From the NCBI GenBank assembly GCA_022844135.1, contig JALHMG010000052.1, forward strand, positions 1 to 33,784: a stretch of 33,784 nucleotides of DNA. Direction: 5' to 3'. The translations under genes were made by a program, and so were the position numbers. Below, one piece after another: positions 1 through 33,784 of this stretch. The notes beneath the pieces were generated by a model. That model made no database searches and was not told the origin of the DNA. It worked only from the letters and a program-made list of their open reading frames with translations. The stretch is from Lysobacterales bacterium. GTDB taxonomy: Bacteria; Pseudomonadota; Gammaproteobacteria; Xanthomonadales; SZUA-5. Position 1 is the first letter of the stretch; the number at the start of each line of letters is the position of its first letter.

Positions 1-724
1 GGCTCGGGCAAAGACCCGGATCGGCAAAGGCGCGAGATGTCGCACCAAAGACCGGTTGAGATCGATTCGGGGGCAAGTCTGTGACCGATCCGCACCATCA
101 CCAATCAGCGTTACGCTGATCTTGCTGTAGGGGTTACGCTGATTGGCGTGTAGGAAAATTCTGACAAGAACTGCCGGGTGCGCAGACTAGCGGCAATCTC
201 GCCCGGCACCGTCGGCATTCGATTCGCTGCGAGAATTTGCGAGATTTGGTGACTGCACATCGCCGCCTAAAAGGTCGAATGGCGATGAAAGTCGGCATCG
301 TTCCCGTTGTTTCGATGTCTTTGTAGCGCGTGAGTTTGAGAGGTCGGGGACACCCTCCCAATGAGTCTTTCGGCCAAGTGCCGCAAATTTTTCGGCAATG
401 TGTAGTTTGTTATTGTCGATTGCATTACGGTCTATTCCGTCATCAGGCGTTCGGAGCGTTGAGTAGCGTTGCCTAGGCCAAGGTCTTGGTTCCGTCGAGC
501 AAATACACGATGCCGCGATACTTTTTGACGTGCGAGGTACGGTGACCCAAGCGCGCGTTGAGCTACCAACTCCTGCTACACCAATCCCACCGCCCCAGCG
601 TCAAAAAAATTCTCGCAAACTCTCACAGAACCCCTGCAGTCAGAATCTGCGAGATTTCCCCCACTACCAGCCCACCGCAATCCCTGCCACGCTCCTCACA
701 CCTCAGTCGCGCGAAGGAGCCGCT
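1..724. other. No gene recognised; short repeats only
   Basis: I see no open reading frame with recognisable protein features here. Two kinds of short repeat are visible. One is the hairpin ATCAGCG-TTA-CGCTGAT at 104-120, with TTACGCTGATT repeated at 134-144. The other is TGCGAGAATTT at 228-238, followed directly by TGCGAGATTT; the first appears inverted at 607-617 and the second appears again in direct orientation at 648-657. The repeats bracket the upstream side of the lipoprotein gene at 725. They could be degenerate REP-type repeats or remains of an element whose other part lies left of the window. No function can be given. Confidence 0.5.
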
Positions 725-2395
725 ATGCCCACCCGCCCAACGCTGCTCGGAGTCGTAGCGCTGCTCTGCGCGGCGTGTTCGCCTCAATCGGACGCGCCAG
801 CGCCAGCTTCTGCATCACTAGAAGCCACGCCGCCCCCGTACACTCCAACCGCGGTGTTCTGCGCTGATCCATCGATTAGCACCTTGTGCTCGGTGATCCC
901 ATCGTTCATCGGCGCCGACCCGATTTTGTTGGACGTTAACGGCTATCAAGGCCTCAGCAACGACGTGACGAGCGCGGCGAACGATGCGCAGTCGCCGTTC
1001 GATAACATGTCGTGGCAGATGTTTTTGGCGCTGAACTGGCAGGCGAATCAGCCGGGTGGCGATCCGGCCACGGGTTTAAGTGGCAAGGGGCAGGTGGTGT
1101 GGCAGACCTATGCGCGTCCGGAGGATGTGTTTGGCGGTTCGACCGGGCAGTGCCCGAACCCAAATAACCTGCCGCGCTTCAACATCATCGCCAAGTCCGG
1201 GGCGCAGGGTTCGCGCGATGAGGAGTTCATCCAGGCCACGGGTCAGCCGCTGATCGATGTCAACGGCAACTGGACGCTGTTCGAGCGGCGCCTCAATGGT
1301 GTTGAGCAGAGTTACATCACCACGCACGGACTCAACACTTATGCCGGCCAACAGGCCTTTGTGCAGGGCGGCGGCACGGTGCTGTTTCCGCCGGGGGATG
1401 CGACGTCCACCAATGGGGCTGTCGGCGCGATTGAGATGAAAGCTTCGTGGCGCATCGTCAGTGCCAGCGAAGCGCCCAATTACTTCACCATACCGGCGCT
1501 GATCGATGTCGAGGGCGCGTATGTCAGCGGCGGGCAGCCGTTGTGCGCGGAGGTCACGTTGGGATTGGTGGGCCTGCACATCATCCAGGCCAATGTGCAG
1601 CTGGGCGCGCTGCAGCCGAAGTTCATTTGGGCCTCGTTCGAGCACGTCGGCAATGCGCCGACGGCGGCGAATGCGTGCGATCCGGTGGATAACAACTGCT
1701 ACACCAACATCGCGAACAACAACTGCCCGGCGCCGGCTAACGCGGGTAACTTCTCGTTCTACCAAGCTGCGTGCAGCGCGTTGCCGGTGAACACGCCGCC
1801 GCAGCTCGGCAGTGGGCAAACCGCGTTCTTGTGGCAGAGCCAGCCGCCGTATGCCGGCGCGTACACCACCAGCAGCGGCAGCACACAATGCGGCACGCAA
1901 GTGTCGCGCTGCTGGGATATCTATGACCTCACTCAAGACCTCAACAGCGCCTGGCAGCAGCAGTTAAGCGCGATCGGCTCGGTGTTCGCCAACTACCAAC
2001 TGATCGGCACCAACTGGGGCGGGAGCATCGAGCCCGAGCCGGGCAAACTCGACAACCAATCGGTGCCCGCGTTCCTGGGCAACTCGACGATGGAAACCTA
2101 CATCCAGTCGAACCCGAAATTCGGCAACTGCGTCGATTGCCATGCCGGCGCGACCTTGGCGTACACGTCCACCGACAGCCAGGGCAAGACCGTGGCCTAT
2201 GACGCGAACTTCAGCTTCTTGCTGGGGCTGGCAACGCCGCTGGCGTGTACCGATGTGAATGCCGGGCCGATCTGGAACAACAGCGAGGCGGCCACGATTT
2301 GCCCCGGCGTGTGTGCGACGCAAGAAGATCAGTGGAATGGGCAGTGGACGACGACGCAGCCGGGCGCGATGTCGGTGTGTGGGTGTTGTGGGTGA
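725..2395 (+). CDS. Lipoprotein with CxxCH haem motif and C-terminal MVL-type lectin-like tail
   Basis: The protein has 556 residues from ATG 725, chosen because GAAGGAG lies just upstream and the product then opens with a lipoprotein signal ending LLCAACS; the reading frame itself is open further upstream. Most of the chain is not recognised and is rich in Asn, Gly and Trp. A single haem-c motif, CVDCH, lies at about residues 469-473. The last 45 residues read AGPIWNNSEA, then CPGVCA, GQWTT and MSVCGCC, which resembles the mannan-binding lectin repeat of Microcystis viridis lectin (MVL) with added cysteines. A cell-envelope, possibly surface-exposed haem protein with a glycan-binding tail is inferred. 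The gene stands alone between repeats and a convergent gene. Haem attachment and the lectin assignment rest on motif recognition only. Confidence 0.65.
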   Translation: MPTRPTLLGVVALLCAACSPQSDAPAPASASLEATPPPYTPTAVFCADPSISTLCSVIPSFIGADPILLDVNGYQGLSNDVTSAANDAQSPFDNMSWQMFLALNWQANQPGGDPATGLSGKGQVVWQTYARPEDVFGGSTGQCPNPNNLPRFNIIAKSGAQGSRDEEFIQATGQPLIDVNGNWTLFERRLNGVEQSYITTHGLNTYAGQQAFVQGGGTVLFPPGDATSTNGAVGAIEMKASWRIVSASEAPNYFTIPALIDVEGAYVSGGQPLCAEVTLGLVGLHIIQANVQLGALQPKFIWASFEHVGNAPTAANACDPVDNNCYTNIANNNCPAPANAGNFSFYQAACSALPVNTPPQLGSGQTAFLWQSQPPYAGAYTTSSGSTQCGTQVSRCWDIYDLTQDLNSAWQQQLSAIGSVFANYQLIGTNWGGSIEPEPGKLDNQSVPAFLGNSTMETYIQSNPKFGNCVDCHAGATLAYTSTDSQGKTVAYDANFSFLLGLATPLACTDVNAGPIWNNSEAATICPGVCATQEDQWNGQWTTTQPGAMSVCGCCG

Positions 2396-2548
2396 GGGGT
2401 GCGCGTGGCGGATAGGGGAAGAAGGGAAGCCCGATCAGGTTTTAGCTCGACAACGCGGAGCGCTGGAACAGCCACCACCCAGCGGGGGAGGGGGCTGACG
2501 TCACTTCGTACGTTGCGCGGCGCTTGTTCCTGGGCGCTCAGTTGTCGA

Positions 2549-3079
2549 CTACCAGATCAGATCGTCCGGAACCACAAAACGTTTGTAGTGCTCGTCGTCG
2601 CTGGCATCGCTGGCATCGCGAGCCGCGGGTTTGCCGTGATCGAGCGTAATCGCGCCGCCGCGCTCGTAGACCATCGCTGCGGCTGCGCTGGGCAGGAGCG
2701 CGTAGCCGGAGTCGTGCGGAGCGATGACCAGTGCGCCGTTGGCTAACAGTTTGCGCTGCTGCTCGCTCACGAGAATTTCTTTGATCTTGCCGCCGTCGAC
2801 GAAGCGATAGGGCAACTCGCCCTGCGGCGCGACTTTGTGTGTCTCGACGATGACCCGCACTTGCGCGCGCAATTCCTGTTCGCGCGCCTTCGCATTGCGT
2901 TCGGCGGCCAGGGCGCGATCGCGCTCGGCGCGCTCGGCGAGCAATTTGTCGGCATCGATTTTCTGCGCGGGCGGCGCCTTACCGTCGCGCTGCCGCTCCA
3001 GCGCGCGGGCGGCCGCGTCGACTTGCTGCTTCTTGGCGAGGCCGGCCTTGAGCAGTTGTTCTTGGAGAGGATTTCGCAT
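2549..3079 (-). CDS. yaiL: DUF2058 family protein (YaiL-like)
   Basis: A 176-residue soluble protein that fits the DUF2058/YaiL family in length (E. coli YaiL is about 180 residues) and layout. It opens with MRNPLQEQLLKAGL, continues through a long charged helix rich in Ala, Arg, Glu and Lys (about residues 20-75, probably coiled coil), and ends in a compact domain containing PYRFVDGGKIKEI and a final FVVPDDLIW. Members are sometimes annotated as nucleoprotein or polynucleotide-associated; the biochemical role is unknown. The start at 3079 replaces a longer frame opening at 3232 whose first 51 residues do not resemble the family. It is transcribed towards the lipoprotein gene at 725-2395. Confidence 0.85.
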   Translation of the reverse strand: MRNPLQEQLLKAGLAKKQQVDAAARALERQRDGKAPPAQKIDADKLLAERAERDRALAAERNAKAREQELRAQVRVIVETHKVAPQGELPYRFVDGGKIKEILVSEQQRKLLANGALVIAPHDSGYALLPSAAAAMVYERGGAITLDHGKPAARDASDASDDEHYKRFVVPDDLIW

Positions 3080-3256
3080 GGACACTGTGCTTCTCGCTTT
3101 AAGCGCGCCAGAGCTTTCCATTGTAGGGCACGACTGCAACCCGTTCTCAGGCCATGGGAAATCCTGCTGGCGCGCTGACCTCCTGCTGTGATCGACGCCA
3201 TGCACCCGGGTGACACGGCATGTTGTACACATCCACGTCGTCAGCGTAGCCCAAGT

Positions 3257-3282
3257 GCGCGCCGAACGGGCGTTCGGCGCGC
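3257..3282. terminator. Perfect 12-bp-arm palindrome between two minus-strand genes
   Basis: GCGCGCCGAACG at 3257-3268 is followed, after GG, by its exact inverse CGTTCGGCGCGC at 3271-3282. It lies about 85 bp downstream of the oligopeptidase B stop on the minus strand and upstream of the DUF2058 gene. A very stable hairpin is certain; termination is an inference, since no T-rich run follows on either strand. Confidence 0.4.
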
Positions 3283-3367
3283 TGGTGTTCCGTGCTTCCC
3301 CCGAACTACTTCCGCGTCTTTCGATCCGCGGTGCTTCTGGTGGCCGATGAAGCCCAATGTCTCCGAT

Positions 3368-5566
3368 TCAGCGCTCGCCCAGCAATCCCAACATGAACGC
3401 GTAGTCCTCGGCCGTTTCTTCCAGGCGGTTGAAACGCCCGGAGCGGCCGCCGTGGCCGGCTTCCATGTTGACCTTGAACAGAAGCGGATTGCTGTCGGTC
3501 TTCATCTCGCGCAGGCGCGCCACCCATTTGGCCGGCTCGAAATACTGCACCTGGCTGTCGTGCAAACCGGTGGTGACGAGCATCGCCGGATACGCCTGGG
3601 CTTTGACCTGGTCGTACGGCGAATACGACAGCATGTAGTCGTAGTAGGTCTTGTCCGTCGGATTGCCCCACTCGTCGAATTCGCCGGTGGTCAGCGGCAA
3701 GGAGGTGTCGAGCATGGTGGTGACGACATCGACAAAGGCGACATGGGCGATGATGCCGCGATAGCGATCCGGCGCCTGATTGACGACCGCACCCATCAGC
3801 AAGCCGCCAGCGCTGCCGCCAAGTGCGAATACCTTGTCCTTTGCCGCATAGCGCTCGGCAACGAGGAAATCGGTGACGTCGATGAAGTCGTTGAAGCTGT
3901 TCTTTTTCTTCAACAGCTTGCCGTCTTCGTACCATTGCCGGCCCATTTCTTGACCGCCGCGGACCGCGGCGATGGCGAACACGAAGCCGCGATCGAGCAG
4001 GCTCAGCACCGAGGAGCGGAACGAGGGATCCTGGCTGATGCCGTAGGAGCCGTAACCTTGCTGGAACAGCGGCGCGGTGCCGTCGCGCGCGGTGTTCTTG
4101 TGATACACCAGCCACACTGGCACCTTGGCGCCGTCGCGCGCGGGCGCGAAGACGTATTCGGTGACGTAGTTTTCCGGCTTGAAATCGCCCAGGACGGGCT
4201 CGCGCTTGAGCAGTGTGCGTTCGCCGGTGGCGAAGTCCAATTCGTACACCGTTGGCGGCGTCGTCAGCGACGTGTAGCTGTAGCGCAACTTGCCGCTGTC
4301 CAGGTGAGCGGTGCCGATCGGGCTCATCACGTAAGCCGGCTCATCGGCGGCCAGCAACTCGCCCTCGCCGCCGGTGAACGGCAGGACGCGGATCTTGCGC
4401 AAACCACCGGTGCGCTCGTTGACGGCGATTCGATCGGCGAAGACTTCAACACTCTGCACCAGCGCATCGTCGCGGTGCCCGAGCAGCGGCTTGAACGTGG
4501 CCGGATCGCCCGGCACCACGGGCGGGGCGGTCAGCACTTCGAAGTTCTTGCCACCTTTGTTGCTGCGAATCACAAAACGCTCGCCGGCGTCGTCGACCTG
4601 ATACTCATGGCCGCGCTCGCGCGGCAAATAAACCTGGAAGTTCGCGCGCGGGTCTGAGGCCAAACCCAAACGCATCTCAGTGGTCAATGTGGAGCTGGAT
4701 TGAATCGCCAGATAGCGGTCGTTTTTGGTGCGGAAGATGGTGGTGTAGAAGGTGTTGTCCTTTTCTTCGTACACCGTTTCCGCCTCGGCGTACGGGTTGC
4801 CGAGCGTGTGCCGCTTGATACGGAACGGCAGCAGCGTGGTCTTGTCTTTCTCGACCAGGTACACGACCTTCGGATCGTCGGCGAAGACGATCGATGCTTC
4901 GACATCCGCGATCACATCCGGCAGCCACTCGCCGCTCACCATGTTCTTGAAGCGCACCGTGTATTCGCGACGGCCGACGGTGTCCTCAGCGACCGCCATC
5001 AGGGTGCCGTCTTCGCTGAACACGACGTTCGCGGCCTGATAGTAATCGTGACCTTCAGCGCGCTCGTTGCCGTTGAGCGTGATTTCTTCCGGCGCATCCA
5101 TGCTGCCTTTGCGGCGCGCGAAAATCGGATACTGCCGGCCGGTTTCGAAACGCGCGTAGTACCAGTAACCGTCTTCGAATTCTGGCACCGACGAGTCGTC
5201 TTCCTTGATGCGCGCGCGCATCTCCTGGAACAGCGTGTCCTTCAGCGGCACCAGCGGCGCGAAGCGGGCTTCGAAGTAAGCGTCTTCGGCGCGGAGATGG
5301 TCGAGCACTTCCGGTTTGCTGCGAGTGTCGTCGCGCAGCCAGTGATACGGATCGATCCGATCGCCTGCGGGAGACTTCACTGTAAAGTCGACACGTTTGG
5401 CGACCGGCGGAGAGAGCGCTGGCGCGGGCAGCACAGTGGAGGTATCGGGCGGCAGCGCCGGCGCCACTTGGGCCGTTGGCGCCTGCTCCGCTGGCGCGGG
5501 CGGTGTCGACGGCTCACAGCCGGCCAGCAATGCGATCAGCAGCGCATACGAAAGTGGCTTCATCAT
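3368..5566 (-). CDS. ptrB: Oligopeptidase B-type S9 serine peptidase, lipoprotein
   Basis: A 732-residue prolyl-oligopeptidase family enzyme that would cleave short peptides after basic residues. The start is the ATGATG at 5561-5566, because the product then has a lipoprotein signal ending LLAGC, with Cys about 17 residues in; a longer upstream frame has no family resemblance. An Ala/Pro-rich linker follows, then the characteristic WLRDDTRSKPEVLDHL segment and the N-terminal propeller. The C-terminal alpha/beta hydrolase domain holds YGSYG, the nucleophile in GGSAGG (about Ser585), Asp in HDSQV (about Asp670) and His in EAGHGG (about His705), so the triad is complete. E. coli PtrB is cytoplasmic; the lipobox here puts this enzyme in the periplasm, tethered to a membrane. 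Substrate specificity is from the family only. Confidence 0.9.
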   Translation of the reverse strand: MMKPLSYALLIALLAGCEPSTPPAPAEQAPTAQVAPALPPDTSTVLPAPALSPPVAKRVDFTVKSPAGDRIDPYHWLRDDTRSKPEVLDHLRAEDAYFEARFAPLVPLKDTLFQEMRARIKEDDSSVPEFEDGYWYYARFETGRQYPIFARRKGSMDAPEEITLNGNERAEGHDYYQAANVVFSEDGTLMAVAEDTVGRREYTVRFKNMVSGEWLPDVIADVEASIVFADDPKVVYLVEKDKTTLLPFRIKRHTLGNPYAEAETVYEEKDNTFYTTIFRTKNDRYLAIQSSSTLTTEMRLGLASDPRANFQVYLPRERGHEYQVDDAGERFVIRSNKGGKNFEVLTAPPVVPGDPATFKPLLGHRDDALVQSVEVFADRIAVNERTGGLRKIRVLPFTGGEGELLAADEPAYVMSPIGTAHLDSGKLRYSYTSLTTPPTVYELDFATGERTLLKREPVLGDFKPENYVTEYVFAPARDGAKVPVWLVYHKNTARDGTAPLFQQGYGSYGISQDPSFRSSVLSLLDRGFVFAIAAVRGGQEMGRQWYEDGKLLKKKNSFNDFIDVTDFLVAERYAAKDKVFALGGSAGGLLMGAVVNQAPDRYRGIIAHVAFVDVVTTMLDTSLPLTTGEFDEWGNPTDKTYYDYMLSYSPYDQVKAQAYPAMLVTTGLHDSQVQYFEPAKWVARLREMKTDSNPLLFKVNMEAGHGGRSGRFNRLEETAEDYAFMLGLLGER

Positions 5567-5636
5567 GGCATTTATCGAGTCGAAAAGAGCGCGCGAGCAT
5601 ATCGCTGCGTGCGAACGCTCGAATGTGTCATCGGTC

Positions 5637-6770
5637 CTATGTTCTTGCCAGCAGCCGCAGCGCCGCGACCAGCGTTCCCGCGAGCGCAAACGCGGCGGCG
5701 GCTGCGACGCCGAGGTGCGTCCACAGCAGGCCGATGACGATGCCGCCGGGCAGCGCGACCAGGGCGATTGCAGCGTGGTAGGCGCCCAAGCAGGCTGCGC
5801 GCTGCGAGCGCGGCGCTTGATCGGTGATCCACGCGCGCTGGGTTGCGTCGACGCACGCCTCGGCGATTCCGTACAGTGCGAATACGGCGAACAGCCAGGC
5901 ACCGCTCAGGCTCGCCAGCAGCACCATCGCAATCGCATACAGCGCGTAACCGGCGAGCAGCACCGGCCGGCGCCCGATGCGATCGGAAGTGCGTCCGGCC
6001 AGTGGGCTGAGCAGCGTGTAGACCAATTGGTACAGCGCAAAGCCGAGCAGAATGCGCTCATCGGACAGGCCGACGTCGCCACCGGCGAGAATCAGGAACG
6101 CAAAGCTCATGTGGCCGAAGGCGAACGCGCCGCACGCCCAAACGGCGCGCTTCACGCTTACCGGCAATGGCTCATCGGGCGCAGGTTCTCCGTGATTCGC
6201 CAGCGGCGAAACCTGCGGCGACTCGCGCAAGCCAAAAGTGAGCAGCACGGCCAGCAGTGCCGGGATCAATGCGAGAGCAAACAGCTCTCGATACTCGAAA
6301 CTGGCGATCAGCAGCCACACCGTCAGTGCGCCCAGACAGCCGCCCGCGCCGTCCATCGCGCGTTGCCAGCCGAATGCCGCGCCACGCTGGTCCGCCGGCA
6401 CCTCATCGGCGATCAGTGCGTCGCGCGGCGCCGAGCGTATGCCTTTGCCAACGCGCTCGATGACCCGCGCGCTCAAAACCAGCAGCCAGGTGATGGCTGG
6501 GAGAAACAGCAGCTTGGAGAACGCCGACAGCGCATAGCCGATCACCACCATCGGTTTGCGCCTGCCGAGCCGGTCGGACAGCCGTCCGGCGTAGAGTTTC
6601 AGTGCGGCGGCCACGGTCTCCGCTGCGCCTTCTATCAAACCCACGACCGTCGGCGCTGCGCCGAGTACGCGCGTCAGATGCAACGGCAGCAACGGGAAAA
6701 TCATGTTGCTGGAAAAATCGGTCAGGAAACTAATCCAGCCCGACAGCGTGAGGTTTCGCGAGCGCGCCAT
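5637..6770 (-). CDS. MFS transporter
   Basis: A 377-residue integral membrane protein of the major facilitator superfamily. It has about 12 hydrophobic segments and two copies of the MFS loop motif, GRLSDRLGRRKPM after helix 2 and GRTSDRIGRRPVL in the equivalent place of the second half. It opens with MARSRNLTLSGWISFLTD. The start at 6770 was chosen because the longer frame upstream crosses the divergent DUF192 gene. It is shorter than the usual 400-450 residues, with short termini. The substrate cannot be told from the sequence; drug or metabolite efflux is possible. It lies 70 bp upstream of the oligopeptidase B gene on the same strand, so co-transcription is possible. Confidence 0.85.
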   Translation of the reverse strand: MARSRNLTLSGWISFLTDFSSNMIFPLLPLHLTRVLGAAPTVVGLIEGAAETVAAALKLYAGRLSDRLGRRKPMVVIGYALSAFSKLLFLPAITWLLVLSARVIERVGKGIRSAPRDALIADEVPADQRGAAFGWQRAMDGAGGCLGALTVWLLIASFEYRELFALALIPALLAVLLTFGLRESPQVSPLANHGEPAPDEPLPVSVKRAVWACGAFAFGHMSFAFLILAGGDVGLSDERILLGFALYQLVYTLLSPLAGRTSDRIGRRPVLLAGYALYAIAMVLLASLSGAWLFAVFALYGIAEACVDATQRAWITDQAPRSQRAACLGAYHAAIALVALPGGIVIGLLWTHLGVAAAAAFALAGTLVAALRLLART

Positions 6771-6809
6771 GTAGCATTCCCGGCCACTGATATCCGCTAG
6801 GATGCGCCG

Positions 6810-7247
6810 ATGCGCTTGCGAATTGTTGCTCCATGGCTGTTGCTTTGCATGTCCGGCTGCGCCACCGGCGAGCCGACGGTCGTGTTGCGTGGTGAGACCT
6901 TCACGGTCGAAATTGCCGACGATCCTAAAGAACAAGCCCGCGGATTGATGTTCCGCGATTCGATGCCGGCGGATCGCGGCATGTTGTTCTTGTTCGATAG
7001 AGAAGAGCCGCAGGCGTTCTGGATGATGAACACCAAGATTCCGCTCGATATCTTGTACTTCGATTCGAGCTGGACGCTCGTGGGCTGGAGCCTCAATACG
7101 CCGCCGTGCGCGCAGGGTTCGCAGTTCCAGCGGTGTCCGAGCTATCCGAGTGGCGCTCCAGCGCAATACGTGCTTGAGTTGAACGGCGGAGTTGCCGAGA
7201 AGATCGGTGCGCAGCTCGGCGATAAGCTCCAAGTATCTGGCCTGTGA
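6810..7247 (+). CDS. DUF192 family lipoprotein
   Basis: A 145-residue protein with a lipoprotein signal ending LLCMSGC, followed by a DUF192 domain over nearly all the rest. Family hallmarks are [28 protein letters not shown] and [19 protein letters not shown]192 proteins are small periplasmic or secreted beta-barrel proteins of unknown role. The gene diverges from the MFS transporter with only 39 bp between the starts, so their promoters must overlap, and its stop overlaps the GTG start of sdhE by 4 bp, suggesting translational coupling. Confidence 0.88.
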
Positions 7248-7492
7248 GCGACGATCCAGAACTGAAGCGTCTGTACTGGCGCTGTCGGCGCGGGATGCGC
7301 GAGCTCGATGTATTGCTTTCGAGCTACCTCGACCGCGCTGGCCCGGCGATGAACGCTGCCGAACGCGCGGAATTTACTTCCTTGCTGCAGGTCGAAGATG
7401 ATGCTCTGTGGCGCTGGTTCATGGGTCACGAGCATCCCTCACCGGAGTTCCAGCGTCTTGTCGAGCGCATTGGCAGCACCCTTCGAAGTTGA
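7244..7492 (+). CDS. sdhE: FAD assembly factor SdhE
   Basis: An 82-residue protein of the SdhE/CptB (SDH5) family, which helps insert FAD covalently into the flavoprotein subunits of succinate dehydrogenase and fumarate reductase. The diagnostic RRGMREL motif is at residues 15-21, followed by the helical bundle ([18 protein letters not shown]). The start is GTG at 7244, overlapping the DUF192 stop by GTGA. The ygfX-like gene begins in its last codons, the same order as the E. coli ygfY-ygfX pair. Length and motif leave little doubt. Confidence 0.93.
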
Positions 7493-7886
7493 TTTGTCGG
7501 TCGGCGCGCGTGAGCGAGCGCTGGCGCTGGCGGCGATGGTTGCCGCCGTGCTGGGGCTGGTCGCGAGCAGCTTGCCGCCAATCATCAAGCTTTGCGTAGC
7601 GATTGCTGCAGGCAGTTATCTCTGGTGGCACTGGCGCGCGGCCGCGCGCCGCGAATCGCTGCGCGCGGTGTTTTATGCCGACGGCTTAGTGGCGCTGAGG
7701 CGCGGCGACGATCCCCCGTTACCTGCGAAACTCGATCAGGCGGCTCGTTTGCTGGGCGTACCCACGTTGACCGTTTCGCAGGGCACAGAGCAATGGTCGG
7801 CGCCCTTGTTCAGCGACCGATTGAGCGCCGGGCAGGATCATCGGCTGCGGTTGTGGTTGGCGATGAATCCGGCGGAGGAGAAGTGA
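7470..7886 (+). CDS. ygfX: YgfX (CptA)-like membrane protein
   Basis: A protein of about 138 residues whose position directly after sdhE and layout match YgfX/CptA: a short polar start ([14 protein letters not shown]), two adjacent hydrophobic segments (about residues 15-50), then a soluble domain ending [13 protein letters not shown]. In E. coli YgfX is an inner-membrane partner of YgfY, proposed as a toxin of cell division proteins, though SdhE function makes that reading doubtful. No good ATG is available: the frame is open from 7398, and a TTG at 7470 (or 7494) fits best, with about 23 bp of overlap with sdhE. Identification rests more on synteny than on sequence. Confidence 0.65.
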
Positions 7887-7915
7887 TGCGCATCTACAGC
7901 TTAGCGGGAGGGGGT

Positions 7916-8047
7916 TCCGGGGCACGGGGCACGGGGCACGGGCTCAGACCCAGCGATTGCCGTCAGACCGAGTTGCTGCCGGATCGGCGCAAGCGATTCA
8001 AGGTCGACCGGGGTGCCCAGCTTCGGGCGTGCCTCGTGCCCGCTCCT
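7916..8047 (+). repeat. GGGGCAC tandem repeat with inverted partner in the ygfX-lolC spacer
   Basis: GGGGCAC occurs three times in tandem at 7919-7939. About 90 bp later CGTGCCTCGTGCCCG (8032-8046) is nearly the reverse complement, so the spacer could fold into a long stem-loop. CTCCTCGCTCCTCGCTC follows at once. The same GGGGCAC word forms the hairpin after lolD (10010-10055), so it looks like a dispersed intergenic repeat of this genome. Confidence 0.5.
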
Positions 8048-8087
8048 CGCTCCTCGCTCTGTCATCCACCGAAGGCCTCTCATTAGG

Positions 8088-9338
8088 ATGCGTCTCTTCC
8101 ATCCTCTTTCGGCCTCAATCGGCCTGCGTTACACCGGCGCCAAACGGCGCAATCACTTCATTTCTTTCATCTCGCTGGTGTCGATGCTCGGCATCGCGCT
8201 GGGTGTGGCGGCATTGATCATCGTCATTTCGGTGATGAACGGCTTCGAGCTCGAATTGCGCTCGCGCATTCTCGGCATGGTCTCGCATGCGACGATCACG
8301 GAGCCTGGCGCGAGCCTCAAAGATTGGCCACGGGTGGCGGAAGCGGCGCGGCAGAATCCGGAAGTTGTGGGCGCCGCGCCGTACATCGAGCGCGAAGGCA
8401 TGCTCCAGTCCAAGCGCATTTCCGGCGTGATGATTCGCGGCGTCGTTCCCGAACTCGAATCCAGCGTCTCGGAGGTCACCGGCAAGATGCAGCATGGCGA
8501 GTTCGGCAGCCTGGTTGCCGGCGAGTACCACATCGTGCTCGGCAGCGAATTGGCCTATTTGCTGGGCGTGCATGTGGGCGACTATGTGACGCTGATGGCG
8601 CCGCAAGTGCGCGCAACGCCGGTCGGCGTCATTCCGCAGATGCGCCGCTTCCAGGTCACCGGCATTTTCGAAGTCGGCATGTTCGAGTACGACCGCGGCT
8701 TCGCCTTTGTCCATATTGAGGATGCTGCGAAATTGTTCCGCGAAGGCGGCGGCGTCAGCGGCGTGCGGCTGAAGCTCAAGGACATGTTCAAGGCCTGGCG
8801 CGTTGCCACCGACGTCGGTACGAGTCTGGGCGAGGATTATCGCGTCAGCGACTGGACGCAGCAGAACGTGAATTTCTTTCGCGCCGTGAAAACCGAGAAG
8901 TTCGTGATGTTCATCATTCTCTCGTTGATCGTCGCGGTGGCCGCTTTCAACCTGGTATCGACCTTGGTCATGGTGGTGACCGACAAGCAGGCCGATATCG
9001 CCATTCTGCGCACGCTCGGCGCCAGCCCGCGCCTGGTGATGGGCATCTTCATCATCCAAGGTCTGACGGTGGGCATTATCGGCACGCTCATCGGACTGAC
9101 GTGCGGCGTGGTGATTGCCGAGAACATCCACATCATCGTGCCATTCCTGGAACGCACCTTTGGCTTCGAGGCCATGCCGGGCGACATTTACTACATCAAC
9201 CAGTTGCCGAGCGAGTTGCGCTATCCGGATGTGGCGCGCATCGGATTGCTGTCGATCGTGTTCTCGGTGCTGGCAACCTTGTATCCATCCTGGCGCGCGG
9301 CGCGCACACAACCGGCGCAGGCCTTGCGTTATGAGTGA
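8088..9338 (+). CDS. lolC: Lipoprotein-releasing ABC transporter permease LolC/LolE
   Basis: A 416-residue inner-membrane permease of the LolC/E (FtsX-like) family. The Lol complex extracts outer-membrane lipoproteins from the inner membrane and hands them to LolA. The opening [34 protein letters not shown] and the [12 protein letters not shown] segment are typical; one N-terminal helix, a periplasmic domain of about 230 residues and three C-terminal helices follow. ATG 8088 was chosen as the start of the conserved N-terminus. The gene overlaps lolD by 8 bp. Only one permease gene is present, so the complex is either a homodimer (LolF-like) or the second permease is elsewhere. Whether it is closer to LolC or LolE cannot be judged by eye. 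Confidence 0.92.
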
Positions 9339-10011
9339 GATCGTTCTGGCAGCCAGCGGCATCAGCAAAGTCTTTGTCGACGGCAGTTTGCGGGTTGAGG
9401 TGTTGCGTGAGGTCGATATCGCGATTGCGCGCGGCGAAAGCGTGGCGATCATCGGCTCGTCGGGCGCCGGCAAGAGCACGCTGCTGCATATTCTCGGCGG
9501 CCTCGACTTGCCGACCAGCGGCGAGGTGCAAGTGCTCGGCAAGCGCATGAGCCGCTTGAACGACGCCGAACGCGGTCGGCTGCGCAATCAGGCGTTGGGT
9601 TTTGTCTATCAGTTCCATCACCTGCTGCCGGAATTCACTGCGCAAGAAAACGTTGCGATGCCCCTGCTGATCGCCGGTCAGAAACCCGTCGATGCGATGG
9701 CGCGCGCAGCGGAGTTGTTGGAGCGCGTTGGCCTGCAGCAGCGGTTGGAGCACAAACCAGGCGAGCTTTCAGGCGGCGAACGCCAGCGCGCCGCGGTTGC
9801 GCGCGCGCTGATCACCAAGCCCGCCTGCGTGCTGGGGGACGAGCCCACCGGCAATCTCGACGAGCGCACCGCTGGCACGGTGTACGAGCTGATGCTGTCG
9901 CTCAATCGCGAAATCGGCACGAGCCTGGTGATCGTGACCCACGACAAGCGCCTTGCCGCGCGGATGGATCGGGTGTTGGAGATGAAGGGCGGGCAGATTG
10001 GGGCGGGTTGA
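9331..10011 (+). CDS. lolD: Lipoprotein-releasing ABC transporter ATPase LolD
   Basis: A 226-residue ATPase that powers lipoprotein release together with the permease just upstream. The Walker A motif GSSGAGKST is at residues 42-50; the Q-loop ([17 protein letters not shown]), ABC signature ([15 protein letters not shown]), Walker B with catalytic Glu ([12 protein letters not shown]) and switch His (VTHDKRLA) are all present. The family phrase [10 protein letters not shown] supports LolD over other MacB-type ATPases. The start at ATG 9331 lies inside the last codons of the permease gene, implying coupled translation. Confidence 0.95.
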
Positions 10012-10055
10012 AGCGGGGCGCGGGGCACGGTGCCCCGCGCCTCGTGCCCCGCTTC
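10010..10055. terminator. GC-rich nested inverted repeat after lolD
   Basis: GAAGCGGGGC (10010-10019, starting inside the lolD stop codon) pairs with GCCCCGCTTC (10046-10055), and GGGGCAC-GG-TGCCCC is nested inside. A hairpin or cruciform is clear. It probably ends lolD transcription before ychF, but there is no T-run. Confidence 0.5.
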
Positions 10056-10102
10056 ATCAGACCGCGTAGACTCCGCGCCCGTCAATTGCAGCGGAATTCC
10101 TC

Positions 10103-11194
10103 ATGGGCATCAAATGCGGCATCGTCGGCCTGCCGAATGTCGGTAAATCCACCCTCTTCAACGCGCTGACGAAGGCCGGTATTGCTGCGGCGAACTATCC
10201 TTTCTGTACCATCGATCCGAACATCGGCGCCGTGCCGGTGCCCGATCCGCGGCTGGATGCGCTGGCCTCGATCGCCAAGCCGCTGAAGATCATTCCGACC
10301 ACCATCGAGTTCGTCGATATCGCCGGGTTGGTGAAAGGCGCCGCGCAGGGCGAGGGCCTGGGCAACCAGTTCCTGGCGCACATCCGCGAGGTCGACGCGA
10401 TTGCCCATGTGGTGCGCTGTTTCGAGCACAGCGACATCATCCATGTCGCCGGCAAGGTCGATCCGCTGTCCGATATCGACACCATCGATACCGAGCTGGC
10501 GCTGGCCGATCTCGATAGCGTCGAAAAAGCGCTGAATCGCGCCGAGCGCGCCGCTAAAGCGAACGACAAGGACGCGATGGCGCGTAAGCCGGTGTTGACC
10601 AAAGTGCGCGATGCGCTGAACGAGGGCAAGCCGGCGCGCGGCGTGGATCTGGCGCCGGAAGAGAAAGCCCTGCTGCGCGAGCTTTTTTTGCTGACGATGA
10701 AGCCGGTTATGTACGTCGCCAACGTGCGCGAAGATGGGTTCACCAACAACCCCTTCCTCGATGCGGTTCGCGCACGCGCCGAAACAGAGGGCGCCGAAGT
10801 GGTGCCGGTCTCAGCGGCGATTGAAGAGGAACTCAGTCAGTTGGACGAAGCCGACCGCGGCGCGTTCCTCGCCGATATGGGCCTGGAAGAGCCGGGCTTG
10901 AACCGCGTCATTCGCGCTGGCTACAAGCTGTTGGGCTTACGCACCTATTTCACGGCGGGCGAAAAAGAAGTGCGCGCGTGGACCATCAAGGCTGGCTTCA
11001 CCGCGCCGCAGGCTGCCGGCGTTATCCACACCGATTTCGAGAAAGGGTTCATCCGTGCCGAAACCATCGGCTACGACGACTACATCCGATTGAAGGGTGA
11101 AGCGGGCGCCAAAGAAGCGGGGCGGCTGCGCCTGGAAGGCAAGGAATACGTGGTGCAGGAAGGCGACGTGCTGCACTTCCGCTTCAACGTCTGA
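10103..11194 (+). CDS. ychF: Redox-regulated ATPase YchF
   Basis: A 363-residue Obg-family P-loop protein, the usual length. The opening [25 protein letters not shown] contains the G1 loop, and [23 protein letters not shown] and a C-terminal TGS-like domain (about residues 280-363, with [14 protein letters not shown] and [14 protein letters not shown]) follow. YchF prefers ATP over GTP, associates with ribosomes and affects stress responses in E. coli. It is usually beside pth; here its neighbours are lolD and a convergent decarboxylase gene. The start at 10103 is fixed by the conserved N-terminus. Confidence 0.95.
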
Positions 11195-11220
11195 GGCGGT
11201 CCCGATTTCGCGATGCGGTT

Positions 11221-11250
11221 TGCAGGCGCGCGATCGATCGCGCGTCTGCA
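11221..11250. terminator. 30-bp palindrome between convergent genes
   Basis: A near-perfect 30-bp palindrome runs from TGCAG (11221-11225) through GATCGATC at the centre to CTGCA (11246-11250), with one G/T mismatch. It sits between the convergent ychF and ACMSD-type genes, where a bidirectional terminator would be expected. There is no T-rich tail, so termination is an inference. Confidence 0.5.
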
Positions 11251-11264
11251 TCGGCGCCAGCCAC

Positions 11265-12260
11265 TCAAAGATCGCGGCCCAGCCAACGCCTTGCGGTGCG
11301 GTGAAACAACGCCGACTGCTCGACGGAACTCAAACCCAGCCGCCGAATGTGCGAGCCGGGTTCTTGCTCACCCAGCGGAAACGGGTAGTCGGTGCCGAGC
11401 ATGATCTGATCGGCGCCGCACGTTTGCAGCAAGTACGTGAGCGCCGCATCGTCGTGTACGCAGGAGTCGAAGAACAAGCGCGACAAGTACTCGCGCGGCG
11501 GCCGTTCGTTATCCACCGCCACCAGGTCTGGCCGCATGCGGTGGCCGTGCTCGATGCGTCCCAAGGTATACGGAAAGGACCCGCCGCCGTGCGCGAAGGC
11601 GATGCGCAGATTGGGCAGACGCTCCAGCACGCCGCCAAAAATCAGCGAGCAAATTGCGCGCGATTGCTCAGCCGGCATCCCCACCAGCCACGGCAGCCAG
11701 TACTTCGGCATCGAAGAGGCGCCCATCATGTCCCACGGGTGCACCAGCACGGCCATGCCCAGGTCTGCGCAAGCCGCAAACACATCGAACAGCTCCGGCG
11801 CATCCAGATTCCATTCGCCCACATGCGAGCCCAACTGCACACCGGCGAGCCGCAGCTCCTCGCGGCAACGGCGCAATTCGCGTATCGCCAGATCCGGATC
11901 TTGAAGCGGCAGCGTACCCAGGCCGATGTAGTGTCGCGGGTACTGCTGGCATACCTCGGCGATGTGGTCGTTCAAGGCTTCATGCAATGGCAGCGCCTGA
12001 GTACCTTTCGCCCAGTAGCAGAACATCACCGGCACGGTGGACACAACCTGGACACTGATCCCGAACCGCGCGTAATCGGCGATACGTTCGGCGGGATCCC
12101 AGGTGCGCGAATCGATGGCCCGGAAGAATCTGCCGTCCTTGTAAATGTGATGCTGATCGCCCTGATGCTCGATCACCGGGAAGCGCGCATCGCCGAAGCG
12201 CTCGGCCAGGTTCGGCCAATCGCGCGGCAACATATGGGCATGCGTATCGATTTTCAGCAT
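11265..12260 (-). CDS. 2-amino-3-carboxymuconate-6-semialdehyde decarboxylase (ACMSD-type amidohydrolase)
   Basis: A 331-residue metal-dependent decarboxylase of the amidohydrolase superfamily. It follows animal and bacterial ACMSD closely: DTHAH at the N-terminus, STVPVMFCYWAK, GLGTLPLQ, VHPWDM, KYWLPWLVGMPAE, FAHGGGSFP and LGTDYPFPLGE. Predicted zinc ligands are His7, His9, His174 and Asp290. ACMSD removes CO2 from the ring-opened product of 3-hydroxyanthranilate, steering the kynurenine (tryptophan) or 2-nitrobenzoate route towards 2-aminomuconate semialdehyde rather than quinolinate. No other kynurenine-pathway gene is in the window, so it acts with genes elsewhere. The gene is a single unit, divergent from grxD and convergent with ychF. 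Confidence 0.9.
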   Translation of the reverse strand: MLKIDTHAHMLPRDWPNLAERFGDARFPVIEHQGDQHHIYKDGRFFRAIDSRTWDPAERIADYARFGISVQVVSTVPVMFCYWAKGTQALPLHEALNDHIAEVCQQYPRHYIGLGTLPLQDPDLAIRELRRCREELRLAGVQLGSHVGEWNLDAPELFDVFAACADLGMAVLVHPWDMMGASSMPKYWLPWLVGMPAEQSRAICSLIFGGVLERLPNLRIAFAHGGGSFPYTLGRIEHGHRMRPDLVAVDNERPPREYLSRLFFDSCVHDDAALTYLLQTCGADQIMLGTDYPFPLGEQEPGSHIRRLGLSSVEQSALFHRTARRWLGRDL

Positions 12261-12338
12261 GGATGTAGCTCCAACTCGGGCAATGGGAACGGTTTGACTA
12301 ACCTGCTACACGAGCCGATAGCTGCACCGCGAATCCTC

Positions 12339-12355
12339 ATGGACTTCATGTCCAT
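12339..12355. promoter_or_regulatory. Small palindrome in the divergent ACMSD/grxD spacer
   Basis: ATGGAC-TTCAT-GTCCAT is a perfect 6-bp-arm palindrome lying between two divergent genes, a position suitable for an operator. No regulator gene is nearby, and a palindrome of this size can occur by chance. Confidence 0.25.
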
Positions 12356-12449
12356 TGCGGTTCCTGTTCGCGTCTTGCTCTCGGCCCACTACCGTTATTC
12401 AAACCGCTCATGGGTATCATAGGCGGCTCATACGTCAACGGAGACCACC

Positions 12450-12779
12450 ATGGATGTGATGCGACGGATACAGGGGCTCGTCACCGAGCATCCGATCGTG
12501 TTGTTCATGAAAGGCACACCGCAATTCCCGATGTGCGGCTTTTCCTCTCGCGCCGCGCAGTGTTTGAAGAACGTCGGCGCCAAATTCCACTCCGTGGACG
12601 TTCTGGCCGATCCGGAAGTCCGCGCAGCGCTGCCGCAGTTCGCCAACTGGAAAACGTTTCCGCAGCTCTATATCCAGGGCGAATTGATTGGCGGCTCCGA
12701 TATCGTGGCCGACCTTGAGCAGTCTGGTGAGCTCAAACGCATGGTCGACGACGCGCAAACTCAGGCGCGCGCCGCTTGA
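12450..12779 (+). CDS. grxD: Monothiol glutaredoxin Grx4
   Basis: A 109-residue monothiol glutaredoxin with the CGFS active site (FPMCGFSSRA), preceded by VLFMKGTPQ and followed by the glutathione-binding WKTFPQLYIQGELIGGSDIV. Such proteins bind a [2Fe-2S] cluster with glutathione, pass clusters on and pair with BolA. A clear ribosome binding site (GGAG, 7 bp before ATG 12450) supports the start. The stop overlaps the TTG start of the next gene by TTGA. Confidence 0.95.
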   Translation: MDVMRRIQGLVTEHPIVLFMKGTPQFPMCGFSSRAAQCLKNVGAKFHSVDVLADPEVRAALPQFANWKTFPQLYIQGELIGGSDIVADLEQSGELKRMVDDAQTQARAA

Positions 12780-13519
12780 GCGATTCTCCGCCACGCCTGG
12801 CCGGGCGCCGTGTGTTGATTGTCGGCGCCAACGGCGGCGTTGGAGCCAGCAGTGCAAAAGCCTGTGCACTTGCGGGCGCCACCGTGGTGTTGTTGGGACG
12901 CCGCGTGGCTGCACTGGAGCGCTTGTACGACGACATCGAACGCGCTGGCGCGCCGCAGCCGGCGATTTATCCGCTGAATCTCGAGGGCGCCACGCCGGCC
13001 GATTTCGACGAATTGGCGCTGCGACTCAACGATGAGCTTGGCGGCGTCGATCACATTGTTCACGCCGCTACGCGTCTGCACGGTCTGACGCCGATCGAGC
13101 TGACCGAAGCAGAAGAATGGCTGCGCACCTGGCAAGTCAATATCCACGCGCCGTACTTCTTGTGGCGCGCGTTGTTGCCGCTGCTGCGGCGCTCCGATGC
13201 GCCATCGATTGTGGCGCTGGTCGATTGCGCCGAGCGGCAGATCGCCGCGTACTGGGGCGCCTATGGCATCGCGCAAAGCGCGCTGCGTGCGCTCATCGCG
13301 ATGGCAGCGAGCGAATGGCAATCCGATGGTGTCCGCTTGATCGGCGTTGAGCCGCCGCCGCTGGCCACCGCGTTGCGGCGCAAAGTGTACGTGTCGGAAT
13401 CGCAAGACGATTTGCTGTCGCCGCAGGTCGTCGCGCAGGCGCTGGTGGCGATCCTGGCGCGCGGCGCCGAAATCCCGTCGGGCGCTATCCTCGGACCGGA
13501 GTTGTCGGCATGGAAATGA
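12776..13519 (+). CDS. YciK-like short-chain dehydrogenase lacking catalytic Ser and Lys
   Basis: A 247-residue Rossmann-fold protein of the short-chain dehydrogenase/reductase superfamily, closest in layout to YciK. The nucleotide motif GANGGVG is at about residues 17-23, and NIHAPYFLWRALLP matches helix 5 of the fold. The catalytic tetrad is incomplete: in the YxxxK position the sequence is YGIAQ (Tyr163, Gln167), and the usual Ser near residue 150 lies in VALVDCAERQ. It is therefore unlikely to be an ordinary oxidoreductase; a binding or structural role, or decay, is possible. The start is TTG 12776, overlapping the grxD stop, and the end overlaps the MarC gene by 10 bp, so three genes appear to be translated in a chain. 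Confidence 0.8.
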   Translation: MSDSPPRLAGRRVLIVGANGGVGASSAKACALAGATVVLLGRRVAALERLYDDIERAGAPQPAIYPLNLEGATPADFDELALRLNDELGGVDHIVHAATRLHGLTPIELTEAEEWLRTWQVNIHAPYFLWRALLPLLRRSDAPSIVALVDCAERQIAAYWGAYGIAQSALRALIAMAASEWQSDGVRLIGVEPPPLATALRRKVYVSESQDDLLSPQVVAQALVAILARGAEIPSGAILGPELSAWK

Positions 13520-14106
13520 GCATTGCATCGGCGGCAATCCTGCTGTTCCTGATCATGGATCCGCTCGGCAACATTCCGGTGTTCCTGACGCTGCTGAAAA
13601 ATCTGTCGGCATCGCGGCGGCGCATCGTGCTGATTCGCGAGTTGGTCATCGCGCTCGCTGTGTTGCTGCTGTTCTTGTATGCCGGCCAGTGGCTGCTGAA
13701 ACTGCTCCACCTGCGCCAGGAGTCGGTGAGCATCGCTGGCGGCATTGTGCTGTTCCTGATCGGCATCCGCATGATCTTCCCGCCCAGCGAGGGCATTTTC
13801 GGTGAGTTGCCCGACGGCGAACCCTTTATCGTCCCGATGGCTGTTCCGTGTATTGCCGGCCCTTCGACCATCGCTGCCTTGATGCTGATCGGTAGCGACA
13901 ACCCGGGCCGCCTGGGCGAATGGACCATCGCGCTGCTCATTGCCTGGGGTGCAACTGCGGTGCTGCTGCTCGGCGCCACCACGCTCTACAAGGCACTCGG
14001 CGAGCGCACGCTGACCGCAGTAGAGCGGCTGATGGGCATGCTGCTGGTAGCGATTTCGGTGCAGATGTTCCTGGATGGCGTGAAAAGTTATCTGGCGGCA
14101 GCTTGA
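13510..14106 (+). CDS. MarC/YhgN family inner-membrane protein
   Basis: A 198-residue polytopic membrane protein with about six hydrophobic segments. It matches the MarC (UPF0056) family: ILLFLIMDPLGNIPVFL near the N-terminus and MAVPCIAGPSTIAALML in the middle. The link of E. coli MarC to multiple antibiotic resistance has been withdrawn and the function remains unknown; a transporter fold is likely. It begins inside the last codons of the SDR gene, completing a grxD-SDR-marC run. Confidence 0.9.
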   Translation: MEMSIASAAILLFLIMDPLGNIPVFLTLLKNLSASRRRIVLIRELVIALAVLLLFLYAGQWLLKLLHLRQESVSIAGGIVLFLIGIRMIFPPSEGIFGELPDGEPFIVPMAVPCIAGPSTIAALMLIGSDNPGRLGEWTIALLIAWGATAVLLLGATTLYKALGERTLTAVERLMGMLLVAISVQMFLDGVKSYLAAA

Positions 14107-14153
14107 CGCTGGAAAGCTGACGACATCGGCGCAGGATGCGAACGTGAACTTTT

Positions 14154-14186
14154 GCCCCATCGTTGCTGTCGTAGCCATCGATGGGG
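14154..14186. terminator. Hairpin between the MarC gene and the metal operon
   Basis: GCCCCATCG at 14154-14162 pairs with CGATGGGG at 14179-14186 across a 16-base loop, directly preceded by CTTTT. It lies 48 bp after the marC stop and 25 bp before the next start, so it probably separates the two transcription units. The T-tail in the plus direction is weak. Confidence 0.45.
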
Positions 14187-14211
14187 GCTTCTGCTCTGCG
14201 ATAATCGTGCG

Positions 14212-14538
14212 ATGCGCTGGCTCAAATTCACTTTACTGATGGTACTTGCTGCCGCTCTCGCGGTAGCGCCGTTGACGCGCGCGTTCGCAATGGCGGTGCC
14301 GGCGGATGATTCTGGCGCGTCGCATTGCGGTTCCATGGGCGAAACTGACCATGACCCGGACGGCGACGATGAGAGCTGCTCGCAGTTGTGCAGTTGGGCC
14401 TGCTCGATGGGCCACGGGCTCAGTCAGCCGTCATTACCCATGATCGTGGCGGCGCAGCTCGATGGAATGTTGGTCGCTCCAACGGTTCCAATTACGCGCC
14501 TCTGGCCAAAGGCACCGATCCGCCCCCCGATTTCCTGA
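14212..14538 (+). CDS. Small secreted Cys/His-rich protein, first gene of a metal operon
   Basis: A 108-residue protein with an N-terminal hydrophobic signal (KFTLLMVLAAALAVAP) followed by an acidic, Cys/His/Met-rich stretch at about residues 35-68: SHCGSMGETDHD, then CSQLCSWACSMGHG. This pattern suggests periplasmic binding of a soft metal such as copper, silver or mercury. The start at ATG 14212 was preferred over an upstream start because it places the signal peptide at the N-terminus. It resembles small DUF2946-type proteins in pattern, but I do not recognise a family firmly. It opens a run of four plus-strand genes ending in MerP-like and MerT-like proteins. Confidence 0.65.
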   Translation: MRWLKFTLLMVLAAALAVAPLTRAFAMAVPADDSGASHCGSMGETDHDPDGDDESCSQLCSWACSMGHGLSQPSLPMIVAAQLDGMLVAPTVPITRLWPKAPIRPPIS

Positions 14539-14592
14539 GTCGCTGTTCGCCCACGCGGCGAGCTTCGCAAGTTTCCGACTCAGGAGTTTTCA

Positions 14593-15231
14593 ATGAAGAT
14601 GCCATTGTGTAGCGCGCTGGCGCTGCTCGCGTTCGCGAGCGCCGCTCACGCGCGGCCGATCGGTTATGCCGGCGGCCAGATGCTGATGCTGGATGCCAGC
14701 GACGATCTGCAACAGCTCAGCGTTACTCACGCGCCCTCGTTTCGCTATGCCTTTGCGGCGGGTCATTTGCGCGCATCCGAATTGGCGGGCGCGGACGACA
14801 CGCTGAGCAGCACCTACCTGCGCGCAGCAATACTGGCGAAACGCTGGAACCTGCCACGCGCGCAAGCGAACGTGTTCTTTTGGGGTGGCCTCGGCAGTGC
14901 CCGCTACGCGAGTGCCGATGGGTCGCGACATATCGGCGCGCAAGTCGACTACGAAACGCGGCGCATCTACACCTCGCTGGTGAGCGAGCTGCATGAAGGC
15001 AGCGGATTCTCGTATCGCTTCGATACCGCGGCCGTGGGAATTGCGCCGTACGAGCACGATATGGAACGCATGGCGTCATGGATCGTGCTCAAGGCCAAAC
15101 ACACCAGCAATGCGCGCGATACCTCGCTCAAACCGGAAATCGCCTGGCGGATGTTCACCGCCAAGTGGTGGCTGGACGCCGGCATCGACGCCGACGGCAA
15201 GCCATCGATCAATCTGATGTTCAATTACTAA
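14593..15231 (+). CDS. Secreted protein of unknown function in a metal operon
   Basis: A 212-residue protein with a clear signal peptide (cleavage probably after AAHA, residue 20). The ATG is preceded by a good site, CAGGAG. The mature part is predicted to be mostly beta: alternating segments such as YLRAAILAKRW, ANVFFWGGLGSARY, HIGAQVDYETRRIYTSLVSEL and EIAWRMFTAKWWLDAGID, ending LMFNY with a terminal aromatic, as in many outer-membrane beta-barrel proteins. A barrel or periplasmic partner in metal handling is inferred from place only. It lies 14 bp before the MerP-like gene. No family recognised. Confidence 0.7.
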   Translation: MKMPLCSALALLAFASAAHARPIGYAGGQMLMLDASDDLQQLSVTHAPSFRYAFAAGHLRASELAGADDTLSSTYLRAAILAKRWNLPRAQANVFFWGGLGSARYASADGSRHIGAQVDYETRRIYTSLVSELHEGSGFSYRFDTAAVGIAPYEHDMERMASWIVLKAKHTSNARDTSLKPEIAWRMFTAKWWLDAGIDADGKPSINLMFNY

Positions 15232-15245
15232 TCTAGGACCACACA

Positions 15246-15572
15246 ATGAAATCCCTTCGCCTTATGCTGATCTTGGCCTTCGCGCTGGCATCCGCTGCAG
15301 CAAACGCCAAAACCATTCGCGTTGAAGTCAACGGCCTCGTGTGCGCCTTTTGCGCCAACGGCATCACCGAGGCTTTCAATCGCCGCACCGATGTCAGCGA
15401 TGTCTTCGTCAGTCTCGAACACCGTCTGGTGGCGATTGCCGTAAAGGATGGCAAGGACATCGCCGACGCTGAGCTCACAAAAACGCTGACGGACGCCGGC
15501 TACACGGTGGTCGGCATTGCGCGCGTCGACACCACGCTCGATGCGATTCGCGCCGAGGTGGCCAATGAATGA
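15246..15572 (+). CDS. Periplasmic heavy-metal-associated (MerP-like) protein
   Basis: A 108-residue protein: signal peptide (cleavage near ANA-KT, residue 21) followed by one heavy-metal-associated (HMA) domain. The metal site is CAFC (Cys33, Cys36) in VNGLVCAFCANGI, and the later DAGYTVVGI segment completes the ferredoxin-like fold. Classic MerP has GMTCAAC; here the first-loop Met is replaced by Leu, so mercury specificity is doubtful. It would capture a soft metal ion in the periplasm and hand it to the membrane protein encoded next, whose ATG lies 8 bp inside this gene. Confidence 0.85.
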   Translation: MKSLRLMLILAFALASAAANAKTIRVEVNGLVCAFCANGITEAFNRRTDVSDVFVSLEHRLVAIAVKDGKDIADAELTKTLTDAGYTVVGIARVDTTLDAIRAEVANE

Positions 15573-15951
15573 GCTTTTGCGGCCGCTCAGGACGGGCGCA
15601 TGGGGCGCCACTGGCGCCCTGTTGGCGAGTACTGGGACGCTCGTCTGCTGCGTGCTGCCTGCCGCGATGGTCAGTCTCGGCGCGGGCGCCACGCTGGCGA
15701 GTCTGGTCAGCGCGGTGCCCGCGTTGATCTGGCTGTCGGCGCACAAAGGACTGGTGTTTGGTGTCGCAACCATCGCTCTGCTCGTCGCTGGGGCTTTGCT
15801 GTGGCGCGGACGAAATGCCCCGTGTCCAGCAGATCCAGGTCTCGCCAGGGCATGCGCGCGTCTGCGGCGATTCGCCAATGCGACGTATATCGCTTCGGTG
15901 TTGATGACAGCCACCGGCGCGTTGTTCGCGTTCGTGTTGCCGCGGTTGTAG
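15565..15951 (+). CDS. MerT-like membrane metal transporter
   Basis: A 128-residue membrane protein with about four hydrophobic segments. The first carries adjacent cysteines (TLVCCVLPAAMVSLGAGATL, Cys28-Cys29), the signature of MerT-type carriers, in which the pair takes the ion from MerP. Two further cysteines lie in the loop around NAPCPADP and LARACARL, as in MerT/MerC proteins. ATG 15565 lies within the HMA gene, so translation is probably coupled. There is no merA reductase or merR regulator nearby, so this is a MerP/MerT-like uptake or relay pair rather than a mercury resistance operon. Confidence 0.75.
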   Translation: MNELLRPLRTGAWGATGALLASTGTLVCCVLPAAMVSLGAGATLASLVSAVPALIWLSAHKGLVFGVATIALLVAGALLWRGRNAPCPADPGLARACARLRRFANATYIASVLMTATGALFAFVLPRL

Positions 15952-15963
15952 CGCGCTTAGTGC

Positions 15964-15993
15964 GGGGCGGTCGCTGTCGCAAACGAGCGCCCC
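15964..15993. terminator. Possible terminator of the metal operon
   Basis: GGGGCG (15964-15969) can pair with CGCCCC (15988-15993), 12 bp past the MerT-like stop, followed by GTTGTGCTT. It is a modest stem with a weak T-tail. The remaining sequence to 16170 holds nothing I recognise. Confidence 0.35.
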
Positions 15994-16170
15994 GTTGTGC
16001 TTGGCGCGGCTGAGACGACGGCCACAGTTGGCAACCGCGTCGAGCGCGGTCAAGCCGAGAATGGGGTGGTGCCATGGACCGACGGACAGCGGCGCTGCGC
16101 GTGAGGCCGAGTTCGACTACGACCTTCGATCCGGTCGCCACTGTAGCGGAGGCCATTGCCGCCATTCGGC

Positions 16171-16590
16171 TTACTGCTCACCCATAAACCGCATCTTCGC
16201 CGCCGCGATCATCGGCGGCAGCGTGTGGCCTTCGGCGAGCGCCACCATCACTGTGTCGTCGCCGGCAATGGTTCCGGCCTGACCGGGCAGCGGTTGATGG
16301 TCGAGCACGACGGCGAGGGCGTTGGCGAAACCTGGGCGCGTTCGCATCACAATCAGGTTCGGTGGCGCCGCGATGATCGCCACGGCTGTCGGACTGCCGT
16401 CGCCGGGCGGCGCGTAACGCCCACCGCGTTTGGTAATGCCCAGGCGGGTAAGATGGCGCGACAGCGTTGGTTGGCTGACATGCATGCCCATCCGCTCCAA
16501 CCCTAGCTGCAGTTCGTACTGATCGACGATACGTTCATTGCAAACGAGGTCGAGCAGCGTTTCATCGAGTTTGCTGGAGGTGCGCGGCAT
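16171..16590 (-). CDS. argR: Arginine repressor ArgR
   Basis: A 139-residue protein matching ArgR: an N-terminal winged helix-turn-helix (about residues 1-70, with VSQPTLSRHLTRLGITKRGGRY) and a C-terminal hexamerisation/arginine-binding domain (about 75-139) with the GTIAGDDTVMVAL motif that supplies the arginine-contacting Asp residues. It should repress arginine synthesis when arginine is abundant. An ATG at 16617 is possible, but it would fall inside the predicted -10 region, so MPRTSSKL at 16590 is preferred. It is divergent from argD across two palindromes, which suggests control of itself and of the whole argD-argC run. Confidence 0.93.
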   Translation of the reverse strand: MPRTSSKLDETLLDLVCNERIVDQYELQLGLERMGMHVSQPTLSRHLTRLGITKRGGRYAPPGDGSPTAVAIIAAPPNLIVMRTRPGFANALAVVLDHQPLPGQAGTIAGDDTVMVALAEGHTLPPMIAAAKMRFMGEQ

Positions 16591-16593
16591 AGC

Positions 16594-16622
16594 TTGCGTT
16601 CGCAATACGGTTTGCATAATAT
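16594..16622 (+). promoter_or_regulatory. Predicted argD promoter
   Basis: TTGCGT (16594-16599) as -35 and TAATAT (16617-16622) as -10 are 17 bp apart. The -10 lies within the first ArgR-type palindrome, so repressor binding would block it. The start site should lie near 16629, leaving a leader of about 20 bases with no evident ribosome binding site. Confidence 0.5.
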
Positions 16623-16645
16623 GCGCTTCAGTCGCATTTTATGCA
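16613..16645. promoter_or_regulatory. Two tandem ARG-box-like operators
   Basis: TGCATAATATGCG (16613-16625) and CGCATTTTATGCA (16633-16645) are AT-centred palindromes with GCAT/ATGC arms. Their centres are 20 bp apart, close to the two-turn spacing of paired ARG boxes in E. coli (TGAAT-W4-ATTCA), and they sit between argR and argD. The changed arm sequence is unlike the E. coli consensus but the geometry fits. Confidence 0.7.
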
Positions 16646-16653
16646 ATTACATG
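16618..16653 (-). promoter_or_regulatory. Predicted argR promoter
   Basis: Read on the minus strand, TTGCAT is followed after 17 bases by CATATT just before the ATG at 16617. Both hexamers overlap the palindromes, consistent with ArgR autoregulation. This placement argues that translation starts at the downstream ATG, 16590. Confidence 0.4.
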
Positions 16654-17784
16654 AGCGCACTTCTAGACACTTACGCAGCCTGGCCATTCGAACTCGATCA
16701 CGGCAAAAACGATGTCGTGGTCAGCGCCGATGGCGTGGCTTATGCCGACTGGTACGGCGGTCACTGCGTAACCCTGACAGGACATTGCCATCCGCGGGTA
16801 GTGGGTGCGATCAAGGCCCAGGCCGACAAGCTGTTGTTCTATTCCGCAGCGGCCAGGTTGTCGATTCGCGCGCGCGCGGCCGATGCACTGATTGCGCATC
16901 TGGCTGGCGCCGGGGTCGAGCGCGTGTTCTTCTGCAACTCGGGCGCCGAGGCGAACGAGAACGCGTTGAAGATGGCGCTCAAGGCCACGGGCAGAAAGCG
17001 CATTGCGTGCTTCGAAGGTGGCTGGCACGGTAGAACCTTGCTGGCGCTCTCCGCCACCGACGATGCGAAGATCGTCGCACCGTTCGCGCCGTTCCTGGTG
17101 CCCGCGACGCAACTGCCGTTCAACGACGTCAGTGCACTGCTCGCGACCGACTTCGGCGACATCGCGGCGGTCATCGTCGAACCCATTCAGAGCATGTCCG
17201 GTATCCGTGCCGCATCGAGCGCATGGTGGCAAACGCTGCGCGCGCGCACTGCTGCGGCCGGCACATGGCTGATCATCGATGAGATCCAGACTGGGTTAGG
17301 CCGGGTCGGCGCCAGCAGCGCCTCGCTGCTGATGGGCATCGAGCCTGAAGCGATTACGCTCGCAAAAGGCTTGGCTTCGGGCGTACCGATTGGCGCAACG
17401 CTGTTTTCAGGATCGGCCGCGAGCACGATCCGCCAGGGCGACCTGGGCAGCACGTTCGGCGGCGGACCGCTGGCGATGGCGGCGCTGATCGCCACGCTTG
17501 AAGTAATCGCCGACGAGGGTCTCATCGAGCGCGCCGCGCGCATCGGCGCGCAGCTCAAGGCGCAATTGCCGGGCGCAGCGGTCGCGTCGGTGCTGGGCGA
17601 GGGCTTGTTGCTGGGCCTGCGCACGCATGAGCCGGGGGCAGGATTGAAGAAGCATCTTTACGATCGACGCATGCTCGTCGGCGCCTCCGGCGATCCGCAT
17701 GTGTTGCGATTGATGCCGCCATTGACGATCAGCGACGATGCGGTCGCCGCATTGACGAGCGCAATCAACGAACTTGGAGCTTGA
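16651..17784 (+). CDS. argD: Acetylornithine (or acylornithine) aminotransferase
   Basis: A 377-residue class-III PLP aminotransferase that would convert N-acylglutamate semialdehyde to N-acylornithine with glutamate as amino donor. Landmarks are VFFCNSGAEANENALKMAL, FEGGWHGRTLLALSAT, LIIDEIQTGLGR and the Schiff-base lysine in ITLAKGLASG. The start is ATG 16651 (MSALLDTYAAWP), six bases after the second operator, with no Shine-Dalgarno sequence; it may be leaderless or poorly initiated. It is the first gene of the arginine cluster, with only 3 bp before the transcarbamylase gene. Acetyl versus succinyl preference cannot be read from the sequence. Confidence 0.93.
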   Translation: MSALLDTYAAWPFELDHGKNDVVVSADGVAYADWYGGHCVTLTGHCHPRVVGAIKAQADKLLFYSAAARLSIRARAADALIAHLAGAGVERVFFCNSGAEANENALKMALKATGRKRIACFEGGWHGRTLLALSATDDAKIVAPFAPFLVPATQLPFNDVSALLATDFGDIAAVIVEPIQSMSGIRAASSAWWQTLRARTAAAGTWLIIDEIQTGLGRVGASSASLLMGIEPEAITLAKGLASGVPIGATLFSGSAASTIRQGDLGSTFGGGPLAMAALIATLEVIADEGLIERAARIGAQLKAQLPGAAVASVLGEGLLLGLRTHEPGAGLKKHLYDRRMLVGASGDPHVLRLMPPLTISDDAVAALTSAINELGA

Positions 17785-17787
17785 CTC

Positions 17788-18786
17788 ATGCGTCACTACA
17801 CGCACCTCAAAGACCTCGGTGTTTCTGGACAGCAGAAGTTGCTGAAACTCGCCGCCGACTACAAGCGCGCCGAGCCCGGTCCGATCTTGAAGAACAAGGT
17901 ACTCGGCATGTTGTTCTTCAATCCCTCCTTGCGTACCCGTACCAGTTTTGAGGTGGCGATGCTCAAGCTCGGCGGCCAGTCGGTGGCCCTGGAAGAGGGC
18001 AGCGGCGTCTGGAAGCTGGAAACCGAAGACGGCGCGCCGATGAACGCCGACAAGGCCGAACATGTGCGCGAAGCGGCGGCCGTGCTATCGCGCTATGTGG
18101 ATGTGCTCGGCGTGCGCGCTTTTTCGCGCGGCATGGGCCAGGCCGACGACGATCGCGATCGCGTCATCAACTCGTTCCGCGAGCATGCGCGCGTGCCGCT
18201 CATCAGCCTGGAGTCGGCGCGCGAACATCCGTGCCAGGGGCTGGCCGACATGCTCACGATTCGCGAAAGCTTTGGGCAGACGCAAGGCGTGAACGTCGTC
18301 CTGAGCTGGGCGCCGCACGTCAAACCATTGCCCAAAGCGGTGCCGAGTTCGGTACTGCTGCACGCCGCCGCCGCCGGTTGTTCGATCACCGTGGCGCATC
18401 CGCCCGGGTTCGAGCTGGGCGCAGCGGTGCGCGAAGAAGCCGCACAATATGCGGCACAAAGCGGCGCCAAGATTCGCTATACGCACGATCAGCGCGAGGC
18501 GCTCAATGGCGCGCATGTGGTCTATGCCAAAGCCTGGGGGCCGGAGCCGCGCCAGAGCGAGGAGGGCATTGTCGCCTCGCCTGCGTTGCGTGGCTGGATG
18601 CCCACCGTCAAGCACTTCGATACGTGCGCCGACGACGCCATTTTTCTGCACTGCCTGCCGGTACGTCGCGACGTCGAAGTCGGCAGCGATGTGCTCGACT
18701 CCGAACGCGCGCGTGTCATCGACGAAGCCGAAAATCGCATGTGGGTGCAGATGGCCGCGCTGGCGTGGTTGTTTGAACGCGCCTGA
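17788..18786 (+). CDS. argF': N-acylornithine carbamoyltransferase (AOTCase/SOTCase type)
   Basis: A 332-residue transcarbamylase acting on N-acylornithine instead of ornithine, giving N-acylcitrulline. Carbamoyl-phosphate motifs are FFNPSLRTRTSFE (about 43-55), HPCQGLADM (147-155) and HCLPVRR (288-294). The segment WKLETEDGAPMNADKAEH corresponds to WKLETE...DKPEH of the Bacteroides fragilis succinylornithine enzyme, and WAPHVKPLPKAVPSS also resembles that enzyme more than Xanthomonas AOTCase (comparison from memory). The selectivity residue (Glu92 in Xanthomonas, Pro90 in Bacteroides) is Ala90 here. After HCLPVRR the Xanthomonas carboxylated Lys302 is replaced by Glu297. Acyl specificity is therefore open. 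Confidence 0.88.
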   Translation: MRHYTHLKDLGVSGQQKLLKLAADYKRAEPGPILKNKVLGMLFFNPSLRTRTSFEVAMLKLGGQSVALEEGSGVWKLETEDGAPMNADKAEHVREAAAVLSRYVDVLGVRAFSRGMGQADDDRDRVINSFREHARVPLISLESAREHPCQGLADMLTIRESFGQTQGVNVVLSWAPHVKPLPKAVPSSVLLHAAAAGCSITVAHPPGFELGAAVREEAAQYAAQSGAKIRYTHDQREALNGAHVVYAKAWGPEPRQSEEGIVASPALRGWMPTVKHFDTCADDAIFLHCLPVRRDVEVGSDVLDSERARVIDEAENRMWVQMAALAWLFERA

Positions 18787-18803
18787 GTTGGTTTCCGGTT
18801 GTT

Positions 18804-18872
18804 GGTTCTTGGTTGTTGGAAAGAGCCGCGACCGGACGCAATTCCCGACCCAAGATTCAAGAACCAAGAACC
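18804..18872. repeat. Inverted repeat in the argF'-argB spacer
   Basis: GGTTCTTGGTT (18804-18814) is matched by its exact reverse complement AACCAAGAACC (18862-18872). Further copies of the words TTGGTT and CAAGAAC flank both arms. It lies inside the presumed operon, 13 bp before the argB start. It may be a dispersed genomic repeat or an attenuating hairpin. Confidence 0.5.
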
Positions 18873-18884
18873 AGGAACACTGAA

Positions 18885-19787
18885 ATGCCCTTCGCCGCCA
18901 ACCCCTACGATGCTCTCAAAGGCCTGTCGAAATACCTCCGTCAGTTCCGCGGCAAAACCTTCGTCGTCAAGCTTGGCGGCGAGGTATTGGACGATCCGGA
19001 ATCGCGGCGGCGCGTCGTCGAGCAAATCGGCGTGTTGTGGACGTTGTCGATTCGCGTCGTTGTGGTCCATGGCGGCGGCGCGCAGCTCGATGCGCTGTGC
19101 CAGAAATTGGATCTGCCGATCGAGAAGCAAGGCGGCCGTCGCGTGACCACCGCGCCGGTGTTGGACGCGGCGAAGATGGTGTTCCGCGGCGTCGCCAATA
19201 CCGATCTGTTGGCCGAGATGAATCGCGTCGGTGTGCCGGGTGTGGGCCTTAGCGGCGTCGATGCGGGAATGATCAAAGCCAAGAAGCGCGCGCCGATTTA
19301 TCTTGGCGAGGACAACGGCAAGCCGCAGTTGTTCGATTTCGGTTTTGTCGGCGATGTCGAGCAAGTCGATCCGACGCTGCTCAATCACCTGTTGAGCGAA
19401 GACTACGTGCCCGTGATCGCGCCGCTCTCGGGTTCGCCCGATGGCAACGTTTACAACACGAACGCCGACACCATCGCCTCGCAGATCGCCATGGTGCTGG
19501 GCGCTGAGAAGCTGTTTTTCGTGCTCAAGGTGCCGGGCTTGCTCAAGGACATGAACAACCCCTCCTCGCTCATCACCTTTGCGGCGCTGTCGAAACTCGA
19601 CGAGATGGAAGCGCGCGGCGAGTTGGGCGGCGGCATGTTGCCCAAAGCCGCTGCCATCCGTGGCGCGTTGAACGCCGGCGTCAAGTCCGTGCATCTGGTC
19701 TCGGGCGTGCAGCCCGACGCGCTGCTGGTCGAGTGCTTCACCAACGAAGGCGCCGGCACGATGATTGTCCGGGATAGCGAGGCGTGA
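18885..19787 (+). CDS. argB: Acetylglutamate (acylglutamate) kinase, kinase domain only
   Basis: A 300-residue amino-acid kinase that would phosphorylate N-acylglutamate. Landmarks are FVVKLGGEVL with the catalytic Lys, VVVHGGGAQLDAL, GLSGVDAGMI and VYNTNADTIASQIAM; it ends TNEGAGTMIVRDSEA. ATG 18885 precedes the first family-like segment. In Xanthomonas and relatives ArgB is about 440 residues because a GNAT acetyltransferase (NAGS) domain follows the kinase; here the reading frame stops right after the kinase domain. The operon thus has no recognisable acylglutamate synthase by this route. It lies 98 bp after argF'. Confidence 0.92.
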   Translation: MPFAANPYDALKGLSKYLRQFRGKTFVVKLGGEVLDDPESRRRVVEQIGVLWTLSIRVVVVHGGGAQLDALCQKLDLPIEKQGGRRVTTAPVLDAAKMVFRGVANTDLLAEMNRVGVPGVGLSGVDAGMIKAKKRAPIYLGEDNGKPQLFDFGFVGDVEQVDPTLLNHLLSEDYVPVIAPLSGSPDGNVYNTNADTIASQIAMVLGAEKLFFVLKVPGLLKDMNNPSSLITFAALSKLDEMEARGELGGGMLPKAAAIRGALNAGVKSVHLVSGVQPDALLVECFTNEGAGTMIVRDSEA

Positions 19788-19882
19788 GCAGTACACAAAG
19801 GTTCCAGACGAAAGTCTCGACGCCCATCATGCGCCTGAAGTCCTGCACCTGGCGGATCGCTCGAAGCCGAGCCAATCCAACT

Positions 19883-19926
19883 CCCTCTCCCGCCTGGGCG
19901 GGAGAGGGTTGGGGTGAGGGTGGGGT
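19883..19926 (+). repeat. CCCTCTCCCGCC hairpin repeat, copy 1
   Basis: Arms CCCTCTCCCGCC (19883-19894) and GGCGGGAGAGGG (19897-19908) form a perfect 12-bp stem with a 2-base centre, followed by the tail TTGGGGTGAGGGTGG. The same unit occurs inverted at 20046-20085. This repeat type is widely dispersed between genes in many proteobacteria. Confidence 0.8.
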
Positions 19927-20045
19927 GGTTGCGAGCGTGCGAATGAAGCTTTCGTTCAAGAATTCCGGTCGACCAGGATTGGAACGCCCGAGCCACTCAG
20001 TATTGAAACTTATGCCTGCTGCCGATCGCTCCGTAGCACCGGCTC

Positions 20046-20085
20046 CACCCTCACCCCAACCCTCTCCCGCCTAGGCGGGAGAGGG
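20046..20085 (-). repeat. CCCTCTCCCGCC hairpin repeat, copy 2 (inverted)
   Basis: The reverse complement of copy 1: CCACCCTCACCCCAA, then arms CCCTCTCCCGCC (20060-20071) and GGCGGGAGAGGG (20074-20085) around TA. Head-to-head pairing with copy 1 makes a long-range inverted repeat spanning about 200 bp just before argH. Confidence 0.8.
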
Positions 20086-20113
20086 GGCAGGTCTCGCTTC
20101 GTAGGCAGTGCTT

Positions 20114-21478
20114 ATGTCGTCTCCCAGTACTCAATCCCAAGCCCTCTGGGCCAAAGGCCTGCCGCTCGATGCGGCGATCCATCGATTCACCGTGGGCGAC
20201 GATCCTCGTCTGGATCGTGTGCTGCTGGCGCACGATTGTGTGGGCTCGGCCGCGCATGCGCGTGGGTTGCACGCGGCGGGTCTGCTCAGTGCCGACGATG
20301 CGCGCGCGCTGGTTGCTGCGCTGGCCGAGTTGCACGGCGCTGCGCAGCGCGGCGAGATCGACATCACTCCTGAGCAGGAGGATGCGCATACGGCCATCGA
20401 ACATGCGCTAGTGGCGCGCGTCGGCGAGGCCGGCAAACGGATTCACCTGGGGCGTTCGCGCAACGATCAGGTATTGCTCGCGCTGCGCCTTTGGCTGCGC
20501 CAGCAGCTCATCGCGACGGCGCGCGGATTGCACAACCTCATCGACGCGCTGCTCGCTCTGGCAAGCACGCACGAGCATGTTGCGTTGCCCGGTTACACGC
20601 ACCTGCGCCGCGCGATGCCATCGAGCCTGGGACAGTGGGCCGCCGGTTACATCGAAGGTCTGCTTGAGGAGTTGCATGCGCTCGATGGCGTATGGATACG
20701 CATCGACCGTTGCCCGCTCGGCGCCGCCGCAGGCTTTGGCGTCCCGCTGCCGCTAAAGCGCGAGGTGGTTGCCGAGTGGCTTGGCTTCTCACGCGTGCAG
20801 CGCGCGCCGGTGGATGCGATGAACTCGCGCGGCCGCCACGAGCAGGCGCTGCTGGACGCCTACGCGGCGGTCGCCCACACGCTCGAGAAGCTGATCTGGG
20901 ATTTGTCGTTGTACTCGACCGATGAGTTCGGCTTTGTGCAGTTGCCGGATGCCTTCACCACCGGCTCATCGATCATGCCGCAAAAGCGCAATCCGGACGT
21001 GCTGGAGTTGGCGCGCGCGCGCTGTCGCGAATTGCGCGGTTTCAGCGATTGGCACCGGCACATTGTGACCGGATTGCCTGGCAGTTATCACCGCGACTTT
21101 CAGTTGCATAAGCAGCCGCTGTTCGCCGCAAGCGACAGCATGCTGGCCCTGCTCGATGTGCTGACGCGACTCGTTCCCGGCCTGAAGTTCGATGCCGCCG
21201 CGATGCGCGGCGCGATGAGCCCGGAGTTGTATGCGACGCACGCGGCGATCGCGAAGGTGCGCAGCGGAGCGACCTTCCGCGACGCTTACCGCGAAGTCGG
21301 CGGCGCGATCGCGAATGGCAGCTTCGAAGCTCCGCACATCTTGCCGAGCGATACCCATATTGGTGGCCTGGACCAGCTTGGCCTCGATCAATATCGGCAG
21401 GAACTGACGGCATTGGCGGCGATCTTCGATGTGCGCAAAGATCTGCTCGCCGCCGTTGAGCAACGCGTATTTTCTTGA
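20114..21478 (+). CDS. argH: Argininosuccinate lyase
   Basis: A 454-residue fumarase/aspartase-superfamily enzyme that splits argininosuccinate into arginine and fumarate. The signature GSSIMPQKRNPD is intact, as are HLGRSRNDQVLLALR and the catalytic-His region LPGYTHLRRAMP. The ATG at 20114 is preferred to a GTG two codons earlier. The next gene, argG, starts just after the stop. It is separated from argB by repeats, so it may have its own promoter. Confidence 0.95.
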   Translation: MSSPSTQSQALWAKGLPLDAAIHRFTVGDDPRLDRVLLAHDCVGSAAHARGLHAAGLLSADDARALVAALAELHGAAQRGEIDITPEQEDAHTAIEHALVARVGEAGKRIHLGRSRNDQVLLALRLWLRQQLIATARGLHNLIDALLALASTHEHVALPGYTHLRRAMPSSLGQWAAGYIEGLLEELHALDGVWIRIDRCPLGAAAGFGVPLPLKREVVAEWLGFSRVQRAPVDAMNSRGRHEQALLDAYAAVAHTLEKLIWDLSLYSTDEFGFVQLPDAFTTGSSIMPQKRNPDVLELARARCRELRGFSDWHRHIVTGLPGSYHRDFQLHKQPLFAASDSMLALLDVLTRLVPGLKFDAAAMRGAMSPELYATHAAIAKVRSGATFRDAYREVGGAIANGSFEAPHILPSDTHIGGLDQLGLDQYRQELTALAAIFDVRKDLLAAVEQRVFS

Positions 21479-21495
21479 AACAACGGACCCAACTC

Positions 21496-22695
21496 ATGTC
21501 GCAAAAACCCTTGTGCGTACTCGCATTCTCCGGCGGCCTCGACACCTCGTTCTGCGTTCTGCACTTGCGCGAGCGCGGTTTCGATGTGGCAACGATTACG
21601 GTCAACACCGGCGGCTTCGATGGTGCGGAGCTGGCGCGCATCGAGGCGGCCTCGAAGAATCTCGGTGCAGTCTCGCATCTGACCGTCGATGCGCGCGCCG
21701 AGCTGTGGCACGACTACTTGCGCTATCTGCTGTACGGCAATGTGCTGCGCGGGCAGCTGTATCCCTTAAGCGTTTCCGCCGAGCGCGTGGCGCAGGCCAG
21801 GTGCGTCGCCCAGTACGCGAAGGCGCAGGGCGCCAAGGCCATCGCGCACGGATCGACCGGCGCCGGCAACGATCAGGTGCGATTCGACGTGGCGTTTCGG
21901 GCGTTGTGTCCGGGCATCGAGTTGATTACGCCGATTCGCGAGCTGGCGCTGTCGCGCGAAGACGAAACTGCGTGGTTGGCCGAGCGCGGTGTCGCGATTC
22001 CAGCGAAGACCACGCAGTACTCGATCAACGAAGGCATGTGGGGCACGTCCGTCGGCGGCGGTGAAACGCACGACTCGTGGCGGCATTTGCCGGAAGGCGC
22101 CTATCCTGGCGGTGGCATCGATGCCCTTCAAGCGCCGACAACGCTGACCTTGGGCTTCACGCAAGGCGTGCCGACGGCGATGAACGGCGAAGCGCTCGCT
22201 CCGGTGGCCCTGATCGAGAAGCTCAATGCGCTCGGCGATCGCTACGGCGTCGGTCGTGGCATCCACCTGGGCGACACGATTCTCGGCATCAAGGGGCGCG
22301 TCGGTTTCGCGGCAGCGGCGGCACACATCCTGATTCAGGCGCACCGCGAGCTGGAGAAACTGGTGCTCAGTGGCAAGCAGTTGTTCTGGAAAGAATCGCT
22401 GGGCAATCTCTACGGCAGCCTGCTGCATGAGGGCCACTATTTCGATCCGCTGGCACGCGATCTTGAGGCGTTCCTGGCGTCGAGCCAAACAACGGTCACG
22501 GGCGATGCGCGATTGACGCTCTATCCCCGAGCGATCGTCGTGGAAGGCGTACGCTCGCCACATAGCTTCATGCAGTCCAAAGTCGCGAGCTACGGCGAGG
22601 GTGCGAAAGCATGGACCGGAGAAGACGCCAAAGGTTACTGCAAGCTCTTTGGCATTGCGCAGCAAATAGCGCTTGGCGCGCGGGAGGCAATATGA
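21496..22695 (+). CDS. argG: Argininosuccinate synthase
   Basis: A 399-residue ATP-dependent ligase joining citrulline and aspartate. The PP-loop LAFSGGLDTS is at residues 8-17, and HGSTGAGNDQVRFD and YSINEGMWGTSVGGGETHD (about residues 175-193) are typical. ATG 21496 gives the conserved start MSQKPLCVLAFSGGLD; a TTG at 21475 overlapping the argH stop is possible but extends past the family start. The argG stop overlaps the next ATG by 4 bp (ATGA). Confidence 0.95.
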   Translation: MSQKPLCVLAFSGGLDTSFCVLHLRERGFDVATITVNTGGFDGAELARIEAASKNLGAVSHLTVDARAELWHDYLRYLLYGNVLRGQLYPLSVSAERVAQARCVAQYAKAQGAKAIAHGSTGAGNDQVRFDVAFRALCPGIELITPIRELALSREDETAWLAERGVAIPAKTTQYSINEGMWGTSVGGGETHDSWRHLPEGAYPGGGIDALQAPTTLTLGFTQGVPTAMNGEALAPVALIEKLNALGDRYGVGRGIHLGDTILGIKGRVGFAAAAAHILIQAHRELEKLVLSGKQLFWKESLGNLYGSLLHEGHYFDPLARDLEAFLASSQTTVTGDARLTLYPRAIVVEGVRSPHSFMQSKVASYGEGAKAWTGEDAKGYCKLFGIAQQIALGAREAI

Positions 22696-23741
22696 GAATC
22701 ACCGTCGACAAGATCGCCAGCGTAACCCGCAATCTCAAGCTCGCGCGCACGCTCACCCTGAGCGAAAACATCCTCGTCGAAGAAGGCTCGGTGGTCGCAG
22801 TTCGCGTGCACGGCGAGAAATCGACATACAACCAACTCGAAGACACGCACGGGCGATGGATGACGCTGCATGATGGCGATCTTGTGGTCGGTGCGCTCGG
22901 CAAGCGTCATGCGCTGCATGGCTACGAAGGAGTGATGCCGACCTCTCTGGCGGTGGGCGATACCATCAACATGCTCAACATCGGCGGCGTGATGGGGCAG
23001 TGCGTATCGTTCAACCCGGATGTCGGTAAGCCGTTCCAACTGGAAGTACTGGGCCAGGTGCTGAACTTTCCGGAGTTCCAGTCGCGCCAGGGCATACCGG
23101 CGCACGTGCGGCACAACGCGCTGCAGGGTGTGCGCGATGCCCCGAAAGTGCCCATCGTGTTCATCCTCGGCACGTGCATGAATTCAGGGAAGACGCTCGC
23201 CGGTTCAGCCATCGTGCGTGCGCTGCATCAGAGCGGATTGAAGGTCGGCGGCGCCAAGCTCACCGGTATCTCGCTGATGCGCGACACGCTGCACTTGTAC
23301 GATCACGGCGCCGAGGTGATCGCCGACTTCACCGACGCTGGAGTGGTCTGCTCCGGTCCCGAGAGTGCGGCGCAAACGGCGCATACCGTGCTCTCCGAGA
23401 TCGCAGCGAAAGGCGTCGATGTGATCGTCGCCGAAACTGGCGATGGCGTGATGGGTGAGTACGGCGTGCAGGCCATTCTCGACGACGCAGGATTGCGCGC
23501 GCAGTGCGCGTGCTTCGTGTTTTGCGCCAACGACCCGGTCGGCGTGAAGGGCGGCGTCGATTATTTGAAGGCCAGCTACAGCATCGATGTCGATATCGTC
23601 GCCGGCCCGGCCACCGATAATCGCGTCGGTTCGCGCTTCGTCGAGCGCCTCAATATCCCGGCGCGCAATGCACGCGTCGATCCCAAAGCGCTCGGCGATC
23701 TGGCGCTGGAGAAGGTGCGTGCGTTCAGGAGTGGCCGATGA
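22692..23741 (+). CDS. P-loop protein of DUF1611 type; candidate acylglutamate synthase
   Basis: A 349-residue protein embedded between argG and argC with 4-bp ATGA overlaps on both sides, so it is almost certainly made with them. Residues 1-150 form an unrecognised, probably beta-rich domain (EEGSVVAVRVHGEKSTYNQL, VVGALGKRHALHGYEG). Residues 152-349 are a P-loop domain of the dethiobiotin-synthetase/MobB/DUF1611 kind: Walker A GTCMNSGKT (160-168), AKLTGISLMRD (188-198), and Walker-B-like VDVIVAETGDGVMGEYG (242-258). From memory, one DUF1611 protein (DgcN) has been reported as a D-glutamate N-acetyltransferase. With no GNAT domain on ArgB and no argA here, an acyl transfer to glutamate is a reasonable hypothesis, not proven. 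An amidoligase-like or regulatory role is the alternative. Confidence 0.75.
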   Translation: MRITVDKIASVTRNLKLARTLTLSENILVEEGSVVAVRVHGEKSTYNQLEDTHGRWMTLHDGDLVVGALGKRHALHGYEGVMPTSLAVGDTINMLNIGGVMGQCVSFNPDVGKPFQLEVLGQVLNFPEFQSRQGIPAHVRHNALQGVRDAPKVPIVFILGTCMNSGKTLAGSAIVRALHQSGLKVGGAKLTGISLMRDTLHLYDHGAEVIADFTDAGVVCSGPESAAQTAHTVLSEIAAKGVDVIVAETGDGVMGEYGVQAILDDAGLRAQCACFVFCANDPVGVKGGVDYLKASYSIDVDIVAGPATDNRVGSRFVERLNIPARNARVDPKALGDLALEKVRAFRSGR

Positions 23742-24787
23742 TCGATGTCGTCATCCTCGGCGCCTCGGGGTACGGCGGTGGGGAGTTGCTCCGGCTGCTC
23801 TGTCAGCATCCGCAGGTGCGCTCGATCGCTGCTCTGTCGCGGCAATACGCGGGCAAACCGATCCATGCGGCGCATCCACATTTGCGCGGCTTGGTGCCTC
23901 TGAGTTTCGTCGCTGAGTACGACTGGACTGAATTGCGCAACAGCGACTCGCCTGTTGTGTTCGCAGCGATGCCGCACGGCGAGTTTGCCAGGCAATATGC
24001 GGCGCTCGAAGAAGCGTGGGCTGAGGCGCGCTTGCTCGATCGCATCGCCGTGATCGACCTCTCCGGCGATTTCCGCTTGAAAGATGCGGCGGCGTTCGAG
24101 GCGGCCTATGGCTTCGCACATCCGTGCCCGCAGGCACTGGAACAATTCACTTACGGCCTGAGCGAGTGGAATGGCGCGGCGATCGCGGCGAGCAGGCGCA
24201 TCGCCAATCCGGGATGCTTCGCTACGGCGGTCCAGCTTGGTTTGCTGCCGCTGAAGGCGCTCGATCTGGCTTGCCCCTCGTGGGTGGCGATCAGCGCAAT
24301 CACCGGCTCCAGCGGTTCTGGTGCCAGCGCCTCGGAGACCACGCACCATCCCACTCGCGCGCAGGATTTTCGTGCCTACAAAGTGCTGCAGCACCAGCAC
24401 GAAAGCGAAATCCGCTGCTCGTTGCAGGCGCACGGTGCGAACATCGATTTTGCGCTCGTGCCGCACTCGGCGCCGCTGGTTCGCGGCATCTTCGCCACGC
24501 TGACATTTCCCAGTACGGCAACCTCGGGAGAGATCCGCGTGGCGTTCGACAGTGCCTATCGGGAGGCGTTTTTCGTGCGCATGGTTGATTCCACGCCGCG
24601 CATCGCCGCTGTCGCTGGCAGTAACTTCACCGATATCGCGGTCGGCGCCAGGAACGGGAACGCCACTGTGCTCGTGGCGCTCGACAATCTGCTCAAGGGA
24701 ATGGCTGGACAGGCGGTGCAGAATCTGAATCTAGTGCTCGGCATCGACGCCACCACGGGCCTGCGCGCAGCGGCGGCATTTCCGTAA
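23738..24787 (+). CDS. argC: N-acetyl(acyl)-gamma-glutamyl-phosphate reductase
   Basis: A 349-residue NADP-dependent reductase producing N-acylglutamate semialdehyde. The Rossmann motif GASGYGGGELLRLL is at residues 8-21, the catalytic cysteine is in ANPGCFATA (about Cys156), and the dimer/substrate region includes ITGSSGSGASASETTHHP. It is the last gene of the arginine run; the start overlaps the P-loop gene by ATGA. The deacylase, argA and carAB genes needed for the full route are not in the window. Confidence 0.95.
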   Translation: MIDVVILGASGYGGGELLRLLCQHPQVRSIAALSRQYAGKPIHAAHPHLRGLVPLSFVAEYDWTELRNSDSPVVFAAMPHGEFARQYAALEEAWAEARLLDRIAVIDLSGDFRLKDAAAFEAAYGFAHPCPQALEQFTYGLSEWNGAAIAASRRIANPGCFATAVQLGLLPLKALDLACPSWVAISAITGSSGSGASASETTHHPTRAQDFRAYKVLQHQHESEIRCSLQAHGANIDFALVPHSAPLVRGIFATLTFPSTATSGEIRVAFDSAYREAFFVRMVDSTPRIAAVAGSNFTDIAVGARNGNATVLVALDNLLKGMAGQAVQNLNLVLGIDATTGLRAAAAFP

Positions 24788-24857
24788 CCATCGGCAAAGC
24801 CGTATAGCCCCCGCGCTGCCGTATCCTCCGGGGTCGTCTCCTCGTGTCGGCCGTTTT

Positions 24858-27176
24858 ATGCGCTCGTTGGGTTGTCTACTGCTTATCGGTGTTTCGATGG
24901 CCAGTGCCGAATCGGGTTCTGGTGTGTCGTGGGTGGGGTCTCTCGTTGAGCCGACATCCAAGACCGTCGACATGCGCAGTCTGACGCCTTCGCCGGCGTG
25001 GCGCCCGGGCGATCCGATCGTCGACATTCCCAGGCGCATGGGTGGCGATTCCCCACAAGCTGAGGTTCCGTCCTTACCTCCGACAGGTCACGACCTGCTG
25101 GCAGATCGGCAACGCTTGCATCGTGGCGCTGCGCCATCGAACTTGTCCAGTCCGCTGATCAATATCAATACGATCGCCAACACCAATGTCAACCCCAACG
25201 ACCCGACCATGGATGTGGGTACCCTGCAGGTCGTCGTTGCAATCAACAGCCTTAACGGCGCCGAGTTTGTGGTTTACGACAAGATCACCGGCAGCACCGT
25301 CGTTCCGCGCTCCACGATGCGCCAACTGGGCGCCGGTTTTCCCTGCGGTACCAACGGTAATGGCGATGCGATTGTGCTGTTCGACGAGATCGCGTCGCGT
25401 TGGCTGCTGACGGAGTTTGCGCCCGGATCGAATGTGCTGTGTACCTATCTGAGCGATCGCGCCGACTTGTCGGGCACCGTCGTCTGGTCGCACTACGTGT
25501 TCAACACCCCCGGCTTTCCGGATTATCCAAAGTATGGCGTGTGGCCCAACGCGTATTTCGTCGCCGCCAATGAGGCGGGCACGTCGGGCGAACGGCCCGT
25601 GTATGCGCTCGATCGTTTGGCGATGTTGGCTTTTCAACCCGCTTCCTTGCAGCGTTTCACCACACCGCGACTCGCCGGATTCCTTTTCGAGGCGCTGCAG
25701 CCTGCGGACATCGCCGGGTCGGACCTGTTGCCATTGAGCATGCCCGGCCTGTTCCTGCGCCACTACGATGACGAGGCCCACGACCCGGCCAATAACGATC
25801 CCAAGCGCGACTTTCTGGAGCTTTTCGAGCTGCACGTCGACTTCGCCCAGCCAGCGAACTCTCGATTGGAAGGTCCGACACGATTTAAGGTTGCCGAGTT
25901 CAGTTCGAACCTCGTGAACCTTTCCACGTTCTTCGTTTTTCCGCAGCCCAACGGCATCCGGCTGGATGCGCTGCGCGAACAGGTCATGCATCGCGCGGTG
26001 TACAGGCGCTATCCGGGATACGAGTCGATTGTCGCCAACCACGTCACCGATTTGTTCCTTGGGCCGGAGTCGCTCTATCCCGACGACACCGGTGCCGTCC
26101 GTTGGTACGAATTGCGCCGCGGCGGTCAGGCCTCGGAATTGCTGACGACCGGCTTCGAAGCCAACGATACCGCCGGGCGTTGGGCGCTCCACCAACAAGG
26201 CACGTATGCACCCGAAGATGCGCCGGGCGTGCCCGCCGATCAGGCCGATCGCTGGATGGCGGCGATGTCGCTGGATGCCGTGGGCAACATCGGCATGGCC
26301 TACAACATCGTGCGCGATGGCAGCACGCCCATTCCGGCCGGCATTCGCTTCACCGGTCGACTGGCGTCCGATCCGCTCGGTGTCATGACTGCGCCGGAAA
26401 CCGTGATCGTGAACGGCAGCGGCAGCATCGGCGGCGCGCGCTGGGGCGACTACAACGATATGGGTGTCGATCCGGTCGACGGCTGCACGTTCTGGTTCGC
26501 CGGCAACTACACCAGCGGCGGGGCGCGTGCCAATCGGCTCGCCTCGTTCAAGTTCGACAACTGTGTCCGGCAGGGGATAGGGATGTCGCTGACGAACCCC
26601 AGCGTGGCGATCTGCGCGTCGCAAGCAACTCCAACGCTGGCGCCGCCGCTCGCGCTCGAAATGACGATGTCGCCCGGAATTGAGGGTCCGGTCGAGTTGT
26701 CGGTGCAAGCGCCATTGCCGCCTGGAATCAGCGTCAGCATCCAACCCGGTAACCTTACGCCACCGGGGCAAGCGACTGTGGTCGTCGGCGCGAACAATAC
26801 AGCCCCAAGTTTGTCGACGCTTTTCGTGGTGGGCAACGCGTCTGACTATTCGCAGCGCGCGCCGATCCTGGCCCGTGTCGCGACACAAATGCCGATCGCG
26901 CCCACGCTCACGGTGCCGCCGCCAGAGGCGACGAATGTGCAACTGGTGCCCACCTTCACCTGGGGCGGCGTGGCGCAGGCTACGAGCTATCGCATCGAGG
27001 TGGCACACAACATCACCTTCTCGCCGGTTTTCTTCGCCGAGTCGGTGACGAGCACCAGCCTGCGCTCACCCATCAGTCTGCCGCCATCGGCCACGCTTTT
27101 TTGGCGCGTCCGCGCGTCGAACGTCTGCGGCGATAGCGCCTACACGCTGGCCAGTTTCACAACTGCCGAGATGTGA
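24858..27176 (+). CDS. Large secreted protein with C-terminal fibronectin-III-like domain
   Basis: A 772-residue exported protein with a signal peptide ending about MASA (residue 17). The middle (about residues 85-580) is an unrecognised domain with ITGSTVVPRSTMRQLG, PDYPKYGVWPNAYFVAANEA and WGDYNDMGVDPVDGCTFWFAGNYTSGG, reminiscent of the solvent-exposed blades of a beta-propeller. Residues about 580-690 look like an Ig-type domain. The last 90 residues (PPPEATNVQLVPTFTWGG, YRIEVAHNITF, FWRVRASNVCG) resemble a fibronectin type III domain. A surface or extracellular binding/enzyme role is inferred. Such modular secreted proteins are common in Xanthomonadales. No catalytic motif identified. No ribosome binding site is evident at ATG 24858. 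Confidence 0.75.
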   Translation: MRSLGCLLLIGVSMASAESGSGVSWVGSLVEPTSKTVDMRSLTPSPAWRPGDPIVDIPRRMGGDSPQAEVPSLPPTGHDLLADRQRLHRGAAPSNLSSPLININTIANTNVNPNDPTMDVGTLQVVVAINSLNGAEFVVYDKITGSTVVPRSTMRQLGAGFPCGTNGNGDAIVLFDEIASRWLLTEFAPGSNVLCTYLSDRADLSGTVVWSHYVFNTPGFPDYPKYGVWPNAYFVAANEAGTSGERPVYALDRLAMLAFQPASLQRFTTPRLAGFLFEALQPADIAGSDLLPLSMPGLFLRHYDDEAHDPANNDPKRDFLELFELHVDFAQPANSRLEGPTRFKVAEFSSNLVNLSTFFVFPQPNGIRLDALREQVMHRAVYRRYPGYESIVANHVTDLFLGPESLYPDDTGAVRWYELRRGGQASELLTTGFEANDTAGRWALHQQGTYAPEDAPGVPADQADRWMAAMSLDAVGNIGMAYNIVRDGSTPIPAGIRFTGRLASDPLGVMTAPETVIVNGSGSIGGARWGDYNDMGVDPVDGCTFWFAGNYTSGGARANRLASFKFDNCVRQGIGMSLTNPSVAICASQATPTLAPPLALEMTMSPGIEGPVELSVQAPLPPGISVSIQPGNLTPPGQATVVVGANNTAPSLSTLFVVGNASDYSQRAPILARVATQMPIAPTLTVPPPEATNVQLVPTFTWGGVAQATSYRIEVAHNITFSPVFFAESVTSTSLRSPISLPPSATLFWRVRASNVCGDSAYTLASFTTAEM

Positions 27177-27604
27177 GTGCCATGACCCAGGAATCGACCA
27201 GCGCCGCCCCCGAATCGATCGACGTGCGAATCGATGTCTGGCTCTGGGCCGCACGCTTTTTCAAAACACGGTCGCTGGCCAAGCAGGCAATCGACAACGG
27301 GCGCATCGAGATCGACGGCGATCGGGTTAAACCAGCGCGCATTGTGCGTTGCGGGCAGTCGGTGCGCATTCGTCGCGGCGAAGTCACATTAACCGTGACC
27401 GTGCTCGCGCTTTCGGAGCGCCGCGGCGACGCCAAAAAGGCTGCAACCCTCTATCGGGAAACCGAAGCAAGCATTGCCGAGCGCGCCGCCAGCGCCCAGA
27501 ACCGCGCCGTCGATCGCGCCTCCTACTCGCCGCCGCCGGTCAAGCCCAGCAAGAAAGATCGGCGCAGCCTCAAGAATCTTCTCGATTATCACGGGCCGGG
27601 TTGA
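27173..27604 (+). CDS. hslR: Hsp15-like S4-domain RNA-binding protein
   Basis: A 143-residue basic protein with an S4 RNA-binding domain at about residues 18-80 (IDVRIDVWLWAARFFKTRSLAKQAIDNGRIEIDG) and a charged C-terminal tail, the layout of Hsp15. Hsp15 binds 50S subunits carrying stalled nascent chains and helps their reuse after heat shock. GTG 27173 overlaps the previous stop by GTGA; an ATG at 27182 is an alternative start. Tandem hairpins follow the stop. Confidence 0.9.
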   Translation: MSAMTQESTSAAPESIDVRIDVWLWAARFFKTRSLAKQAIDNGRIEIDGDRVKPARIVRCGQSVRIRRGEVTLTVTVLALSERRGDAKKAATLYRETEASIAERAASAQNRAVDRASYSPPPVKPSKKDRRSLKNLLDYHGPG

Positions 27605-27617
27605 ATTACGTTCGGGG

Positions 27618-27660
27618 ATGTCCTTTCGGGACATGCCGGGTGGTCCCTCAGGGGACCGCC
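27618..27660 (+). terminator. Tandem hairpins after hslR
   Basis: ATGTCC (27618-27623) pairs with GGACAT (27629-27634), and GGTGGTCCC (27639-27647) pairs with GGGACCGCC (27652-27660) with one G-T pair. They begin 13 bp after the hslR stop and probably slow or end transcription; there is no T-run. The rest of the spacer to 27810 shows nothing else I recognise. Confidence 0.5.
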
Positions 27661-27810
27661 GGGGCGATGTGGATGGCACGTGAGCCAACACCGTTTCCGC
27701 CCGACTGGGGTGCAGTGGTACCGGCAAGGCCGGCCCCTGACTAAAGGCGCCTGGAGGGCGGTCGATGTACGTCAAAACCGAGCGGCGCGCGAGCGATGTC
27801 GGGCTACAAG

Positions 27811-28551
27811 TCAACGAATCAGGATGCCTGGCTTCCGACCAACAATTACGGGGCACGCGGAGTCTGAAAATTCTACGTGGAATGTCAGCCCGGACGCTTC
27901 GATCTCGTGCCTGAGATCGCTAAGACCGATAACTCGAAGCTCCAATGTTGCACCGTCGCCGCCATGGAAGATGGGCTTGGGATCTAATTCTCGACGTCCT
28001 GACTCGAAACAGAGCTCAATTTCACGTGAGCGAGTTCGTCGTGAATTCACATTGAAAGAGACCAGTCCTGGGTAATGTTCGATCGTTGCGCCTTGCTTTA
28101 ATGGGACCGTAATGATGACGAATCCACCGGGGCGAAGCATTTGCGCCAGACCGTCCAGCGCTTGGCTTATCGGACCAATAACATGCTCCAAGACGTCCGA
28201 ACAGATGATGAAATCAAACGAGTTAATCTTGTCCGATTCCGGCTTTGCAGTGATATCGATCCTCGGGTCTTTGTGATAAAAAGTGTTTTTATAGCTGAAA
28301 ACATCGGCCAGGAAATTCGCGTAAACGCCGGCATCAGTGATGCCTATACCGCTTACTTCCTTACGTTGTGGCCACTTCGAAAGCGGCCCGGACATAGAAA
28401 GCCCTGCACCGAGGGCGCCAATTATGTTTCGAAAGCGTAGCGTTGAGCCGCATGCTGCGCATGATTTCGAGTCGCGAAGATCATGCTGTTCTGGAATTAC
28501 CGCTTGATGCCCGCAGATTCCACAATTCAAACTCTGCCGCGGGCTTGTCAT
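27811..28551 (-). CDS. SAM-dependent methyltransferase with N-terminal zinc ribbon
   Basis: A 246-residue class I methyltransferase. The N-terminus carries a likely zinc ribbon (CGICG and CAACG, about residues 10-35); the methyltransferase core shows FDFIICSDVLEHV, a conserved post-motif, and LRPGGFVIITVPL. The Asp-containing SAM loop (GIGITDAGVYANF) is unusual. Such ribbon-methyltransferases often occur with glycan-synthesis genes, but none is nearby. ATG 28551 is preferred; a TTG at 28596 would give 15 more residues. Base composition is visibly lower in GC than its surroundings, suggesting acquisition. The 101-residue gene upstream ends just before it on the same strand. Confidence 0.8.
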   Translation of the reverse strand: MTSPRQSLNCGICGHQAVIPEQHDLRDSKSCAACGSTLRFRNIIGALGAGLSMSGPLSKWPQRKEVSGIGITDAGVYANFLADVFSYKNTFYHKDPRIDITAKPESDKINSFDFIICSDVLEHVIGPISQALDGLAQMLRPGGFVIITVPLKQGATIEHYPGLVSFNVNSRRTRSREIELCFESGRRELDPKPIFHGGDGATLELRVIGLSDLRHEIEASGLTFHVEFSDSACPVIVGRKPGILIR

Positions 28552-28597
28552 TGCCCGCAGCAGGTATACACCCTGAAGTATGCTCTTCTTTAACAAA

Positions 28598-28903
28598 TCA
28601 GTCGAACCACATCAAAGGCATATCTGCATTCATGGAAAGCTTCCGGAAGCTTCCAGTGGCGTTTCCAATTACATCGACCGAATGGCAGCCTACTGAAAGA
28701 CTCTCCGAACCAGTCGCCAAATAGCTGGCACTTTTTGTAGGTGTGCTGACGGCGTGTGGTGCTGGACCGAGCTGTTGAACACCAAGACTGCCCTTATGCA
28801 GGCCATTCACTCTGATCTTCAACAAAACCGTGCCTCCACTATCATTCGAGTCGCCCAGGACACGCGAGAGTGGATACCCATCGAGTCTTGAGTCGAGAGC
28901 CAT
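28598..28903 (-). CDS. Small protein of unknown function
   Basis: A 101-residue protein, probably a single beta-sandwich domain: GTVLLKIRVNGLHKGSLGVQQLG, then SESLSVGCHSVDVIGNATGSF and a final DMPLMWFD. No signal peptide and one cysteine. The ATG is preceded by AAGGAG at a good distance, and that site sits in the loop of a small hairpin (28905-28921). It lies just upstream of the methyltransferase and shares its lower GC. I do not recognise a family. Confidence 0.6.
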   Translation of the reverse strand: MALDSRLDGYPLSRVLGDSNDSGGTVLLKIRVNGLHKGSLGVQQLGPAPHAVSTPTKSASYLATGSESLSVGCHSVDVIGNATGSFRKLSMNADMPLMWFD

Positions 28904-28904
28904 C

Positions 28905-28921
28905 TGACGCTCCTTGCGTCA
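28905..28921 (-). promoter_or_regulatory. Hairpin presenting the ribosome binding site
   Basis: On the minus strand TGACGC-AAGGA-GCGTCA is a perfect 6-bp stem whose loop is the Shine-Dalgarno core, ending 1 base before the ATG at 28903. It could modulate initiation of the small gene. Confidence 0.45.
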
Positions 28922-29089
28922 ATTTTAGGCTCAGTTGCACTTGGCAAGCGAACTTGGGGGGCGCCAGAAAAAGCCGGAAGCAAAAGCGCCGAGTGCAGCT
29001 CGACGTTCCACAAGCTGCGCTTGCCAAATCGTCGGCGCACGGCGGACCAATGCGCGTCAGGCGTCGAAGCCCGACAGCGAGCGCGCTAA

Positions 29090-29335
29090 CCCGCATATTT
29101 CATGAGGTCGCAATGAAATGGCTTAGTTTCGTTGTTGCAGCCCGGAAATCATCGAGTTGGTCGTACTGACAGAGTGTTCGCTGCCATTTCCTCGCTAACA
29201 CGGCCCTCGCTCGTTCTTTGCGCCGGACTCTTCGTTGCTCGTCGTCGCAATGGAACAACCATTCCTTCTCCTCCCGCCTCGATTCCGGCGCAAAGCCCTT
29301 CGCGATCTTCCGCGTTCCCTCATGAAATATGCGGG
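29090..29335. mobile_element. Candidate 246-bp MITE with 18-bp terminal inverted repeats
   Basis: CCCGCATATTTCATGAGG (29090-29107) and its exact inverse CCTCATGAAATATGCGGG (29318-29335) bound 210 bp without a supportable gene. Each arm is flanked outward by TAA-containing sequence (GCTAA before, GCTAA after). Ends of this kind resemble those of IS1380-type insertion sequences, from memory, so this may be a non-autonomous derivative or a deleted element. It lies in the 527-bp gap (28904-29430), of which the remaining parts show nothing I recognise. Confidence 0.6.
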
Positions 29336-29430
29336 CTAACCAGACACGAAAGCGGGAACCCGATGCACAACAAGCCGGGCCATGGCTGGCCCGGCTTCTG
29401 AGCACTCGAATCTAGTCGTTGGTTTCAGGT

Positions 29431-30831
29431 CTACGGACACGTTGCCGGTTGCGAATCGAGCAGCACCGCTGCCGGGGCGGAGATCAAGCCCGGCACGAAG
29501 GTGCGGATGTTCCAGTTGACTTGCTCGTTGGCGCGCATCACTTTGCTGGCGATGGTCGCGACGGGTTTCAGGTCGGCCGGATTGCATTTGACGAAGGCGC
29601 GTTGCAGCGGCTGTGCAACACCATTCTGGGTGATCGTGAAGGCGCCATCGTAGTGGCGGGTCATGTTGCTGGTGCTCGTCGAGCAGGTGCGGCCGCCGGG
29701 GTAGTTGGTGACTTGCAGGCGTGCGATCACGCAGCGGCCGGTGCGGTTGACGGCACTGAAACCCAGGCTGTATTCGGCGCCGTAGTTGGCGGTCGACCAT
29801 GGGTCGCTGTCGCGCCCTTCAGTGGTGCCTGAGGTGTTGGTGTGGTAGTAGCGGATTGCATTGCTGCGCTGCGAGTCGCTGCTCGGCGTGGCGGTGCTCG
29901 GGTTCATCACGCAGCTCGATCCGCTTTGCATGTTCGGCGGCGCGGCGAGGTATTTCCAGCCCGTCGTTGAGGTCGATTGCGTGATATCGATGGTCGTGCT
30001 GCCGGACCAGCGTTCGAACTGGTAGAAGCCCGCCGGACGTCCCCAGCCGATGCTGTTGCTATCGGTGCAGGGTGCGCCACCGACGACCGTCGCGGTGGTC
30101 GCGACATTGCCCCACGCATAGGCGCGTCTGCTCAAGGTGTTGGCGAGCGCAACCGAGCCATTCGCAGCGCTGGTGGCGACCACGCGCACTCTCAAGCAGC
30201 CGCTGGTGGCGCGAACCTTGATGCGCGCGTCCAGAGAGTTGCCGGGGTTGCCGCGCAGGTTAGCGAGCGCGAACACGCTGTTGATGGTTTGCCCGGCGAT
30301 GTTGACGAAGCGCGAGCCGTTATTGTTGGTCGAGTTGCTGAACCAGTTCGGCAGCGTGCCGGTGAGCGAGGCCAGCGACACCGAATACGACGGACTCTGG
30401 CCCGGATCAAGCGAGCCGGCGGTGCCGATGTAGTCGGCCTGACTGATCGCGGCGCCGTAAGCGTTGAAAGTCGCCGAGCCGCTCGCGGGTTCCACGAGCA
30501 CATAGACGCGCTCGACCTGCGCATCGCTGCCGCTGGGGCGGGCCAGCAGATGGTGCATGTAGAACGCGAATTCACGCAGCGAGCCGGCCGGGCAAGCTGA
30601 ATCCAGTGTGCCGTTGGTCAAATCGCGGCGCACGGTGCCTGCGACGGCAGGCGTCATCGGCTCGCTGCCGAGAAGCAAGCCTTCGCGGCTCACGGCTTCC
30701 GGGTTATTGCTGATGACCAGCGGTTTGCCGTCCATGGTGCCGGGCATCGCGCGCAGGGTGTTGTAAGCGGGTTGCGCCAATGCCGATCCGGCAAGGCACA
30801 GCGAGGCAAGCAGCAGACTTTCGCGAAACAT
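29431..30831 (-). CDS. Large secreted protein of unknown function
   Basis: A 466-residue exported protein. The start at 30831 is fixed by GGAGGA a few bases upstream and a clear signal peptide ending GSALAQ (about residue 20). The mature protein is rich in Ser, Thr, Asn and Gly, with several cysteines (CPAGS, GCLRVRV, PCTDSN, CVMNPS, CNPAD, final TCP) that could form disulphides. Recurrent beta-type segments such as FAFYMHHLLARPSGSDAQVERVYVLVEP suggest a multi-domain beta protein. No enzyme motif is seen. Function unknown. Confidence 0.75.
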   Translation of the reverse strand: MFRESLLLASLCLAGSALAQPAYNTLRAMPGTMDGKPLVISNNPEAVSREGLLLGSEPMTPAVAGTVRRDLTNGTLDSACPAGSLREFAFYMHHLLARPSGSDAQVERVYVLVEPASGSATFNAYGAAISQADYIGTAGSLDPGQSPSYSVSLASLTGTLPNWFSNSTNNNGSRFVNIAGQTINSVFALANLRGNPGNSLDARIKVRATSGCLRVRVVATSAANGSVALANTLSRRAYAWGNVATTATVVGGAPCTDSNSIGWGRPAGFYQFERWSGSTTIDITQSTSTTGWKYLAAPPNMQSGSSCVMNPSTATPSSDSQRSNAIRYYHTNTSGTTEGRDSDPWSTANYGAEYSLGFSAVNRTGRCVIARLQVTNYPGGRTCSTSTSNMTRHYDGAFTITQNGVAQPLQRAFVKCNPADLKPVATIASKVMRANEQVNWNIRTFVPGLISAPAAVLLDSQPATCP

Positions 30832-31001
30832 GACGTCCTCCAGGTGTGGTTGAAACTGGAGGTATGCTGGCAAAAGCGCGTTTACAGTTCTTTCGAAAAT
30901 TCGAGAGACGATTGCAGGAATTCGATGCCGCCGGGATGAAGAGGCATTGGGCCAAAGCGAGAGGCGAAACGATCGGTCCGGCAGAGCAGGGTATGGCAAG
31001 A

Positions 31002-31028
31002 GCGAGTCCGGACACGTGCCGGACTCGC
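31002..31028 (-). terminator. Terminator-like hairpin after the roadblock operon
   Basis: GCGAGTCCGG (31002-31011) and CCGGACTCGC (31019-31028) form a perfect 10-bp stem with a 7-base loop. It lies 54 bp past the stop of the last roadblock gene and, read on the minus strand, is followed by TCTTGCC. The rest of 30832-31081 shows no gene. Confidence 0.6.
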
Positions 31029-31081
31029 GACTTCAGGAACGCACCGGAAGCTGTTTGAGCAACGGCTTGCGCCTCAACGCT

Positions 31082-31441
31082 TCAGGAGAAATCGAGGGCT
31101 TTTTCGAAGCTCTTCAACTCGTGGCGCGACATTGCCAGATTGGCTTTGGCGCGATCCAACACCACGTACAAGAACAGCTTGTCGTTGCGCTCCAGCGGGC
31201 GGATCAAGTGGTACTGCTTGCCCAGCGTAATCAAAATATCCTCGATCGAGTCGTTCAGCTTCAAGGCGCCAGCGACGCGGCGCTTGGCCTTGACAACCTC
31301 GGAGTTGCCGGCGGCCGCGACTTCAAGGTTGATCGATCCGCCGCCGACCGTGGCCAACGCCAAACCGCTGTCGCTATCGACCAGGCACGCAGCCACGAAG
31401 CCGTCGATCGAGGAAAGGCCGCTCAAATCCAACTTTGCCAT
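31082..31441 (-). CDS. Roadblock/LC7 domain protein 1
   Basis: A 119-residue protein consisting of one roadblock/LC7 domain: an opening helix and GFVAACLVDSDSGLALA, then the two-strand KLFLYVVLDRAKANLAMSRHELK segment. These domains dimerise and, in bacteria, act as partners or GTPase-activating proteins for small Ras-like GTPases such as MglA. It is the last gene of a minus-strand run behind a second roadblock gene and a GTPase gene, which supports that role. Confidence 0.8.
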   Translation of the reverse strand: MAKLDLSGLSSIDGFVAACLVDSDSGLALATVGGGSINLEVAAAGNSEVVKAKRRVAGALKLNDSIEDILITLGKQYHLIRPLERNDKLFLYVVLDRAKANLAMSRHELKSFEKALDFS

Positions 31442-31512
31442 TTGCTTTCTCCTTCAAGTAATCCGCTGACGGCGGATGGCGTTGCGACCGCAGTCGCTAA
31501 TTCGTTGACCAC

Positions 31513-31938
31513 TCAGCCCTTCAAATTGGCCGCGAGCCACTCGTCGAGCTCCCGCCCGATGGTGCTCGCGGTTCCGCGCGTTTCGTGCAGCAGAATTCCA
31601 AGGTTGGTGTTGTTGCGCGCCAGGGTTCCGACCACCAGCAACTCGCGCTCGGCAGGCACGCGTTGCAACAGCAGTATTCCGCCGAGTGCGCTGACGACCA
31701 CAAACTGAGATCGCCCGATCTTTACTTCGCGCCCAATCGTTTCGCCCAGCGCAACCATCGAGCCGGCCATGGCCGACACTCGCTGCGGGTCGGCCTCGTT
31801 ATCGACGACGCTGGACACCAGGCGACCGTCGACCGTTGCGATGACACAGCCGATCACGCCCGGGACCCGCCCGTGGAGAGAGGCGACTTCGCGGTCGAAA
31901 GCCTTCTTCAATGACTCTGGGATTGCGCGGGACATCAT
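31513..31938 (-). CDS. Roadblock/LC7 domain protein 2
   Basis: A 141-residue roadblock/LC7 protein: GVIGCVIATVDGRLVSS, SAMAGSMVALGETIGREV, FVVVSALGGILLLQRV and ELLVVGTLARNNTNLGILL are the expected strands and helices. Proteins of this kind (as MglB) regulate or bind small GTPases. Two tandem ATGs exist; 31938 is the first. It lies 71 bp before roadblock gene 1 and 85 bp after the GTPase gene. Confidence 0.85.
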   Translation of the reverse strand: MMSRAIPESLKKAFDREVASLHGRVPGVIGCVIATVDGRLVSSVVDNEADPQRVSAMAGSMVALGETIGREVKIGRSQFVVVSALGGILLLQRVPAERELLVVGTLARNNTNLGILLHETRGTASTIGRELDEWLAANLKG

Positions 31939-32023
31939 CGTCGGATCTTCTCAATGGACGGCCAGATCGAAACGCTACGCTCGAAAGCGAGCCGGCCGCA
32001 CGCTGCTGCGAGCTGCGACGTGT

Positions 32024-32623
32024 TCATGAACCTCCTCGTGGCGCTGCCGCCCGCACAAAGCCAAGCCAGTCATCGACGGCTTCGGCATGCTCTTCGGTCG
32101 CCTCGATCTGCTGGAACAAAACCTCGAGTACATCGAGCACGTCCTGACGCCGGCGGACATCGGCCGGCATCACCGGCACCAACAGCCCAAGTTGGTCCAG
32201 TGCTGTCGCAAAATCGTCGAGTGTCGGCCTTGGATGCGTGTCCATGCGCCCGACTGCCACGATCGCCGCGCCTGCGTCGGCCAATTCGCGGAAGGCCCCC
32301 AGGTATTTCAAGAGGTCGGCGATCGGGTCCGGTCGGGAGTTGTCGATGAGAACCACAACGCCCAGCGCACCCTCCGCCATGATCGACCACATGAAATCGA
32401 ATCGGACTTGTCCGGGTGTGCCATACAGCCGCAACTTCTCGCCAATGCCCAGCGTCAACTCGCCGTAATCGAGCGCAACGGTGGTATCTGTCTTGTCGAA
32501 CTCGGCACGATCGGTGTTGGCGACGTCGGTCAGAATCGGCTCGATCTCACTGATCGAGCGAATCGCGGTGGTCTTGCCAGCGCCCATGGAGCCGGCGAAC
32601 ACGAGCTTGATCTCCCGGCTCAT
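32024..32623 (-). CDS. Small Ras-like GTPase (MglA-like)
   Basis: A 199-residue P-loop protein of the bacterial Ras-like/MglA-type group. G1 is GSMGAGKTT (residues 11-19); the Walker-B region reads LRLYGTPGQVRF, with TPGQ where Ras has DTAGQ, as in MglA; the base-recognition motif is VGRMD rather than NKxD, which weakens certainty on guanine specificity. ATG 32623 overlaps the preceding gene by ATGA and replaces a longer frame. With two roadblock proteins downstream and a large unknown protein upstream it forms an MglA/MglB-like module, probably setting polarity or regulating a surface system. Confidence 0.85.
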   Translation of the reverse strand: MSREIKLVFAGSMGAGKTTAIRSISEIEPILTDVANTDRAEFDKTDTTVALDYGELTLGIGEKLRLYGTPGQVRFDFMWSIMAEGALGVVVLIDNSRPDPIADLLKYLGAFRELADAGAAIVAVGRMDTHPRPTLDDFATALDQLGLLVPVMPADVRRRQDVLDVLEVLFQQIEATEEHAEAVDDWLGFVRAAAPRGGS

Positions 32624-33540
32624 GAGCGCATCCCCAGCGCACCACGAATCGCGCCCAGCATACGGCCGAAACCGCCGCGCGATTGACGTCCAAGCACCGT
32701 GCCCAATCTCGCGCCGGCATGGCCTTGGGTTTCTGCGATCAGAAATCCGCACAGGGCGGTAGCGTTGACGAACGAAACGGCGTCGGCCTCGCTGGCATCG
32801 GTGTTTGAGCGCAGGCTCTGCAGCGACTGCGGCTTGCTGCGCAGCGCTGTGGCCATTTTCATAAAACTGCGCGGCGCCTGCGCCACCAGATAAGGCCAAA
32901 CGCGTAACCGCAGCGTGCCATCCGTGGGAATCCAGGGGAGCAAGCCCAACTCGCCGTAGGCGATGCCCAGGTGCCACAACACCGGTTCAATGCTGCGTCT
33001 CTCGCCAAGCGTCGGGTACTGTGCTTCGAAGTATGGCGTCAACGTCATGCGGCTCAGCCGCCGCGAAGATAGCGCCTCACCGAGGCGATCTTGCGGTTCG
33101 CCTATCCACGCAAATCGACGTTCGGCGGGAAAGATGACTAATCCCTGGCCGGCGATATCGGAGATCACGTAAGGCGGACGATCCTGGCCAACAAGCTCGT
33201 ACACACGGCGCACGATCTGACCGATAGCGTCGGAACTGGAGTTGACTGTATGGCGATTGAGCAACGCCTCCATCAACTCCAGCAGTTCGGTAGCGCGCGG
33301 CGGCATCCGTAATGCCCTGTCCAGCGAACCCGCAGTGTCGTCGACGAGCTTGACAAGATGTGCGTCGGCGAGCCGCCGCTCTGGTGCCAGTCCGGCATAG
33401 AACACCAATTGTGCGGCATCTGCCAGCACATACACCAGACTACGCCCGAGCCGATGCGCAGCGCGTTCGATCATCGCCTTCAGCAGCAGACCGTCGCGCG
33501 CCGAAACGCCGTGCAAGCTAAAGGTCTGGATAGCGCTCAC
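32620..33540 (-). CDS. Unknown protein of the GTPase/roadblock operon
   Basis: A 306-residue soluble protein. The start is GTG 33540, with GGAG 10 bases upstream inside the preceding gene; a TTG at 33549 that overlaps the PAS stop by TTGA is an alternative. Segments GRSLVYVLADAAQLVFYAG, LLELMEALLNRHTV, PPYVISDIAGQGLVIF and HLGIAYGELGLLPWIP suggest a mixed alpha/beta fold. No family is recognised, but its 4-bp overlap with the GTPase implies a functional partner, possibly an effector or regulator. The frame remains open beyond 33540 into the disrupted PAS gene, which is not evidence of a longer protein. Confidence 0.7.
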   Translation of the reverse strand: MSAIQTFSLHGVSARDGLLLKAMIERAAHRLGRSLVYVLADAAQLVFYAGLAPERRLADAHLVKLVDDTAGSLDRALRMPPRATELLELMEALLNRHTVNSSSDAIGQIVRRVYELVGQDRPPYVISDIAGQGLVIFPAERRFAWIGEPQDRLGEALSSRRLSRMTLTPYFEAQYPTLGERRSIEPVLWHLGIAYGELGLLPWIPTDGTLRLRVWPYLVAQAPRSFMKMATALRSKPQSLQSLRSNTDASEADAVSFVNATALCGFLIAETQGHAGARLGTVLGRQSRGGFGRMLGAIRGALGMRS

Positions 33541-33545
33541 GGACT

Positions 33546-33673
33546 TCAAGCTCCGAGCTGCGAACCGAGTGGCTCCCGCCCGGTCAAGACGCGCTGCGTT
33601 GCGCCAAAATGCGTCAGCTTGCCGTGCTCGTCGAATAGCGGCGAAATTGTCAATTCGTTCTTGAACGGCGTTC
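33546..33673 (-). pseudogene. 3' fragment of a PAS-domain gene, cut by an intron
   Basis: The last 42 or so codons of a PAS domain protein: TPFKNELTISPLFDEHGKLTHFGATQRV then a short tail, the usual end of a PAS core (compare GTPFWNELTISP...GKITHF). Similarity stops exactly where a group-II-intron-like 5' end begins at 33674. The frame stays open through the intron by chance. Because the intron lies on the opposite strand it could not be spliced from this mRNA, so the gene is probably inactive. It overlaps or abuts the 306-residue gene and may have been the input sensor of the GTPase module. Confidence 0.65.
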
Positions 33674-33784
33674 GTGCGCCCTTGATGGCGCAGATACAGC
33701 ACGGTGCAAGTCCGTGTCGGGGGATGCCAAGACCCCGTAGCTGACCGTAACTGCGTCGCTGCGAGGCGGGGTGGGGAGCAACGC
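33674..33784 (+). mobile_element. 5' end of a group II intron (partial)
   Basis: GTGCG at 33674-33678 is the canonical group II 5' end. Three hairpins follow in a row: GCGCC-CTTGAT-GGCGC (33676-33691), CACGG-TGCAAGT-CCGTG (33700-33716) and CGGGG...CCCCG (33718-33737), with the GTGCAAGTCC phrase common in bacterial group II domain I, then GTAGCTGACCGTAACTG. The intron runs off the window on the plus strand; its reverse transcriptase gene would lie to the right. It interrupts a PAS gene on the minus strand. Confidence 0.7.

Follow-up and report, generated by a model that had tools for sequence, protein, structure and literature searches.

The window analyzed here, a 33,784-nucleotide stretch of contig JALHMG010000052.1, comes from a Lysobacterales genome (GCA_022844135.1) that is 99.83% complete in 75 contigs. 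It contains an arginine cluster in which a divergent argR is followed by an argD-like gene, a transcarbamylase gene, argB, argH, argG, a gene encoding a P-loop protein, and argC:

16174..16617, minus strand: ArgR arginine repressor, divergent from the arg cluster (PF02863 and PF01316 above cut-off)
16594..17784, plus strand: argD-like class-III aminotransferase (PF00202 above cut-off; TIGR00707 at 311 bits, under its cut-off of 410); start probably near 16651, by eye
17788..18786, plus strand: transcarbamylase with N-succinylornithine-type residues A90, P182 and E297, corresponding to X. campestris positions 92, 185 and 302 (criterion from the accessible text of PMC4581275)
18885..19787, plus strand: argB, acylglutamate kinase, kinase domain only (TIGR00761 above cut-off; NAT domain absent)
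20108..21478, plus strand: argH, argininosuccinate lyase (TIGR00838 above cut-off); probable start ATG 20114, by eye
21475..22695, plus strand: argG, argininosuccinate synthase (TIGR00032 above cut-off); probable start ATG 21496, by eye
22682..22687, plus strand: GGGAGG within argG, the P-loop gene's likely ribosome-binding site (from the sequence)
22692..23741, plus strand: P-loop protein of 349 amino acids, candidate N-succinylglutamate (acylglutamate) synthase (from neighbourhood, distribution and fold)
23169..23195, plus strand: Walker A/P-loop motif GTCMNSGKT, residues 160-168 (from alignments and a conservation count)
23738..24787, plus strand: argC, N-acylglutamyl-phosphate reductase (TIGR01850 above cut-off), with an ATGA overlap with the P-loop gene

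The P-loop reading frame starts with the ATG at 22692, preceded by GGGAGG. The 4-bp overlaps on both of its sides, described in an earlier sequence-only reading of this DNA, were confirmed (argG stop, 22692-22695; argC start, 23738-23741). That reading also had ArgB ending after its kinase domain, and argB indeed matches the amino-acid kinase domain only (PF00696 and TIGR00761). By Pfam, argB is likewise kinase-only in genomes G002 and G673 and in seven of eight genomes of the class, the eighth lying outside the scan.

Eighteen genomes were found to carry the P-loop gene amid arg genes, in two gene orders. On one side, argC is the nearest matched gene in 17/18 (in G002 the contig ends first), and on the other side argG is nearest in 16/18, the exceptions being G005, at a contig end, and G673. 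The argG match of G225 spans 289 of 406 residues, and the arg genes of G292 lie on two short contigs. The gene and its neighbours are conserved across families and orders, and chance is therefore ruled out. In G673, argR, the P-loop gene, argC and argB lie together, with no further arg gene matched within 19.5 kb; this block therefore points to the first step of the pathway.

The P-loop protein and its relatives

No Pfam or NCBIfam model passed its threshold on the P-loop protein, which had been called DUF1611-type in the sequence-only reading. PF07755 (DUF1611), whose cut-off is 25 bits, scores 14.7 bits (E 0.021) and matches over residues 146-186 only. Because this score is below the cut-off, the protein is not filed under DUF1611 and its membership was dropped, while the relation in fold was retained: the P-loop and the C-terminal fold match DUF1611 structures. 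A weak PF07755 match was also found in nine of twelve arg-type members (best E 0.0011), and L035, a distant relative outside the arg clade, passes the cut-off (26.7 bits) over the P-loop stretch only. By sequence, no PDB relative was detected at E 0.001; PDB profile searches returned short stretches only, among them the P-loops of SRP54, dethiobiotin synthetase and MobB, none with an E value better than 0.016. The first ~150 residues, earlier described as an unrecognised domain, do match no family in Pfam and NCBIfam profile searches.

The predicted model of the C-terminal half (pLDDT 80.5, pTM 0.84) matches the DUF1611 proteins 2g0t (Z 14.6, residues 154-338) and 2obn (Z 13.8, residues 148-348), and also, as a fold match only, the N-acetyltransferase DgcN (7xrj, Z 12.7). 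Functionally unrelated SIMIBI proteins tie with the best matches: CTP synthetase at Z 14.6, MeaB at 13.4 and FtsY/Ffh at 12.7. In the model, a DUF1611-fold C-terminal domain is predicted behind an N-terminal domain, but this tie makes the match not specific. The full-length model has a pLDDT of 54.4, with residues 1-150 lacking a reliable model, and its structure search (SRP GTPases, HypB and dethiobiotin synthetase) was used for the SIMIBI class only. The sequence-only reading cited DgcN as a DUF1611 protein reported to acetylate glutamate; the acceptor is D-glutamate. The acetyl transfer agrees with PDB entry 7xrj, whose title calls DgcN an N-acetyltransferase. In the accessible literature, a search found no report linking DUF1611 to acetylglutamate.

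Residues G160, G166, K167 and T168 are kept in 17/17 arg-type and 16/16 other members; D309, N310 and K43 are kept in 17/17 arg-type members but in few or none of the 16 others. In a tree of these 33 proteins, a branch with support 99/98 separates the 17 arg-linked ones from the others, with a warning of long branches from the tree tool, as for the transcarbamylase tree. Distant relatives L035, L036, L037, L132, L133 and L215 adjoin an M20 gene, and a flavin reductase gene was also found at L036, L132 and L133. These M20-adjoining relatives lie outside the arg clade; a general rule of P-loop gene plus deacylase was rejected, and they were not counted for the arginine role. Eight plasmid records hold relatives of 25-44% identity, some annotated as DUF1611 or dethiobiotin synthase, and two scans of viral contigs confirmed no relative.

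First-step enzymes, transcarbamylase and deacylase

The absence of argA, noted earlier from the window, extends to the whole genome, in which the ArgA model TIGR01890 matches only argB and one stand-alone GNAT protein (30 bits), both under the cut-off. The proposed survey of relatives agreed, with no TIGR01890 match over the cut-off in 17/17 P-loop genomes searched. In 7/17 this model finds no GNAT match, although it misses other GNAT synthases, being silent on the NAT part of G009; G005, one of the seven, is 80% complete and has no match at all. A functional argA or GNAT synthase elsewhere had been named as what would count against the proposal: a two-domain ArgA was not found, while 29 PF00583 (GNAT) matches in the genome, none on the window contig, leave room for a stand-alone GNAT enzyme. 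ArgJ (PF01960) has no match in this genome, with the control matched in 10/14 genomes. The NAT domain (PF04768) also has none here, and the 14 control genomes of that search were silent as well. Across the order, PF04768 was found in 0/9 genomes inside this family versus 46/52 outside. Lack of the NAT domain and possession of the P-loop gene are thus associated within the order. Six genomes of the order outside the family also lack NAT, and are probably not counter-examples because a transcarbamylase match is absent (G016, G041, G047 and G053) or reaches only 96-113 bits (G026 and G032).

In the accessible text of PMC4581275, acetylornithine-type transcarbamylases have Glu92, Asn185 and Lys302 (X. 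campestris numbering), and succinylornithine-type ones have A/S/P/V/Q, P and V/I/E at these positions. The window enzyme has A, P and E, and thus follows the succinylornithine rule and not Glu92/Asn185/Lys302. Among the 15 P-loop genomes with a transcarbamylase seen (none was seen in G006, G292 and G673), position 92 is A in nine, P in five and V in one, succinylornithine-type in all 15. Position 185 is P in 14 and A in one, and position 302 is E in 11, V in two and A in two; these Ala residues (302 in 2/15, 185 in 1/15) fall outside the published succinyl set. In none of the 15 does any of the three positions carry its acetyl-type residue. Relatives of the order without the P-loop gene have E/N/K, the acetylornithine type, in 22/22 inspected, drawn from the 48 transcarbamylase-matching genomes outside the family. 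New in this analysis is that the residue at position 92, the main diagnostic one, is of succinylornithine type where the P-loop gene is present and not where it is absent (15/15 versus 0/22); the 15 transcarbamylases are not independent because their genes move together with the P-loop gene as a cluster. The window enzyme passes NF003384 (N-acetylornithine carbamoyltransferase; 388 bits, cut-off 288), and its best PDB matches are X. campestris acetylornithine entries, not the B. fragilis enzyme. The succinyl-type call is defined by positions 92, 185 and 302, and not by H176, R178 and R278, given as succinyl-binding in the B. fragilis enzyme (PMC4581275, accessible text). From these three positions, the window enzyme is predicted probably to prefer N-succinylornithine.

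No M20 gene (PF01546) was found near arg genes in 13/13 P-loop genomes searched, out of the 18, and the nearest on the same contig is >50 kb away. Such a gene lies beside arg genes in 4/4 NAT-bearing controls (G009, G011, G013 and G014), where only its position next to NAT or transcarbamylase identified it as ArgE; of the four, G011 and G014 were seen to have acetyl-type residues. In the genome of the window, NCBIfam typing placed none of the three full-length M20 genes over the ArgE cut-off (TIGR01892), and three further weak PF01546 matches (24-28 bits) lay outside that typing. For other genomes, typing of M20 genes used only BLAST against those of this genome and covered part of them. The DapE gene of this genome adjoins dapD.

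Predicted pathway and rival readings

From gene content, gene order, signature residues, distribution and the C-terminal model, we propose, with somewhat more confidence than doubt, that the P-loop protein catalyzes the first committed step of arginine synthesis, the N-acylation of L-glutamate, most likely with a succinyl group. This role is the best supported because NAT loss tracks gene presence and because the G673 block unites the gene with argR, argC and argB alone. Acylation of glutamate by a fold other than GNAT, as put forward in the sequence-only reading, is therefore supported. Acetyl is probably the wrong acyl group and succinyl the likelier one, because the transcarbamylase residues are succinylornithine-type and a search around the arg genes found no gene for an M20 deacylase. 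The P-loop protein would form N-succinylglutamate, to be phosphorylated by ArgB and then reduced by ArgC; the ArgD-like transaminase would yield N-succinylornithine, and the neighbouring transcarbamylase N-succinylcitrulline. A desuccinylase encoded elsewhere, with DapE as the best candidate, would release citrulline, and ArgG and ArgH would carry out the last steps. The C-terminal P-loop domain, which belongs to the SIMIBI class and has the DUF1611/DgcN fold, is probably a phosphate-binding site for succinyl-CoA, with ATP as the less likely ligand, and the N-terminal domain of ~150 residues presumably completes the active site.

The same step could be catalyzed by an ATP-dependent ligase, in overlap with the proposal above: the P-loop protein would phosphorylate succinate, or another acid, and join it to the amino group of glutamate. 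In dethiobiotin synthetase, CTP synthetase and cobyrinic acid diamide synthase, ATP activates an oxygen before amine attack, and all three lie within ~2 Z units of the DUF1611 match. The weak PDB profile matches to the dethiobiotin synthetase and MobB P-loops (E 0.02-0.07) and the full conservation of G160, G166, K167 and T168 in both groups of members fit such chemistry as well. However, an intact P-loop could hold CoA phosphates without ATP hydrolysis, and the DUF1611-fold enzyme among the matches whose activity is named, DgcN, is titled an N-acetyltransferase; a ligase is unlikely, with an appreciable minority chance. We give a smaller chance to an accessory role, such as that of a regulator or chaperone-like SIMIBI NTPase, with acylglutamate made by another protein, GNAT or DapD, encoded elsewhere. 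The structural matches include MeaB and HypB, and the genome encodes the succinyl-CoA-using succinyltransferase DapD besides its 29 PF00583 proteins, one at 30 bits to the ArgA model. A GNAT protein, BT3761, is the proposed maker of acylglutamate in Bacteroides. Against this, those PF00583 matches, counted in this genome only, all lie off the window contig, the ArgA model (which misses other GNAT synthases) shows no GNAT in 7/17 P-loop genomes, and a single P-loop clade is kept with arg genes.

An improbable variant keeps the first-step role and makes the product N-acetylglutamate, the transcarbamylase residues being uninformative on the acyl group in this lineage. The title of the DgcN entry and the acetyl-specific name of NF003384 would suit it, but the three diagnostic positions are non-acetyl in 15/15 genomes and an M20 deacylase lies near arg genes in 0/13. 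Very improbable is a transacylase cycle, in which the acyl group would move from N-acylcitrulline to glutamate, so that one enzyme would serve both for deacylation and for the first step, a double role that ArgJ plays in acetyl-based synthesis. The clusters lack a known gene for either step, and the gene adjoins argG, whose product uses citrulline, in 16/18 genomes and argC in 17/18. Yet the cycle would still require a priming enzyme, DapE of this genome could deacylate, and in G673 the gene lies with argC and argB, not argG; the absence of ArgJ from the structural matches listed says little.

Returning to succinylation by the P-loop protein, a wider claim, to which we give slightly less than an even chance, is that of a new family of SIMIBI P-loop N-succinylglutamate synthases, unrelated to GNAT synthases and ArgJ, which would start a complete succinyl pathway in several Pseudomonadota lineages, DapE being the desuccinylase of arginine as well as of lysine synthesis. 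If true, the first step of arginine synthesis would have a non-GNAT solution, the succinyl pathway would extend beyond Bacteroidetes, the naming of the transcarbamylases found with the P-loop gene (the window's is called acetyl-specific by the NCBIfam model) would be corrected, and an apparent gap in predictions of arginine prototrophy would be closed. Some members of a P-loop family for which no Pfam or NCBIfam model reaches its threshold would also gain a testable function.

Comparison with known systems

DUF1611 proteins (PF07755; 2g0t and 2obn) and DgcN share with the P-loop protein a C-terminal P-loop domain of the same fold and an N-terminal part of ~125-155 residues. Unlike them, the P-loop protein is under the PF07755 cut-off, has an unmatched N-terminal domain, and is encoded among arginine genes. 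Its acceptor is presumed to be L-glutamate, whereas two papers, in their accessible text, place DgcN in a pathway from D- to L-glutamate. Corynebacterium C-NAGS, set beside the P-loop protein by description, is a precedent for an NAGS described as sequence-unrelated to other known ones (PMC4490483, accessible text).

The Xanthomonas-type acetyl pathway (ArgB-NAT fusion, acetylornithine transcarbamylase and M20 deacetylase) occurs in the same bacterial order and likewise carbamoylates an N-acylornithine. Unlike that pathway, the one proposed here has no NAT domain (0/9 genomes of the family) and, in the P-loop genomes searched, no M20 gene close to arg genes; its transcarbamylases have other diagnostic residues and fall on the other side of the transcarbamylase tree. 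Succinyl arginine synthesis has so far been described for Bacteroidetes, as far as the accessible literature searched goes. Like the window, the Bacteroidetes pathway (GapMind; PMC7311316, accessible text) has a succinylornithine-type transcarbamylase and no ArgA or ArgJ candidate, and a DapE-like desuccinylase was proposed there, as DapE is the candidate in the genome of the window. The two differ, by description, in the first enzyme, which is thought to be BT3761 in Bacteroidetes (PMC7311316) and would be the P-loop protein in the Pseudomonadota window. BT3761 is >50% identical to Cabys_1732, a type described in the accessible text of PMC5317091 as limited to Bacteroidetes and C. abyssi.

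The P-loop gene and its neighbourhood

The draft genome (5.34 Mb, 99.83% complete), of which the window is contig C52, carries there from left to right argR, an argD-like aminotransferase gene, a transcarbamylase gene of the acetyl/succinylornithine kind, argB, argH, argG, the P-loop gene and argC.

16174-16617, minus strand: argR, divergent from the arg cluster, leftmost arg gene
19881-19925 and 20045-20087: palindromic intergenic repeat, two copies (CCCTCACCCCAACCCTCTCCCGCC / GGCGGGAGAGGG type), between argB and argH
22692-23741, plus strand: P-loop gene, 349 aa
24858-27176: large ORF (772 aa) downstream of argC, its start signal-peptide-like by eye

The sequence-only reading had placed the P-loop gene between argG and argC, overlapping both, and this arrangement holds: the gene starts at ATG 22692 within the argG 3' end, with GGGAGG just upstream, and its stop overlaps the argC start codon, which makes co-translation with both neighbours very likely. 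ArgB was found, as that reading had it, to stop after the kinase domain; Pfam gave a kinase domain alone for ArgB of the window, of G002, of G673 and of seven genomes of the class.

The gene's named relatives lie on five MAG contigs, four of them labelled Lysobacterales bacterium and one Xanthomonas sp. The gene was found in all nine genomes of the family at 70-94% identity, the 70% relative (G005) being a 102-residue fragment at a contig end. Samples of the class (369 genomes) and phylum (398 genomes), drawn evenly from larger groups and partly overlapping, yielded eight further carriers, all outside the order (45-64%), and one further carrier outside the class (44%), respectively; relatives at lower identity (25-36%) were seen in further genomes. 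Both argG and argC flank the gene in 7/9 family genomes; in G005, where the contig ends, argC alone was seen, and in G002 argG alone, argC being unmatched in the 1.9 kb up to the contig end. In the eight class genomes, argG and argC are the nearest matched genes on either side (the argG match is partial in G225). The overlaps seen in the window are not general, several genomes having roughly 100 to 650 bases between these genes. Two arg gene orders were observed among carriers, D-F-B-H-G-P-C and G-P-C-D-F-B-H (F, transcarbamylase; P, P-loop gene; other letters, the respective arg genes), and G673 shows argR, P-loop gene, argC, argB, with no further arg gene matched in 19.5 kb. In a tree of 33 proteins, which carried a long-branch warning and left out the G005 fragment and some weak relatives, the 17 arg-linked proteins all fell on one side of a branch (support 99/98).

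Distant relatives (~30% identity) outside this clade directly adjoin an M20 peptidase gene at loci L036 (6996-9915), L132 (4348-7197) and L133 (7402-10246), each with a flavin reductase gene on the far side of the M20 gene, and also at L035, L037 and L215; an MtrB/PioB porin gene is among the neighbours in L133, and G225 carries both this type and the arg type. In another group of relatives (L041, L042, L043, L129, L130, L135) the next gene encodes ~550-580 aa; Pfam identifies it as an ABC exporter in L041, L129 and L135, and in the other three the resemblance is one of length only. L042 has a porin-like gene farther along.

The first step of arginine synthesis

The claimed absence of argA was borne out: in this genome the ArgA model matched only argB and one stand-alone GNAT (30 bits), both below cut-off. 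Over 25 genomes, 17 with the P-loop gene, none rose above the cut-off, E. coli being the positive control above it. ArgJ gave no match in this genome in a search positive in 10/14 control genomes. The NAT domain (the GNAT fused to Xanthomonas-type ArgB) likewise gave none, the 14 control genomes of that search being equally silent; over 61 genomes, it was present in 46/52 outside the family and 0/9 inside. Locus L047 (4513-5469; G000:C23) holds an open frame of 319 residues that contains a GNAT domain and scores 30 bits with the ArgA model; an ileS-like ORF (by eye) shares this contig end, and the frame does not adjoin arg genes. Six genomes of the order outside the family (G016, G026, G032, G041, G047, G053) lack the NAT domain and may be arginine auxotrophs or users of another route, since their transcarbamylase matches are absent (four) or weak (two).

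Acylation of glutamate keeps its semialdehyde from cyclising (PMC4490483). Because the P-loop gene accompanies argB and argC, even in the minimal argR-P-argC-argB block, in genomes that lack both NAT and a two-domain ArgA, its product would most simply supply this N-acylation, the first arginine step. This genome has 29 PF00583 matches, and a short GNAT synthase among them may do so instead, as may an unusual DapD activity.

The P-loop protein passes no family model in Pfam and NCBIfam searches. A model of residues 145-349 (six sequences) was confident (pLDDT 80.5, pTM 0.84); scores for the four remaining models ranged from 42.6 to 62.4, and no reliable model of the N-terminal domain was obtained. 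By VIA-align against the PDB chains ranked highest by Foldseek, two proteins led with Z 14.6, the DUF1611 protein 2g0t and CTP synthetase, followed by others including the DUF1611 protein 2obn (13.8), MeaB (13.4), dethiobiotin synthetase (12.8) and DgcN 7xrj (12.7). The aligned portions, residues 148-348 of the DUF1611 chains and 127-332 of DgcN, follow an N-terminal part, so that this part and then a P-loop domain form a common layout. Acyl transfer from CoA by the P-loop protein is plausible given the relation to DgcN; ATP-dependent ligation is the chief alternative, because the fold is also related to CTP and dethiobiotin synthetases. K43, Y46, N47, G255, G258, D309 and N310, among the residues kept in 17/17 arg-type members and rare or absent in the 16 others, are candidate substrate-binding residues.

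The acyl group

The identity of the acyl group lay outside the sequence-only reading and is the main addition of this analysis. Acetylornithine transcarbamylases have Glu92, Asn185 and Lys302 (X. campestris numbering), and succinylornithine ones A/S/P/V/Q, P and V/I/E (review PMC4581275). The window enzyme has Ala, Pro and Glu; its best PDB match was 3l02, whose residue aligned with Glu92 is Ala. Of the 15 P-loop genomes with a transcarbamylase seen, nine have A at position 92, five P and one V; position 185 is P in 14 and A in one, and at position 302 there is E in 11, V in two and A in two, whereas 22 inspected order genomes without an adjoining P-loop gene have E/N/K throughout. A branch with 100/99 support separates these two sets of enzymes; the residue difference is therefore a single old one, not 15 independent ones. 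Judged by the transcarbamylase, the acyl group in P-loop genomes is probably succinyl.

In agreement with this residue difference, no M20 gene lies by the arg genes in 13/13 P-loop genomes searched; one adjoins them in four of four NAT-bearing controls. The three full-length M20 genes of this genome encode DapE (adjoining dapD), an M20 amidohydrolase (TIGR01891) whose start is signal-like, and an M20 protein of 477 residues that matches dipeptidase models below cut-off; all three stay under the cut-off of the ArgE model TIGR01892. The sole strong M20 match in G424 is DapE-like. DapE takes succinyl off a lysine precursor and, given these observations, would be the natural candidate for desuccinylation in P-loop genomes.

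In a literature search with most subscription papers outside its coverage, no account was found of a P-loop first enzyme in arginine synthesis or of a succinyl arginine pathway in Gammaproteobacteria. Synthesis through succinylated intermediates is known from Bacteroides and other Bacteroidetes, where, according to PMC7311316, BT3761 is probably the N-succinylglutamate synthase and the candidate desuccinylase is BT3549, distantly related to DapE.
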